Shown piece after piece: positions 1 through 64,000 of a DNA stretch of 64,000 nt. Origin of the DNA: Pseudomonas oryzihabitans (lineage in GTDB: Bacteria; Pseudomonadota; Gammaproteobacteria; Pseudomonadales; Pseudomonadaceae); the NCBI RefSeq assembly GCF_024652905.1, contig NZ_CP102428.1:2554501-2618500 (forward strand). Direction: 5' to 3'. Within the stretch, counting starts at the first letter, position 1; each line of letters begins with the position of its first letter. The notes beneath the pieces are model-generated. The model saw only the letters and a program-made list of their open reading frames with translations. It was not told where the DNA came from and ran no database searches. The translations under genes and the position numbers were made by a program.

Positions 1-16
1 GGAGCCGCAAGGCTCC
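1..16. other. short perfect hairpin upstream of holA
   Basis: GGAGCC and GGCTCC pair around a GCAA tetraloop. It lies just before holA, in what should be the end of the preceding gene (lptE in related genomes) or the gap after it. No T-run follows, so it is not a classical terminator. The window edge prevents a better call. Confidence 0.3.
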
Positions 17-37
17 GGTTTGCCCTTCCGGTTCAGC

Positions 38-1075
38 ATGAAACTCAACGCCAATCAGCTGGGCAAGCAGCTCCAGGGCTCGCTGGCCGCCGTCTATGCC
101 GTCAGTGGCGATGAGCCCCTGCTCTGCCAGGAAGCCAGCGATGCCATCCGCGGCGCGGCCCGTGCTCAGGGCTTCGACGAGCGCGAGGTCTTCGACGTCG
201 ATGCCGGCTTCGACTGGGGTCGTCTCTACGAGGCCGGCGCCAGCCTCTCGCTGTTCGCCCAGAAGCGCATCCTCGAATTGCGCCTGCCCACCGGCAAGCC
301 TGGCGACAAGGGCTCCGCTGCCTTGCTCGACTACCTCGCCCGCCCGGCCGAGGACACCCTGTTGCTGATCAGCCTGCCGCGCCTCGACGCTGCCGCCCAG
401 AAGACCAAGTGGGCCAAGGCCCTGCTGGAGCACCCGCAGGCGCAATTCGTGCAGATCTGGCCGGTGGAACTGGCGCAGTTGCCGCAGTGGATCAACCAGC
501 GCCTGTCGCGCCTGGGGTTGGCCGCCACGCCCGAAGCGGTCGAACTGATCGCCGAACGGGTGGAAGGCAACCTGCTGGCCGCCGCCCAGGAGATCGAAAA
601 GCTCCGCCTGCTCATCGAAGGCTCACAGGTGGGCGCCGAGACCGTACGTGCCTCGGTGGCTGACAGTGCCCGCTACGACGTCTTCGGCCTGCTGGATGCC
701 GCCCTGGCCGGCGATGCGGAGCACGCCCTGCGCATCCTCGAAGGCCTGCGTGGCGAAGGCGTGGAGGCGGCCGTGGTGCTCTGGGCCCTGGCCCGGGAAT
801 TGCGACTGCTGGCCAACCTGGCCCATCTTCAAGAAAGCGGTACGCCCCTGGATCGCGCCTTCACCCAGGTCAAGCCGCCGGTGTGGGACAAGCGACGCCC
901 CCTGGTCAGTCGGGCCCTGCAGCGCCAGGGCGCCCGCCGCCTGGAAGCCCTGCTGCGCGAGGCCCAGGTCGCCGACGAACAGATCAAGGGCCAGGCGCCC
1001 GGCGAGGTCTGGCTGACGCTGGCCAGCCTCGCCCTGACGCTCGCCGGCAAGCGACTGGCCCTGCCCAGGTCCTAG
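38..1075 (+). CDS. holA: DNA polymerase III delta subunit
   Basis: This 345-residue protein is the delta subunit of the DNA polymerase III clamp loader, which opens the beta sliding clamp during replication. The N-terminal MKLNANQLGKQLQG and the GDEPLLCQEA segment are typical of HolA, and the length fits the family. I chose the ATG at 38; an in-frame TTG at 20 would add six residues that family members lack. The C-terminal half is the helical collar (a leucine/alanine/arginine-rich stretch ending TLAGKRLALPRS). In other pseudomonads it follows leuS and lptE, which would lie to the left of the window. Confidence 0.95.
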   Translation: MKLNANQLGKQLQGSLAAVYAVSGDEPLLCQEASDAIRGAARAQGFDEREVFDVDAGFDWGRLYEAGASLSLFAQKRILELRLPTGKPGDKGSAALLDYLARPAEDTLLLISLPRLDAAAQKTKWAKALLEHPQAQFVQIWPVELAQLPQWINQRLSRLGLAATPEAVELIAERVEGNLLAAAQEIEKLRLLIEGSQVGAETVRASVADSARYDVFGLLDAALAGDAEHALRILEGLRGEGVEAAVVLWALARELRLLANLAHLQESGTPLDRAFTQVKPPVWDKRRPLVSRALQRQGARRLEALLREAQVADEQIKGQAPGEVWLTLASLALTLAGKRLALPRS

Positions 1076-1164
1076 CGCTGGCCGGCGCTTGTAATGGCCG
1101 GCCCTTGCAATAGACTGGCGTGCCCCCATCAAGGGGGAGTCCCCACCCCTCGGAGCACGCACTC

Positions 1165-1326
1165 ATGGCCAAGAAATACAGCCGCGGCCCCAACAAGGCC
1201 AAGGTCCTCGTCAGCGATCCCCGTTATCGCGCCCGCCAGGAAAAGCCCGCCAAGGGCAAAGGCAGCTACCGCCGCGAAGCCTTCTCGTTGCAAGACGAGA
1301 AGGCTTCGGTCTTTCTGGCCGCCTGA
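1165..1326 (+). CDS. arfA: alternative ribosome-rescue factor A
   Basis: This 53-residue basic protein begins MAKKYSRGPNKAKVLVSDP. It carries the ArfA core DP-[YF]R-R-EKxxKGKGSYRR near residues 18-37. ArfA rescues ribosomes stalled on non-stop mRNAs by recruiting release factor 2 when tmRNA is insufficient. The start at 1165 has GGAG nine bases upstream; a longer frame from 1120 would add an unconserved leader. A 14-bp perfect hairpin lies inside the last third of the coding region, as in known arfA genes. There it causes production of a truncated, active protein only when trans-translation fails. Position after holA matches other Pseudomonas genomes. Confidence 0.85.
   Translation: MAKKYSRGPNKAKVLVSDPRYRARQEKPAKGKGSYRREAFSLQDEKASVFLAA
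1275..1308 (+). promoter_or_regulatory. intragenic hairpin of arfA (RNase III or terminator type)
   Basis: CGAAGCCTTCTCGT (1275-1288) pairs perfectly with ACGAGAAGGCTTCG (1295-1308). The inner T-GCAA-G can close as a wobble pair on a GNRA tetraloop. GTCTTTCT follows. The stem covers codons 37-48 of arfA, directly after the KGKGSY core. Cleavage or termination here would give a non-stop message encoding a truncated but probably active ArfA, which tmRNA normally tags for destruction. The structure is seen in the sequence; the mechanism is inferred from E. coli and Haemophilus arfA. Confidence 0.8.
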
Positions 1327-1410
1327 AAGCCGCGCTCAGACGCCTGACAGACGTCAGGACCCGGGCCGTGCTAAGGTGAGCCTTCCTGCCTAGACGTCCG
1401 GTGGAGACAG

Positions 1411-2733
1411 ATGCAATTCGGGAAAACCCGCGGATTCAAGACCGGCGGCCTCCTCGCCGGAACCCTGGTCACCCTGCTGACCGCCGCCCTGGCCGCCTGC
1501 GCCCAGACCCAGACGACGCCCACCGCGGCGCCCTCTTCACCCGCCTCGTCCAAACCCGCACCCGTGGCCAATGCCCCCGCCTCGGCGGCCGAGGCCCTGC
1601 CGCAACCGGATGAGAGCTTCGAGCAATGGCGCAGTCGCTTTCGTACCCTGGCCCTGGGCCGGGGCATCTCGGCCGCTACCTTCGACCAGGCCTTTGCCGG
1701 CGTGCAACCCGATCCGGCGGTGATCGCCGCCGATCGCAGCCAGCCGGAATTCACCAAGCCGGTCTGGGAGTACCTGGAATCCGCCGTCTCGCCCCTGCGG
1801 GTGCGCAACGGCAAGAGCCTGCTGATCCAGCAGGCCGGGCTGCTGGCCTCCCTGGAAGCCCGCTACGGCATCGAGCCCGCGCGCCTGGTGGCCTTCTGGG
1901 GCATGGAAAGCAACTACGGCAACAACATGGGCAACAAGGGCGTCATCCGCTCTCTGGCTACCCTCGCCTATGAAGGTCGCCGCCCGGACTTCGCCCAGGA
2001 CCAGCTCATCGCCGCCCTCGGCATCCTGCAGCACGGCGACGTCACCGCCGACCGCATGATCGGCTCCTGGGCCGGCGCCATGGGCCAGACCCAGTTCATT
2101 CCCACCACCTACGACCAGTACGCGGTGGACTTCGACGGCGACGGTCGCCGCGACATCTGGGGCTCCACCGCCGACGCCCTGGCCTCCACCGCCAACTACC
2201 TCAAGGCCTCCGGCTGGCAGGACGGCAAGCCCTGGGGCTACGAGGTCCGGGTCCCGGCCAACTTCGACTACAGCCTGGCCGACATGGGCGTGCGCAAGAG
2301 CCTGGCCGAGTGGAACGCCCTAGGCATCCAGGGCCTCGGCCTGCCGCAACCGGCCGCCCAGCCCAGCGACAGCGCCTCGCTGCTGCTGCCCGCCGGCCAT
2401 CGCGGTCCGGCCTTCCTGGTGTTCAACAACTTCCGCACCATCCTCAGGTACAACAACTCCAGCTCCTATGCCCTGGGTGTGGCGCTGCTCTCGGAGCGCT
2501 ATCGCGACGCCGGCCAGATCGCCGGCAGCTGGCCCACCGATGACCTGTCGTTGAGCCGCAGCGAGCGGGTCGAACTGCAGCAGCGCCTGGCCGCCCTGGG
2601 GCTGGACCCGGGCAGTGCCGACGGCATCATCGGCGCCAACACCCGCAAGGCCATCCGCGCCTACCAGCAATCCCAGGGCTGGCCCGCCGACGGCTATCCC
2701 AATCACCAGCTGCTGGAAAAACTGCGCGGCTGA
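1411..2733 (+). CDS. lytic murein transglycosylase with peptidoglycan-binding domain (SltB3 type)
   Basis: This 440-residue MltB-family (GH103) enzyme cleaves the MurNAc-GlcNAc bond of peptidoglycan with formation of anhydroMurNAc. The catalytic glutamate is E166 in the FWGMESNYG motif. AGAMGQTQFIPTTY and the calcium-loop-like DFDGDGRRDIW follow. About the last 60 residues form a PG_binding_1 domain (RLAALGLDPGSADGIIGANT). The N-terminus has a lipoprotein signal with lipobox ALAAC (C30), followed by a proline/alanine/serine linker, so it is probably anchored in the outer membrane. GGAGA precedes the ATG. Position between arfA and lipA corresponds to the P. aeruginosa SltB3 gene. Confidence 0.9.
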   Translation: MQFGKTRGFKTGGLLAGTLVTLLTAALAACAQTQTTPTAAPSSPASSKPAPVANAPASAAEALPQPDESFEQWRSRFRTLALGRGISAATFDQAFAGVQPDPAVIAADRSQPEFTKPVWEYLESAVSPLRVRNGKSLLIQQAGLLASLEARYGIEPARLVAFWGMESNYGNNMGNKGVIRSLATLAYEGRRPDFAQDQLIAALGILQHGDVTADRMIGSWAGAMGQTQFIPTTYDQYAVDFDGDGRRDIWGSTADALASTANYLKASGWQDGKPWGYEVRVPANFDYSLADMGVRKSLAEWNALGIQGLGLPQPAAQPSDSASLLLPAGHRGPAFLVFNNFRTILRYNNSSSYALGVALLSERYRDAGQIAGSWPTDDLSLSRSERVELQQRLAALGLDPGSADGIIGANTRKAIRAYQQSQGWPADGYPNHQLLEKLRG

Positions 2734-2738
2734 GGCCT

Positions 2739-2775
2739 TCGACGACCCGTACCTCAGGCAGGGGCGGGTCGTCGA
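2739..2775. terminator. hairpin between convergent genes
   Basis: TCGACGACCCG (2739-2749) pairs perfectly with CGGGTCGTCGA (2765-2775) around a 15-base loop. It lies between the stop codons of the convergent transglycosylase and LysR genes. There is no T-tract, so efficient intrinsic termination is uncertain. Confidence 0.5.
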
Positions 2776-2778
2776 GCG

Positions 2779-3678
2779 TCAGGCGTAGCGCGCCTCTCCC
2801 ACCAGCACCGCCAGCAGGGCCGTTGCCGCTGGCGACAGTTCGGCGAAATCCCGACAGCCCACCACCAGCTCCCGACGCGCCCAGGCATCGCTCAGCGGAT
2901 GGCTGGCCAATACCCATCGTTTTTCCGCCTGGACCAGACTCGCCGCGGGCAGGATGGCCACGCCCAGGCCCCGGGCGACCAGGGCACAGGCCTGGGCCGG
3001 ACTCGGCACCCGGATACGGATCGCCAGCTCCCGCCCCCACTGCGCCGCCTGGGTTTCCACATGCAGCTGCAAGGCATTGCCACGCGACAGACCGACGAAG
3101 GGCTGTTCGAGCAACCGCGCGAACTCGATCGCCTCACCCGCGGCCAGCGGTACGCGTCCCGGTGCTGCGACCAGCACCAGGGGATCCGCCCGGAAGGGCC
3201 GGACGTGCAGCCCTTCCACCTCCGGCGCCGCGACGAAGATGCCCAGGTCGGCACGGCCTTCGCGGAGCGCCGGTACGATGCGCGAACTCGGCAATTCCTC
3301 GACCTCCACATCCACCCTGGGCTGCGCCTGGAGGAAAACCGCCAGGGGCTCATCGAGGTGCTCCATCAGCGCGGCGCCATTCGCCAACAGTCGCACCCGC
3401 GTGCGGCTGTTGGCCACCGCGCCGGCAAGATCCTGGGCCATCTCGTCCAACCGCAGCAGGATCGCCCGGGCATGGCGCTCCAGGGTCAGGCCGGCCGGTG
3501 TGGGACGCACGCCACGCGCATGACGAACCAGGAGCGGCGTGCCCAGGCTGTCTTCCAGGGCCTTGATGCGGGCACTGGCCGAGGGCAACGCCAGGTGGCT
3601 CCGCTCGGCGCCCAGGGTGATGCTGCGCGCTTCCACGACATGGAGGAACAGCCGCAGATCGAGCAGGTCGTAGCGCAT
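2779..3678 (-). CDS. LysR-family transcriptional regulator
   Basis: This 299-residue protein has the LysR layout. A winged helix-turn-helix covers about residues 1-62 (DLRLFLHVVEARSITLGAE, then SASARIKALEDSLGTPLL). A periplasmic-binding-protein-like effector domain starts near residue 90. The gene is divergent from the TauE/SafE permease gene 100 bp away, so control of that permease is the simplest hypothesis. The effector is unknown; sulfonate, sulfite or organic-anion sensing would fit the neighbour but is not shown by the sequence. Confidence 0.85.
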   Translation of the reverse strand: MRYDLLDLRLFLHVVEARSITLGAERSHLALPSASARIKALEDSLGTPLLVRHARGVRPTPAGLTLERHARAILLRLDEMAQDLAGAVANSRTRVRLLANGAALMEHLDEPLAVFLQAQPRVDVEVEELPSSRIVPALREGRADLGIFVAAPEVEGLHVRPFRADPLVLVAAPGRVPLAAGEAIEFARLLEQPFVGLSRGNALQLHVETQAAQWGRELAIRIRVPSPAQACALVARGLGVAILPAASLVQAEKRWVLASHPLSDAWARRELVVGCRDFAELSPAATALLAVLVGEARYA

Positions 3679-3781
3679 CGCCTCAAAGCCTCTGTATGGA
3701 CCTTAGGCAGCCTTCGCCAATCCCGGCTTCTCACCCAGGGTCCTGGAGCCCATGGTAACGCCTCCACCCGAGGAGACGACC

Positions 3782-4531
3782 ATGACCCTGCTGCTCTGTA
3801 CCCTGATCTTCGTGCTGGCGGGACTGACCAAGGGTGTGCTCGGCCTGGGCCTGCCCACCGTCGCCATGAGTCTGCTGGCGCTGCTGATGACCCCGGCCGA
3901 AGCCGCTGCCCTGCTGTTGATCCCGTCCCTGCTCACCAATATATGGCAATTCTGCGCCGGCCCCGCGCCCTGGCAGAGCGTCAAACGCCTGTTGCCGCTG
4001 CAACTGGCACTGGTGCCGGGCACCCTGCTCAGCATCCCGCTGCTGACCGGGAGCGATAGCGCCGGACTCGCCGCCGCGCTCGGTGCGGTGCTGGTCGCCT
4101 ATGGCCTGATCGGCTGGACCGGCTGGCGGCTGCCCGTGCCGGGCCGCCACGAGGGCAAGATCGCGCCCCTGGTGGGCTTCGTCACCGGTCTGATCACCGG
4201 CATGACCGGGGTCTTCGTGCTGCCGGCGGTGCCCTACCTGCAAAGCCTGGCCCTGGACAAGGAACGGCTGATCGAGGCCTTGGGCCTGACCTTCACCGTG
4301 GCCTCCCTGGCGCTGCTGATCGGCCTCTGGTGGCAGGACGCGCTGGCCATAGAACGCCTGGGCGCCTCCAGCCTGCTGCTGCTGCCGGCCCTCCTGGGCA
4401 TGTGGGTGGGCCAGCGCGTGCGTCAGGGACTCGACGAGCAGTTGTTCCGCCGGCTGTTCTTTGGGGGGTTGCTGCTGTTGGGTGCCTACGCCGTCCTGCA
4501 TTATCTGCTGCGCCTGGGCTATCTTGGCTGA
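3782..4531 (+). CDS. TauE/SafE family permease
   Basis: This 249-residue, very hydrophobic protein has about eight membrane segments in the TauE/SafE (DUF81) pattern. The half repeats begin FVLAGLTKGVLGLGLPTVAM and FVTGLITGMTGVFVLP, each with the family's G-x-G/GxT motif. Members export or import sulfite, sulfoacetate or related small anions; the substrate here is unknown. The ATG at 3782 has AGGAGA five bases upstream, so an upstream GTG at 3752 is rejected. The divergent LysR gene probably regulates it. Confidence 0.85.
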   Translation: MTLLLCTLIFVLAGLTKGVLGLGLPTVAMSLLALLMTPAEAAALLLIPSLLTNIWQFCAGPAPWQSVKRLLPLQLALVPGTLLSIPLLTGSDSAGLAAALGAVLVAYGLIGWTGWRLPVPGRHEGKIAPLVGFVTGLITGMTGVFVLPAVPYLQSLALDKERLIEALGLTFTVASLALLIGLWWQDALAIERLGASSLLLLPALLGMWVGQRVRQGLDEQLFRRLFFGGLLLLGAYAVLHYLLRLGYLG

Positions 4532-4544
4532 GCCCGTCATCACA

Positions 4545-4576
4545 GTGCAGCCTGGCCCAGCCGGTGTAGGCTGCAC
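4545..4576 (+). terminator. possible terminator of the permease gene
   Basis: GTGCAGCC (4545-4552) pairs with GGCTGCAC (4569-4576) around a 16-base loop, 13 bases after the permease stop. No T-run follows, so this is only a weak or Rho-assisted terminator candidate. Confidence 0.35.
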
Positions 4577-4693
4577 CTTCGGCGGGCGTCACGGTCTATG
4601 GGCGTAGCTGAACGGTCGCCGCACAGCGGTTAGCCTTCAGACCCGGCCCCGTGCCCGACCGTTGCCCTTTTCCGACGTATACAGGACGCTTTC

Positions 4694-6358
<1,665 letters not shown>

Positions 6359-6368
6359 TAACGCGCGC

Positions 6369-6417
6369 CCTCACCCCGACCCTCTCCCAAAGGGAGAGGG
6401 GGCTAGAAGCGGTGAGG
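6369..6417. repeat. dispersed palindromic repeat (CCCTCTCCC family)
   Basis: A nested inverted repeat: outer CCTCACC (6369-6375) with GGTGAGG (6411-6417), inner CCCTCTCCC (6380-6388) with GGGAGAGGG (6392-6400) around AAA. Elements of the form CCCTCACCCC-CCCTCTCCC are common in gaps of many gammaproteobacterial genomes. It lies between the convergent pgm and lipA genes and may also act in mRNA stability or termination. Confidence 0.55.
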
Positions 6418-6437
6418 TGTTCATCTCCGCAATAGAA

Positions 6438-6465
6438 AAAGGGCAGCCACTGGGCTGCCCTTTTC
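6438..6465. terminator. bidirectional intrinsic terminator of pgm and lipA
   Basis: GGGCAGCC (6442-6449) and GGCTGCCC (6454-6461) pair around ACTG. AAAA flanks on the left and TTTT on the right, so it can terminate both convergent transcripts. It starts 80 bases after the pgm stop and ends 17 bases before the lipA stop. Confidence 0.85.
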
Positions 6466-6481
6466 CATGACGACGCCAGGA

Positions 6482-7480
6482 TCAGTTGATCTTGGTGCCG
6501 TGGGCCTGCTGGTCGGCGTGGTAGGACGAGCGCACCAGCGGACCGGACGCGACATTCTTGAAGCCCATCTTGGCGCCCTCCTCGGCATACCAGGCGAAGG
6601 TATCCGGGTGGACGAAGCGCTGCACCGGCAGGTGGTTGCGCGAGGGCTGCAGGTACTGGCCGAGGGTCAGCATGTCGATCTCGTGCTCGCGCATGCGCTG
6701 CATGACCTCGATGACTTCCTCGTCGGTCTCGCCCAGCCCCAGCATCAGGCCGGACTTGGTCGGCACGTGGGGCACGCGCTTCTTGAAGTTCTGCAGCAGG
6801 TCCAGCGACCACTCGAAGTCCGAACCCGGACGCGCGGCCTTGTACAGGCGCGGCACGGTCTCCAGGTTGTGGTTGAAGACATCCGGCGGCTCCTGCTCGG
6901 TGATCGCCAGGGCAACGTCCATGCGGCCGCGGTAGTCGGGCACCAGGGTCTCCAGCTGAATGCCGGGGGTCAGCTTGCGGATCTCGCGCAGGCAGTCGAC
7001 GAAGTGCTGGGCACCGCCGTCGCGCAGGTCGTCGCGGTCCACCGAGGTGATCACCACGTACTTGAGGCCCAGGTCAGCGATGGCCACAGCCAGGTTCTTC
7101 GGCTCGTCCACGTCCAGCGGCTTCGGCCGGCCGTGGCCGACGTCGCAGAAGGGGCAGCGCCGGGTGCAGATGTCACCCATGATCATGAAGGTGGCGGTGC
7201 CGCCGGAGAAGCACTCGCCCAGGTTGGGGCAGGAGGCCTCTTCGCAGACGCTGTGCAGCTTGTGCTTGCGCAGCAGCTGCTTGATGCGCTCGACCTCGGG
7301 GGTGACCGGGATGCGTACGCGGATCCAGTCCGGCTTGCGCGGCAGCTCCTCGGTGGGAATGATCTTTACCGGGATGCGTGCGACCTTTTCGGCACCGCGC
7401 AGCTTGACGCCGGCTTCCACCTTGTTGGGGCGGGCGGGCGGGGTAAGGGTCTGGACGCTGTCTTGTACTGTAGTGGTCAT
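6482..7480 (-). CDS. lipA: lipoyl synthase
   Basis: This 332-residue radical-SAM enzyme inserts two sulfurs into protein-bound octanoyl groups to make the lipoyl cofactor of pyruvate and 2-oxoglutarate dehydrogenases. The SAM cluster cysteines are C105, C109 and C112 in CTRRCPFC. The auxiliary cluster ligands lie in [12 protein letters not shown]. The C-terminus carries the VRSSYHAD segment, whose RSSYH supplies the serine ligand of the auxiliary cluster. It starts one base after the lipB stop, so the two consecutive enzymes of the pathway are translated from one message. Confidence 0.97.
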
Positions 7481-7481
7481 G

Positions 7482-8138
7482 TCAATCCGATTCCAGGGTG
7501 ATCGGTTCGGGGTAGCCCAGGCGCAGACTCAGGTGACGCACCAGAGACTCGCGGACCTCGTCGAAAGCTAGTGGCCCGGTCACCAGATCGCGGAGCTGGG
7601 TCATGGCCAGGCCGGCATAACCGCAGGGGTTGATCCGGCGGAAGGGCGCCAGATCCATGTCAACGTTGAGCGCCAGTCCATGGAAGGAACGCCCATTGCG
7701 GATGCGCAGCCCCAGGGAGGCGATCTTGGCGCCATCCACATAGACACCCGGCGCATCGGCCCGGGCCGCGGCCTGCACACCCCAATCGGCGAGCAGCGCG
7801 ATCAGGCTGTCTTCCATGGCGCTGACCAATTCTCGCACGCCCAGGCGCTTGCGGCGAACATCCAGCAGCACATAGGCGATGAGCTGACCGGGTCCATGGT
7901 ACGTGACCTGGCCGCCGCGATCGACCTGCACCACCGGAATGTCGCCCACGGCGAGCAGGTGCTCGGGCTTGCCGGCCTGCCCCTGGGTGAAGACCGCAGG
8001 GTGCTGCAGCAGCCAGAGTTCGTCGGGGGTGGCCGGGCCGCGCTCGTCGGTGAAGCGACGCATGGCGTCCAGGGTCGCCGCGTAGGGCCGCAGGCCCCAG
8101 CGGCGCACGCCCAGGCTGGCCGGGGCGGGAGCGTTCAT
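7482..8138 (-). CDS. lipB: lipoyl(octanoyl) transferase
   Basis: This 218-residue enzyme transfers octanoate from acyl carrier protein to the lipoyl domains, the step before LipA. Family motifs seen are the [11 protein letters not shown] segment, [13 protein letters not shown] with the conserved histidine, and [23 protein letters not shown] with the catalytic Lys/Cys region ([18 protein letters not shown], then NPCGY). Its ATG overlaps the ybeD stop in a TGATG junction, indicating translational coupling. Confidence 0.96.
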
Positions 8139-8413
8139 CAGATCACCATGTGCACGCGGCCGGTGGCGCGCAGATCCTGGTGGATGGCCTGCAACTGGTC
8201 CACGCCGGTGGCGGTGATGAGCACCTGCACCGAGAGGAAGCGGCCGTTGCGGCTGTCACGGCTCACCAGGGTGCCGCGATCCAGATCCGGCGCATGGCGC
8301 TGGACGATGTCGAGCACCAGCTCGGCGAAATCGGCACCGGCATCGCCGATCACCTTGATGGGATAGCGCGGGCAGGGAAATTCGATCTTGGGGGGTTGAA
8401 CGTCTTCGGTCAT
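8138..8413 (-). CDS. ybeD: YbeD/DUF493 family protein
   Basis: This 91-residue protein of the DUF493 (YbeD) family begins [20 protein letters not shown] and ends [14 protein letters not shown]. It has the small ferredoxin-like alpha/beta pattern that resembles regulatory ACT-type domains. It sits between dacA and lipB as in most gammaproteobacteria; the role is not established, though a link to lipoate metabolism is often assumed. I use the ATG at 8413; the open frame continues upstream with no conserved sequence. Its stop overlaps the lipB start. Confidence 0.9.
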
Positions 8414-8449
8414 GCGGACTTCCAGGCCGACCACTGTCGGCAGGGGGTG

Positions 8450-8473
8450 AAAGGCCCGCGAGCGCGGGCCTTT
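8450..8473 (-). terminator. hairpin between dacA and ybeD
   Basis: AAAGGCCCGCG (8450-8460) pairs with CGCGGGCCTTT (8463-8473); in practice the loop is CGAGCG. It lies 13 bases after the dacA stop. Only three T residues follow on the transcribed strand, so it may attenuate rather than stop transcription into ybeD-lipB-lipA. Confidence 0.55.
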
Positions 8474-8486
8474 CCAGGACAACGGA

Positions 8487-9647
8487 TCAGTTGAACAATC
8501 CGTAGAAGAACAGGCGAATGCTATCCCACAGGCGACGGAAGAGGCCACCCTCCTCGACCGGCTGCAAGGCGACCAGGTCGGCGGTGTGCACCACCTTGTC
8601 ATCCAGCTTCACCTCGACCTTGCCGATCACCTGGCCCTGGGCGATGGGAGCGGTCAGCTGCGGATTAAGCACCATCTCGGCATGCAGCTTCTTGGCCTGG
8701 CCACGCGGCAGGGTCATGGTCAGGTCGTTGGCCAGACCGGCCTGGACCTCACGAGCGTCGCCTTTCCAGACCGGCGCCTTGGCCAGCTCGGTGCCCTTCT
8801 TGTAGAAGGACTGGGTCTCGAAGAAGCGGAAGCCGTAGGTCAGCAGCTTCTGGGTCTCGGCGGCACGGGCCTGTTCGCTGTTGGTGCCGAACACCACGGC
8901 GACCAGGCGCATGCCATCGCGAACGGCCGAGGCCACCAGGCAGTAGCCGGCTTCGTCGGTGTGGCCGGTCTTCAGGCCGTCGACGGTCTTGTCGCGCCAC
9001 AGCAGCAGGTTGCGGTTGGGCTGCTTGATGTTGTTCCAGAAGAATTCCTTCTGGGAGTAGATGGCGTAGTGCTGGGCATCGGCGTTGATGATGGCGCGCG
9101 CCAGGATGGCCATGTCATGGGCCGAGGAATAGTGGTTCGGATCCGGCAGGCCGGTGGCGTCCATGAAGTGGGTGTTCTGCATGCCCAGCTTCTGCGCGGT
9201 GGTGTTCATCATGTCGGCGAAGGCGTCTTCGCTGCCGGCGATGTGCTCGGCCAGGGCGACGCTGGCGTCGTTGCCGGACTGGATGATGATGCCGTGCAGC
9301 AGGTCACCGACCGACACCTGGGTGCCAACCTTGATGAACATCCGTGAACCGCCGGTACGCCAGGCGTGCTCGCTGACGGTGACCATGTCCGATTCCTTGA
9401 TGCGACCCCGGTTAATTTCCAGGGTGGCGATGTAGGCGGTCATCAGCTTGGTCAGGCTGGCCGGCGGCAGGCGCTGGTCGGAGTTGGATTCGGTGAGCAC
9501 GGCGCCGCTGTTGGCGTCCATGAGAATCCAGGCCTTGGCGGCCAGCTGGGGCGCCGCTGGGACCATGGTCTCGGCCGCCCAGACGGCCGGGACACAGGCG
9601 ATCGTTACTAGGAGGAGCAGGCGTCGAGCGAGTTTTGCGATTGTCAT
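8487..9647 (-). CDS. dacA: D-alanyl-D-alanine carboxypeptidase (PBP5/6 type)
   Basis: This 386-residue penicillin-binding protein trims the terminal D-Ala from peptidoglycan pentapeptides. The nucleophile is S64 with K67 in SLTK. SGN occurs in [16 protein letters not shown] and KTG in [11 protein letters not shown] cleavable signal peptide ends VWAAE. The last 15 residues ([15 protein letters not shown]) form the amphipathic helix that attaches the enzyme to the inner membrane. It is the PBP5 gene named dacC in P. aeruginosa. It follows rlpA in the elongation-complex gene cluster. Confidence 0.96.
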
Positions 9648-9709
9648 CCGAATCTCTGAAAGGTTGGGGTATGGCAGGAGCAGCGGACCCAGACCGCACG
9701 GTCCACGTC

Positions 9710-9728
9710 GATCCCCGCGAGGGGGATC
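9710..9728. other. intercistronic hairpin between rlpA and dacA
   Basis: GATCCCC (9710-9716) and GGGGATC (9722-9728) pair around GCGAG. CGTCG on the left and CGACG on the right can extend the stem past a two-base bulge. It lies in the 126-base gap between rlpA and dacA. No T-run is present, so mRNA stabilisation or differential expression is as likely as termination. Confidence 0.4.
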
Positions 9729-9773
9729 ACGACGGCCGGGGCCGGCGACTGGGCGTCATGAAGCATCCCTGCT

Positions 9774-10763
9774 TCAATCCGGTTGCACGAGAGACGCCTG
9801 ACCCAAGCGGGCCACGCGTACGCTGTTCTGGAGCTGGGGGACCTCAGCCGGCTGGACCGGTCCGAGGCGGACCCGATGCAAGGTCTGCTGGTTGCGCACC
9901 GTCGAACTGATGAACACCGGGGCACCGGTCAGGTCGCTGAGCTTGTCCTTGAGCAATTCCGCAGCGTCCGGATTGGCGAAGGCCGCCACCTGCAGATAGA
10001 GCCCAGCGGCTGGGGCAGAAACGTTTTTTTTTGCGTCGACGGCCGCGGGCGTCACCGGCTCGGCGTGCTGGTTGACCGGTGGCGTATAGGTCTCGATGGC
10101 GCCGAAGGTCTGGGTCTCGGTGGTCTTCTGGGCCACCGGCGCCTGGCGCGGCTGGGCCAGCACCATGGGCACCGCCTGACCGCGCTGGGCCCAGTACTGC
10201 TGCGGATCGATGCCTTCGACGCTGACCCGGGCGGTGCCGATCTCGGCATAGCCGAGCTTCTTGGCGGCGGCGAAGGACAGGTCGATGACCCGATCGGAAT
10301 AGAAAGGTCCGCGGTCGTTGACGCGCAGGATGACGCTGCGGCCGTTGTCCAGATTGGTGACCCGCACGTAGCTGGGCAGCGGCAGGGTCTTGTGCGCCGC
10401 GGTCATGCCGTAGAGGTCGTAGGTCTCGCCGTTGGCGGTGGCCTGGCCGTGGAACTTGGTGCCGTACCAGGAGGCGGTGCCGGTCACGCGGTAGTTGCGC
10501 GAGTCGGTCAGCGGGAAATAGGTCTTGCCCAGCACGGTGTAGGGATTGTTCTTCAGCGGCCCGTTGTAGGGCATGGGCACGGCGTCGGGAATGCGGCTGA
10601 CGTCCACGTCCCACCAGGGCGCACCGTCACGGTGCGGACGCAGGTAGCCACCCGGCCCGGCCACACCCTTGCTGGTCGGCTTGGGCGCCTGGCTGGAACA
10701 GCTCACCAGCAACAGGCCGAGACCCAGGCAGCCGGCCAGGCGCGCCAGGGCAGTCAGACGCAT
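9774..10763 (-). CDS. rlpA: septal ring lytic transglycosylase, rare lipoprotein A
   Basis: This outer-membrane lipoprotein cleaves peptidoglycan strands lacking stem peptides at the division site. The lipobox is LLVSC (C22). The double-psi beta-barrel domain runs from about residue 90 (GTASWYGTKFHGQATANGE, then RVNDRGPFYSDRVIDLS with the catalytic Glu/Asp/His set). The SPOR domain that binds denuded glycan covers the last 75 residues (YLQVAAFANPDAAELLKDKL). The ATG at 10763 overlaps the sltB1 stop as TGATG; a GTG one codon earlier is equally possible. About 330 residues is usual. Confidence 0.95.
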   Translation of the reverse strand: MRLTALARLAGCLGLGLLLVSCSSQAPKPTSKGVAGPGGYLRPHRDGAPWWDVDVSRIPDAVPMPYNGPLKNNPYTVLGKTYFPLTDSRNYRVTGTASWYGTKFHGQATANGETYDLYGMTAAHKTLPLPSYVRVTNLDNGRSVILRVNDRGPFYSDRVIDLSFAAAKKLGYAEIGTARVSVEGIDPQQYWAQRGQAVPMVLAQPRQAPVAQKTTETQTFGAIETYTPPVNQHAEPVTPAAVDAKKNVSAPAAGLYLQVAAFANPDAAELLKDKLSDLTGAPVFISSTVRNQQTLHRVRLGPVQPAEVPQLQNSVRVARLGQASLVQPD

Positions 10764-11785
10764 CACGGCTTGACGCCCTCGGCGGCATGGCGCTCGGCGA
10801 TGGCGTTCGCCAGATCGGTCACCGCCATGGCGTACATGACGCTGCGGTTGTATCGGGTAATGGCGTAGAAATTGGGCAGGCCCATCCAGTACTCCGGTCC
10901 CTTGTCTCCGTCGAGGCGGAACGAGGTTACACGCAAATCGTCACGCAGGGCAGGGTCTTGAGCGTTCCAGCCCAGGGCACGCAGCTCGGCGACGCTCTTG
11001 ACCGGCTCGATCCCGGCCACCACGCCCTCCTCCACCCGCTCGCCGCTGACCTGGGCGCGAATGGCGGTCGGCCCGCGGCCGGACCAGCCGTGGCGCTTGA
11101 AGTAGTTGGCCACGCTGCCGATGGCGTCGGTGGGATCGGACCAGATGTTGATGTGGCCGTCGCCATCGAAGTCCACCGCATAGGCGCGGAAGCTGCCCGG
11201 CATGAATTGCGGCAGGCCCATGGCCCCGGCATAGGAACCGGTCAGGCTGAGCGGATCGACCTGCTGCTCGCGGGCGAGCAGCAGGAATTCACGCAGCTGG
11301 CTGCGGAAGAAGGGCGCGCGCGGCGGATAGTCGAAGGCCAGGGTCGAGAGCGCATCCAGCACCCGGTAGTTGCCGGTATTGCGACCGTAGAAGGTTTCCA
11401 CGCCGATGATGGCGACGATGAACTGGGCCGGCACGTCGTATTCGCGCTCGGCGCGGGCCAGCGCCTCTTCGTGGGTCTTCCAGAAGTCGACACCCTGGGC
11501 GATGCGCCGATCGGTGATGAAGATGGGGCGGTATTCGCTCCAGGGCTTGACCCGCTCGGCCGGTCGCGAGATGGCGTCGAGGATGGCCTGCTTGCGCTCG
11601 ACTTCGCCGAACAGCGCCTGCAACTGTTCCGGGGCGAAGCCATAGCTCTGACTCATCTCGGCGATGAAGTCGCGCGTCAGCGGTGCCGTGTCGTAGTCAC
11701 CCGCGACGACACCGGTCGTCACGCCCATCGCCGTGGCGAGCCCGAGGCTCTGCAAGCAGCGACGCATCCATCCCATTGTCGGCAT
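10763..11785 (-). CDS. mltB: lytic murein transglycosylase B (SltB1 type)
   Basis: This 340-residue GH103 enzyme makes exolytic cuts in periplasmic peptidoglycan. The catalytic glutamate is in GVETFYGRNTGNY. The AGAMGLPQFMPGSF signature and an EF-hand-like DFDGDGHINIW loop follow. The N-terminus has a signal-like hydrophobic segment (SLGLATAMGVTTGVVAG) but no lipobox cysteine, so a soluble periplasmic form is expected, as for P. aeruginosa SltB1. It lacks the C-terminal PG-binding domain of the paralogue at 1411-2733. Its stop overlaps the rlpA start. Confidence 0.94.
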   Translation of the reverse strand: MPTMGWMRRCLQSLGLATAMGVTTGVVAGDYDTAPLTRDFIAEMSQSYGFAPEQLQALFGEVERKQAILDAISRPAERVKPWSEYRPIFITDRRIAQGVDFWKTHEEALARAEREYDVPAQFIVAIIGVETFYGRNTGNYRVLDALSTLAFDYPPRAPFFRSQLREFLLLAREQQVDPLSLTGSYAGAMGLPQFMPGSFRAYAVDFDGDGHINIWSDPTDAIGSVANYFKRHGWSGRGPTAIRAQVSGERVEEGVVAGIEPVKSVAELRALGWNAQDPALRDDLRVTSFRLDGDKGPEYWMGLPNFYAITRYNRSVMYAMAVTDLANAIAERHAAEGVKP

Positions 11786-11806
11786 CTAACCCTTCTTTGT
11801 TGCGTG

Positions 11807-12958
11807 TTAAACCTGGGCGATCCACTTGCGGTGCGTGTGGATCGACATCAAAACTCCGAACCCGGTGAGCAAGGTGACCACCGAGGTGCCGCCATAACTG
11901 ATGAATGGCAGCGGGACACCCACCACGGGCAGGAGGCCGCTGACCATGCCGATGTTGACGAAGACATAGACGAAGAAGGTCATGGTCACGCCGCCGGCGA
12001 GCAATTTGCCGAACAACGTCTGGGCCTGCACGGTGATGGTCAGGCCGCGACCGATGAGCAGCAGATAGAGCACCAGCAGCAGGCAGACACCGACCATGCC
12101 GAACTCTTCGCCGAGTACGGCAATGATAAAGTCCGTGTGACTTTCCGGCAAAAAATCCAGATGAGACTGGGTACCCAGCAGCCAGCCCTTGCCGAACACC
12201 CCGCCCGAGCCGATGGCGGCCTTGGACTGGATGATGTTCCAGCCGGCGCCCAGCGGATCCATTTCCGGATCGAGGAAGGTCAGCACGCGGCGTTTCTGGT
12301 AGTCGTGCAGCACGAAGAACCACATGGCCACCGCCAAGGGCACCGCGGCGCTCACCGCGCCGATCAGCCAGCGCCACTGCAGGCCGCCGACGAACAGCAC
12401 GAAGCCACCCGAGGCCAGCACCAGCATGGCGGTACCGAGGTCGGGCTGATCGAGGATCAGCACGAAGGGCACCACCACCAGCGACAGGCTGATCAGGCTG
12501 TGCTTGAAGTTCGGCGGCAGACTGCGCTTGGACAGGTACCAGGCCATCATCATGGGCATCAAGAGCTTCATGAATTCCGACGGCTGGAAGCGGATGACCC
12601 CGGGAATGTTGATCCAGCGGGTCGCGCCCATGGCGTTGTGGCCCATGACGTCCACCACCACCAGCAAGGCCACGCCGACCACATAGCCCAGGGGTACCCA
12701 GCGCGCCATGAAGCGCGGTTCGAGCTGGGCGACGACGGCCATGGCCACCAGGCCGAGGCCAAAGGAGCTGGCCTGCTTGAACAGCAGGTCGAGATTGCGC
12801 CCGCCCGCGGAATAGAGGACGAACAGCCCGGTCGCCCCCAGCATCAGCAGCAGGATCAGCAGCGGCCCGTCGATGTGCAGGCGCTGCAGCAGGGTGGCGC
12901 GCCGCTTCATCACGTCCCCTTCGGGAATGGTGCGATCGAAGTTGGGAGCGAGACTCAT
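11807..12958 (-). CDS. rodA: rod-shape peptidoglycan glycosyltransferase RodA
   Basis: This 383-residue SEDS-family membrane protein polymerises glycan strands in the cell-elongation complex together with PBP2. It has about ten membrane segments and the family motifs RWINIPGVIRFQPSEFMKL and the C-terminal PVVGVPLPFISYGGTS. The ATG overlaps the upstream mrdA stop as ATGA, so the polymerase and its cognate transpeptidase are translationally coupled. The start MSLAPNFDRTIPEGD resembles other Pseudomonas RodA N-termini. Confidence 0.97.
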   Translation of the reverse strand: MSLAPNFDRTIPEGDVMKRRATLLQRLHIDGPLLILLLMLGATGLFVLYSAGGRNLDLLFKQASSFGLGLVAMAVVAQLEPRFMARWVPLGYVVGVALLVVVDVMGHNAMGATRWINIPGVIRFQPSEFMKLLMPMMMAWYLSKRSLPPNFKHSLISLSLVVVPFVLILDQPDLGTAMLVLASGGFVLFVGGLQWRWLIGAVSAAVPLAVAMWFFVLHDYQKRRVLTFLDPEMDPLGAGWNIIQSKAAIGSGGVFGKGWLLGTQSHLDFLPESHTDFIIAVLGEEFGMVGVCLLLVLYLLLIGRGLTITVQAQTLFGKLLAGGVTMTFFVYVFVNIGMVSGLLPVVGVPLPFISYGGTSVVTLLTGFGVLMSIHTHRKWIAQV

Positions 12959-14862
12959 GGCTGCACCTTGGTCGCGGCGGCGGTGGCTCCGGCGGTGGTC
13001 GGCTTGGCGTACTCGGCCTTGAGATGGCCCTGGTCATCGAGCAGCCAGGCGTCGAGCACCTGACGCACCACCGGGGCGGCCACGCCGCTGCCCGACTCGC
13101 CGTTCTCGACCATCACCGCCACGGCGATCTGCGGATTGTCGGCCGGGGCGAAGGCGACGAACAGGGCGTGGTCGCGATGCCGCTCCTTGAGCGCCGCCGA
13201 GTTGTACTTTTCGTTCTGGCGAATGGCGACCACCTGGGCGGTACCGCTCTTGCCGGCGATGCGGTACTGGGCACCGACGTTGATCTTGTGCGCGGTACCG
13301 CGGGCATTCTGCACCACCATTTCCATGCCGTGGATGGCGCGATCCCAATAGCTGGGATCCTTGAGCTCGATGTCGGGCATGGGATTGCTGTCCACCGGCG
13401 GCTGGCCGTCGAGGCTCTTGGCCAGGTGTGGGCGGATCCACTTGCCATGGTTGGCGATCAGGGTGGTGACCTGGGCCAGCTGCAGCGGCGTGGTCTGCAT
13501 GTAGCCCTGACCGATACCGAGGATCAGCGTTTCGCCGGGGAACCAGGCCTGACGGCGGGTGGCACGCTTCCACTGGCGCGAGGGCATCAGGCCCGGTGCC
13601 TCTTCGAACATGTCCAGGGCGACCTTTTGCCCGAGGCCGAACTTGCCCATGTACTCGGAAAGCCGATCGATGCCGATCTTGTGCGCAAGATCGTAGAAAT
13701 AGGTGTCGTTGGATCTCATCAGCGCCATGTCCAGATCCACGTAGCCGTCGCCGCCGTGGTTCCAGTTACGGTACTTGTGATCGTAGTTGGGCAACTCGTA
13801 GTAGCCCGGATCGAAGACCCGCGCCTGGGGCGTGGTGGCGCCGCTGTCGAGACCGGCGATGGCCACCGCCGGCTTGATGGTCGAGCCCGGCGGATAGAGC
13901 CCGCGCAGCACCCGGTTGTAGAGCGGGCGATCAATGGAGTCGCGTAGCTCGGAATATTCCTTGAAGCTGATCCCGGTGACGAAGGGATTGGGGTCGTAGC
14001 TCGGTTGGCTGACCATGGCCAATACCTCGCCGGTCCTGGGCTGGATGGCGACGATGGCGCCACGGCGCCCACCCAGGGCGGCTTCGGCGGCGGCCTGCAG
14101 GCGCGAATCGATGGTCAGGACGATGTCCTTGCCCGGCTTGGGGTCGGTGCGATTGAGCACCCGCAGCACCCGGCCGCGGGCGTTGGTCTCCACCTCTTCG
14201 TAGCCCACTTCGCCGTGTAGCTCGGGCTCGTAGAAGCGCTCCACGCCGGTCTTGCCGATGTGGTGGGTGCCGCTGTAGTTGACCGGATCCAGGCGCTTGA
14301 GCTCCTGTTCGTTGATCCGCCCGACATAACCCACCGAATGGGCGAAATGCTCGCCCATGGGATAGTGACGCACCAGTTGCGCCGTCACCTCGACCCCGGG
14401 CAGGCGGAACTGGTTGACGGCGATCTTGGCGATCTGCTCCTCGGTCAGCTCGAACAGTACCGGCACCGGCTCGAAGGGACGGCGGCCCTGTTTCATGCGC
14501 TTCTCGAACAGCTCGCGGTCTTCCTCGGTCAGGCCCAGGACCTGCACCAGAGTATCGAGGGTCTGTCGCCAGTTGTCGGCCCGCTCGCGGGTGATGGTCA
14601 GGCTGAAGCTGGGACGGTTGTCGGCGACGATGATGCCGTTGCGGTCGTAGATCAGGCCCCGGGTGGGCGGGATCGGCTGGACATGGACCCGGTTGTTTTC
14701 CGACAGGGTCGAATGGTAGTCGTGCTGGATGACCTGCAGGTAGTACATGCGCGCCACCAGTACGCAGGCGAGCGCGAGAAAGATGACCGCCCCGATCGTC
14801 ACGCGGGCGCGGACGAGCTGGGCGTCTTTCTCGTGGTCCTTGAGGCGTATGGGTTGCGACAT
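12955..14862 (-). CDS. mrdA: penicillin-binding protein 2
   Basis: This 635-residue class B PBP is the elongation-specific transpeptidase. A single N-terminal membrane helix (residues about 22-45) precedes the dimerisation/pedestal domain with PPTRGLIYDRNGIIVADN. The transpeptidase nucleophile is S327 with K330 (PPGSTIKP), SND occurs in MRSNDTYFYDLAHKIG, and KSG is K538-G540 in KSGTAQVV. It lies twelve bases after rlmH and overlaps rodA. The gene is named pbpA in P. aeruginosa. Confidence 0.97.
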   Translation of the reverse strand: MSQPIRLKDHEKDAQLVRARVTIGAVIFLALACVLVARMYYLQVIQHDYHSTLSENNRVHVQPIPPTRGLIYDRNGIIVADNRPSFSLTITRERADNWRQTLDTLVQVLGLTEEDRELFEKRMKQGRRPFEPVPVLFELTEEQIAKIAVNQFRLPGVEVTAQLVRHYPMGEHFAHSVGYVGRINEQELKRLDPVNYSGTHHIGKTGVERFYEPELHGEVGYEEVETNARGRVLRVLNRTDPKPGKDIVLTIDSRLQAAAEAALGGRRGAIVAIQPRTGEVLAMVSQPSYDPNPFVTGISFKEYSELRDSIDRPLYNRVLRGLYPPGSTIKPAVAIAGLDSGATTPQARVFDPGYYELPNYDHKYRNWNHGGDGYVDLDMALMRSNDTYFYDLAHKIGIDRLSEYMGKFGLGQKVALDMFEEAPGLMPSRQWKRATRRQAWFPGETLILGIGQGYMQTTPLQLAQVTTLIANHGKWIRPHLAKSLDGQPPVDSNPMPDIELKDPSYWDRAIHGMEMVVQNARGTAHKINVGAQYRIAGKSGTAQVVAIRQNEKYNSAALKERHRDHALFVAFAPADNPQIAVAVMVENGESGSGVAAPVVRQVLDAWLLDDQGHLKAEYAKPTTAGATAAATKVQP

Positions 14863-14874
14863 CGCAGGTACGGA

Positions 14875-15342
14875 CTACTTGTGATACGGATGGCCGGCCA
14901 ATACGGTCCAGGCGCGATAGAGCTGCTCACCGACGAGGATGCGCACCAGCGGATGCGGCAGGGTCAGCGGCGAGAGCGACCAGCGCTGTTCACTGCGGGC
15001 CTGCACCTCGGGCGCGAGGCCCTCGGGGCCGCCGACCATGAGGTTGACGGTCCGGGCCTCCAGGCGCCACTGCTGGAGTGTTTCAGCCAGTTGCTCGGTG
15101 CTCCAGGGCTTGCCGGTGACCTCCAGGGTCACCACGCGCTCGCCCGGCTGCACCTTGGCCAGCATGGCCTCACCCTCCTGGCGGATCAGCCGGGCGACGT
15201 CGGCGTTCTTGCCGCGGGTCTGCAGTGGGATCTCGACGAGTTCCAGCGGCAGTTCCGGCGGTAGACGCTTGACGTACTCGTGCCAGCCCTCCTCGACCCA
15301 GCGCGGCATGCGCGAGCCGACGGCGATGAGACGCAGGCGCAC
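14875..15342 (-). CDS. rlmH: 23S rRNA (pseudouridine1915-N3)-methyltransferase
   Basis: This 155-residue SPOUT-family methyltransferase modifies pseudouridine 1915 in helix 69 of 23S rRNA on assembled 70S ribosomes. The start [20 protein letters not shown], the SAM-binding loop [11 protein letters not shown] and the C-terminal HPYHK are hallmark RlmH sequences. It follows rsfS by five bases and precedes mrdA by twelve, the normal arrangement in pseudomonads. Confidence 0.97.
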
Positions 15343-15347
15343 CGGAC

Positions 15348-15698
15348 TTATTCGCCTTGGGCGGCGCGGCTCTGCTCGGCACCGCGCCAGAGGCGCTCGA
15401 GGTCATAGAACTCGCGGGTGGTCGGCAGCATCACGTGGACGACCACGTCGCCCAGGTCCAGCAGCGCCCATTCGCCGCCTTCCAGGCCTTCGCTGCCCAG
15501 CGGACGCACGCCCTGCTGCTTGACCTTTTCCAGCACGTTGTCGGCCAGCGACTTGACGTGGCGGCTGGAGGTGCCGCTGGCGATGACCATGATGTCGGTC
15601 ACGCTGGTCTTTTCCCGCACGTCCAGGGAGATGATGTCCTGGGCCTTCATGTCTTCCAGGGCGGCGATGGCCACCTGGACGAGTTGTTCGCTTTGCAT
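15348..15698 (-). CDS. rsfS: ribosome silencing factor
   Basis: This 116-residue protein binds ribosomal protein uL14 and blocks subunit joining in stationary or starved cells. The family segments are [36 protein letters not shown] and [15 protein letters not shown]. The ATG at 15698 gives the usual N-terminus [11 protein letters not shown]; the open frame upstream is not conserved. It lies ten bases after nadD and five before rlmH. Confidence 0.96.
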
Positions 15699-15708
15699 GG
15701 TGTAGCTC

Positions 15709-16371
15709 TTACCTCGGTTCGGAGGACGCCGGATAGAGGCCGTGCGTCCGGATATAGTCAAGCACGGCATCGGGCACCAGGAAGCGGATGGACTTCCCGG
15801 TAGCCAAGAGGCCGCGGATCTGGGTGGCGGACACCGCGAGCGGGTTCTGCCAGATAAAGGTGATCTGCCCGCCCGGCCCCTTCAGGGCCTGGGGATCGGG
15901 CTGACTGCGCGCCGCCAGGAAATCACGCAATTCCTGGCAGGGCTCGCTGTCGGCGTCGGGTCGTTGCAGGACCAGGATGTGGCACAGCTCCAGCAACTCG
16001 CGCCAGCGGTGCCAGCCAGGCAGGCCGCAAAAGGCATCCCAGCCCAGCATGAGCAACAGCTGCACCTCATCGCCGAGTTCGGCGCGCAGGCTTTCCAGGG
16101 TCTCTATGGTATAGGAGTGGCGCGTCCGGCGCAGTTCCCGGTCATCGACCACCAGGGTCGCGACGTCGGCCACCGCCAGGCGCACCATCGCCAGGCGATC
16201 CTCGGCGGAGACGCTGGGCGCCTCGCGATGGGGCGGCCGGGCGCTGGGAATCAGCCGTAGCTCGTCCAGCGCCAGGGCTTCGGCCACCTCCAGCGCCGCG
16301 CGCAGGTGGCCGATGTGCACGGGATCGAAGGTACCGCCGAACAAGCCGATGCGGGTGGGCAGGCTGCTCAT
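15709..16371 (-). CDS. nadD: nicotinate-nucleotide adenylyltransferase
   Basis: This 220-residue enzyme adenylates nicotinate mononucleotide in NAD synthesis. The nucleotidyltransferase motif [15 protein letters not shown] lies near the N-terminus, PSARPPHR follows, and [21 protein letters not shown] with the ISxTxIR-type motif is near the C-terminus. Its ATG overlaps the proA stop as TGATG. The length matches the family. Confidence 0.97.
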
Positions 16372-17636
16372 CAGCTGCGGACGTGACCGTCGCCGAAGAC
16401 CACGTATTTCTCGCTGGTCAGCCCTTCCAGGCCCACCGGTCCGCGGGCGTGCAGCTTGTCGGTGGAGATGCCGATCTCGGCGCCCAGGCCGTATTCGAAG
16501 CCGTCGGCGAAACGCGTGGAGGCATTGACCATCACCGACGCCGAATCGACCTCGGTAAGGAAGCGCCGGGCATCGCTGAAGTTCTCGGTGACGATGGCAT
16601 CGGTGTGCTGCGAGCCATAGGCATTGATGTGCTCGATGGCTGCGTCGAGGCCATCCACCACGCGGATGGACAGGATCGGGGCGTTGTACTCGGTGCGCCA
16701 GTCCTCTTCGCTGGCCAGCAGGACGTCGGTGCCGAGCAGCGCTCGGGTCCGCTCGCAGCCGCGCAGCTCCACCTGCTTGTCGCGATAGAGGGCGGCCAGG
16801 GGCGGCAACACCCGCTCGGCGATGGCCGCATGAACCAGCAGCGTCTCCATGGTATTGCAGGGTGCATAGCGCTGGGTCTTGGCGTTGTCGGCGATGCGGA
16901 TCGCCTTGTCCAGATCGGCGGCGCGGTCGATATAGACGTGGCAGATGCCGTCCAGGTGCTTGATCACCGGTACCCGGGCATCGCGGCTGATGCGTTCAAT
17001 CAGGCTCTTGCCACCACGCGGCACGATGACGTCCACGTATTCGGGCATGGTGATCAGCGCACCCACGGCGGCGCGGTCGGTGGTCTCCACCACCTGCACC
17101 AGTTCGGCCGGCAACTCGGCTTCAGCCAGGCCCGCCTGGATGCAGGCGGCGATGGCCTGGTTGGAATGAATGGCCTCGGAGCCGCCACGCAGGATGGTGG
17201 CGTTGCCGGACTTGAGGCAGAGGCTGGCGGCATCGATGGTCACATTGGGGCGCGACTCGTAGATGATGCCGATGACGCCCAGCGGCACGCGCATCTTGCC
17301 CAGTTGGATTCCCGAGGGCACGTATCTCATGTCGCGGATTTCGCCGATGGGATCGGGCAGGGTCGCCACCTGACGCAGACCTTCGATCATATCGTCGATG
17401 CGCTGGGGCGTCAGCGCCAGGCGATCCAGCATGGCCGGTTCCAGACCATTGTCGCGCGCGGCGGCCAGGTCCTGCTCATTGGCAGCAGTCAGCTCGGCAC
17501 GGCGAGCGTCCAGCGCGGCGGCTGCCGCGAGCAAGGCGCGGTTCTTCTGGGCGGTGCTCGCCCGGGCGGCGACCCGCGACGCGGCACGGGCAGCCTGGCC
17601 AAGACGGGTCATGTAGGCGGAGACGGACTCGGTCAT
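16371..17636 (-). CDS. proA: gamma-glutamyl phosphate reductase
   Basis: This 421-residue NADPH-dependent dehydrogenase makes glutamate-5-semialdehyde in proline synthesis. The catalytic cysteine lies in [19 protein letters not shown]. The [12 protein letters not shown] and [19 protein letters not shown] segments are typical. The ATG at 17636 gives [17 protein letters not shown]; the frame extends upstream without conserved sequence. It is the first gene of the long minus-strand cluster and is divergent from the BcsC-like gene 251 bp away. Confidence 0.97.
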
Positions 17637-17745
17637 GGTCGGCGGCCTGCGAAAGACGGTGGGAAAGCCGCAGAGTATAGCGTCGCCGGGCCCTGCGCGG
17701 CCAGCGCCGAGGGGCTTGGCCATGGCATTCGCCTGCGCGATTTGG

Positions 17746-17774
17746 TTGACTCGCCACGGCCTGTCGGGAATCAT
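17746..17774 (+). promoter_or_regulatory. weak sigma70-like promoter ahead of the first BcsC-like gene
   Basis: TTGACT (17746-17751) and AATCAT (17769-17774) are separated by 17 bases. The -35 is good and the -10 poor (four of six matches). It lies 113 bases upstream of the gene, and the direct repeats at 17791-17810 would then lie in the untranslated leader. Confidence 0.3.
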
Positions 17775-17790
17775 CCGCGGCTGTATTTGC

Positions 17791-17810
17791 CGTTCAGCTT
17801 GCGTTCAGCT
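17791..17810 (+). promoter_or_regulatory. tandem direct repeat with 11-bp period
   Basis: CGTTCAGCT occurs exactly at 17791-17799 and again at 17802-17810, an 11-bp period or one helical turn. Such spacing is typical of head-to-tail dimers of OmpR/PhoB-family response regulators. It is in the proA/bcsC-like divergent gap, 78-97 bases before the BcsC-like ATG, followed by an A/T-rich ATTCCCTAATAG. Confidence 0.4.
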
Positions 17811-17887
17811 ATTCCCTAATAGCCGAAATCGTTCCAGCTCTGCGCCAGGTGCTGCAGCGACGCCTACCAGCCTTCATGGAAAGAACC

Positions 17888-20800
17888 ATGCCCAAGCACC
17901 TCACCTTGTCCCTTGGTCTGCTCGCCCTGCTGATCCATGCCGACGCGACCTGGGCCGCCACTGCCGACGCCGCGCCGACCGCGGCCGCCGTCCAGGCGCT
18001 GGAAGCCCAGCTGAAGAAGACGCCCCAGGATCCGGATGCCCTGGGCAAGCTGGGCAGTGCCCGGCTGGCGCAGCAGCGCTGGACCGATGCCGAGCAGTTG
18101 CTGACCCAGGCCGTGCAGAAAGGCGGTAAGACCTGGCAGCCGGCGCTGGACGAGGCGCGCTACCACCACCTGCTGGAACGCGCCCATGCGGCCGAGAACA
18201 AGCGCGAGCTGGACCAGGCGCGGGATCTCAGCGTCGAAGCCATCCGGCTGAAGCCCGAAGCGGTCGAGGCGCAGCTGTTCCTCGCCGGCATCCAGAGCCA
18301 GAAGCGCCAATGGGAACTGGCCGAGGCCACCTACCGCCAGGTGCTGATGCGCGAGCCGGCCAACGTCGACGCCTACTATGGGCGCATCGCCGCGCTCAAC
18401 GAGCTGGGCCGCACCGAAGAAGCCCTGCAACTCACCAAGAATCTGCAGCCCAGCGCCAAGAATCAGGTCAAGGGCCTGGATCGCCTGCGCGCCGGCCAGG
18501 CCATGCAGGAGGCCGAAGCCGCCGAGGCGCGGGGCGATCTGCAGGGCGCCTCGCGCCTGCTGGAACAGGCCCGCAAGGAAGCCCCGGAAGATCCCTGGCT
18601 GCGCCTGGCCCAGGCCCGCCTGGAGGTCCGTCAGGGCCGGCCGCGCGCCGCCCGCGATCTGGTGGACAGCCTGGTCAAGGATGGCGCCCAGCGCCCCGAG
18701 GTGCTCTATGCCAGCGCCCTGCTGTCCAACGAGCTGGGTGAATACCCGCGCGCCATGCAGACCCTGATGCGCATTCCCCAGGCGCAGCGTTCGCCGGATA
18801 TGAACGCCCTGGCCGCGCGCATCACCTTCAACGAACAACTGGCCGAGACCGTGGCCCTGGCCAAGCAGGGTCGCCGCGAGGAAGCGCGCAGCCTGATGCA
18901 GCGCCTGGAAGCCCGCGCCGGGCGCAATCCGGATCTGATCGGCGATCTGGCCGAGGCCTTCGCCACCGCTGGCGATCCCGAACACGGTCTGGCCCTGCTC
19001 AAGCCGATGATCTCCGGCGATACCCGCCCGGCGCCCGCCATGCAGCTGCACTACGCCAGCATTCAGCTACAGCTGAACCAGGACCAGACCGTGGGCAACG
19101 TCCTGCGCGACCTGCAGGGCGTGGTACTCGACAGTGGCGAGAAGCAACAGTACGACGACCTCCTCGCCCGCTATCGCATCCGCCAGGCCGATCGCCTCAC
19201 CGATCAGGGCAAGCTGGCCGCCGCCTACGACACCCTGGCCCCGGCGCTCAAGGCCCGTCCCGACGACAAGGCCGCCCAGGCCGCCCTGGCGCGCATGTAC
19301 CTGGCCAGTGGCGACACCCAGAAGGCCCGCCAGCTCTATCGCGACGTGCTCAGCGACCAGCCCAAGGACGCCGAACTCTACCTGGGCGCCGCCGAGATCG
19401 CCGCCAAGTCCCAGGACAGCGTCACCGCCCGCCAGTATCTGGATCAGGCGGTCAAGCTCGGCCAGAGCGATCCCCAGGTGCTGCGCCGCGCCGCCCTGCT
19501 CTATCGCGACATCGGCATGGCCGGTACCGCGACCGGCCTGCTGGAGCAGGTGGTGCAGGTGGAGCGCAAGGATCGCGAATCCGCGGCCCGCGCCGCCGGT
19601 GCCAGCGACAATCCCTTCGCCACCCTGCCCGGGCAGACCCGCAGCGATGACGCCCTGGCCGCCGTTCCGGCCGCCGCGGGTGGCAACGCCGGCGGCGCCG
19701 ACTACGCCTGGAGCGATCCGCTGCAGGCGCAGAAGGCTGCCAACAACCCCTTCAACGACCTGTCCGTGGTGCCCACCAGCAGCCTGTCGAGCAGCCTGGC
19801 CACCGAGCAGATACTCGGCCAGTTGCAGCGCGAGCGCAGCATCCGCATCACCCAGGGTCTGAGCGTACGCAGCTACGATCCCAGCGGCAGTTCGCGTCAG
19901 ACCACCGTCAGCGCGCCGCTGGAGATCTCCTTCCCCGCCGGCGACCAGCGCCTGGCCGTGCGTGTCACCCCGACGCGAATCAACGACAGCAGCAGCGAGG
20001 GCAGCCAGAAGGAAAACGGCGTGGCGGCATCCATCGCCGTGGAAGACGCCGGGCGCGGCCTCAAGGGCGATATCGGCGTCTCGCCGGTGGGCCTGAGATA
20101 CAGCACCGTGGTCGGCGGCGCGACCCTGGAACGCCCGCTGAGCAGCCTCAGCGAGAACCTGCTCTATGCCCTGAGCGTGTCGCGGCGTTCGGTGACCGAC
20201 TCCCTGACCTCCTACGGCGGCATCCGCGATCCGCGCACCGGCCAGGAGTGGGGCGGCGTCACCGCCAATGGCGGCTTGGCGCGACTGAGATACGACGACG
20301 GGCGCTACGGTTCCTACATCTACGGCGCGGCCCATCGCCTGACCGGCCATGACGTCAAGAACAACGACCGCTTCGAGATCGGCACCGGCGTCTACTACTA
20401 TCTGCGCAATGGCCCGGACAGCCTGTTCACCGTGGGCCTTTCGGCCACCGCGATCGGCTACGACAACAACCAGAATCACCTGACCTACGGCCATGGCGGC
20501 TACTTCAGTCCACAGCGCTACTTCGCCATCGGCGTACCCCTGGTGTGGGCGCAGCGCGGCGATCTCTGGGCCTATCAGGTGCAGGGCATGCTGGGCGTGC
20601 AGACCATTCGCCAGGACGCTGCGGATCGCTATCCCGACGACGCCGCCCTGCAGGCGGCCGCGGAAGCCGCCGGTGAAGGCCAATACGGCAGCAAGAGCAA
20701 GACCGGCGTGGCCTACAGCCTCTCGGCCAACGGCGAATACCGCCTCAGCGGACAATTCGCCCTGGGCGGTCGTCTGGGCATGGACAATGCCCAGGACGAG

Positions 20801-20905
20801 CGCGACGTCAACGGCAACCTCTATCTGCGCTACTTCTTCGAGGAGCAGGAAGGTCGACCGCAACTCTCGCGGCCGCAGCCCTACCGTTCGCGCAACGAGG
20901 AATAA
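17888..20905 (+). CDS. free-standing BcsC-like cellulose export protein
   Basis: This 1005-residue protein has a signal peptide ending ATWAA and TPR repeats over about residues 25-580. A C-terminal BcsC-type outer-membrane barrel starts near residue 650 (ITQGLSVRSYDP, then TYGHGGYFSPQRYF). BcsC guides the cellulose strand through the periplasm and outer membrane. I chose the ATG at 17888, with GGAAAG just upstream, over an in-frame ATG at 17876. It is about 255 residues shorter than the operon BcsC at 26754-30536, mostly through fewer TPRs. A strong terminator follows, so it is a separate unit from bcsQABC. It could serve cellulose or another glucan. Confidence 0.85.
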   Translation: MPKHLTLSLGLLALLIHADATWAATADAAPTAAAVQALEAQLKKTPQDPDALGKLGSARLAQQRWTDAEQLLTQAVQKGGKTWQPALDEARYHHLLERAHAAENKRELDQARDLSVEAIRLKPEAVEAQLFLAGIQSQKRQWELAEATYRQVLMREPANVDAYYGRIAALNELGRTEEALQLTKNLQPSAKNQVKGLDRLRAGQAMQEAEAAEARGDLQGASRLLEQARKEAPEDPWLRLAQARLEVRQGRPRAARDLVDSLVKDGAQRPEVLYASALLSNELGEYPRAMQTLMRIPQAQRSPDMNALAARITFNEQLAETVALAKQGRREEARSLMQRLEARAGRNPDLIGDLAEAFATAGDPEHGLALLKPMISGDTRPAPAMQLHYASIQLQLNQDQTVGNVLRDLQGVVLDSGEKQQYDDLLARYRIRQADRLTDQGKLAAAYDTLAPALKARPDDKAAQAALARMYLASGDTQKARQLYRDVLSDQPKDAELYLGAAEIAAKSQDSVTARQYLDQAVKLGQSDPQVLRRAALLYRDIGMAGTATGLLEQVVQVERKDRESAARAAGASDNPFATLPGQTRSDDALAAVPAAAGGNAGGADYAWSDPLQAQKAANNPFNDLSVVPTSSLSSSLATEQILGQLQRERSIRITQGLSVRSYDPSGSSRQTTVSAPLEISFPAGDQRLAVRVTPTRINDSSSEGSQKENGVAASIAVEDAGRGLKGDIGVSPVGLRYSTVVGGATLERPLSSLSENLLYALSVSRRSVTDSLTSYGGIRDPRTGQEWGGVTANGGLARLRYDDGRYGSYIYGAAHRLTGHDVKNNDRFEIGTGVYYYLRNGPDSLFTVGLSATAIGYDNNQNHLTYGHGGYFSPQRYFAIGVPLVWAQRGDLWAYQVQGMLGVQTIRQDAADRYPDDAALQAAAEAAGEGQYGSKSKTGVAYSLSANGEYRLSGQFALGGRLGMDNAQDERDVNGNLYLRYFFEEQEGRPQLSRPQPYRSRNEE

Positions 20906-20909
20906 GCAC

Positions 20910-20935
20910 AAAGGCCCGCACCCGCGGGCCTTTTT
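20910..20935 (+). terminator. intrinsic terminator after the first BcsC-like gene
   Basis: GGCCCGC (20913-20919) and GCGGGCC (20924-20930) pair around ACCC and are followed by TTTTT. AAA before the stem extends it. It begins five bases after the stop codon and separates this gene from the cellulose operon. Confidence 0.9.
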
Positions 20936-21268
20936 CTTACCCTGCGGCATCCTCCCTTCGCCGCCGAAACGACCGCTCATCCCCACATTCGTCGTCGCTT
21001 CGACCGCCCCATCCCCAGGCCGCGCCTTTCGTCCGAACCGCACCAGACATGGCGTTGACCAGGCGTCGAGGTCATCCAACCATTGCCGCAAGACAGGGGC
21101 GAATAGCGCAACTATCCGTTCGCTCCGCTGCAATGCCCGCATACGCATTTTCAATTGGTGCGTCACGAATCCCGCGTGACAGTATTCGCAAAAATGACGC
21201 CTGGTGGCTTTTAGCCATTAATCTGACGTCAAGCATCTGCCCAGCCCCTCAACCTCCCGGAATCAGCC
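20936..21268 (+). promoter_or_regulatory. 333-bp leader region of the cellulose operon
   Basis: No convincing gene is present. The last 170 bases are more A/T-rich than the surroundings and should hold the operon promoter. GTCACG and CGTGAC form an inverted repeat around AATCCCG (about 21163-21181). TGGCT and AGCCA pair around TTT (21205-21217). A TGACGTCA-like octamer core follows (CTGACGTCAAG, about 21223-21233). I could not assign a clear -35/-10 pair or a sigma54 GG-N10-GC element. FleQ and AmrZ control such operons in other pseudomonads, but no confident site is visible. Confidence 0.45.
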
Positions 21269-22318
21269 ATGGTCCGTTCGCTGGATATTGCCAATCTGTT
21301 CCGCTCCTTCGGCGGTGATCCCCAGCGCTACCAGGAATTCGAGGCGCCCGAAGCGGAGTTGCATGAGGCGGTCTCAACGGCTGCGCCGCTGCCGTCCCCA
21401 CGCGCATCGGTCGAAGCGGTCAGCGCGCTTGCCGAGCCTGCCGTTCAGGTCGAGCCAGGCGAGTTGCCGCCGCTGTCGCGGGAGCTGGCGCAGCTGCACA
21501 GCAGCCGCCAGGCCAGCCAGGCGGTCGCTGCGCTGGATGAGGCGCTGAGTCGCTCGCGACCGGCACTGGCCGGTCCGGTGCTGGCACTGACCTCGGCCCG
21601 GGGCGGGACCGGCAAGACGGTCATCGCCGCAGGCCTGGCCCAGGCACTGAGCCGCAGCAGCCAGGCGGTGCTGCTGGTGGAGCTGGACAGTCAGAACGTG
21701 CTGTCTTCGCTGTTGCTGCAGGAAGCCTCGTCCACCACCGGCTCGATCAGGGCCCCGCTCTCCGCCTGCCTGGCGGTGGACGATCGCCTGCGCCTGGTGC
21801 CCTTCGGCGCCCCCGACGACCTGGATCTGCAGGCTTTGGAACGGGCGCTGGCCACCGACACCCAGTGGCTGACGCGGCGCCTGCAGGCACTCGACGTCCC
21901 GGCCGACACCCTGGTGATCCTCGATTGCCCCACGGGCTCGACGCCCTTGACTCGCCAGGCGCTGGCCCTGGCCACCCGGGTCCTCGGGGTGACGACCGCG
22001 GATGCGACCGGCTATGCCAGTCTGCCGCGCCTCGAACGCCAGTGGCAGCACTGCACTGGCCAGGTCCATCCGCTGCACCTGCTCAATCGGGTCGATCCCG
22101 CACGTCCCCTGAGCCAGGACATCGCTGCCATCGTGGCGCACTCCTGGGGCGACCGCCTCCTCGGCGTACTGCCGGAAAGTCCTGACCTGGAGCAGGCACT
22201 GGCCTTGGGCCAGGGGTTGGCCAGCGTCCAGGACGCCTGGGCGCACGGCCTCGCCGAGCTGGGCCGGGAATTGCTCGGCGAGCTGCGACCAGCCTTGCGT
22301 TACGCGGCGCCTTCCTAG
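21269..22318 (+). CDS. bcsQ: cellulose synthase-associated ParA-like ATPase (BcsQ/WssA)
   Basis: This 349-residue protein is a MinD/ParA-family ATPase that localises or supports the cellulose secretion complex at the inner membrane. The deviant Walker A motif is SARGGTGKT with K116; a Walker-B-like VILDCPTGS follows. The first 110 residues precede the ATPase domain. They begin DIANLFRSFGGDPQRYQEF, a segment I associate with BcsR/BcsP-type small cellulose proteins, then a proline/alanine/glutamate-rich linker. This gene is the first of the operon and ends two bases before bcsA. It corresponds to wssA of P. fluorescens. Confidence 0.85.
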   Translation: MVRSLDIANLFRSFGGDPQRYQEFEAPEAELHEAVSTAAPLPSPRASVEAVSALAEPAVQVEPGELPPLSRELAQLHSSRQASQAVAALDEALSRSRPALAGPVLALTSARGGTGKTVIAAGLAQALSRSSQAVLLVELDSQNVLSSLLLQEASSTTGSIRAPLSACLAVDDRLRLVPFGAPDDLDLQALERALATDTQWLTRRLQALDVPADTLVILDCPTGSTPLTRQALALATRVLGVTTADATGYASLPRLERQWQHCTGQVHPLHLLNRVDPARPLSQDIAAIVAHSWGDRLLGVLPESPDLEQALALGQGLASVQDAWAHGLAELGRELLGELRPALRYAAPS

Positions 22319-22320
22319 CC

Positions 22321-24519
22321 ATGAGCGTTCTCGACCGCCTGGACCAGATTCGCCAGCGCCGCGCAGCGCGCAGTGCCGACGTCCCACCCGCAGCGCCGGT
22401 AGCGCCGGCCTGGCTGCAGCTGCTCGCCTGGACGGCCGCCGCGCTGCTGGGCGCCCTGCTGGTGAGCGTACCCCTGGCGCTGGAAGAGCAGGCGCTGTTC
22501 GCCGTCGGCTGCTTCGTCGCGGCCCTGCTGCTGCGCCGGCTGCCCGGGCGGCTGCCGGTGATCGCGCTGATCCTCTTGTCGCTGCTGGCGTCGCTGCGCT
22601 ACCTCTACTGGCGCCTGACCAGCACCCTGGGCTTCGAGACGCCGCTGGAAATGGTGCTCGGCTACGGGCTGGTGGCCGCCGAGCTCTATGCCCTGGCGGT
22701 GCTGGTGTTCGGCTATCTGCAGACCATCTGGCCGCTGCGCCGCACACCGGTGCCGCTGCCGGCCGATCCGGCCGCCTGGCCCACCGTGGACGTCTTCATC
22801 CCCACCTACAACGAAGCCCTGAGCATCGTGAAGCTATCGATCCTGGCGGCCCAGGCCATCGACTGGCCGCGCGACAAGCTGCGGGTGCACGTGCTCGACG
22901 ATGGCCGCCGCGAGGACTTCCGCCACTTCTGCGCGACCGCTGGCGTCTCCTATTTGGTGCGCGAGAACAACGAGCATGCCAAGGCCGGCAATCTCAACGC
23001 GGCGCTCAAGGTGACCGATGGCGAGTACATCGCCATCTTCGATGCCGACCACGTGCCGACGCGCTCCTTCCTGCAGGTCTGCCTGGGCTGGTTCCTCAAG
23101 GATCCGCAGCTGGCCATGCTGCAGACGCCGCACTTCTTCTTTTCCCCGGATCCCTTCGAGAAGAACCTCAAGACCTTTCGCACCGTGCCCAACGAGGGCG
23201 AGCTGTTCTATGGGCTGGTGCAGGACGGCAACGACCTGTGGAACGCCACCTTCTTCTGCGGCTCCTGCGCGGTAATCCGGCGCACCATGCTGGAAGAGGT
23301 CGGCGGCGTGGCCACCGAGACGGTGACCGAAGACGCCCACACCGCGCTCAAGCTCAATCGGCTCGGTTACAACACCGCTTACCTGGGCATTCCCCAGGCC
23401 GCCGGTCTGGCCACCGAAAGCCTGTCGCGCCATATCGCCCAGCGCATCCGCTGGGCACGCGGCATGGCGCAGATCTTTCGCATGGACAATCCGCTGCTGG
23501 GCAAGGGCCTCGCCCTCGGCCAGCGGCTCTGCTACCTCAACGCCATGCTGCACTTCTTCTATGGTCTGCCGCGCCTGGTGTTCCTCACCGCGCCACTGGC
23601 CTATCTGCTGTTCAGCGCGCAGATCTTTCACGCCTCGGCACTGCTGATCACCTGCTATGTGCTGCCCCACGTGCTGCATTCCAACCTGACCAACTCGCGC
23701 ATCCAGGGCGAATTCCGCCACTCCTTCTGGAACGAGGTCTACGAGACGGTGCTGGCCTGGTACATCCTCAGGCCCACGCTGCTGGCGCTGATCAACCCGC
23801 GGCTGGGCAAGTTCAACGTCACCGACAAGGGCGGCATCATCGCCCGCGACTACTTCGACTGGGAGCTGGCACGGCCCTACATCGTGCTGCTGGCGCTCAA
23901 TCTGCTCGGTTTGGGGGTGGGCATCGGCCGGCTGTTCCTCGGCGATCCCGAAGCGGTGACCACGGTGGCCATCAATCTGGTCTGGACCCTCTACAACCTG
24001 GTGATCGCCAGTGCCGCGGTGGCCGTGGCGAGCGAGACGCGCCAGGTACGCGCCGAACCGCGGGTGGCCGCCGCCCTGCCGGCCGGACTCGTCCTCGCCG
24101 ATGGCAGCCGCCTGGCGTGCACTACCCTGGACTTCTCCCAGAGCGGCGTTGGCCTGCAGCTACCCGAGGGTGTGCAGGTGCCCGAGGGCAGCGCGGTCGA
24201 GGTGGAACTCAGCCGCGACGGTCGCAGCCGCCGCTTCCCGGCCACCGTGGCCTTCAGCCGCGCCGGCGCGGTGGGCACCCGCTTCGCCGAGCTCAGCGTC
24301 ACCGAACAGCGTGAGCTGGTGCGCATGACCTTTTCCCGCGCCGATCTCTGGGCCGAGGCCTGGGGCAATCATCGCCCGGATTCCCTGCTGGGCTCGCTGC
24401 GCGAGGTCAGTCTGATCGGCCTGCGCGGCATCGCCGATCTCAATCGCAACGTCTGGCGCCTGAGCCGACCTTCCCGGCGCACGGCGCCCTCCTCTTCCGC
24501 CTCCCTGGACCGCCCATGA
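22321..24519 (+). CDS. bcsA: cellulose synthase catalytic subunit (UDP-forming)
   Basis: This 732-residue inner-membrane GT2 enzyme polymerises UDP-glucose into beta-1,4-glucan and moves it through its own channel. Catalytic elements seen are D193-D194 in VLDDG, D241-A-D243 in FDADH, the base motif T336-E337-D338 and Q374-x-x-R377-W378. About four membrane helices precede the catalytic domain and four follow it. A C-terminal PilZ domain binds cyclic di-GMP: the arginine-rich R574-Q-V-R577-A-E-P-R581 and D604-F-S-Q-S-G609. It starts two bases after bcsQ and its stop overlaps the bcsB ATG (ATGA). Confidence 0.97.
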   Translation: MSVLDRLDQIRQRRAARSADVPPAAPVAPAWLQLLAWTAAALLGALLVSVPLALEEQALFAVGCFVAALLLRRLPGRLPVIALILLSLLASLRYLYWRLTSTLGFETPLEMVLGYGLVAAELYALAVLVFGYLQTIWPLRRTPVPLPADPAAWPTVDVFIPTYNEALSIVKLSILAAQAIDWPRDKLRVHVLDDGRREDFRHFCATAGVSYLVRENNEHAKAGNLNAALKVTDGEYIAIFDADHVPTRSFLQVCLGWFLKDPQLAMLQTPHFFFSPDPFEKNLKTFRTVPNEGELFYGLVQDGNDLWNATFFCGSCAVIRRTMLEEVGGVATETVTEDAHTALKLNRLGYNTAYLGIPQAAGLATESLSRHIAQRIRWARGMAQIFRMDNPLLGKGLALGQRLCYLNAMLHFFYGLPRLVFLTAPLAYLLFSAQIFHASALLITCYVLPHVLHSNLTNSRIQGEFRHSFWNEVYETVLAWYILRPTLLALINPRLGKFNVTDKGGIIARDYFDWELARPYIVLLALNLLGLGVGIGRLFLGDPEAVTTVAINLVWTLYNLVIASAAVAVASETRQVRAEPRVAAALPAGLVLADGSRLACTTLDFSQSGVGLQLPEGVQVPEGSAVEVELSRDGRSRRFPATVAFSRAGAVGTRFAELSVTEQRELVRMTFSRADLWAEAWGNHRPDSLLGSLREVSLIGLRGIADLNRNVWRLSRPSRRTAPSSSASLDRP

Positions 24520-26750
24520 CCGTGTCGCTTCGTCTCGCCCCGCTCCTGCTCGCCACCCTGGGTGCCGCACCCGCCATCACCCTGGCCCAGAGCGCACCCC
24601 CGGTGGCCGTGGCCATGGCCGGCAGCGGCTACGACAACAGCTTCAAGCAGCTCGGCGCGGTCTATCCCTTCAATCTGCGCGGCATCGACAGTCGCGACGG
24701 GGTCAGCTTCGATATCCGTGCCGACGAGATCGTCAGCGCCGCCAAGGTGACGTTGAACTACACCTATTCCCCGGCGCTGCTGCCGGAATTGTCCCAGCTC
24801 AATGTACTGGTCAACGACGAGGTCGCCGCCAGCATTCCGCTGCCCAAGGAGACCGCCGGCACGCCCCAGACCCGGGTGGTGGATATCCCGCCGCGGCTGA
24901 TCACCGAGTTCAACCGGCTGAGCATCCAGCTGATCGGCCACTACACCATGCAGTGCGAAGACCCGCTGCACTCCAGTCTTTGGGCCAAGGTGAGCAACGG
25001 CAGCCGCCTGGACATCCAGGTCAACCGCCTGGACCTGGCGCCGGATCTGGCGCGCCTGCCGCAGCCGTTCTTTGATCGCCGCGATGCCCGCCCGCTGGAG
25101 CTGCCCTTCGTCATCGCCGGAGCGGCGGACAACGGCACCCTGGAGGCCGCCGGCACCCTGTCGTCCTGGTTCAGCGCTCTGGCCAGCTATCGCGGCGCCC
25201 GCTTTCCCAGCAGCCAGAGCGCCTTGCCGGCCAAGGGCAATGCGGTGGTGCTGGTCACCAGCGAAGAGCGCGCCAAGACCCTGGGCCTGAGTCTGCCGGC
25301 ACCGACGGCGGCGCGGGTCGACATCCTGGTCAACCCCTTCGATCCCCAGGGCCAGCTACTGGTGATCTCCGGGCGCGATGCCAACGAACTCAAGCGCGCC
25401 GCGAGCGCCGTGGCCCTGGGTCACCAGACCCTGTCCGGCCAGGGCATGACCATCGAGACCCTGCAGGCGCTGCAACCGCGCAAGCCCTACGATGCGCCCA
25501 ACTGGCTGCCCAGCGACCGACCGGTGCGTCTGGGCGAGCTGGCGACGCCCAAGGAGCTCGCCGTCTCCGGCTACGCGCCGGGAACGGTGACCGTGCCGCT
25601 GCGACTGCCGCCGGACCTGTTCCTCTGGCGCAACCAGGGGTTGCCGCTGCACCTCAGATACCGCTACACCCCGCAGCCGGTGGCGACCAATTCCTCGCTG
25701 CTGGTGAGCTTCAACGACCGCTTCGTGCAGTCCATCCCCCTGCCGTCCCAGGAGCACCTGGACCAGGGCTTGCTGGGTCTGATCAAGGACGAGGAATTGC
25801 CCCGCGAGGCCGAGGTGCGGCTGCCGCTGGATGGGGAGGCACTGCAGGCCCGCCTGCAATTCCGCTTCATGTACGACTACCTCAAGCAGGGTGAATGCCG
25901 CGACGTCATCATCGACAACATGCGCGGCACCCTGGAACCGGACTCGACCCTGGATCTGTCCGGCTATCGGCACTTCATCGCCCTGCCCAACCTGGGCGTG
26001 TTCAAGGACAGCGGCTTTCCCTTCACCCGCCTGGCGGATCTGAGCGAAACCGCGGTGATCCTGCCCGATGCGCCCAGCGCGGCGGAGATCGACAGCTACC
26101 TGAACGTGCTCGGCCGCTTCGGCAGTTCCACCGGCTATCCCGCCACCGCGGTCACCGTGGCCCGCGCGGGCGAGGTCGAGGGTCTGGCCGACAAGGACCT
26201 GCTGCTGATCGCCAGCGGCGCCGACCAGCCGCTGCTGCAACGCTGGGCCGCCCAGTTGCCGGCCGGCTTCGCCGGCAACAGCCAGCGCTTCGAGGTTTCC
26301 GACCTGGCGTTCAAGGTGCGCCAGTGGTTCAGCAGTGACAACGCGGCCAGCCTGGCGCGCAGCCGCGCGGCCCTGAGTGCCAGTGGCGGTGCCGGCACGG
26401 CCTTCGTCGCCGGCTTCGAATCGCCGCTCAGGAGCGGTCGCAGCGTGGTGGCCCTGGTCGCCGCCCGCCCCGAAGGTCTGGCCGACATCAGCCGCGCCCT
26501 CACCACCCGGGAAGACTATGCCCAGGGGCTGCAGGGCAGCCTGGCCATGGTGCGTGGCCAGCAGGTGCAGAGCCTGGTGGCCGACGAGACCTATCACGTC
26601 GGTAGCCTGGGGCCGCTGCTCTATGTCCGCTGGCAACTGGCTCGCCACCCGCTGTTGATGCTGGGCTTGAGCGCCCTGGGCGTGGCCTTGCTGGCCGGCC
26701 TGCTCTATGCGGCGCTGCGTGCCCGTGCCCGTCAACGGCTGGAGCGCTAG
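24516..26750 (+). CDS. bcsB: cellulose synthase periplasmic subunit
   Basis: This 744-residue protein lies in the periplasm and is tethered by a C-terminal membrane helix (LLMLGLSALGVALLAGLLY). That helix completes the BcsA catalytic unit. A signal peptide ends near ITLAQS. The family segments GIDSRDGVSFDIRADEIV, GHYTMQCEDPLHSSLWA and FMYDYLKQGECRD are present, with alternating carbohydrate-binding and flavodoxin-like folds expected. It overlaps bcsA by four bases and ends three bases before bcsC. In wss operons a bcsZ endoglucanase gene normally follows; none is present here. Confidence 0.95.
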   Translation: MTVSLRLAPLLLATLGAAPAITLAQSAPPVAVAMAGSGYDNSFKQLGAVYPFNLRGIDSRDGVSFDIRADEIVSAAKVTLNYTYSPALLPELSQLNVLVNDEVAASIPLPKETAGTPQTRVVDIPPRLITEFNRLSIQLIGHYTMQCEDPLHSSLWAKVSNGSRLDIQVNRLDLAPDLARLPQPFFDRRDARPLELPFVIAGAADNGTLEAAGTLSSWFSALASYRGARFPSSQSALPAKGNAVVLVTSEERAKTLGLSLPAPTAARVDILVNPFDPQGQLLVISGRDANELKRAASAVALGHQTLSGQGMTIETLQALQPRKPYDAPNWLPSDRPVRLGELATPKELAVSGYAPGTVTVPLRLPPDLFLWRNQGLPLHLRYRYTPQPVATNSSLLVSFNDRFVQSIPLPSQEHLDQGLLGLIKDEELPREAEVRLPLDGEALQARLQFRFMYDYLKQGECRDVIIDNMRGTLEPDSTLDLSGYRHFIALPNLGVFKDSGFPFTRLADLSETAVILPDAPSAAEIDSYLNVLGRFGSSTGYPATAVTVARAGEVEGLADKDLLLIASGADQPLLQRWAAQLPAGFAGNSQRFEVSDLAFKVRQWFSSDNAASLARSRAALSASGGAGTAFVAGFESPLRSGRSVVALVAARPEGLADISRALTTREDYAQGLQGSLAMVRGQQVQSLVADETYHVGSLGPLLYVRWQLARHPLLMLGLSALGVALLAGLLYAALRARARQRLER

Positions 26751-26753
26751 ACC

Positions 26754-29700
26754 ATGATCCGCACGCCACTGTTGGCTACCCTGCTGACCGGTCTCCTGCT
26801 GCCGCCGCTGGCCCTGGCGGCCGGCACGCCCGAAGCGCTGCTCATCGAGCAGGGGCATTTCTGGCAGGCACGCAAGAACGCGCCCCGCGCCCAGGAGACC
26901 TGGAACAAGCTGCTCGAACTGGATGCGCAGCAGCCCGAGGCGCTCTACGGCCTGGGCCTGATCGAGGTACAGGCTGACCGGCTGTCGGCGGCCCAGGCCT
27001 ATCTGCGCCGCCTGCAGGCGCTCAAGCCCCTGCCCCAGCAGGCCTTGCAACTGGAACAGGACATCGCCCTGGCCAGTGGCGACAATCCGCAGCGCCTGGT
27101 GGATGCCCGCCAGTTGGTCAGCGAAGAAAAGCCCGTGCCGGCCCTGGCGCTCTATCGCCAGCTGTTTGGTGGTCGACTGCCCCAGGGCGATCTGGCGCGG
27201 GAGTACTACGACATCCTCGCCTATACCCCCAATGGCTGGCAGGAAGCGGGTCCAGGCATCGAGCGCCTGCGCAAGCTGCAACCTGCCGACCCGGCGCTGA
27301 TGCTGATCCAGGCCAAGCACCTGGCGCGTTTTCCGGCCAGTCGCAGCCGTGGCATCCAGGCCCTGGCCGATCTCAGCACGCGTAAGGACATCGGCGGCGA
27401 GGCCGCTGAGTACTGGCGCCAGGCCCTGGTCTGGAGCGGTCCGCCCGGTCCGGCCGAGGTGCCGCTGTTCGAGGCCTATCTACGCCAGCATCCCGACGAC
27501 GCCGAGTTGCGCGCCCAGCTGGAAAAGGGCCGTGCCCTGAATCGCAGCGGCGGTCTGGATCCGCAACTGGCCCGCGGCATCGAGGCCTTGCGCCGCAATG
27601 AGCTGGGCGCTGCCGAAGAGGCCTTCCAGGCACGGCTCAAGACGGCACCTAACGACGCCAACGCCCTGGGCGGACTGGGCATCGTCCGCCAGCGCCAGGA
27701 GCGCTTCAGCGACGCCGAGGACCTCTTGAGCCGCGCCAGCCGCCAACCGGGCGGGGCGCGCTGGCAGGCACCCCTCGCCGAGGTGCGCTACTGGGCGCTG
27801 CTCGCCCAGGCCCGTCAGGCCCAGCAGAGCAACGACTTCACTACCGCCCGTGCCCGCGTGGAGCAGGCGCTGCGGCTGGACGCCAAGCGTCCGGAAGCGC
27901 CGCTAGCCCTGGCTGGGCTGCAGGCCCAGACCGGGCAGCTGGACGCCGCCGAGGCCGGTTATCGGCGGATCCTGCAGCAGGATCCGCGCAATCTCGAAGC
28001 CCGCCGCGGCCTGATTGACCTGCTGGCCGAGAGCGACCGTCCGGCCGAGGCCCTGCGCCTGATCGACACCCTGACCCCGGCCGAGCGCGCCAAGCTCGGC
28101 AATCTGGATCGGCTCAAGGCCACCCAGGCCCTGCAGGAAGCCAAGCTGGCCGAAGGTCGTGGCGATCTTCAGGGCGCCCGGCGCGCCCTGGAAGACGCTC
28201 GCCGCGCCGATCCGGACGACGTCTGGACGCTGCTCGCCCTGGCGCGCCTGCAACTGCGCCAGGGCCAGGCCCAGGCGGCCCGCCAGACCCTGGACAGTGG
28301 CCTGGCCAAGGATCCCCAACGCCCCGAGGCGCTCTATGTCCGCGCCCTGTTCGCCCTGGAGCAGCAGGATCCCGCGGCGGCGCGCGAGCTGCTCGGGCGC
28401 ATCCCGTCGGCCCAGCGCACTCCGGCCATGAACGGCCTGGCCGCCGATCTCGACTTCGATGCCAGGGTAAGCGCCGCTCGCGACCTGGCCCGCCGCGGCC
28501 AGCAGCAGGCCGCACGCCGCCAGCTGGCGGCCCTGGAGCCGCAGGCCGGCGAGCGCGCCGCGGCCCTGGGTGGTCTGGCAGCGGCCTATGCCGAGGCTGG
28601 CGATCCCGAACGCGGTCTGCGCCTGCTGCGCGATGTCCTGGCCCGCGAACGCACGCCCGATCCCGCCCTGCGCCTGCAATATGGCGAGGTGCTGCTGCGC
28701 AGTGGCGCCGACGACGAGGTCAACGCCCTGCTGCACGACCTCCAGGGGCAGCGCCTGAGCGCCGCGCACCGTCAGGGCTATGAAGACCTGCTCTATCGCT
28801 ATCGGGTGCGCCAGGCCGACCAGCTGCGCGAGCGCGGCGATCTGGTCACCGCCTACGACACCCTCGCGCCGGCCCTGGCCCAGCGCCCGGACGATGACCT
28901 GGCCAATGCCGCCCTGGCGCGGCTGTACCTGGCCAATGGCGAGGCCGACAAGGCGCTGCGCCTCTATGAGCCCCTGTTGCACCGCGCGCCCGACAATCCC
29001 CGGCTGCAACTGGGCGCGGCCGATGCCGCCGTGCGCGCCCGGGACAGCGCCTATGCCGAACGCGCCCTCGAACGTGCCGTCACCCTGGGCGCCGATGACG
29101 TGGCGGTGCTGACCGAGGCCGCGCGTCTCTATCGCGCCCTGGGCCGCGATGGCCGGGCCACCGAACTGCTGCGCCAGGTGGTCGCGGTGGAGCGCCGCGA
29201 CGCCGAGACCGCGCGGCCCCTGGCCAGCGCGCCGGCCAATCCCTTCGGCACGCGGCGCGGCAGCGCCACCCTGGCCAGCCAGGCCATTCCGCCCACCGCC
29301 GAGCAGTTGCTGGCGGCGGCCAAGGCTGCGCCCCTGGCGGACGCGCCCGCCGCCCCGCAGGACAGCGCCGCCGAACGCGCCCTCGACGACCTGCTGCAGA
29401 CGCGCAGCGCGCGGATCACCCAGGGCCTGACCGTGCGCAGCAACGATAACGAGCGCGGCCTGGGCAAGCTCACCGACGTGGAAGCGCCACTGGAGATCGA
29501 CTTCCCGCTGGGCGACGTGCGCCTGGCCGTGCGGGTGACCCCGGTCAGCCTGAACGCTGGCAGCGTCGGCCGCGATGCCCGCAGTCGCTTCGGGGGCGGT
29601 CCGGCCGCCACCCAGGCCGCGCCGGAGGGTTCACCGGGCAGCCAGAGCGACAGCGGCGTGGGCCTTGCGGTGGCCTACAGCGATCCGCAGCTCGGCCTCA

Positions 29701-30536
29701 AGGCCGACGCCGGCACCACGCCACTGGGCTTTCGCTATTCGACGCCAGTGGGTGGGGTGAGCCTGGACCGGCCGCTGACCGATAACAGCCGCTATACCCT
29801 CTCGGCCTCGCGCCGCGCGGTGATCGACAGCCTGACCTCCTTCGCCGGCAGCGAGGACGCCCGTACCGGCCAGCAATGGGGCGGCGTGACCGCCAATGGC
29901 GTACGCGGCCAGCTCGGCTACGACGACCGCCAGTTCGGTGCCTATGCCTATGCCTCCTGGTACCGGCTGCTGGGCAATCATGTCGTCGACAACAGCCGCA
30001 CCGAATTGGGCACCGGGCTGTACCGCTATCTGATCAACAGCGAAGACAGCCGCCTGACGCTGGGCCTGTCCCTCACCGGCATCGCCTACGACAACAACCA
30101 GGCCTTCTTCACCTATGGCCATGGCGGCTACTTCAGTCCGCAGCGCTTCTATGCCCTGGGCGTGCCCCTGACCTGGTCGCAGCGTACCGATCGCTGGACC
30201 TGGCAGCTGCGCGGCGCGGTAGGCGTGCAGCGCATCGTGCAGGACGGCGCCGATTTCTATCCGGCCGACGCCCGGCTGCAGGCCGCGGCGAGCCAGGCGC
30301 TCGGCGCCCCGGCGGTCTATGGCGGCCAGAGCAAGACCAGTATCGGCTACAGCCTCCTTGGCGCCACCGAGTACCAGCTCGGGCGCCAGCTGTTCGTTGG
30401 CGGCAACCTCGGCGTCGACAACGGCCGCGATTTCCAACAGCTCAATGGCGGCCTCTATCTGCGCTATACGCTGGATCCCCAGGACCGCGCACTCACCTTG
30501 CCGGTCAGTCCCTATCGTTCCCCCTACGACAACTGA
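26754..30536 (+). CDS. bcsC: cellulose synthase outer-membrane subunit
   Basis: This 1260-residue protein is of normal BcsC length. It has a signal peptide (LLPPLALAA), about 18 TPR-type repeats to roughly residue 850, and a beta-barrel of the BCSC_C type over the last 380 residues (ITQGLTVRSNDN, then TYGHGGYFSPQRFY). It scaffolds peptidoglycan and the synthase and exports the glucan. The barrel is clearly homologous to that of the gene at 17888-20905, with many identical stretches. It starts three bases after the bcsB stop, in the place of wssE. Confidence 0.95.
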   Translation: MIRTPLLATLLTGLLLPPLALAAGTPEALLIEQGHFWQARKNAPRAQETWNKLLELDAQQPEALYGLGLIEVQADRLSAAQAYLRRLQALKPLPQQALQLEQDIALASGDNPQRLVDARQLVSEEKPVPALALYRQLFGGRLPQGDLAREYYDILAYTPNGWQEAGPGIERLRKLQPADPALMLIQAKHLARFPASRSRGIQALADLSTRKDIGGEAAEYWRQALVWSGPPGPAEVPLFEAYLRQHPDDAELRAQLEKGRALNRSGGLDPQLARGIEALRRNELGAAEEAFQARLKTAPNDANALGGLGIVRQRQERFSDAEDLLSRASRQPGGARWQAPLAEVRYWALLAQARQAQQSNDFTTARARVEQALRLDAKRPEAPLALAGLQAQTGQLDAAEAGYRRILQQDPRNLEARRGLIDLLAESDRPAEALRLIDTLTPAERAKLGNLDRLKATQALQEAKLAEGRGDLQGARRALEDARRADPDDVWTLLALARLQLRQGQAQAARQTLDSGLAKDPQRPEALYVRALFALEQQDPAAARELLGRIPSAQRTPAMNGLAADLDFDARVSAARDLARRGQQQAARRQLAALEPQAGERAAALGGLAAAYAEAGDPERGLRLLRDVLARERTPDPALRLQYGEVLLRSGADDEVNALLHDLQGQRLSAAHRQGYEDLLYRYRVRQADQLRERGDLVTAYDTLAPALAQRPDDDLANAALARLYLANGEADKALRLYEPLLHRAPDNPRLQLGAADAAVRARDSAYAERALERAVTLGADDVAVLTEAARLYRALGRDGRATELLRQVVAVERRDAETARPLASAPANPFGTRRGSATLASQAIPPTAEQLLAAAKAAPLADAPAAPQDSAAERALDDLLQTRSARITQGLTVRSNDNERGLGKLTDVEAPLEIDFPLGDVRLAVRVTPVSLNAGSVGRDARSRFGGGPAATQAAPEGSPGSQSDSGVGLAVAYSDPQLGLKADAGTTPLGFRYSTPVGGVSLDRPLTDNSRYTLSASRRAVIDSLTSFAGSEDARTGQQWGGVTANGVRGQLGYDDRQFGAYAYASWYRLLGNHVVDNSRTELGTGLYRYLINSEDSRLTLGLSLTGIAYDNNQAFFTYGHGGYFSPQRFYALGVPLTWSQRTDRWTWQLRGAVGVQRIVQDGADFYPADARLQAAASQALGAPAVYGGQSKTSIGYSLLGATEYQLGRQLFVGGNLGVDNGRDFQQLNGGLYLRYTLDPQDRALTLPVSPYRSPYDN

Positions 30537-30550
30537 TTCACGGAGTTCCC

Positions 30551-31216
30551 ATGGCAGCCAGCCTTCTCACCGGCCTTACCATTCTCATGATCGGCGACAG
30601 CCACCTGGCCACCCCCGACTACCTGATCGGCGCCCTGCAGGACAGCCTGGTGCAGCAAGGCGCCAAGGTGCACACCCTGGGTATCTGCGGCACCAACGCC
30701 GGCGACTGGCTCAAGGTCACCCCCGGCACCTGCGGCGGCGCCGAGCGGCGCAACGGCGACAAGGCCGTGGTGCTCGGCGGCAAGGCCGCCACCCAGCCGA
30801 TCAACGAACTCATCGCCGCCGACAAGCCCGACCTGGTGCTGATCGTCATGGGCGACACCATGGCCAGCTACACCAACCCCAGCTTTCCCAAGACCTGGGT
30901 CTGGCAGCAGACCACCAGCCTGACCAAGGCCATCGCCGCCACCAAGACCCACTGCGCCTGGGTCGGCCCGACCTGGGGCACCGAGGGCGGCAAATACGGC
31001 AAGACCTTCGACCGGGTCAAGCTGATGTCCGGCTTCCTCGCCAGCAACGTCGCACCCTGCAGCTACATCGACTCTCTGAGCTTCGCCAAGCCCGGTCAGT
31101 GGGCCACCATCGACGGCCAGCACCTCACCGGCCCGGGCTACAAGTCCTGGAGTTCGGCCATCGTCGACGCCCTGAACAAGCTGCCCGCCGACAAACTTAA
31201 GGGAGCCGCCCAGTGA
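30551..31216 (+). CDS. wssF: WssF-like SGNH hydrolase/acetyltransferase of cellulose acetylation
   Basis: This 221-residue protein has the SGNH fold: S17 in the GDSH block I and the D188-G-Q-H191 pair of block V. No obvious cleavable signal peptide is present; the N-terminus (LLTGLTILMIGDSH) is the first beta strand. The counterpart in P. fluorescens SBW25 belongs to the wssFGHI genes required for partial acetylation of cellulose. GGAG lies five bases before the ATG. A longer frame that starts inside bcsC is rejected because this start has the ribosome site and the family N-terminus. Its stop overlaps the GTG of the next gene. Confidence 0.85.
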   Translation: MAASLLTGLTILMIGDSHLATPDYLIGALQDSLVQQGAKVHTLGICGTNAGDWLKVTPGTCGGAERRNGDKAVVLGGKAATQPINELIAADKPDLVLIVMGDTMASYTNPSFPKTWVWQQTTSLTKAIAATKTHCAWVGPTWGTEGGKYGKTFDRVKLMSGFLASNVAPCSYIDSLSFAKPGQWATIDGQHLTGPGYKSWSSAIVDALNKLPADKLKGAAQ

Positions 31217-31863
31217 AGGCCCTGCTGCTGCTCGGCCTGCTAGTGAGCGGGATGGCCCAGGCCGAGGTGTCCCTCTATCCCACCGGCCCCAGCGAAGACT
31301 CGGCTTTCCTCAGATTCGTCAACGCCGGCAGCGAGCCGCTGGCGCTACAGGCCTCCGGCTCCGCCGCACGGCTGCAACTGGAAGCCGCCAAGCCGGTCTC
31401 CGACTACCTGACGGTGCCGGCGACCAAGGCCATCCAGGGCGAACTGGTCCAGGGCGCGGCCAAGGCCCCGCTGGAGCTGACCGTGGCCGCCGGTGAATTC
31501 GCCACCCTGGTGGTCCTGCCCGGCAGCCCGCTGGTGCAGCGCCTGGTGCGCGAGCAACCCGACGACTTCAACGCCCTCAAAGCCTCGCTGGCTTTCTACA
31601 GCCTGGATCCGCAGTGCGCGAACCCGGGGCTGCAGGCGGCCGGCCGCAATGCCGAGATCTTCAAGAACGTCGCTGACGGCACCCTCCAGCGCCGCAGCCT
31701 CAACGCCGTGGCGCTCAAGGTGCAGCTGACCTGCGCCGGCCAGGCCACCGGTGACGCCCTGGACCTGGGCGAACTCAAGGCCGGCGAGCGCTACAGCGTG
31801 CTGCTGCTGCCCGGCGCCGCGGGTCCGCGGTTGCTCGCCACCCAGGACGCTATCGCCCACTAA
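31213..31863 (+). CDS. wssG: WssG/AlgF-like periplasmic acetylation protein
   Basis: This 216-residue secreted protein has a signal peptide ending GMAQA. It then shows the AlgF-like pattern of two short beta domains (VSLYPTGPSEDSAFLRFVNAG and later VALKVQLTCAG). AlgF and WssG assist transfer of acetyl groups onto the exported polymer in the periplasm. It starts with GTG, overlapping the wssF stop (GTGA), with GGGAG eight bases upstream. It ends 13 bases before wssH. Confidence 0.85.
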   Translation: MKALLLLGLLVSGMAQAEVSLYPTGPSEDSAFLRFVNAGSEPLALQASGSAARLQLEAAKPVSDYLTVPATKAIQGELVQGAAKAPLELTVAAGEFATLVVLPGSPLVQRLVREQPDDFNALKASLAFYSLDPQCANPGLQAAGRNAEIFKNVADGTLQRRSLNAVALKVQLTCAGQATGDALDLGELKAGERYSVLLLPGAAGPRLLATQDAIAH

Positions 31864-31876
31864 GGACAGCCGCTCG

Positions 31877-33292
31877 ATGGTCTTCGCCTCGCTGGAATTC
31901 CTCACCCTCTTCCTGCCGCTGTTCCTGCTGGTCTACGCCCTGGCGCGGCCCGGCGGGCGCAACGGGGTGCTGCTGGTGGGCAGCTGGCTGTTCTATGGCT
32001 GGCTGAGTCCGCTGTTCCTGCTGCTGCACATGGCCCTGGCCTTGCTGGCCTGGGTCGGCGGGCTACTGGTGGATCGCGCGCGCGAAGGCTCAAGGACCCG
32101 GCTACGGCTGCTCGCCGGGCTGATCGTGCTCAACCTGGCGGTGCTCTGCTGGTACAAGTACGCCAACATCGTCGCTGCCACCTGGAGTCAGGTGCTGGTG
32201 AGCGCCGGCGCCCTGCCGCTGGACTGGCAGAAGGTGGCCTTGCCGGCCGGGCTGTCCTTTATCGTGCTGCAGGCCATCTCCTACCTGGTGGATGTCCACC
32301 GCCACGTGGTGCCGGTGGAGCGCAGCTTCGTCAACTACGCCACCTACATCTCCATGTTCGGCCACTCCATCGCCGGGCCGATCATCCGCTACGACTGGGT
32401 GCGGCGCGAACTCAACCAGCGCTGGTTCACTCGTGAGAATTTCGCCCTCGGCGCGCGCCGTTTCATGATCGGCCTGTGCATGAAGGTGCTGGTGGCCGAC
32501 ACCTTGTCGCCGCTGGTGGATGTGGCCTTCCACCTCGATCAGCCGTCCTTCGTCGACGCCTGGATCGGCTGCCTGGCCTATTCGCTGCAGCTGTTCTTCG
32601 ACTTCGCCGGCTACAGCGCCATGGCCATCGGCCTGGGCCTGATGCTGGGTTTCCACTTCCCGGAAAACTTCAACCGACCCTATCTCGCCCGCAGCATCCA
32701 GGACTTCTGGCGGCGCTGGCACCTGTCGCTGTCCAGCTGGCTGCGCGACTATCTCTACATCTCCCTGGGCGGCAATCGCGGCGGTCGCTGGCGCACCTAT
32801 CGCAATCTCTTCCTGACCATGGCCATCGCCGGCCTCTGGCACGGCGGCGACAGCTGGAACTACCTGCTCTGGGGCATGCTGCACGGCCTGGCGCTGTGCC
32901 TGGATCGCCTCTGGGACGAACTCGGTGGCCGCCCGCTGCCGCGTCCCCTGGCCCACGGCCTGACCCTGCTGTTCGTGGCCCTGGCCTGGACACTGTTCCG
33001 CGCGCCGGACTTCGCCACGGCGCTGTCGATGTACGCCGGTCAGTTCGGCCTGCACGGCTTCGCCCTGGGCGATGCCCTGGCCGTGACCCTGAGACCCGTG
33101 CACGGCCTGGCTGCCGCCCTGGGTGTGGCCTGCGTCCTCGCCCCGCTGTGGCAGGCGCGCATCGAGGCGCGTCTGCCTGGCAGCGCCCTGCTGCGCGGTG
33201 TCGGTGCCTTTTGGCCGATAGCCGGCTTCCTGCTCTGCTTCGCGCTGATCGCCAGCCGCGAAGCCGTGCCCTTCCTCTACTTCCAGTTCTGA
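31877..33292 (+). CDS. wssH: WssH/AlgI-like membrane-bound O-acyltransferase
   Basis: This 471-residue MBOAT protein passes acetyl groups across the inner membrane for polymer acetylation. It has about a dozen membrane segments. The conserved AlgI-type sequences are FFDFAGYSAMAIGLGLMLGF, FWRRWHLSLSSWLRDYLYI and the presumed catalytic H322 in AIAGLWHGGDSWNYLLWG. The ATG at 31877 gives MVFASLEFLTLFLPLF, the normal AlgI-type N-terminus; an upstream in-frame start inside wssG is rejected. Confidence 0.92.
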   Translation: MVFASLEFLTLFLPLFLLVYALARPGGRNGVLLVGSWLFYGWLSPLFLLLHMALALLAWVGGLLVDRAREGSRTRLRLLAGLIVLNLAVLCWYKYANIVAATWSQVLVSAGALPLDWQKVALPAGLSFIVLQAISYLVDVHRHVVPVERSFVNYATYISMFGHSIAGPIIRYDWVRRELNQRWFTRENFALGARRFMIGLCMKVLVADTLSPLVDVAFHLDQPSFVDAWIGCLAYSLQLFFDFAGYSAMAIGLGLMLGFHFPENFNRPYLARSIQDFWRRWHLSLSSWLRDYLYISLGGNRGGRWRTYRNLFLTMAIAGLWHGGDSWNYLLWGMLHGLALCLDRLWDELGGRPLPRPLAHGLTLLFVALAWTLFRAPDFATALSMYAGQFGLHGFALGDALAVTLRPVHGLAAALGVACVLAPLWQARIEARLPGSALLRGVGAFWPIAGFLLCFALIASREAVPFLYFQF

Positions 33293-33302
33293 GGCCGCCG
33301 TC

Positions 33303-34448
33303 ATGAGCGCTCCCGCCCTGCCGCCCTCGCCCGCCCCGCAGCCGCCCAGTGTCACCAGCACACGCCTGGCGCCCCTGGCGGGAATCGTCTTCGCGCTGTT
33401 CCTGGCACTTGGCCTGGCGTCCTGCGCCTGGGCGCTGCTGAGCGAGCGCCTGTCGCTCTGGCCGGAGCGGGTGGATCGCCACGCCCTGCTCGAAGGCGAG
33501 CTCACCCACCATATCGCCAAGGAGCTGGCCAAGGCGCCGCTGCCGGAAGCGGCTGCCCGCCTGGAACGGGGCGCCAGCTGGCTGCTGCTGGGCGATACCG
33601 GTCCGCGGGTACGTCAGGGCTGCCCTGGCTGGCTGTTTCTCGCCGAAGAACTCGACGTCCCGCGCCAGGCGGCCGCCAATGCCCGGGCCCGCGCCCAGAC
33701 GGTGATCGAGCTGCGTCAGCAACTAGCTGCCCGGCACATCCAGCTGCTGGTCACCGTGGTGCCGGACAAGAGCCGCATCGCCGCCGACCAGCTGTGCAGC
33801 CTGCACCGACCGGCCGCCTTCGCCAGCCGCGTCGCCGACTGGACGCGGCTGCTCAGCGCCGCCCAGGTGCCGGTGCTCGACCTCACCGCGGCACTCGCGC
33901 CCCTGGGCAGCGCCGCCTTCCTGCGCACCGACACCCACTGGAACGAGACCGGTGCCGAGACCGCGGCCCGCGCCCTGGCCACCCATATCCAGGCGCTGCC
34001 CTTCCACGCCACTCCGGCGCGGGCCTTCAGTCGTACGCACCTGGCGCCAGCGCCGCGGCCCGGTGACCTGGTGCGCCTGGCCGGCCTGGACTGGCTACCG
34101 CCGCGCCTGCAACCCGCACCCGAGGTCCTGCGGCTGACCCAGGTCGACAGCCGCGCCGCGGCCGGCGCCAGCGATGATCTGTTCGGCGACGGCGACCTGC
34201 CCAATGTCGCGGTGATCGGCACCTCCTTCTCGCGCAATTCCAATTTTCTGCCCTTCCTGGAACAGGCCCTGGGGGCCAGCGTCGGGCGCTTCGCCAAGGA
34301 CGGCGGGCATTTCGCCGGCGCGGCGCGGGACTACTTCGACAGCCCTGCCTTCCGACAAACCCCGCCACAGTTATTGGTCTGGGAAATTCCCGAGCGCGAT
34401 TTACAATCTCCCCGCCCCGAGGCGTTGCGTCTCGATCCGCGTCCTTGA
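33303..34448 (+). CDS. wssI: WssI/AlgJ-like acetyltransferase
   Basis: This 381-residue protein has one N-terminal membrane anchor (LAPLAGIVFALFLALGLASC) and an AlgX/AlgJ-type SGNH domain in the periplasm. The catalytic set seen is D210 and H212 in TDTHWNE and S308 in GTSFS. It should take acetyl from WssH and modify cellulose as it leaves BcsA-BcsB. It starts ten bases after the wssH stop. It is the last clear member of the operon; the wssJ (second MinD-like) gene of SBW25 is absent. Confidence 0.88.
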   Translation: MSAPALPPSPAPQPPSVTSTRLAPLAGIVFALFLALGLASCAWALLSERLSLWPERVDRHALLEGELTHHIAKELAKAPLPEAAARLERGASWLLLGDTGPRVRQGCPGWLFLAEELDVPRQAAANARARAQTVIELRQQLAARHIQLLVTVVPDKSRIAADQLCSLHRPAAFASRVADWTRLLSAAQVPVLDLTAALAPLGSAAFLRTDTHWNETGAETAARALATHIQALPFHATPARAFSRTHLAPAPRPGDLVRLAGLDWLPPRLQPAPEVLRLTQVDSRAAAGASDDLFGDGDLPNVAVIGTSFSRNSNFLPFLEQALGASVGRFAKDGGHFAGAARDYFDSPAFRQTPPQLLVWEIPERDLQSPRPEALRLDPRP

Positions 34449-34509
34449 GGCAACCAAGGCTTTCCCCATGGGTCTGAGGACGCAGCCCTTAGCCCCAGGA
34501 AGCCTTTCG

Positions 34510-35838
34510 ATGACGGAACTGTTCGCCGGCCTGACCCAGTGGATCACCCATCACAATGAGTGGCTCGGCGTTGCCATCTTCGTCGTAGCCTTTCTCGAAT
34601 GCCTGGCCTTGGCCGGTCTGGTGGTGCCCGGCACGGTGGTGCTGTTCGCCATTTCCATCGCCGCCGGCAACGGCGCCATGAGTCTCTTCGACACCCTGCT
34701 GCTGGGCTTCCTGGGTGGCATCCTCGGCGATGCCGTATCGTATTTTCTCGGCCGCCATTTCCACGAACGCATTCGCCGCCTGCCGGTCCTGCGTACCCAT
34801 CCCGAATGGATCAGCCGCGCGGAAGACTTCATCCACAAGTACGGCGTTGCCAGCCTGCTGGTCGGCCGCTTCATCGGCCCCTTGCGGCCCCTGTTGCCGC
34901 TGATCGCCGGCATGCTCGACATGCCCGTGGTGAAGTTCGCCGCCGTCAGTCTGGTGGCCGCGACTGGCTGGTCGATCGCGGCTCTGGGCCCAGGCTGGGT
35001 GGCCGGGGCGGCCTTGCGCCTGCCGCTGCCCGAGGGCTTCTGGTATCAGGCGGGCCTCGTGACGGGCGGCACTGTGCTGCTGGCGACCGTCATCGCCCAC
35101 GGCGCCTGGCGCGAGCGGGCCGGCACCACCCTGCTCAGCGGTGCGCTCTGCCTGGTCGGTCTGCTGGCCCTGCTGTTCGGCTGGCATCACCTGCGCGCCT
35201 TCGACGAGGGCCTGATGGCGCTGGTCCAGGAGCATCGCGAAGGCTGGCTCAACCTGGTCGCCGTGGTCATTACCCGCATGGGCGATTTCCGCACCCAGCT
35301 GATCCTCGCCGCGGTGCTGATTCTGGTGCTGGCCGCCTTCCGCCAGTGGCGGCCGCTGCTGTTCGCCCTGGGCACCACCCTGGGCACCGCCCTGGCCAAT
35401 GGCCAACTGAAGAACCTGCTGGCCCGTGCCCGACCCGACGTGCTGGCCGAGCCGCTCACCACCTACAGTCTGCCCAGCGGCCACAGTTCGGCCTCCTTTG
35501 CCTTCTTCTTGACCCTGGGCATCCTGGTCGGCCGCCGCTACGGGCCACGCGGGCGCCTCGCCTGGCTGGTGATCGCGGCCCTGCCGGCCGCGCTCATCGC
35601 CCTCAGTCGCGTTTATCTGGGCGTGCACTGGCCGACCGACATCCTGGCCGGCGCTCTGCTCGCCGGGGGCTTCTGCGGCCTTAGCCTGGCGCTGTTGCAA
35701 AAGACCGGCGGCAATCGCCTGGAACCCGTTCCGACCCGGACCTGGTGGGTACTGTTGCCGCTGATCCTGCTGATCCTGGCTTTCGCCGCGGGCTGGGCCT
35801 TGCCGGAGGCCATCGAACGTTACGCGCCCCGCCTGTAG
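34510..35838 (+). CDS. DedA-PAP2 fusion membrane phosphatase
   Basis: This 442-residue protein joins two membrane domains. Residues 1-170 are DedA-like (FLECLALAGLVVPGTVVLF, then RFIGPLRPLLPLIAGM). DedA-family proteins include undecaprenyl-phosphate and phosphatidylethanolamine flippases. Residues 210-420 are a PAP2 phosphatase with KNLLARARP, SLPSGHSSASF and SRVYLGVHWPTD. Substrates are probably lipid pyrophosphates such as undecaprenyl-PP, or phosphatidic acid. It lies 61 bases after wssI on the same strand and may be co-transcribed, though I know such fusions away from cellulose genes. Confidence 0.9.
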   Translation: MTELFAGLTQWITHHNEWLGVAIFVVAFLECLALAGLVVPGTVVLFAISIAAGNGAMSLFDTLLLGFLGGILGDAVSYFLGRHFHERIRRLPVLRTHPEWISRAEDFIHKYGVASLLVGRFIGPLRPLLPLIAGMLDMPVVKFAAVSLVAATGWSIAALGPGWVAGAALRLPLPEGFWYQAGLVTGGTVLLATVIAHGAWRERAGTTLLSGALCLVGLLALLFGWHHLRAFDEGLMALVQEHREGWLNLVAVVITRMGDFRTQLILAAVLILVLAAFRQWRPLLFALGTTLGTALANGQLKNLLARARPDVLAEPLTTYSLPSGHSSASFAFFLTLGILVGRRYGPRGRLAWLVIAALPAALIALSRVYLGVHWPTDILAGALLAGGFCGLSLALLQKTGGNRLEPVPTRTWWVLLPLILLILAFAAGWALPEAIERYAPRL

Positions 35839-35938
35839 CGCCACCCCGAACTAAAAAAACCTGTCGCGGTCATGCAGTTCTGGTGCAATTGTGGTCTGAA
35901 CGCCTGGAACGGCAGCAGTGGCTGGGGAGAGGTGATCG

Positions 35939-38506
35939 ATGGCAGCGCAGATTGCCGACTGGAACGAATTGGACTTTCTCGCCGGCGGCGGCGAAATGGG
36001 TGCCCGGTTGCGTACCCACGACTGGTCGGAATCCCCTCTGGGCACGCCGTCGCAGTGGCCGCAATCACTGCGCTCCGCACTCAGCATCTGCCTGAATTCC
36101 AGCTTTCCCACCGCCATCTACTGGGGGCCGGACCTGCTGCTGCTCTACAACGACGCCTGGGCGCCGATCCCCGCCGAGCGGCATCCCTGGGCCCTGGGCC
36201 GTCCGGCGCAGGAGGTCTGGCAGGACATCTGGCCGGTGGTGGGGCCGCAATTCGAGCAGGTCCTGAGCACCGGCCAGGGCTTTTCCGTCTTCGACCAGTT
36301 GCTGCCGATGGTGCGTCAGGGCGTGGTCACCGAGACCTACTGGAACTACAGCTTCACGCCGATCCGCGGTGAAGGCGGCGAGGTCGCCGGATTGTTCAAC
36401 CAGGGGCACGAGACCACCCAACGCATCCTCGACGAACGCCGGCGCGCCGCCGATGCCGCGCGCCAGCGGCGGATGTTCGAACAGGCGCCGGGCTTCGTCG
36501 CCATCGTCCGCGGCCCGGACCACGTCTTCGACTTCGTCAACGTCGCCTTCAGCCGACTGTTCGATGGTCGGCCCCGCGAAGGTCTCACGGTACGCGAAGT
36601 CTTTCCCGAGCTGCAGAATCAGGGTTACTTCGAGTGGCTCGAACAGGTCTATCGCAGCGGTCGCCGCTTCGTCGCCGAACACCAGCCGATGCGACTGGAA
36701 ACGGCGGGTGAACCGATCCGGACCCTGTACCTGGATTTCATCTATGAACCCCTGACCGACGAAACCGGCCAGGTAATCGGCATCTTCTGCCAGGGGCAGG
36801 ACGTCACCGAAGCCCATCTGGCACGGGCCGCCCTGGAGGCCAGCGAGCGCCGCTTTCGCACCGCCCTGGAAATCGAGACGGTGGGGGCGCTGTGCTTCGA
36901 CGCCGAGGGCCGGTTGATCGATGCCAACGACGCCTTCCTGCGCATGAGCGGGCATGACCACGAGGATCTGGTGGCCGGTCGCATCGCCTGGCCCGCGCCG
37001 ACGTTGCGATGCGCCGACGACCAGCTGCCGCCCGACGAGCGCAGCTATCGGCGACGCGACGGCTCGACTGGCTGGGCCCTGGTGGCGGCCAAGCGCCTGC
37101 CCGACGGCAGTGCCTTCGAATTCCTCGTCGACATCAGCGACCGCAAGCAGGCCGAGGCCGAGTTGCGCGAGGAAACCCGTACCCTGGAAGCCCTCAAGCG
37201 CATCGACACGGAGGTGGCCAGCCAGCTGGATCTGGCGCACCTGGTGCAGACCGTGACCGATGCCGGCGTGGAGCTGACCGGAGCGGACTTCGGCGCCTAT
37301 TTCAATCCACAGCCCGAAGCGCGTGGCGGGCGCCTACAGCGCTTCACCCTGTCCGGCGTCGAGCGGGGTGTTTTCGAGCAGTTCGGCGAGTCCGGCGCCA
37401 CCGCGCTGTTCGCCACCACCCTGGACAGCGCGGGCGTGGTCCGGAGCGACGACCTGGCGAGCGATCCCCGGCTTGGCCAGGCCCTGGCGACTCCCGGCAG
37501 AACGGCGGGCCGCTTGCCCCTGCGCAGCTATCTGGCCGTCTCGGTGGTAGCCCGCAGCGGGGCGGTGCTGGGCGGACTGGGCTTCGGCCATCCCGAGCCG
37601 AGGCGCTTCAACGCCCGCCACGAACGGCTGATGGTCGCCCTGGCCGCCCGTGCGGCCATTGCCATCGAACAGGCCCAGTTGTTCCAGGCGGTGCGGACCG
37701 CCAACGAGACCCTCGAACAGCGGGTGATCGAGCGCACCGCCGAGTTGACCCAGGCCCAGCAGGCCCTACACCAGGCGCAGAAGATGGAAGCCATAGGCCA
37801 ATTGACTGGCGGCATCGCCCATGACTTCAACAACCTGCTGGCCGGCATCATCGGCAGCCTGGAGCTGATCGAGCGCCGCCTGCAGCAGAATCGTACCGAC
37901 CAGCTCGACCGGCTGCTCGGTGGCGCCCAGGCCTATGCCGCGCGCGCGGCCTCCCTGACCCAGCGGTTGCTGGCCTTTTCCCGGCGGCAGACGCTGGAAC
38001 CCAAGCCCACCGACGTCAACGAGCTGATGCTGGCCATGGAGGAGCTGATCCGTCGCAGCGTCGGTCCGGCGATCGAGGTCCAGGCCGAGCCGGCGGAGCC
38101 GCTCTGGCCGACGGTGATCGATGCGGTCCAGCTGGAAAGCGCCCTGCTCAATCTGGCAATCAACGCCCGCGATGCCATGCCCCAGGGAGGCCAGTTGCGG
38201 TTGTCCACGGCCAATCTGCCCGAGGATGCGCCGGAGCGACCGCACGACCTGCCCGCCGGCGACTATGTGAGGGTCAAGGTGAGCGATACCGGGACCGGCA
38301 TCGCGTCGGAGATAGTGGAGCGGATCTTCGATCCCTTCTTCACCACCAAGCCGCCAGGCCAGGGCACCGGCCTGGGACTGTCGATGGTGCACGGCTTCGT
38401 GCACCAGTCGGGCGGTCAGATCCAGGTGGACACCACACCTGGCGCGGGCACCTGCATCTCGCTCTATCTGCCACGGGCGCCGGAGGGCGACGCCCGCACG
38501 TCCTGA
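35939..38506 (+). CDS. PAS/GAF sensor histidine kinase
   Basis: This 855-residue kinase has no transmembrane segment, so it should sense in the cytoplasm. In order: an N-terminal PAS-like domain ([18 protein letters not shown]), a second PAS (about 180-300), a third PAS (about 305-405), a GAF domain (about 415-595), a coiled coil, the dimerisation/phosphoacceptor helix with H628 in [10 protein letters not shown], and an HATPase domain with [17 protein letters not shown] and GTGLGLSMV. No receiver domain is fused and no response regulator gene is adjacent. GGGGAGAGG lies seven bases before the ATG. Signal and partner are unknown. Confidence 0.9.
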
Positions 38507-38536
38507 GCGACGCTTGGCAGCGCCGCTCCGCCGAGT

Positions 38537-39034
38537 TTAGAGGCCGGCGCCGTGGGGCGTGGTGCCGCCCTTCATCTGGGATTGCAGGTAGTTCTGCAAG
38601 CCGATCTTGTCGATCAGGCCCAGCTGCTGCTCCAGCCAGTAGGCGTGGTCTTCCTCGGTGTCTTCCAGCTGCACGACCAGAATCTCGCGGGTGACGAAAT
38701 CCTTGTGCTGGTTGCACAGAGCCACGCCCTGGGCCAGGGCTTCGCGCACCTCGTACTCCAGCGCGAGGTCCGCACGCAGCATCTCCGGCACGGTCTGGCC
38801 CACGGTGATGGCGTTGGGCCGCATGTCCGGCGTGCCTTCGAGGAACAGGATGCGGCGCAGCAGGGCATCGGCGTGCTGGGTTTCCTCTTCCATCTCGTGG
38901 CCAATCCGCTCGTACAGGCGCATCAGGCCCCAGTCCTCGTACATCCGCGAATGGATGAAGTACTGGTCGCGCGCCGCCAGCTCGCCACGCAGCAGCTGGT
39001 TGAGGTAGTTGATGACGTCCGGATGGCCTTGCAT
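38537..39034 (-). CDS. ftnA: bacterial ferritin (FtnA type, annotated as bacterioferritin)
   Basis: This 165-residue four-helix protein stores iron as a 24-mer. Diiron ligands seen include E18, E51 and H54. Bacterioferritins bind haem through M52; here residue 52 is threonine in EEETQHAD, so the cage probably lacks haem. The N-terminus [20 protein letters not shown] and C-terminus NYLQSQM match the P. aeruginosa protein first called BfrA and later shown to be the ferritin FtnA. It is convergent with the sensor kinase gene, 30 bases apart. Confidence 0.93.
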
Positions 39035-39154
39035 GAAAAGAGTCCTGTGCTGTTCAGTGCCCAGTTTAGCGCGCCGGCGCCAGGGAAGCGCCGTTCATCG
39101 CCCGACCACTGGGGCCGTTCGTCTCATCGCAGCGCTAATCGTTCTGCTTCACGC

Positions 39155-40045
39155 TCAGCTTAACCACGGTGGTGGCGGCTCCTCGCGCACGCTGGGTTCA
39201 TCCTGTTCACGGCGCGCCGCCTGGCGGCGTTCCTCGTCACGCCGCGCCGCCTCGATCTCGCGCATCACCGCATGGACGTCGGCCTGGTCTTCACGCTCGG
39301 CGAACTCGCCGGTCAGCCGGGTATTGGCGAACAACTCGCCCTTCTCGAACAGGGCCCACATCTCCGGCGCATAGCGGGTGGTGCGCAATTCCGGGGCGAA
39401 GCGACCGAAGTACAGCGCCATGTTCTCCACGTCCCGCGCCAGCAGGCGGAAGGCGTGGTTGTTGCCAGCCGCGTCCACCGCCTGGGGCAGATCGATGATC
39501 ACCGGGCCGTCCTCGGCCAGCAGCACGTTGAATTCGGAAAGGTCGCCGTGGACCAGGCCGGCGCAGAGCATGCGCACGATCTGGCCGATCATCAGCTCGT
39601 GATAGCGCAGCGCTTCCTCGGCGGTGAGGGTCACGTCGTTGAGCCGCGGCGCGGCCTCGCCATTGCCGTCGGTGACCAGGTCCATCAGCAGCACGCCATC
39701 GAGGAAGTCATGGGGCTTGGGTACCCGCACCCCGGCGTCGGCCAGGCGATAGAGCGCCGTCACCTCGGCGTTCTGCCAGTTGTCCTCGCGCTCGCGACGA
39801 CCGAACTTGGAGCCCTTGGCCATGGCGCGATTTTCCCGGCTGCCACGCACCTTGCGCCCCTCCTGGTATTCGGCAGCCTGGCGGAAGCTGCGCTTGTCGG
39901 CCTCCTTGTAGACCTTGGCGCAGCGTACCTGGCTGCCGCAGCGCACTACGTAGACCGCCGCCTCCTTGCCACTCATCAGGGGCCGTATCACCTCATCGAC
40001 CAAGCCGTCCTCGATCAGCGGCTCGATGCGTTTGGGAGTTTTCAT
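39155..40045 (-). CDS. RIO1-family protein kinase
   Basis: This 296-residue atypical kinase has a P-loop region MSGKEAAVYVVRCG, the RIO1 insert KVYKEADKRSFRQAAEYQEG, the catalytic loop HGDLSEFNVLL and the metal-binding IDLPQAVD. The C-terminal 40 residues are charged and proline-rich. In eukaryotes and archaea RIO kinases act in ribosome maturation; the bacterial role is unknown. I use the ATG at 40045 (MKTPKRIEPLIEDG), with GGAA six bases before it; an ATG further upstream adds an unconserved leader. It is monocistronic. Confidence 0.88.
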   Translation of the reverse strand: MKTPKRIEPLIEDGLVDEVIRPLMSGKEAAVYVVRCGSQVRCAKVYKEADKRSFRQAAEYQEGRKVRGSRENRAMAKGSKFGRREREDNWQNAEVTALYRLADAGVRVPKPHDFLDGVLLMDLVTDGNGEAAPRLNDVTLTAEEALRYHELMIGQIVRMLCAGLVHGDLSEFNVLLAEDGPVIIDLPQAVDAAGNNHAFRLLARDVENMALYFGRFAPELRTTRYAPEMWALFEKGELFANTRLTGEFAEREDQADVHAVMREIEAARRDEERRQAARREQDEPSVREEPPPPWLS

Positions 40046-40194
40046 CGCCGGTTCCAGCTCCTTCTTGTCGGTCGTCACAGGGGACGTGTGAGGCAAGTTT
40101 CAAGCCAGACGCCGAGAAAGGGAAGTCGGCATCGCCCCTGAGCGTGCGACTCATCGAAGCGGACAAGATTCCTCGGCCGTGACCGGCTGCGCCT

Positions 40195-41127
40195 TCAACT
40201 GGAGAAAAACGCGAGAAAACGGCGCCATTCGTCCTGGGCGACGGCCAGTTCCACCGGGGCGAAACGCACCTCGTGGTGGGCTGGGCACTGGGCCAGGCGC
40301 GCCAGGTCCAGGGGATGGATGAAGCCCAGCAGCGGATAGCCGCCCATGGTCTGGCGATCGGCCATGAGCACGATGGGCTGGCCATCGGGCGGCACCTGGA
40401 TGGCACCGGTCACCACCCCCAGCGACCACTGGCGGCGTGGTGGCACCAGGGGCACGTCCCCGGCCAGGCGGATGCCCATGCGGTCGGATTGCGGGCTGAT
40501 GCGCCAGGGCTGGTCGCAGAGCGCCTGCTGCGCCGTCGGACCGAAGGCCTCGGCGTCGCCGCCAAAGATCACCCTCAGGGTTGGCACCTCGCGATAGTCC
40601 GGGACGAAACGCGCCGCCGGTCCGCACCTGTGGGCATGCAACACGGTCACCGTCGCGCAGCCCAGCCGCTGTCCGGCCGTCAGGGCAGCGCCCTGGCCCT
40701 CCAGCCCGCCCAGACCTTCGCGCCGGTTGCTGGCCACGCTGCCCAGGGTCCCCGGCGCCTGGAAGCCACCGCCGGCCGCAGCCAGGTAGGCACGCTGCCC
40801 GGCCTGGGCGAATCCCAGGCGTAGGCGCATGCCGGCTTTTACCGGAAAGCACGACCAGGGCGGCAGGGACTCGCCATCCAGCCGGGCGTCCAGCGGCGCG
40901 CCGGTCAGGGCCAGCCAGGTGTCGGTCTTGATCTCGAATTCGGCGCCGCCCAGGGCGATCTCCAGCAGCGGCGCCGTCATCGGGTTAGCCACCAGGCGAT
41001 TGGCCCAGCGTGCGGCATGGCCGTCCATGGGGCCCGAGGGCGCCACGCCCAGGTGCTGCCAGCCCTGGCGGCCGAGATCCTGCAGCAGGGTCAGGGGACC
41101 GGGCTTGCTGACCAGCAGACCGCTCAT
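40195..41127 (-). CDS. pxpC: 5-oxoprolinase subunit C
   Basis: This 310-residue protein of the AHS2/KipA family (allophanate hydrolase subunit 2 domain) starts MSGLLVSKPGPLTLLQDLGR, then VAPSGPMDGHAARWANRLV. With PxpA and PxpB it forms the prokaryotic ATP-dependent 5-oxoprolinase that opens pyroglutamate to glutamate. Its ATG overlaps the pxpB stop (ATGA). A longer frame upstream of 41127 runs into pxpB and is not used. Older annotations call such genes biotin-dependent carboxyltransferase or KipA. Confidence 0.93.
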   Translation of the reverse strand: MSGLLVSKPGPLTLLQDLGRQGWQHLGVAPSGPMDGHAARWANRLVANPMTAPLLEIALGGAEFEIKTDTWLALTGAPLDARLDGESLPPWSCFPVKAGMRLRLGFAQAGQRAYLAAAGGGFQAPGTLGSVASNRREGLGGLEGQGAALTAGQRLGCATVTVLHAHRCGPAARFVPDYREVPTLRVIFGGDAEAFGPTAQQALCDQPWRISPQSDRMGIRLAGDVPLVPPRRQWSLGVVTGAIQVPPDGQPIVLMADRQTMGGYPLLGFIHPLDLARLAQCPAHHEVRFAPVELAVAQDEWRRFLAFFSS

Positions 41128-41801
41128 GGCTGACCTCCCTGGGCACGAAAGGCGGCTTCGTCGACCGGCACGAAGCGCACTCGATCGCCAGGCGCCAGCA
41201 GGCACGGCGGCTCGGCCCGGGCATCGAAGACCGTCCACAGGCAGCGGCCGATGAGATTCCAGCCCCCTGGCGAGGCCTGGGGATAGACCGCGGTCTGGCG
41301 TTCGGCGATGGCCAGACTGCCGGCGGGGACGCTAGTGCGCGGCGTGCTGCGCCGCGGCAGCGCCAGGCACTCGTCCAGCTCGCCGAGAAAGGCGAAACCG
41401 GGCATGAAGCCGATGGCGCCTACCTGATAGTCACGACCACAGTGCCGGGCGATGACCTCGGCCTCGCTCAGGCCACAGCGCTCGGCCACCTCGGCCAGAT
41501 CGGGTCCGGCATAGAGCGTCGGCACCTCGTGCAGACGCCCGCCCTCGCCCGCCTGCGCGGCACCTGGCCAATCGGCCAGCAGGGGTTCGAGGCCGGCCTG
41601 CAGCTCGGCCAGGGTCAGTTGCCGAGGATCGTAGTGCACTAGCAGGCTGGTCCAGCCCGCCACCAGATCGGTCACCGCCGCGCCGAAGCGCTGGCGAATC
41701 CGCTCGCCCAGGCGGGCGATGCGCGAAGGCAGTTCGGCATCGGGGTGCTCGGCCAGTTCGAGCAGCAGCGCCGCGACGCCAAAGGGCTTGCAGGCGATCA
41801 T
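41124..41801 (-). CDS. pxpB: 5-oxoprolinase subunit B
   Basis: This 225-residue protein of the AHS1/KipI family contains the family segments IGFMPGFAFLGELDECLALPR and SPGGWNLIGR. It partners PxpC in ATP-dependent pyroglutamate hydrolysis. KipI in Bacillus also inhibits a sporulation kinase, but the pxpA-pxpB-pxpC order here supports the metabolic role. It overlaps pxpA upstream and pxpC downstream by four bases each. Confidence 0.93.
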   Translation of the reverse strand: MIACKPFGVAALLLELAEHPDAELPSRIARLGERIRQRFGAAVTDLVAGWTSLLVHYDPRQLTLAELQAGLEPLLADWPGAAQAGEGGRLHEVPTLYAGPDLAEVAERCGLSEAEVIARHCGRDYQVGAIGFMPGFAFLGELDECLALPRRSTPRTSVPAGSLAIAERQTAVYPQASPGGWNLIGRCLWTVFDARAEPPCLLAPGDRVRFVPVDEAAFRAQGGQP

Positions 41802-42544
41802 AGGGCGTCCAGCGCCGCGCGCAGCCGGCGCAGCACTGCCAGGGATTCGGCATTGTCGCCATGCACGCAGAGGCTGTCGGCCTGCAGGCGCATGGGCTGG
41901 CCATCGAAGCCGGGAAAGTCTTCGCCCCGGGCGATGGCGACGGCCTGGGCCAGGATGCGCTCGGGGTCATGGTGAACGGCGCCAACCTGGCCACGCGGGG
42001 CCAGGGAGCCGTCGGCCAGATAGGCGCGATCGGCGAAGGCTTCCAGCAGCAACGGCACCCCGGCGGCTTCGGCCAGCCGGCGCTCGCGGTCATTGTCGGC
42101 CTTGGCCAGCACCATCAGCGGCAGTCCCTGGCGATAGCGGGCGCAGGCGGAGAGCGCGGCGGTCAGCAGGGCATCGTCCTTGACCAGGGCGTTGTAGAGG
42201 GCGCCATGGGGCTTCACGTATTCGACGCGCACGCCTGCGGCGCGGCAGAAGGCGTCCAGGGCGCCGATCTGGTAAAGGATCATGGCCTCCACTTCGGCCG
42301 GGGTGCAGGCCATGGGCCGCCGACCGAAACCCACCAGGTCGGGATAGGCCGGATGGGCGCCGATCTGCACGTCATTGGCCACCGCCAGGGTCACGGCGCG
42401 CTGCATGGTCAGGGGATCGGCGGCGTGGAAGCCGCAGGCCAGATTGGCCTGGTCGACCAGGGGAATGGCATGGGTATCGTCGCCCATGGACCAGGCACCG
42501 TAGCTTTCACCGGAATCGCAATTGAGCAGCAGGCGAGCGGGCAT
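41798..42544 (-). CDS. pxpA: 5-oxoprolinase subunit A
   Basis: This 248-residue LamB/YcsF-family protein begins LLLNCDSGESYGAWSMGDD. Its HAADPLTMQRAV, GAHPAYPDLVGFGRRPM and YVKPHGALYNALV segments carry the family's metal-binding and active-site residues. It is the first gene of the pxpABC set and probably the subunit that binds pyroglutamate. The set is transcribed from the gap before 42544, downstream of the LysR gene on the same strand. Confidence 0.95.
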   Translation of the reverse strand: MPARLLLNCDSGESYGAWSMGDDTHAIPLVDQANLACGFHAADPLTMQRAVTLAVANDVQIGAHPAYPDLVGFGRRPMACTPAEVEAMILYQIGALDAFCRAAGVRVEYVKPHGALYNALVKDDALLTAALSACARYRQGLPLMVLAKADNDRERRLAEAAGVPLLLEAFADRAYLADGSLAPRGQVGAVHHDPERILAQAVAIARGEDFPGFDGQPMRLQADSLCVHGDNAESLAVLRRLRAALDAL

Positions 42545-42649
42545 GACAGGATCCTCTGAGGAAGTAGCTCGAGTGTCGGAAAGCCGGGGCGCCGCTGTCC
42601 AACAAAAGATTCCGGGCGCTGGCGATAAGATACCGTTGAAACACCCGGG

Positions 42650-43570
42650 CTAGACCAGCACCGGCAGGGCACGCTCCGGGCCCAGGCGCGTACACCAGTC
42701 GGCCACCACCGTCTGGCTCAGGGCCACCACCGCCTCGCTCAGCGCCAGGCCGGCACCGCCGTGCCAGCTGGCCTGGACATCGAAGGGCGGCGGTCCGGCC
42801 AGCGGCAAGGGCATCAGGCTGCCGCGGGCCAATTCTTCGATCACCAGGGCCGGCGGCAAGGCACCGATGCCGAAGCCCTCGCCCATCAGCTTGATGATGG
42901 CCGCCACCGAGTTGATGCAGCAGACCCGCGGTTCGGCGATGCCCTCGCGCTGCAAGAGGCCGAGGATGTCCTGGTGCGGCCGCGAATGGCGGGAAAAGGT
43001 GATCAGCCGCTCGCCGGCCAACTCGGCCAGGTTGGCGTAAGGCCGCGCCAGGTGGCTGTCGCTCGCCACTAGCCAGCGCACCGGATAGCTGGCCAGGTGC
43101 AGGTTGCGAATGCCTTCGGCGCGCAGCAGATCGGTCTGGAAGATCAGGTCGAGCTGTCCCCGCGCCAGTTGCTCGGCCAGATTCAGCGCGGTGTCGGCGG
43201 TCAGCTCCAGCTCGATGGCCGGATAGCTCTGGGTGACCGCGGCGATCAACTGATCCAGCCAACTGTGGATCACGGTATCCATCACGCCGATGCGCAGGCG
43301 GCCCTCCAGGGTCTGACCATGACCCAGGGCCTCGTGCAGTTCACGCTGGGTGGCCAGCATCCGCTCGGCGTAGCCCAGCACCCGATGCCCCTCAGCGGTC
43401 AGACTCACGCCGCGGGAGTCGCGCAGGAACAGTTGCACACCCAGCTCGCTTTCCAGCACGGCGATGCGGCTGGAGATGGCGGCCTGGGTGGTGGAGAGCT
43501 TTTCCGCCGTCAGGCGGAAACTGCCCAGGCGGGCGACCCAGACGAAGGTATCGAGAAAGCGCAGATTCAT
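42650..43570 (-). CDS. LysR-family regulator of the 5-oxoproline module
   Basis: This 306-residue LysR protein has an N-terminal winged helix-turn-helix (FLDTFVWVARLGSFRLTAEKL, then TTQAAISSRIAVLE). An effector domain starts near residue 90 (GRLRIGVMDTVIHSWLDQLI). It lies 105 bases upstream of pxpA on the same strand and is divergent from the DUF969-DUF979-pcp genes. It is therefore well placed to control both arms, with 5-oxoproline or a derived metabolite as a possible effector. That effector is inferred from context only. Confidence 0.88.
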   Translation of the reverse strand: MNLRFLDTFVWVARLGSFRLTAEKLSTTQAAISSRIAVLESELGVQLFLRDSRGVSLTAEGHRVLGYAERMLATQRELHEALGHGQTLEGRLRIGVMDTVIHSWLDQLIAAVTQSYPAIELELTADTALNLAEQLARGQLDLIFQTDLLRAEGIRNLHLASYPVRWLVASDSHLARPYANLAELAGERLITFSRHSRPHQDILGLLQREGIAEPRVCCINSVAAIIKLMGEGFGIGALPPALVIEELARGSLMPLPLAGPPPFDVQASWHGGAGLALSEAVVALSQTVVADWCTRLGPERALPVLV

Positions 43571-43736
43571 GGGGACCTCGACAAGTCTATCCCGTCACTT
43601 TACCCCCACCAGCAGGCTTGTCTGCCCCGCTTTTCCCTATCGGCGGCGAACAGTTTTATTTGCTGGACGCCAGCTCCACCGACGGCAAAAGATGCCAGCC
43701 GGCGCCATACCAAATGACGTCCGACAACAATAACGA

Positions 43737-43784
43737 GCCGTGCCACGGGCACGGCCTGGATCAGCCGAAGCCGCCTGCGGCTTC
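43737..43784. repeat. two palindromes in the LysR/DUF969 gap, second REP-like
   Basis: GCCGTGCC (43737-43744) pairs with GGCACGGC (43748-43755) around ACG. GAAGCCGC (43767-43774) pairs with GCGGCTTC (43777-43784) around CT and is followed by CTACC. The second, read as GTAGGAAGCCGC on the other strand, resembles Pseudomonas REP elements. The rest of the 272-base gap (43571-43842) should hold divergent promoters but no clear consensus is visible. Confidence 0.45.
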
Positions 43785-43842
43785 CTACCGTCCGCCGCAC
43801 CGTCTGCCCGGAGCGCGGTGGACCCGCTGGAGACATCCACCC

Positions 43843-44550
43843 ATGCAAACCACCGTCAACCTCTGGCCGCTGCTGGGCGTGCTGGTCATCGTGGTCGGCT
43901 TCGTGCTGAGATTCAATCCGCTGCTGGTGGTCGCCCTGGCCGCCGTGGCCACTGGGATCGCCGCCCAGTTCAGCCCCGAGGCGCTACTCGCCGCCATCGG
44001 CACCGGCTTCATCAAGGCGCGCGCCCTGCCGCTGATCATCCTGCTGCCGCTGGCGGTGATCGGCCTGCTCGAACGCCACGGCCTGCGCCTGCATGCGCAG
44101 AACTGGATCGCCCGCTTTCGCAACGCCACCGTCGGCCGCCTGCTGATCTTCTACTTGTTCGTCCGCGAGACCACCGCGGCCTTGGGGCTGACCAGCCTCG
44201 GCGGCCATCCGCAGATGGTCCGGCCGCTGCTGGCGCCCATGGCCGAAGGCACCGCGGAGAAACTCCATGGCCGCCTGCCCGAGGCCCTGCGCCAGCGGTT
44301 GCTGGCCTTCTGCGCCGCCACCGATAACGTCGGGCTGTTCTTTGGCGAGGACATCTTCGTCGCCTTTGGCGCCATCGCCCTGATGCACACCTTCCTGCTG
44401 GGCGCCGGCCTCGATGTCGAACCCCTGCACATCGCTCTCTGGGGCATTCCCACGGCCCTCTGCGCCTTTTTCATCCATGCCCTGCGCCTGCACCGCTTCG
44501 ACCGCCAGCTCTATCGCGAGCTGACCGCGCGCAAGGAGGTGCAACCATGA
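43843..44550 (+). CDS. DUF969 membrane protein, candidate 5-oxoproline transporter part
   Basis: This 235-residue protein has about six membrane segments; a conserved core reads LFVRETTAALGLTSLGGHPQMVRP (quoted in parts: FVRETTAALGLTS, then GGHPQMVRP). The family has no proven function. It always pairs, as here, with a DUF979 protein; the two genes overlap by four bases. I use the ATG at 43843 (MQTTVNLWPLLGVLV) with GGAG ten bases upstream; the longer frame upstream is not membrane-like. Position between pxpABC and pcp suggests uptake of pyroglutamate or of its peptides. Confidence 0.82.
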   Translation: MQTTVNLWPLLGVLVIVVGFVLRFNPLLVVALAAVATGIAAQFSPEALLAAIGTGFIKARALPLIILLPLAVIGLLERHGLRLHAQNWIARFRNATVGRLLIFYLFVRETTAALGLTSLGGHPQMVRPLLAPMAEGTAEKLHGRLPEALRQRLLAFCAATDNVGLFFGEDIFVAFGAIALMHTFLLGAGLDVEPLHIALWGIPTALCAFFIHALRLHRFDRQLYRELTARKEVQP

Positions 44551-45497
44551 TCCTGTCGATCCAGTATCTGTTCTGGCTGGCTGGCGCCATCCTGGCGCTG
44601 ACCGCGGTCATGACCCTGGCCGATCGTCACCACCCCAAGCGCTGGACCAGCGGCCTATTCTGGGGCCTGTTCAGCCTGGTCTTCCTGACCGGCGATCGCC
44701 TGCCGCCGGCCTGGGTCGGCGCCGGAGTGCTGCTGATGGCCGTGCTGGCCGGTTGCGGCGCAGTGGGCAGTGGTCACCACGTGACTCGCCCTGAACGCGA
44801 GACCCGCGCCAGCGCCGGCCGCCTGGGCAATCGCCTGTTCATTCCGGCACTGGCGATTCCCGTGGTGACGGTGATCGGCAGCGTGCTGCTCAAGGATGTG
44901 CAGATCGCCGGCCTGCCGCTGCTCGATCCCAAGAACGTCACCTTCGTCTCCCTGGGCCTGGGCGCCCTGGTGGCCCTGGCGCTGGCCTGCTGGCTGACCC
45001 GGGACACCCCGATCCAGGCCATGCGCGAATCACGCCGCCTGACCGATGCCCTGGGCTGGTCGCTGGTGTTGCCCCAGGCCCTGGCCATGCTCGGCCTGGT
45101 CTTCACCGATGCCGGCGTCGGCAAGGCGGTGGCGCACCTGGCCACCGCCTACGTGGCCCTCGACCTGCGCCTGGTGGCGGTGGTGGTCTATGTGGTGGGC
45201 ATGGCCGCCTTCACCGTCATCATGGGCAACGGCTTCGCCGCCTTCCCGGTAATGACCGGCGGCATCGGCGTGCCGGTGCTGGTGGGTGTCTATCATGCCG
45301 ATCCGGCGGTGATGGCTGCCATCGGCATGTTCTCCGGCTACTGTGGCACCCTGATGACGCCCATGGCGGCCAACTTCAACATCGTCCCGGCGGCCCTGCT
45401 GGAACTGGACGACAAGAACGCCGTGATCAAGGCCCAGGTCCCCACCGCCCTGGCGGTGCTGGCTTGCAACGTGGTGCTGCTCTATCTGCTGATGTGA
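44547..45497 (+). CDS. DUF979 membrane protein, candidate 5-oxoproline transporter part
   Basis: This 316-residue protein has about nine membrane segments and the conserved [20 protein letters not shown] and [19 protein letters not shown] stretches, which look like substrate- or ion-binding re-entrant loops. It overlaps the DUF969 gene (ATGA) and precedes pcp by eight bases. No ATPase or periplasmic binding protein is nearby, so a secondary transporter made of both proteins is the natural reading. The family is uncharacterised, so this stays inference. Confidence 0.82.
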
Positions 45498-45505
45498 GGT
45501 ATCCC

Positions 45506-46144
45506 ATGACCCTGCTGCTCACCGGCTTCGCGCCCTTTGGTGGCGAAGAGCTCAACCCTTCCTGGGAGGCCGTGCGCCGACTCGACGGCGAACGCCTCGG
45601 CGATCTACCCGTGGTCACGGCGCAGTTGCCGACCGAATTCGGCGCCGCCCTTCGGGTGCTGGACGAGTTGCTCGACCGCCATCGCCCCACCCTGGTGGTA
45701 GCGGTCGGCCAGGCCGGCGGGCGGACCGAGCTGTCGCTGGAACGCATCGCCATCAACGTCGACGATGCCCGCATCCCCGACAATGGCGGACGTCAGCCCA
45801 TCGACGAGCCGGTGGTGCCCGGCGGCCCCGCGGCCTACTTCAGCACCCTGCCGATCAAGGCCATGGTCCATGCCCTGCGCGCCGCCGGCTTTCCAGCGGC
45901 GGTGTCCCAGACCGCCGGTACCTTCGTCTGCAACCACGTCTTCTACGGCCTGCAGCATCGCCTGCAGGGCACCGGGGTACGCGGCGGCTTCATCCATATT
46001 CCTTATCTGCCGGCCCAGGCCGCCAACCAGCCCGGGGCGCCGTCCATGGCCCTGGAGACCCTGGTCGCCGGCCTGCGCCTGGCGCTGACCTGCGCGGCGA
46101 CCACCCAGGCGGACCTGCGCGAAGGCGGCGGCCAACTGGACTGA
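45506..46144 (+). CDS. pcp: pyrrolidone-carboxylate peptidase
   Basis: This 212-residue cytosolic cysteine peptidase (C15) removes N-terminal pyroglutamate from peptides. It begins [20 protein letters not shown]. The catalytic triad is E79 (LSLERIAIN), C142 ([11 protein letters not shown]) and H164 (FIHIPYLP). The ATG at 45506 follows the DUF979 stop by eight bases; frames that start earlier overlap DUF979. Its product 5-oxoproline is the substrate of PxpABC, encoded on the other side of the LysR gene. Confidence 0.96.
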
Positions 46145-46155
46145 CACCCGCAGGC

Positions 46156-46211
46156 GCGGCGGCGGAGGACCATCCGGGCTGGCTGGCCTACAATGCCCCC
46201 TCCGCCGCCGC
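46156..46211. promoter_or_regulatory. 13-bp perfect inverted repeat before the MATE gene
   Basis: GCGGCGGCGGAGG (46156-46168) is the exact reverse complement of CCTCCGCCGCCGC (46199-46211), with 30 bases between. A TACAAT hexamer (46189-46194), a plausible -10, lies inside the spacer. It may be an operator flanking the promoter, a transcript hairpin that ends 12 bases before the MATE ATG, or a GC-rich terminator of the pcp unit. Confidence 0.5.
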
Positions 46212-46223
46212 TGCGATTAGCCC

Positions 46224-47576
46224 ATGTCCACCCTGCTTGCCGACTGGCGTCATCCCCTGCTGCACCGCCGCGTCTGGGCGCTGGCCGCGCCCATGATCCT
46301 GTCCAATCTCAGCGTGCCGCTGGTGACCCTGGTCGATAGCGCCATCGCCGGTCACCTGCCGCAAGCCCGCCAGCTCGCCGCGGTGGCCATGGGCGGCGCC
46401 TTCTACACCGCCCTGCTTGGCATCCTCGCCTTCCTGCGCATGGGCACCACCGGCTTCGCCGCCCAGGCAAGTGGGCGCCGTGATGGTGCCGCCCTGCGCC
46501 AGATCCTCTTGCAAGCCGGTCTGCTGGGCCTCGGGTTGTCGCTGGTCCTGCTGCTGATGGCCAGCCTGGCGCTGGAGCCGCTGCTCGCCTGGCTCGGCCT
46601 GGATCCCGCCTTCGCCGAGCTGGCCGCGCGCTTCCTGCACCTGCGCCTGCTCGGCCTGCCTGCGGCGCTGCTCAGCTACGCGCTGATCGGCTGGCTGCTC
46701 GGCACCCAGGATGCACGCACGCCGCTGGTGCTGCTGCTCACCACCAATGCCCTGAACCTGCTGCTGGTGACCGCTTTCGTGCTCGGCCTGGGCGCCGGGG
46801 TGCAGGGCATCGCCCTGGCCTCGGTCCTGGCGGAATGGAGCGGCATGCTGCTCGGCCTCGGGCTGGTGTTGCGCCGTCTGCGGTTGTGGCCGGGACGGAT
46901 CGATCGCCAGGCGCTGCGCCAGCTCGCCAGCTGGCGCCCGCTGCTGGCGGTCAATCGCGACATCTTCATCCGCTCCCTGGCGCTGCAGGCGGTGTTCCTG
47001 CTGTTCGCCGCCCAGGGCGCCCAGCTGGGCGAGACCACGGTGGCGGTCAACGCCCTGCTGCTCAATGGCCTGCTGGTCACCGCCTTCGCCCTCGACGGCC
47101 TCGCCCATGCGGTGGAGGCCCTGGCCGGTCATGCCCTCGGCGCTCGCGAGGGCGCCACCCTGCGCCGGGTGCTGGTAATCGCCGGCGGCTGGTCGTTGCT
47201 GGCCAGCCTGGTGTTCGCCGTCGCCTTCGCCCTGGGCGGCGATCTGTTCGTCGCCCTGCAGAGCGACATCGCCGCGGTGCGCCAGGAGGCCCATGCCTAC
47301 CTGCCCTATCTTGCGCTGCTGCCCTTGATCGCCATGGTCAGCTACCTGCTGGACGGCCTCTTCATCGGCGCCACCCGCGCCCGCGAGATGCGCAACTCGA
47401 TGCTCCTCGCCCTGCTGCTGGCACTGCCCCTCGGCGGGTTGCTGCGCGGCCTCGGCAATCACGGCCTGTGGCTGGCCTTTCTGACCTTCATGGCGTTGCG
47501 CGGCCTGATCTCCGCCCTGCTCGCCTGGCGCCTGGCCCGGCGCGAAGGCTGGCTCGACGACCACGCCAGCGCCTGA
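46224..47576 (+). CDS. MATE-family multidrug/antimicrobial exporter (DinF-like)
   Basis: This 450-residue inner-membrane antiporter has twelve predicted membrane segments in two MatE halves. The first half begins LAAPMILSNLSVPLVTLVDSA, where the D is the family cation-coupling aspartate. The second begins near residue 235 (NRDIFIRSLALQAVF). It is of the DinF branch. Substrates are unknown and could be drugs, dyes or metabolites. It has its own likely promoter after pcp. Confidence 0.9.
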   Translation: MSTLLADWRHPLLHRRVWALAAPMILSNLSVPLVTLVDSAIAGHLPQARQLAAVAMGGAFYTALLGILAFLRMGTTGFAAQASGRRDGAALRQILLQAGLLGLGLSLVLLLMASLALEPLLAWLGLDPAFAELAARFLHLRLLGLPAALLSYALIGWLLGTQDARTPLVLLLTTNALNLLLVTAFVLGLGAGVQGIALASVLAEWSGMLLGLGLVLRRLRLWPGRIDRQALRQLASWRPLLAVNRDIFIRSLALQAVFLLFAAQGAQLGETTVAVNALLLNGLLVTAFALDGLAHAVEALAGHALGAREGATLRRVLVIAGGWSLLASLVFAVAFALGGDLFVALQSDIAAVRQEAHAYLPYLALLPLIAMVSYLLDGLFIGATRAREMRNSMLLALLLALPLGGLLRGLGNHGLWLAFLTFMALRGLISALLAWRLARREGWLDDHASA

Positions 47577-47640
47577 TCCTGCGGAACCGCCGGGTCGGCG
47601 CTCCCCTCAAAGTCGAACATCCCCTGCCGAGAGCGCTGCC

Positions 47641-47778
47641 ATGAGCGAAGACACCCGCGATCAGGAACCCCTGGACACCCCCGCCGACGGCGACGACGTC
47701 CCCGAGCACCAGAAGCCGGAAAACCTGGAGAAGCTCAAGGATTACGGCAAGGATCAGATTCCGCCCGGCATCGCCTGA
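47641..47778 (+). CDS. small acidic protein of unknown function
   Basis: A 45-codon frame encodes MSEDTRDQEPLDTPADGDDV, then PEHQKPENLEKLKDYGKDQI and ends PPGIA. It is strongly acidic in the first half and mixed-charge in the second, with no membrane or signal segment, so probably disordered. The ribosome site is weak (GAGAG eleven bases upstream). It lies 64 bases after the MATE gene. I recognise no family. Natural amino-acid composition for a stress-type small protein and an ATG-to-TGA frame support it, but it could be spurious. Confidence 0.5.
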   Translation: MSEDTRDQEPLDTPADGDDVPEHQKPENLEKLKDYGKDQIPPGIA

Positions 47779-47898
47779 CGCCAACCCTGAACCCCTCGAC
47801 AAAAGCCGTCGACAGCGGTGGCAAAGCCCCGGCGGAGCTTCTAGCATCCGTCGGGTTGAGTGGGCCCCAGGGCCTTCGTGAAGGGAATCCAGATCACC

Positions 47899-48444
47899 AT
47901 GACCGTCAGGTCCTACCTGTCGCCTTTCCTTGCGCCCTTATTGGCGCTGCTGGTGCTGTTCCCGGCGCCGGCCCAAGCCGTGGATGGCTATGCGGGCATC
48001 GCCTTCGGCACTGACCAGAAAACCTTTCTGGCGAAAAAGCTCTGCACCTTCCAGCCGCGCAAGATCGACGTGGTCGGCGTCGAGTATTTCGAATGCAACG
48101 ACCTCGCCTTCGCCGGTGAAAAAGTCGAGGCCGGTGCCTTCTTCATCGATGGTCGCTTCCTGCGGCTGTCCATCGTCACGCCCCTGGCCCAGTCCTTTCT
48201 GATCGCCGAAGGCCTCACCCAGAAGTATGGCAAGCCCTCCTCCCAGTCATCGGCCGCCGCCTTCGAACGCCTGAACCAGGATGACGACGCCCAGGCCTAT
48301 CTGGCCTTCGATCACGACACCGTGGTCTACAAGTTCAGCGCCCAGGCGGCACGTCGGAAACAGGTCCTGCTGATCTACACCTCGCCACGTTACGAACCCC
48401 TGCTCAAGGAGCGGCAGTTGCAGTTCGTCAAAGACTCGCTTTAA
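47899..48444 (+). CDS. secreted hypothetical protein
   Basis: This 181-residue protein has a clear signal peptide ending APAQA (LLALLVLFPAPAQAVDGYAG). The mature part is about 150 residues with two cysteines (KLCTFQPRK and FECNDLAF) that could form a disulfide. The N-terminal IAFGTDQKTF and the later LTQKYGKPSS pattern resemble small periplasmic proteins that compare a computed allele-like beta sheet, but I cannot name a family. I start at 47899 because the signal peptide begins there. No functional clue comes from its neighbours. Confidence 0.75.
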   Translation: MTVRSYLSPFLAPLLALLVLFPAPAQAVDGYAGIAFGTDQKTFLAKKLCTFQPRKIDVVGVEYFECNDLAFAGEKVEAGAFFIDGRFLRLSIVTPLAQSFLIAEGLTQKYGKPSSQSSAAAFERLNQDDDAQAYLAFDHDTVVYKFSAQAARRKQVLLIYTSPRYEPLLKERQLQFVKDSL

Positions 48445-48448
48445 ACAT

Positions 48449-48585
48449 CCGGTTACAGCTCGTCGGACAGTTGTCCCTCAGGCGGCCAAAGTGTCGCCCC
48501 GTTCACGCCTGGCCGGAAACAAGCCATGAACAATGGCAGATAGCCATGGTCAGAACGCGGGCAAGGAGCCCCTTCCTGTAACCGG
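48449..48585 (+). other. candidate structured RNA closed by a 10-bp stem
   Basis: CCGGTTACAG (48449-48458) is the exact reverse complement of CTGTAACCGG (48576-48585). Between them lie local hairpins: GGAC-AGTT-GTCC (about 48465-48476), AGGCG with CGCCT (about 48480-48510), and GCCAT-GAACA-ATGGC (about 48523-48537). This gives a multibranch form like a riboswitch or leader RNA, 36 bases before a 37-codon frame. It matches no riboswitch consensus that I know. A pair of terminal inverted repeats of a tiny mobile element is the alternative, but no target duplication is visible. Confidence 0.4.
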
Positions 48586-48620
48586 CTACTTACGGACGTC
48601 GTTCCTTCGGGAGTCCTACC

Positions 48621-48734
48621 ATGACCGAACCTGTCGCGATGCGCGCTCTGGCGCCGCAGCGTTCCTGCTTTCGTTTGCCCCCAGCGCTTGGCTTCAGCGG
48701 CACAGGTTCTCCTTTGAAAAGGATCATTCAATGA
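48621..48734 (+). CDS. 37-residue upstream frame coupled to the acyltransferase
   Basis: A 37-codon frame starts MTEPVAMRALAPQRS and ends SPLKRIIQ. GGGAG lies seven bases before its ATG, a very good ribosome site. Its TGA overlaps the acyltransferase ATG (ATGA), as expected of a translationally coupled leader. GAACCTGT (48627-48634), at its start, pairs exactly with ACAGGTTC (48702-48709), just before the acyltransferase ribosome site, so translation of the leader could open that structure. The peptide has no recognisable family; it could be a regulatory leader or chance. Confidence 0.45.
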   Translation: MTEPVAMRALAPQRSCFRLPPALGFSGTGSPLKRIIQ

Positions 48735-49771
48735 ACACTCGCAATCTCTGGGTCGACTATGCGAAAGCCATTGGCATCGTGCTGGTCGTCTATGGCCATG
48801 TCGTCCGCGGCCTGCTCAACGCCGGCATCCTGCAGGACGCCGAATTCCACGGCCTGGTGGACAGCGTCATCTACAGCTTCCACATGCCGCTGTTCTTCTT
48901 TCTTTCCGGCCTGTTCTTCTACAGCTCCTTCGTCAAGCGCGGCACCGGCGGCCTGTTGGTGAACAAGATCGACACCATCGTCTATCCCTTCCTGGTCTGG
49001 TCACTGTTGCAGGGCTCGGTGGAGGCGCTGATGTCGCGCTACACCAATGGCGGCGTCAGCTTCAGCGAAGTCCTGACGGTCTGGGAGCCACGCCAGCAGT
49101 TCTGGTTCCTCTATGCCCTGTTCCTGGTGTTCTGCCTGGCCATGCTCGCCTATCGCTGGGCCAAGCCGCTGGCCTTCTTTGCCGTGTTCGCCTTTGGCGC
49201 CCTGGTCTATCTGTTCCAGAACGCCGGCCCGGAAGACTTCTTCTTCACCTTCACCGCGCAGAACTTCGTGTTCTTCGCCTTCGGCGTCTGGTTCAACAAC
49301 TTCAAGCAGGCCATCGAGGAACAGGCCGGCCGGGTGATGCTGGGCTCGGGTCTGCTGTTCGTGGTGCTGGAATACTGGTTCCACGGCCTGCTGGGCCTGG
49401 TCTATACCGATCGTGGCCTGGCCACCCTGGTCCTGGCGCTGAACGGCATCGTCTTCGTCAGCGCCACCTGCATGGTGCTGGCGCAACGGCCGCTGCAGTG
49501 GGTGCTGACCCTGGGGGCGCTGTCCATGCCCATTTATGTGATGCACGTGCTGAGTGGCAGCGGTGCGCGCATCGTCCTGAGCAAGGGCCTGCACATCAAC
49601 GACGGCCTGCTGCACATCGTCGCCGGTTGCGCCTTCGGCATCCTGGTGCCCGTGGCCATCGCCAAGCTGATGGAAGCCCGTGGCATCAACGGTCTGTTCG
49701 AGGCGCCGGCGTGGATCTCCGCCCGGCGGTGGCTTCGGCCCAAAGCTGAAACCCCCCGCCCCGCCGTCTGA
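48731..49771 (+). CDS. acyltransferase family 3 membrane protein
   Basis: This 346-residue protein has about ten membrane helices and the AT3/OafA-type N-terminus LWVDYAKAIGIVLVVYGHVV, in which the R/D-x-x-K and the histidine of VYGH are the family's catalytic region. It probably O-acetylates or O-acylates an envelope polysaccharide, lipid or osmoregulated glucan. AAGGA lies seven bases before the ATG. A second possible role, modification of cellulose, is less likely since the wss genes already do this. A strong terminator follows. Confidence 0.85.
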   Translation: MNTRNLWVDYAKAIGIVLVVYGHVVRGLLNAGILQDAEFHGLVDSVIYSFHMPLFFFLSGLFFYSSFVKRGTGGLLVNKIDTIVYPFLVWSLLQGSVEALMSRYTNGGVSFSEVLTVWEPRQQFWFLYALFLVFCLAMLAYRWAKPLAFFAVFAFGALVYLFQNAGPEDFFFTFTAQNFVFFAFGVWFNNFKQAIEEQAGRVMLGSGLLFVVLEYWFHGLLGLVYTDRGLATLVLALNGIVFVSATCMVLAQRPLQWVLTLGALSMPIYVMHVLSGSGARIVLSKGLHINDGLLHIVAGCAFGILVPVAIAKLMEARGINGLFEAPAWISARRWLRPKAETPRPAV

Positions 49772-49846
49772 GTGACGGCTCCGGCCAGGGCGCCCTGCGC
49801 CTCTGGCCAGCGTGGAAGAGCGTTTCGATCAGCACGAAACCCCCAT

Positions 49847-49884
49847 GAAAAACCCGCTACCAGTCACCTGGTAGCGGGTTTTTT
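49847..49884. terminator. strong bidirectional intrinsic terminator
   Basis: AACCCGCTACCAG (49851-49863) pairs perfectly with CTGGTAGCGGGTT (49868-49880) around TCAC. AAAA precedes and TTTT follows. It ends the acyltransferase transcript and, read from the other strand, the convergent glycine-zipper gene. Confidence 0.92.
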
Positions 49885-49889
49885 CATCG

Positions 49890-49911
49890 GCTGAAGCCCT
49901 GGGGCTTCAGC
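49890..49911. other. second palindrome beside the terminator
   Basis: GCTGAAGCC (49890-49898) pairs with GGCTTCAGC (49903-49911) around CTGG. It lies 13 bases from the stop of the glycine-zipper gene and may stabilise its mRNA 3' end or assist termination. Confidence 0.5.
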
Positions 49912-49923
49912 GGTCAAGGCGGA

Positions 49924-50451
49924 TCATTGGCTGGCCAGCACCTGGCCGTTCTTCACTTCCAGTTGCTTGCCCGGCTCGTGGTCCATGCGGACCTGGCCGA
50001 TCTTGCCATCCAGCAGATACTTGACGTCATAGCCGACCACCTGGTCCTTGCTGTCGGTAACCGTGTTGCAGCGGGTCTGGGTGGTGGTGTAGGTGTCGCG
50101 GTTCTGCATGTATTCCTGACCCTTGTTGCCGGCGTAACCACCGCCCACGGCACCGGCGATGGTCGCCAGGGTCTTGCCGCTGCCGTTGCCGACCTGGTTG
50201 CCCAGCAGACCGCCGACGACCGCGCCTACGGCGGTCCCGGCGATCTGGTGTTGGTCCTGAACAGGTCGCCGATGAGTCACCGCGACCTCCTTGCAGACCT
50301 CGCGCGGGGTCTTGACCGTTTCCTTGACCGGCTGGACGGCGACGACCTCGGCGTACTGAGGCCCGCGGTCGACGAAACTGTACGCCACGGCGCCACCTGC
50401 GGTGGCGACGATGGCTCCCAGAACCGTACCTACGAGCATCGACTTGTTCAC
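49924..50451 (-). CDS. glycine-zipper 2TM domain lipoprotein-like protein
   Basis: This 175-residue envelope protein has an N-terminal membrane or signal segment (MLVGTVLGAIVATAGGAVAYS). A glycine-zipper region follows (GTAVGAVVGGLLGNQVG and IAGAVGGGYAGNKGQ), as in the Rickettsia 17-kDa antigen family. The C-terminal third (TQTRCNTVTDSKDQVVGYDV) is the usual tail of Pseudomonas members. It lies beside secF as in P. aeruginosa. The function is unknown; envelope integrity is the common guess. Confidence 0.85.
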   Translation of the reverse strand: MNKSMLVGTVLGAIVATAGGAVAYSFVDRGPQYAEVVAVQPVKETVKTPREVCKEVAVTHRRPVQDQHQIAGTAVGAVVGGLLGNQVGNGSGKTLATIAGAVGGGYAGNKGQEYMQNRDTYTTTQTRCNTVTDSKDQVVGYDVKYLLDGKIGQVRMDHEPGKQLEVKNGQVLASQ

Positions 50452-50510
50452 TACAACCTCCTGACTACTCTGTCATAGCGGGCACCTGGCCCTTTGCCAT
50501 GCCTGGGACA

Positions 50511-51416
50511 TCAGGGACGCTCGTCGAGTTCCTTGGCCTGCGGCGGAATCAGGTCCTCGCTCTTCAGATCCAGCCAGATCAGCACAACGTTGGCGATATA
50601 GATCGACGAGTAGGTACCGGCCATCACGCCGATGAACAGCGCCAGCGAGAAGCCGAACAGGTTGTCGCCACCAAAGATCAGCAGGGCTCCCACGGCGAGC
50701 AGGGTCGAGATCGAGGTCGCCAGGGTCCGTAGCAGGGTCTGGGTGGTCGAGACGTTGATGTTCTCGATCAGGTCGGCCTTGCGCAGCACCCGGAAGTTCT
50801 CCCGCACCCGGTCGAACACCACGATGGTGTCGTTGAGCGAGTAACCGATGATCGCCAGGACCGCCGCCAGCACCGTCAGGTCGAAGGTGATCTGGAAGAA
50901 CGACAGCAGCCCCAGGGTCACCACCACGTCGTGCACCAGCGACAGGATGGCGCCCACGGCGAACTTCCACTGGAAGCGGAAGGCCACGTAGACCAGCACG
51001 CTGCCCAGGGCCAGCAACATGCCCAGGCCGCCCTGGTCACGCAGCTCCTCGCCCACCTGCGGGCCGACGAACTCGGTACGGGTCAGGGAGAAGTTCTCGG
51101 TGCTCGCCTGCTGCAGCGCGCCGGTCACCTTCTGGCCCAGTTGGGGATCGTCACCGGGCATCCGTACCAGCACGTCGGTGGTGGCGCCGAAGCTCTGCAC
51201 CACGGCGTCTTCGAAGCCGGCGCCCTGCAATTCCTGACGGATCTTGCCGAGGTCGGCCGGCTGCTCGTAGCGCAGCTCGATCAGGGTGCCGCCGGTGAAG
51301 TCCAGGCCGAAGTTCAGCCCCTTATAGAACCAGCTGAACAGCGCCAGTACGGTCAGGAGCGCGGTGATGGCGAACGCGATATTGCGTACGCCCATGAAGT
51401 TGATGGTCTTTTTCAT
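50511..51416 (-). CDS. secF: protein translocase subunit SecF
   Basis: This 301-residue protein has six membrane segments and, with SecD, uses proton motive force to pull proteins through SecYEG from the periplasmic side. The family features are LNFGLDFTGGTLIELRYEQP near the N-terminus and AIIGYSLNDTIVVFDRVREN in the membrane domain. The ATG at 51416 gives MKKTINFMGVRN; the open frame upstream overlaps nothing conserved. It lies ten bases after secD. Confidence 0.96.
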   Translation of the reverse strand: MKKTINFMGVRNIAFAITALLTVLALFSWFYKGLNFGLDFTGGTLIELRYEQPADLGKIRQELQGAGFEDAVVQSFGATTDVLVRMPGDDPQLGQKVTGALQQASTENFSLTRTEFVGPQVGEELRDQGGLGMLLALGSVLVYVAFRFQWKFAVGAILSLVHDVVVTLGLLSFFQITFDLTVLAAVLAIIGYSLNDTIVVFDRVRENFRVLRKADLIENINVSTTQTLLRTLATSISTLLAVGALLIFGGDNLFGFSLALFIGVMAGTYSSIYIANVVLIWLDLKSEDLIPPQAKELDERP

Positions 51417-51426
51417 GGCCGCGTCC

Positions 51427-53295
51427 TCAAATCCACAGCTTCTTGACGTTCCGGCCGCCATAAATCAGGTTGACCATGGCACGGGTCACGAAGATGGCGG
51501 TGAACAGGGAGGTGAAGATACCCAGCGACATGGTCACGGCGAAGCCCTTGACCGGCCCGGTGCCCATGGCGAACAGGATGGCGCCCACCAGCAGGGTCGT
51601 CAGGTTGGAGTCCAGGATCGCCGTGAAGGCCCGATTGAAACCTTCGTGAATGGCGCGCTGGATCGGCATGCCGTTGGCGATCTCTTCACGGATCCGCGAG
51701 AAGATCAACACGTTGGCGTCCACCGCCTGACCCATGGTCAGCACGATACCGGCGATACCCGGCAGCGTCAGGGTGGCATGCAGGATGGACATCAGCGCCA
51801 TCAGCAGCACCATGTTGAACGCCAGGGCGATGGTCGCCAGCACCCCGAAGAAGCGGTAGATGGCGATCAGGAACAGCGAGACGAAGACCATGCCCCACAG
51901 CGAGGCATCGATGCCCTTCTCGATGTTGTCGGCGCCCAGGCTCGGGCCGAGGGTGCGTTCTTCGGCGAAGTACATGGGTGCGGCCAGGCCACCGGCACGC
52001 AGCAGCAGCGCCAGTTCCGAGGCCTCGCCCGAGCCATTCAGGCCGGTGATGCGGAAGCTGTTGCCCAGGGCCGACTGGATGGTCGCCAGGCTGATGATGC
52101 GCCGCTCTTCCTCGAAGCCGGGCACCGCCACTTCCTTCTGCACGCCGTCCACGGTCTGGGTGGTGTAGCGGGTGACCGGGCGCTGCTCGATGAACACCAC
52201 GGCCATGCTGCGGCCGACGTTGGTGCGGGTGGCACGGTTGATCAGATCGCCACCGTGGCCATCCAGGCGGATGTTGACCTGGGGCCGGCCGTTCTCGTCG
52301 AAGCTGGCCGAGGCGTCGGTGACCTGGTCACCGGTGATGATGACGTTACGCTCCAGCGGTACCGCCGGACGCCCGGGCTCGCGGAATTCGAAGCTCTCGG
52401 TGGAGGCCCGCGGGGTGTCCGCGGTGGCGGCCAGGCGGAATTCCAGGTTGGCGGTCTTGCCGAGGATGCGCTTGGCTTCGGCGGTGTCCTGCACACCCGG
52501 TAGCTCGACCACGATGCGGTCGGCGCCCTGGCGCTGCACCAGCGGCTCGGCCACACCCAGTTCGTTGACCCGGTTGCGTACCGTGGTCAGGTTCTGGGTG
52601 ACGGCATAGTTGCGGATCTCCCGCAGCTTGGCCTCGGTCAGCTGCAGACGCAGCACCTGCAGGTCGCCACGGGTATCGGTGGTCAGCTCGAAATCGGTGT
52701 AGTTCTTGCGGATCAGGCTCTGGGCCTGCTGCAGGTCGGCGGCATCGGTGAAGCCAAGCTGCAGGGCGCCGTTCTGGTCGGGCATGCTGCGATAGCGCAC
52801 CTTCTCGCGGCGCAGCAGGGTCTTGACCTCGTTGTCATAGACCTTCAGGCGCGCATCCACGGCCTTGTCCATGTCCACCGCCAGCAGGAAGTGCACACCG
52901 CCGGAGAGATCCAGACCCAGCTTCATGGGGCTGGCGCCCAGCTTGCGCAGCCACTGCGGGGTGGTGGGCGCCAGGTTCAGGGCCACCACGAAGTCGTCGC
53001 CCAGGGTACGGCGGACCACTTCCTGGGCCGGCAGTTGATCATCGGCGCGCATCAGGCGGATCAGCACCCGGCTGCCGTTCTCATTGAGATCGCTGGACTT
53101 CACCGCCAGATGAGCCTCGGCCAGGGCCGCGTTGACACGCTGCACCTCGGCGGGGGTCACCGTGCGTTCGGTGCTGGAAGCGCTGATCTGCAGGGCCGGA
53201 TCGTCGGGGTACAGATTAGGAACCGAATAGATGGCGCCCACGACCAGTACGGCCAGGATCAGCAGGTACTTCCAGAGGGGATATTTGTTGAGCAT
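51427..53295 (-). CDS. secD: protein translocase subunit SecD
   Basis: This 622-residue protein has an N-terminal membrane helix (YLLILAVLVVGAIYSVPNLY), a large periplasmic P1 domain that grips the emerging chain, and five C-terminal membrane helices. Its motifs are LGLDLSGGVHFLLAVDMD near residue 128 and LTMGQAVDANVLIFSRIREE near residue 550. Order yajC-secD-secF is that of most gammaproteobacteria. Confidence 0.97.
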   Translation of the reverse strand: MLNKYPLWKYLLILAVLVVGAIYSVPNLYPDDPALQISASSTERTVTPAEVQRVNAALAEAHLAVKSSDLNENGSRVLIRLMRADDQLPAQEVVRRTLGDDFVVALNLAPTTPQWLRKLGASPMKLGLDLSGGVHFLLAVDMDKAVDARLKVYDNEVKTLLRREKVRYRSMPDQNGALQLGFTDAADLQQAQSLIRKNYTDFELTTDTRGDLQVLRLQLTEAKLREIRNYAVTQNLTTVRNRVNELGVAEPLVQRQGADRIVVELPGVQDTAEAKRILGKTANLEFRLAATADTPRASTESFEFREPGRPAVPLERNVIITGDQVTDASASFDENGRPQVNIRLDGHGGDLINRATRTNVGRSMAVVFIEQRPVTRYTTQTVDGVQKEVAVPGFEEERRIISLATIQSALGNSFRITGLNGSGEASELALLLRAGGLAAPMYFAEERTLGPSLGADNIEKGIDASLWGMVFVSLFLIAIYRFFGVLATIALAFNMVLLMALMSILHATLTLPGIAGIVLTMGQAVDANVLIFSRIREEIANGMPIQRAIHEGFNRAFTAILDSNLTTLLVGAILFAMGTGPVKGFAVTMSLGIFTSLFTAIFVTRAMVNLIYGGRNVKKLWI

Positions 53296-53359
53296 GACAC
53301 CGCCCGAGATAAAGGCGGGGCGCCTTGCGCGCCCCGGTGTTAGCTAGATTAAGGAAGGC

Positions 53360-53704
53360 TCAGAGGGCCTTCAGGGTGCCCTTCGGCAGAGTCGCGGCGA
53401 TGGCGCCCTTCTGGAACTTGAGTTCGACGTTGTCGGACACTTCCAGCACCACGAACTCGTCGGTGACCTTGTTGATGCGACCGGCGATGCCACCGGTAGT
53501 CACCACTTCGTCACCCTTCTGCAGGCCGCCGATCAGGTTCTTGTGGTCCTTGGTGCGCTTGGCCTGGGGACGCCAGATCAGGAAATAGAAGATCACCACG
53601 AAGCCGATCAGGAAGATGAACTGAATGTATTCACCTCCCGGTGCGGCGTTGGCGGCCGGCGCGGCAGCTTCCTGGGCCTGGGCCGTGGAAATCAGAAAAC
53701 TCAT
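53360..53704 (-). CDS. yajC: Sec translocon accessory protein YajC
   Basis: This 114-residue protein has one membrane helix (IQFIFLIGFVVIFYFLIWRP) followed by a small cytosolic domain with GDEVVTTGGIAGRINKV. It associates with SecDF-YidC. Its N-terminal ISTAQAQEAAAPAANAA is the usual Pseudomonas form. AGGAG precedes the ATG. It is 64 bases upstream of secD on the same strand. Confidence 0.96.
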   Translation of the reverse strand: MSFLISTAQAQEAAAPAANAAPGGEYIQFIFLIGFVVIFYFLIWRPQAKRTKDHKNLIGGLQKGDEVVTTGGIAGRINKVTDEFVVLEVSDNVELKFQKGAIAATLPKGTLKAL

Positions 53705-53851
53705 TGCACTACTCCTTGCAGAGTTGGATGACGGAAAAAGAAGAGATGCCGGGGGTCGCTCGCCACCGGTTCGACCGCTGCAGAACCCCGGTCACGCACC
53801 CGGCGAAGGACGCGCGAGCGCCGTTTCGCCTGGACGATCGGACAGGGGCTT

Positions 53852-56024
<2,173 letters not shown>

Positions 56025-56090
56025 GGCAGGTAGATCTCGAAAGGCCGCACAGCTTACCGGAAGCGGCCTTTTTCACCAACGCACTTTGGA

Positions 56091-56119
56091 TTGACCGGAC
56101 CTGCCTGCATCCCTATACT
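56091..56119 (+). promoter_or_regulatory. sigma70 promoter of tRNA-Leu
   Basis: TTGACC (56091-56096) and TATACT (56114-56119) have the ideal 17-base spacer. The mature tRNA starts 12 bases after the -10, consistent with a very short 5' leader. Confidence 0.85.
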
Positions 56120-56130
56120 CCGCCGCCATT

Positions 56131-56215
56131 GCCCCGGTGGCGGAACCGGTAGACGCGGCGGATTCAAAATCCGTTTCCGAAAGGAGTGGGAGTTCGAGTC
56201 TCCCCCGGGGCACCA
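56131..56215 (+). tRNA. tRNA-Leu (anticodon CAA)
   Basis: GCCCCGG (56131-56137) pairs with CCGGGGC (56205-56211) to form the acceptor stem; the discriminator A and an encoded CCA follow. The anticodon arm GCGGA-TTCAAAA-TCCGT places CAA at positions 34-36, reading UUG. A long variable arm (TTTCCGAAAGGAG) identifies a class II tRNA, and the T arm has GTTCGAGTC. It lies between queA and the cupin gene, as in other pseudomonads. Confidence 0.96.
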
Positions 56216-56261
56216 AGTTGGTACCTTCCAGGCCTCCCCCGTGTTGCCTGGAAGCCGAAGA

Positions 56262-56286
56262 AACCGCCCCTCGAGGCGGTTTTTTT
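56262..56286 (+). terminator. intrinsic terminator after tRNA-Leu
   Basis: AACCGCC (56262-56268) and GGCGGTT (56275-56281) pair around CCTCGA, with a seven-base T-run (56280-56286). Just before it CTTCCAGGC (56225-56233) pairs with GCCTGGAAG (56246-56254), a second hairpin in the 3' trailer. Confidence 0.88.
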
Positions 56287-56324
56287 GTGCCTGGTGCGCC
56301 CTGGTCGCGGCGTCGATACGAGCC

Positions 56325-56654
56325 TCAATCCACGACGAATAACCTAGCCCCAGTCGCGGTCGAGGATCTGTGAGCCTCTGCATTGTCGGCCACCTGGTAA
56401 CTCATGCCGGCGGTCAAGGTGAAGACGCGACCATCGGCCAGCTCGGTATCCAGCCGACCATCCAGGCAAAGTAGAATATGTCCCTTGCTGCACCAGTGAT
56501 CGGCAAGATAACCCTCACTGTACTCGACCATGCGGACCCGTATTGCACCAAACTGGCAGGTACGCCAAAGCGCTGAGCCGCTCGCTCCCGCATGGACTAC
56601 AGGTTCGATTTTCGACCAGTCAGTGGTACCGAATGGAATGTCGCTCAGTTGCAT
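56325..56654 (-). CDS. small cupin-fold protein
   Basis: This 109-residue single-domain beta-barrel has a cupin-like core: YLADHWCSKGHILLCLDGRL, then ADGRVFTLTAGMSYQVADN. The ADHWCSKGH segment matches what databases call a DHCW-motif cupin. H and C there may bind a metal. The C-terminal half of the second cupin motif lacks the usual histidine. Function is unknown. It stands alone, convergent with tRNA-Leu. Confidence 0.8.
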   Translation of the reverse strand: MQLSDIPFGTTDWSKIEPVVHAGASGSALWRTCQFGAIRVRMVEYSEGYLADHWCSKGHILLCLDGRLDTELADGRVFTLTAGMSYQVADNAEAHRSSTATGARLFVVD

Positions 56655-56852
56655 GACGGCCTCTACCTAGGTCAGGAAGGGTATGTTAGCCCGGCAGCAA
56701 GACGGTCAAGGGATACAGATTGGATGAATTTTCAAGGTATGCAGCCTTGCGCTAATTGCGGTTTTTGTACCTTTGCGAATACGGCGACCCCCATCCATCA
56801 GGCACGTTCTTGATCACCACACTCCCGCTTTCATCGTAGGAAAGGATGCCTT

Positions 56853-57023
56853 TTGAAATGGATATTGCTTGGCCTCGCGTTACTGCTGACCGGCTGCAAC
56901 CACTACAGCTCGGCCGACTCCGTCTGCGAACCCAGCCCACTGAGCGGTGAGGACTGCAAGAAGTCGCAACCGGTCGGTAACTACCTGATGGACAAGTATC
57001 GGGAATGGCAGCGTTACCAATAG
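56853..57023 (+). CDS. small lipoprotein with TTG start
   Basis: A 56-residue frame begins TTG-AAA-TGG (MKWILLGLALLLTGC) with a perfect lipoprotein signal: a lysine, a leucine-rich core and lipobox LTGC (C15). AGGA lies six bases before the TTG. The mature peptide is 42 residues with cysteines in VCEPSP and GEDCKKS that may form a disulfide. The sequence ends YREWQRYQ. No ATG is available in the right place, so a search for ATG starts misses it. It is 35 bases upstream of a second lipoprotein gene. Function unknown; I recognise no family. Confidence 0.75.
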   Translation: MKWILLGLALLLTGCNHYSSADSVCEPSPLSGEDCKKSQPVGNYLMDKYREWQRYQ

Positions 57024-57058
57024 GCTGGTGCCCGCACAAGGCTTGCCGAGACCGGAAG

Positions 57059-57526
57059 ATGCGCCTGAGCCCTTCCCTGCTACTCGTCCTGCTGCTGACC
57101 CTGGGTGGCTGCGCCGTGCAGCGACCCACCCAGCCAGCGAGTGCGGGTGTCGACCTGAATCACTCGCCCAGCTGGACGTTGCAGGCCCGGTTGCACAGCG
57201 CCCTCTATGGCTGCGAGTTGCTGGTGCTGCATGGCAACAACGCCCGCTTGGCGGGCGAACAAGGGCGGCTGGCGGACTTTCGTCAGCGGCTGAGCAGTTG
57301 CCAGACCCAGGCCGCTGCCGAAGAGAAGTCTGCTACGGACCAATTACCCGCCGGCCAGGATTGGCGGCTGCGCAATGCGCAGAAAGCCTACTTGGCCATC
57401 TGGCAGGGCTATCTGGCGGGGCTAACCATCGATCATCCAGCCGACTTGCAGCAGAAGCAGTCTTATCTTAAGGCGCGATCAGCGCTGCTCGACGTGGCGA
57501 CAGGAGCACCCGGACATCCGCGCTGA
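57059..57526 (+). CDS. lipoprotein of unknown function
   Basis: This 155-residue protein has a lipoprotein signal MRLSPSLLLVLLLTLGGC (C18). The mature part is helical and glutamine/alanine/leucine-rich with two cysteines (ALYGCELLVL and RLSSCQTQA). It is likely anchored in the outer membrane because +2 is alanine. The ATG at 57059 is the start that gives the signal peptide; GGAAG is directly before it, and GAG sits further up. It follows the small lipoprotein by 35 bases and is probably co-transcribed. No family recognised. Confidence 0.78.
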   Translation: MRLSPSLLLVLLLTLGGCAVQRPTQPASAGVDLNHSPSWTLQARLHSALYGCELLVLHGNNARLAGEQGRLADFRQRLSSCQTQAAAEEKSATDQLPAGQDWRLRNAQKAYLAIWQGYLAGLTIDHPADLQQKQSYLKARSALLDVATGAPGHPR

Positions 57527-57626
57527 GCCCCGGAAACGATCGGATAGCCAGCTGACCACCGGCAGCTGAAACGCAAGGGCAAAGCGTGCAATAGTAAGAC
57601 ATCGATACGGACGCGAGATCTTGCAC

Positions 57627-57947
57627 ATGGAAACGCTCTCCCCCCTCTCTCAGGTGGCGGTCAAGGACCTGGAAACGGCCCAGACCCCCGCCCGCTTCTC
57701 CACCGCTTTCATCGAGCGCCTGCTCTCGCGTTGCGAGACGCGCATGGACGAGATGGACGCCTGCCCCGACATGAGCGCTGATCTACGCCTGATCCACATG
57801 CAGAACGTCGATCTGCTGGTGCGTACCGTGGTGGGCGAATGCCGCCATCGGGATCAGATCCGCCGCGTGCAGCGCATCCTGAGCTTCTGCGAAGCCCACG
57901 CCGGCTGGCTGCAGCCGCAACCGGTCGTGAGCAAGGGCGCCGCCTAG
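57627..57947 (+). CDS. small cysteine-containing hypothetical protein
   Basis: This 106-residue soluble protein has four cysteines (SRCETRMDEMDACPD, GECRHRD, SFCEAH) and helices rich in arginine and glutamate. I take the ATG at 57627; an in-frame TTG two codons earlier is an alternative. No DNA-binding or catalytic motif is clear, though the cysteine spacing could bind a metal. It is convergent with lptG, 19 bases apart. I recognise no family. Confidence 0.65.
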   Translation: METLSPLSQVAVKDLETAQTPARFSTAFIERLLSRCETRMDEMDACPDMSADLRLIHMQNVDLLVRTVVGECRHRDQIRRVQRILSFCEAHAGWLQPQPVVSKGAA

Positions 57948-57966
57948 CGGACGGCGCCGCCGGGCC

Positions 57967-59028
57967 CTAGCCGGCCCGGCGCAGCAACAGGATCCCAGCC
58001 ACGGCGCAGAGCAGCGCCGGTGCCAGCACGGCCAGCAGCGGCGAGAAGCCGAACACCAGGCTGGACGGTCCCAGCAGGTCCTGGAAGATGCGCAGGGCGA
58101 AGCCGATGATCACCCCGGTGAAGATCCGCTGGCCCAGGGTCACCGAGCGCAGCGGGCCGAAGATGAAGGAGATCGCCATCAGCACCAGAGCGGCGGTCAC
58201 CAGCGGCTGGAAGATCTTCGACCAGAACGCCAGCCAGTAGCTCTTGTTGCTCAGGCCCTGATCGGCCAGGTAGTGGATGTACCACCACAGCCCGGAGATC
58301 GACAGCGCATCCGGCTCCATGATCACGGTATCGAGCACCTGCGGGGTCAGCTCGACGTTCCAGATCACCTTGGGCTCCTGACGCACACTGGTCTGGCGAT
58401 TGCCGAAGTCGGTGATGCTGACGTTTTCCAGCTCCCAGTGATCTCCACGATAGATACCGCGTTGGGCGAAGCTGGATTGCAGCAGATGGCGATTGTCGTC
58501 GAATTCGTAGCGCGTCACGCCCAGCAGCAGGCCATTGGGCTGCACGGCGTTGACGTGGGTGTACTCGTGGCCCTGGCGATGCCAGAGGCCATGACGCGAA
58601 CTCTGCGCCTTGCCGGCGCTCTGCGCCAGGGCACGACCGCTCTGCGCCAGGTTCTCCGACCAGGGCGCCACGTACTCGCCGACCAGGATGCCGGCGATGA
58701 GCAGCACGAACATCGGCTTCATCACCGCCCAGACGATGCGCCCCAAGGAGACCCCAGCGGCACGCATCACGATCAGCTCGCTGCTGCTGGCCAGGGTGCC
58801 CAGGCCGATCAGGCAGCCAATCAGCGCCGCCATGGGCAGCATCTCGTAGGCTCGCCGCGGCGAGGTGAGCAGGACGAACTTGAGCGCCTCGGCGACGCCG
58901 TAGTTGTCGTCGAAGTCGCCGAGCTGGTCGATGAAGGCGAACAGCAGGGCTAGACCAACGATCACACCCAGCACCGCGAGGATGCTGACGAAGACGGTGC
59001 GCCCTATGTACCAATCGAGCTTGTTCAT
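57967..59028 (-). CDS. lptG: LPS export ABC transporter permease LptG
   Basis: This 353-residue YjgP/YjgQ-family permease has six membrane helices and a periplasmic beta-jellyroll. With LptF and LptB2 it extracts LPS from the inner membrane and passes it to LptC-LptA. The start MNKLDWYIGRTVFVSILAVL and the coupling-helix region ASSSELIVMRAAGVSLGRI are typical. Its ATG overlaps the lptF stop (ATGA), matching equal expression of the two permeases. Confidence 0.95.
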   Translation of the reverse strand: MNKLDWYIGRTVFVSILAVLGVIVGLALLFAFIDQLGDFDDNYGVAEALKFVLLTSPRRAYEMLPMAALIGCLIGLGTLASSSELIVMRAAGVSLGRIVWAVMKPMFVLLIAGILVGEYVAPWSENLAQSGRALAQSAGKAQSSRHGLWHRQGHEYTHVNAVQPNGLLLGVTRYEFDDNRHLLQSSFAQRGIYRGDHWELENVSITDFGNRQTSVRQEPKVIWNVELTPQVLDTVIMEPDALSISGLWWYIHYLADQGLSNKSYWLAFWSKIFQPLVTAALVLMAISFIFGPLRSVTLGQRIFTGVIIGFALRIFQDLLGPSSLVFGFSPLLAVLAPALLCAVAGILLLRRAG

Positions 59029-60137
59029 GCCGCTACCTCCGGCTTGCGACCGCGCAGACGCGCCTTGAGCGGTTCCCAGAAGGCCAGCAGCAGCCCCAGC
59101 ACCAGGAACAGCAGGTGCACGCCCCACAGACCGATGGCCGGCGGCAGGCGGCCTTTATCCAGGGCGCCGCGGGCGGCGATCAGCAGCGACAGGTAGGCCA
59201 TGTACAGCAGGATCGCCGGCAGCAGCTTGAGGAAGCGGCCCTGACGCGGATTGACCTTGGCCAAGGGCACGGCGATGAGAGTCACGACGAACACCAGGAT
59301 CGGCAGCGACAGCCGCCATTGCAGCTCGCCGCGATACTGCAGCTCGTTGCTGCGCATGAGTTCACCAGTGGTGACGGCGTCACGCTCGCTGATGTCCTCG
59401 CTGACGGCGGGCTTGGGCAGCAAGACGCCATAGGTGTCGTACTGCACGGCGCGATAGTCGGCCTGGCCCGGCACGCCGTCGTAGCGGAAGCCGTTCTGCA
59501 GGATCAGGTAGCGACTGCCGTCCGGGTGGATTTCCTGCCGGCCGGTGTCGGCCACCAGCACGCCCACGCCGCGGTCCTTGCCGCCGGCGGTGGAGGTGTT
59601 GCGCTCGGAAATGAAGACGCCGCCCAGCTGGCTGCGATCCGCCGACAGGCGCTCGGTGTAGGTGACCCGCGAATTGTCCCGCAGCGACTGGAAGCGGCCC
59701 GGTTCGAGGGTGTCGAACTCGGTCATGGCATCCTGCTGATTGAGGATGGTGGTGACCTTCTGCACGCCCAGGGGTGCCAGCGACAGGCTCAGCCAGGCGA
59801 CCACCAGGGCCACCACCGCGGCCGGCGCCATGCTGTAGGCCAGCAGGCGGCGCGGACTCATGCCGGTGGCGGTGAGCACGGTCATCTCGCTGTCCAGGTA
59901 CAGCCGACCATAGGCCAGCAGGAAGCCGAGAAAGAGGCCCAGCGGCAGGATCAGCTGCAGGAAGCCGGGGATGCGGTAGGCCATGATGAGCAGGAGCACG
60001 CCCGGATCCAGCAGGCCCTGGGCCGCCTGGGCCAGGTACTTGATGAAGCGGCCGCTCATGATGATCACCAGCAGCACGGCACTGACCGCACCGAGGGTGG
60101 TGAGAACTTCTCGAGACAGATAGCGGAAGACGATCAA
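59025..60137 (-). CDS. lptF: LPS export ABC transporter permease LptF
   Basis: This 370-residue permease pairs with LptG. It starts MIVFRYLSREVLTTLGAVSA. The coupling region reads SEMTVLTATGMSPRRLLAYS and the periplasmic jellyroll lies between about residues 130 and 265. Six membrane helices are predicted. It is divergent from pepA, the usual Pseudomonas layout. Confidence 0.96.
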   Translation of the reverse strand: MIVFRYLSREVLTTLGAVSAVLLVIIMSGRFIKYLAQAAQGLLDPGVLLLIMAYRIPGFLQLILPLGLFLGFLLAYGRLYLDSEMTVLTATGMSPRRLLAYSMAPAAVVALVVAWLSLSLAPLGVQKVTTILNQQDAMTEFDTLEPGRFQSLRDNSRVTYTERLSADRSQLGGVFISERNTSTAGGKDRGVGVLVADTGRQEIHPDGSRYLILQNGFRYDGVPGQADYRAVQYDTYGVLLPKPAVSEDISERDAVTTGELMRSNELQYRGELQWRLSLPILVFVVTLIAVPLAKVNPRQGRFLKLLPAILLYMAYLSLLIAARGALDKGRLPPAIGLWGVHLLFLVLGLLLAFWEPLKARLRGRKPEVAA

Positions 60138-60224
60138 ACAGGATTCTCCAGGGTTGTCAGGCTCTGGCGCGAACGCTCACACTAGCTCGGCTGCATGGCT
60201 TGCGTTGCAAGGCCCACCCGTTGA

Positions 60225-61808
<1,584 letters not shown>

Positions 61809-61818
61809 GCCTCTACCC

Positions 61819-61848
61819 AAGGCCGCGGCGCTCCTACGTCGCGGCCTT
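61819..61848 (+). terminator. hairpin after pepA
   Basis: AAGGCCGCG (61819-61827) pairs with CGCGGCCTT (61840-61848) around a 12-base loop, followed by GCCGTTTT. It starts eleven bases after the pepA stop and probably reduces read-through into holC. Confidence 0.6.
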
Positions 61849-61878
61849 GCCGTTTTCCTCTTCTCCGCGTGATCCTCC

Positions 61879-62307
61879 ATGACCCGTGTCGATTTCTATG
61901 TCCTGCCCTCCACCGATCCCGCGGCGCGGCTGGCCTTTGCCTGCAGGCTGGTGGACAAGGCCTGGAAGCAGGGCATGCCGGTCTATGTGCATTGCGCCGA
62001 CACCGAGCAGCGTCAGCGCCTGGACGAACAGCTATGGGCCTTCCGTCCCGACAGCTTCATTCCCCACGACTTGGCGGAAACCGCCAGTGACAGTCCGGTG
62101 GTGCTCGGCCTGACCACGCCCGCCGAGCAGACGGGCGAACTGCTGATCAACCTGACCCTGGCCCCACCGCCCTGCCATGCGGGTTTCGCCCGGATCGCCG
62201 AGGTGGTCGTCGAGGCCCCCGACGTGCGCCAGGCGATGCGCGAAGGTTTTCGCTTCTACCGCAAGCTTGGCTATGCTCTACAGGACCATCAGTTGTCGCG
62301 TGTCTGA
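61879..62307 (+). CDS. holC: DNA polymerase III chi subunit
   Basis: This 142-residue protein connects the clamp loader (through psi) to single-strand binding protein. The N-terminal RVDFYVLPS, the central HCADTEQRQRLDEQLWAF, and FIPHD-LAET, then VLGLTTPAEQTGELLINLT match HolC. It begins 70 bases after pepA and ends five bases before the next gene. Together with holA at the left edge, two clamp-loader genes lie in the window. Confidence 0.95.
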   Translation: MTRVDFYVLPSTDPAARLAFACRLVDKAWKQGMPVYVHCADTEQRQRLDEQLWAFRPDSFIPHDLAETASDSPVVLGLTTPAEQTGELLINLTLAPPPCHAGFARIAEVVVEAPDVRQAMREGFRFYRKLGYALQDHQLSRV

Positions 62308-62312
62308 TATCC

Positions 62313-62675
62313 ATGACCAGCACCAAGCCTCCCGCGCACGTCCTGCAAGACCTCGAAGCCATCCGCCAGGTGCTCGACAAGAGCCGTAACACGGTCCAGC
62401 CGAGCAGCGCCGACGGTATCCCCATCCTGTCCGATGTCATCGCCCCCAGCGCCGAGCGGCTCAAGGCCATTCCGCCGCTGCTCGACCAGATCGTGCCGGA
62501 GTCCATCGAAGACGTGACGCCCAGCGCGCCGCGCGAAGACCTGGCCCACGTCCGCCTGCGCCAGGAGGCACCGGCCATCCTGCAGGAACTGCTCGACGAG
62601 CAGCTGCCGCGCCTGGAAGCCGAACTGCAGCGCCGCCTGGCACAACGCCTGGAAGAACTCCTGCAACGCTCCTGA
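62313..62675 (+). CDS. hypothetical protein between holC and valS
   Basis: This 120-residue protein is conserved in this place in pseudomonads. It begins [20 protein letters not shown] and the middle ([11 protein letters not shown] and [11 protein letters not shown]-like stretch) is polar. The last 40 residues ([20 protein letters not shown]) are a strongly amphipathic helix that probably forms a coiled coil. It lies five bases after holC, so it should be co-transcribed. A role in the replisome is possible by context only. Confidence 0.75.
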
Positions 62676-62760
62676 GCCGACGGGCAAGGCGCCCTGCCGT
62701 CGGCGGGCTGGAGTCGCTATACTCGGAGGCTTTCCTCTTCCAGCGACAAAAGCCCCCTCC

Positions 62761-64000
62761 ATGGACAAGACCTACCAGCCGCACGCCATCGAAACCTCCT
62801 GGTACCAGACCTGGGAACGCCAGGGCTACTTCGCGCCCCAGGGGTCGGGCGAGCCCTACACCATCATGATCCCGCCGCCGAACGTGACCGGCAGCCTGCA
62901 CATGGGCCATGGCTTCAACAACGCCATCATGGATGCCCTGATCCGCTTCCGCCGCATGCAGGGTCGCAACACCCTCTGGCAGCCGGGCACCGACCACGCC
63001 GGCATCGCCACCCAGATGCTGGTGGAGCGCCGCATCGGTGCCGAGGGCCTGTCGCGCCATGACCTGGGCCGGGAAAAATTCCTGGAAAAGGTCTGGGAAT
63101 GGAAGAACGAATCGGGTGGCAACATCAGCCGGCAGATCCGCCGCCTGGGCTCCTCGGTGGACTGGTCGCGCGAGCGCTTCACCATGGACGACGGCCTCTC
63201 CGAGGCGGTCAAGGAAGCCTTCGTACGCCTGCACGAGGACGGTCTGATCTATCGCGGCAAGCGCCTGGTCAACTGGGACACCAAGCTGCACACCGCCATT
63301 TCCGACCTGGAAGTGGAAAGCCATGACGAGAAGGGCCACCTCTGGCACCTGCGCTATCCCCTGGCGGACGGCGCCCGCACCACCGAGGGCATGGATCACC
63401 TGGTGGTCGCTACCACCCGCCCCGAGACCCTGCTGGGCGATGCTGCCGTGGCCGTGCATCCGGAAGATCCGCGCTACAAGGATCTGATCGGCCAGTACGT
63501 CGAACTGCCCCTGGTGGGCCGCCGCATCCCCATCGTCGGCGACGACTACTGCGACCCCGAATTCGGCACCGGCTGCGTCAAGATCACCCCGGCCCACGAT
63601 TTCAACGATTATGAAGTCGGCAAGCGCCACAACCTGCCGCTGATCAACGTCTTCGACGCCGACGCGGCCATCCTGCCCGGCGCTCAGGTTTTCAACTTGG
63701 ACGGCAGCGTCAACGGCATGTTCGACGCCACCCTGCCCGAGGCCTACGCCGGCCTGGACCGTTTCGAGGCGCGCAAGCGCATCGTCGCCGACCTGGACGC
63801 CGCCGGCCGCCTGGAGAAGATCGAGGACCACGCCCTCAAGGTGCCCAAGGGCGACCGTTCCGGCACCGTGATCGAGCCCTGGCTGACCGACCAGTGGTAC
63901 GTCTCCACCAAGCCCCTGGCCGAGAAAGCCATCGGCGTGGTCGAGAGCGGCGAGGTGCAGTTCGTGCCCAAGCAATACGAGAACATGTACTTCAGCTGGA
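62761..64000 (+). CDS. valS: valyl-tRNA synthetase, N-terminal part (runs off the window)
   Basis: The first 413 residues of this class I synthetase are present; there is no stop before the window end. It begins [20 protein letters not shown]. The HIGH signature is HMGHG in [13 protein letters not shown]. The editing CP1 domain follows from about residue 190 ([20 protein letters not shown] and [19 protein letters not shown]). The KMSKS loop would lie downstream. A TATACT hexamer about 40 bases before the ATG may be its own -10. Confidence 0.97.

Follow-up and report, generated by a model that had tools for sequence, protein, structure and literature searches.

A putative ECF-type promoter and a conserved leader with a small upstream frame before an acyltransferase gene in the Pseudomonas oryzihabitans group

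We analysed the region upstream of a membrane acyltransferase gene in a 64,000-nucleotide stretch of the Pseudomonas oryzihabitans genome (NZ_CP102428.1), referred to below as the window. The predicted protein (346 aa) belongs to the Acyl_transf_3 family (PF01757, E 1.3e-33), and its profile gave no match to solved structures at E<=0.01. The gene is flanked on one side by a gene encoding a 188-aa protein, with its stop codon at 48444, and on the other side by converging genes encoding a glycine-zipper protein, SecF and SecD. The start of the 188-aa protein (47878-48444), judged by eye, looks secreted, and the protein has no Pfam or NCBIfam family. Upstream of the acyltransferase it occurs in P. 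luteola and P. duriflava, at about 51% identity, as well as in five P. oryzihabitans-type loci; no match turned up in the other 31 of the 38 loci compared. The genus sample consisted of 13 genomes including that of the window. The leader was matched in 10 of these genomes at 84-100% identity, and all counts out of 10 given below include our own genome. These close genomes are referred to as the P. oryzihabitans group; P. luteola and P. duriflava are among the divergent members of the genus, and the three divergent genomes match only from the acyltransferase ribosome site onward. The features of the region are as follows:

48528-48554, + strand: candidate ECF (AlgU/RpoE-type) promoter GAACAA-N16-TCAGA, from conservation and likeness to the consensus
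48559-48571, + strand: possible hairpin GGGC-AAGGA-GCCC with GGA in the loop, at the predicted 5' end, kept in 10/10 genomes
48560-48730, + strand: predicted acyltransferase mRNA leader of about 170 nt, its start placed from the promoter position
48601-48614, + strand: UUCG-loop hairpin holding the small-frame ribosome site GGGAG, from conserved sequence and consensus fold
48621-48734, + strand: 37-codon upstream frame, its TGA and the acyltransferase ATG overlapping at 48731-48734; ATG and ribosome site in 10/10
48627-48634, + strand: 5' arm of a long-range helix, GAACCTGT, invariant in 10/10, with two further pairs at 48636-48637
48702-48709, + strand: 3' arm of this helix, ACAGGTTC, invariant in 10/10, with two further pairs at 48700-48701
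48710-48723, + strand: predicted hairpin TCCTT-TGAA-AAGGA hiding the acyltransferase ribosome site
48731-49771, + strand: membrane acyltransferase gene (Acyl_transf_3, 346 aa)

The longest ATG-started frame of the acyltransferase (48533-49771, 412 aa) begins inside the promoter candidate, and automatic annotation may pick this start. Relatives do not support it: upstream of the acyltransferase ATG the frame runs without a stop over 67 codons in six, 35 codons in three and 11 codons in one of the 10 genomes, and it is broken by indels. The N-terminal extension was accordingly rejected.

To read the conservation of the region, 163 four-fold sites of the acyltransferase gene were used as a yardstick (mean pairwise difference 0.189 among the 10 genomes). 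The stretch directly downstream of the 188-aa gene (48445-48527) differed by 0.193, although short runs within it are nonetheless kept in the alignment, and the interior of the small frame (48637-48699), located between the two arms of the long-range helix, differed by 0.204, which is about the four-fold level. The mean pairwise difference was 0.020 for 48528-48554, 0.036 for 48555-48636 (73 of 82 columns invariant) and 0.013 for 48700-48731 (30 of 32 columns invariant). The sequence is nearly invariant between the -10 box and codon 5 of the small frame, and again at the acyltransferase ribosome site. These differences indicate selection on two blocks and support the conclusion, drawn from sequence comparison, that the leader with its small frame is under purifying selection. 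The start of the acyltransferase gene itself (48731-48759) is invariant in 10/10 genomes, silent sites included, which is probably part of the constraint on the initiation region.

The most upstream conserved element, GAACAA-N16-TCAGA at 48528-48554, is present in all 10 close genomes and invariant except for one T/C column. The leaders of the three divergent genomes contain GAACAA or GAACAG, followed after 16 nt by TCAGA, TCTGA or, in one genome, TCATA; relative to the start codon these sites lie at -374 to -385. The GAAC and TC..A boxes and their 16-nt spacing are kept in 13/13 genus genomes. The three divergent leaders were each scanned with every 27-mer of 48445-48705, with 500 dinucleotide shuffles as a control. 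The best match to each leader fell on the promoter candidate (at 48528, 48526 and 48528, with 23, 21 and 21 of 27 letters identical), and an equally good match was found in 0, 1 and 0 of the 500 shuffles, respectively. The divergent leaders are longer than the leader of the window and their remainder could not be aligned by eye. A promoter of the sigma-70 type was searched for in 47600-48800 and none was found. The AlgU promoter consensus, as given in portions of two published studies (PMC10651043; PMC3819740), is GAACTT-N16/17-TCtgA. The candidate agrees with it in four of six letters of the -35 box and four of five letters of the -10 box, and its spacer of 16 lies within the 16 or 17 of the consensus. 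Thus, as far as those portions describe the AlgU (sigma-22/RpoE) promoters of Pseudomonadaceae, the candidate shares with them the GAAC box, the spacing of 16 and the TC..A box, and differs in having AA for TT in the -35 box and A for t in the -10 box. The genome encodes AlgU (TIGR02939, 327.1 bits at a cut-off of 236.15); one of five RpoE-like matches in the genome exceeds the cut-off. In this genome the pattern GAACNN-N16/17-TCNGA was counted 105 times, whereas its reversed control was counted 216 times; across the 13 genus genomes there are 16 copies of the exact GAACTT/TCTGA pair versus 26 of the control. The motif is therefore not enriched, and it is conservation that carries the case for a promoter. 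The form of the element common to both clades matched only twice in 390 genomes of the order, both times in this genus. In literature on oryzihabitans and AlgU, the acyltransferase gene was not named in titles or abstract openings.

In promoters of this type the start point generally lies about 6 nt past the -10 element, and we infer a transcript start at approximately 48560. The RNA made from there would begin close to the GGGC-AAGGA-GCCC sequence at 48559-48571, which may resemble Rsm/CsrA sites. This sequence is kept in 10/10 genomes, with one neighbouring C lost in 2/10; the hairpin appears in the fold of the whole 286-nt region (48449-48734) and is absent from the consensus fold of the leader. 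The next hairpin, at 48601-48614, is invariant apart from a UUCG to UCCG loop change in one of the 10 genomes, has three inner pairs in the consensus fold, and holds the small-frame ribosome site (GGGAG, 48609-48613). This ribosome site and the small-frame ATG are invariant in 10/10, and the encoded peptide is not conserved among the 10 genomes. An ATGA stop/start overlap is found in seven genomes including our own, two of which carry cancelling +1/-1 gaps. In two genomes the small frame ends 13 nt before the acyltransferase ATG, inside the hairpin of the ribosome site, and in one (G007) it ends 46 nt before the ATG. With this one clear exception, the pattern fits selection for initiation and ribosome passage rather than for the peptide. 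A coding role for the conserved leader sequence that precedes the small frame was also considered; a one-base gap in 2/10 genomes argues against it.

Within the leader, the predicted probability of the GAACCTGT/ACAGGTTC helix at 37 C was 0.87-0.99 across the 10 genomes, and its 3' arm adjoins the fast-drifting stretch. Because the arms never vary, covariation gives no proof of this helix. The adjacent five-pair TCCTT/AAGGA hairpin has one pair that varies between U-G and C-G, and its loop-closing pair is broken in one genome. The modelled probability that AAGGA is unpaired was 0.11-0.31 at 37 C in the 10 genomes. When the small frame was held open in the model, exposure of AAGGA rose to 0.45-0.58 in eight genomes, did not rise in our own sequence (0.11) and hardly rose in G006 (0.27). 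The leader from 48560 did not fold better than shuffled sequences (z +0.42, +0.46, -0.88 and -1.08 for the four of the 10 genomes tested). Two of 52 pairs in the predicted leader fold change on both sides, both in the variable interior.

Together these observations show a real and conserved 5' region, and suggest that its first half had been misread in the preliminary description and that an ECF promoter followed by a coupled leader is most likely. In detail, an AlgU/RpoE-type ECF sigma factor would start transcription near 48560 from 48528-48554. The resulting leader of about 170 nt would hide the acyltransferase ribosome site in the small hairpin directly after the long-range helix. Ribosome loading at GGGAG (48609) would open the 48627-48634/48702-48709 helix, and the ribosome would terminate on or beside the acyltransferase start, enabling translation of the acyltransferase while the peptide itself would be irrelevant. 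The sigma factor's identity, the start site, translational coupling and any involvement of a trans-acting regulator such as RsmA are inferred, and we rate this reading, an AlgU-type promoter with coupled translation opening a sequestered site much as in the E. coli iraD leader, at about an even chance. If it is right, a so far uncharacterised membrane acyltransferase would be linked with envelope stress in the P. oryzihabitans group, and the leader would be a natural case, in another genus, of a coupled small frame opening a sequestered ribosome site. It would also illustrate how a promoter that lies within a region can pass for an RNA domain.

The preliminary description had proposed a different architecture, a two-domain RNA with a 10-bp stem closing the first domain, acting as a riboswitch or ribosome-sensing leader. 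In the ligand-sensing version, the transcript would begin upstream of 48449, fold with this stem and respond to a ligand. The sequence elements on which it was built were all recovered at their positions, namely the closing stem (an inverted repeat of CCGGTTACAG, 48449-48458, with CTGTAACCGG, 48576-48585), the 37-codon frame, the stop/start overlap and the 8-bp pairing. Read-through from the upstream gene, which could supply such a transcript, is possible; a scan found no + strand terminator. Folded by itself, the first domain of our sequence scored well (z -3.29). In the two helices together, 97.2% of cells are paired, compared to 25.6-42.8% when slid by 1-3 columns. With G-U counted, the closing stem is fully paired in five genomes. 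The other five have one mismatch, however, and no pair of this stem changes on both sides. Among the 18 named pairs of both stems no such change was found either, the 8-bp helix being invariant in 10/10, and the power of this comparison is low for sequences this close. The first domain was less stable in the three relatives tested (z -1.65, -2.49 and -1.50, so that z is known for 4/10 genomes) and their inner hairpins differ from ours; the closing stem was predicted in all three relatives when the domain was folded alone and in one of three with the whole region. The whole 286 nt fold only slightly better than shuffled sequences (z -1.09; 26 of 200 shuffles as good). Furthermore, the conserved core of the first domain is probably a promoter-like element and not an RNA domain, judging from its sequence. 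A transcript started there would therefore lack the 5' arm of this stem, and an RNA starting near 48560 would hold only the 3' arm. The region around the 5' arm (48445-48527) belongs to neither conserved block and drifts at the four-fold rate. The leader gave no Rfam match at the gathering score and none at E<=10, no sign of a ligand was seen, and no literature on P. oryzihabitans riboswitches was found. A covariance model of the 3' part only (R1; 83 columns, structure supplied by hand) was searched against 398 family genomes. It retrieved the 10 close genomes and two weak further matches (E 2.5e-4 and 0.007 per genome), both inside long open frames and taken as chance. A DNA search of the same number of family genomes yielded the 10 and one 40-nt match (E 8e-4), also taken as chance since it seems to fall where another coding frame begins. 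We therefore regard a ligand-sensing two-domain RNA as very improbable; of the proposed gating of translation, we retain the conserved leader with its small frame and an acyltransferase ribosome site that is probably sequestered.

The remaining alternatives concern single parts of the preferred reading of an ECF promoter with a coupled leader. The element at 48528-48554 could be a binding site for a regulator and not, or not only, a sigma factor site, with transcription starting elsewhere. Its spacer also holds TRGCA..T.GCCA, an imperfect inverted repeat, and spacer positions, too, are conserved between the clades; set against the exact spacing of 16 and the GAAC/TC..A boxes in all 13 genus genomes, this makes such a site rather unlikely. 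We consider it still less probable that the acyltransferase ribosome site is controlled by an RNA thermometer or a plain sequestering hairpin for which the small frame is not needed. The UCCUU/AAGGA hairpin and the largely paired state of the site in the 10 modelled genomes agree with this, but the start region of the small frame would then not need to be invariant, and exposure changed little between 20 and 45 C in the model (from 0.09 to 0.13 in our own sequence and by +0.06-0.14 in the others). Finally, RsmA/CsrA could bind conserved GGA motifs at 48565, 48594 and 48610, block the small frame and, via coupling, the acyltransferase. Such binding would complement the preferred reading and not replace it. 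The genome has two CsrA-family genes, and the GGA motifs at 48565-48567, 48594-48596 and 48610-48612, the last within the small-frame ribosome site, are invariant in 10/10. A count by eye gives four GGA in the 171 nt, however, which is near the 2.7 expected with equal bases, and most of the stretch that bears them is invariant anyway. A precedent is the iraD leader of E. coli, for which coupling with a sequestered main ribosome site and binding of CsrA at the start of the small frame (ORF27) were shown experimentally, according to a part of the published account (PMC5574718). As far as that part describes it, the iraD leader shares with ours a short upstream frame with its own ribosome site, a stop overlapping the main start (here in 7/10), a sequestered main ribosome site (here by prediction) and GGA motifs in the small-frame start region; our leader differs in gene and genus, in the absence of the overlap in three of 10 genomes and in the ECF-type promoter proposed here. 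On balance we regard Rsm control as possible but rather doubtful. The fuller proposition, that in a leader specific to the P. oryzihabitans lineage an envelope-stress sigma factor and an Rsm-type protein jointly gate the acyltransferase through a peptide-independent coupled frame, as an iraD-like switch of independent origin in Pseudomonas, is speculative and in our judgement unlikely.

Upstream regions of related acyltransferase genes were also inspected for an ECF site. In more distant relatives it is frequently lacking, which speaks against the promoter reading. Among the 38 of 80 loci examined, it was absent in 18/18 Stutzerimonas-type and 3/3 Halopseudomonas-type loci and at the P. kuykendallii and P. 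matsuisoli loci, and a looser pattern run over 30 of the 80 loci gave one TCCAA variant at -222 in P. kuykendallii. All eight P. argentinensis-type loci carry GAACC-N17-TCTGA 92-96 nt before the related acyltransferase (about 2409-2436 in L071), and its -35 box overlaps the apparent end of an upstream coding frame. These eight loci are close relatives, and their sequence lends weak support to a promoter; a comparison of these loci, each about 6 kb long, with four neighbour proteins of the window detected none of the four. At the algU locus of our own genome (L026), the algU frame stays open on its N-terminal side back to a GTG. Exactly at this start sits GAACTT-N16-TCTAG, possibly as algU's own promoter overlapping the extension.
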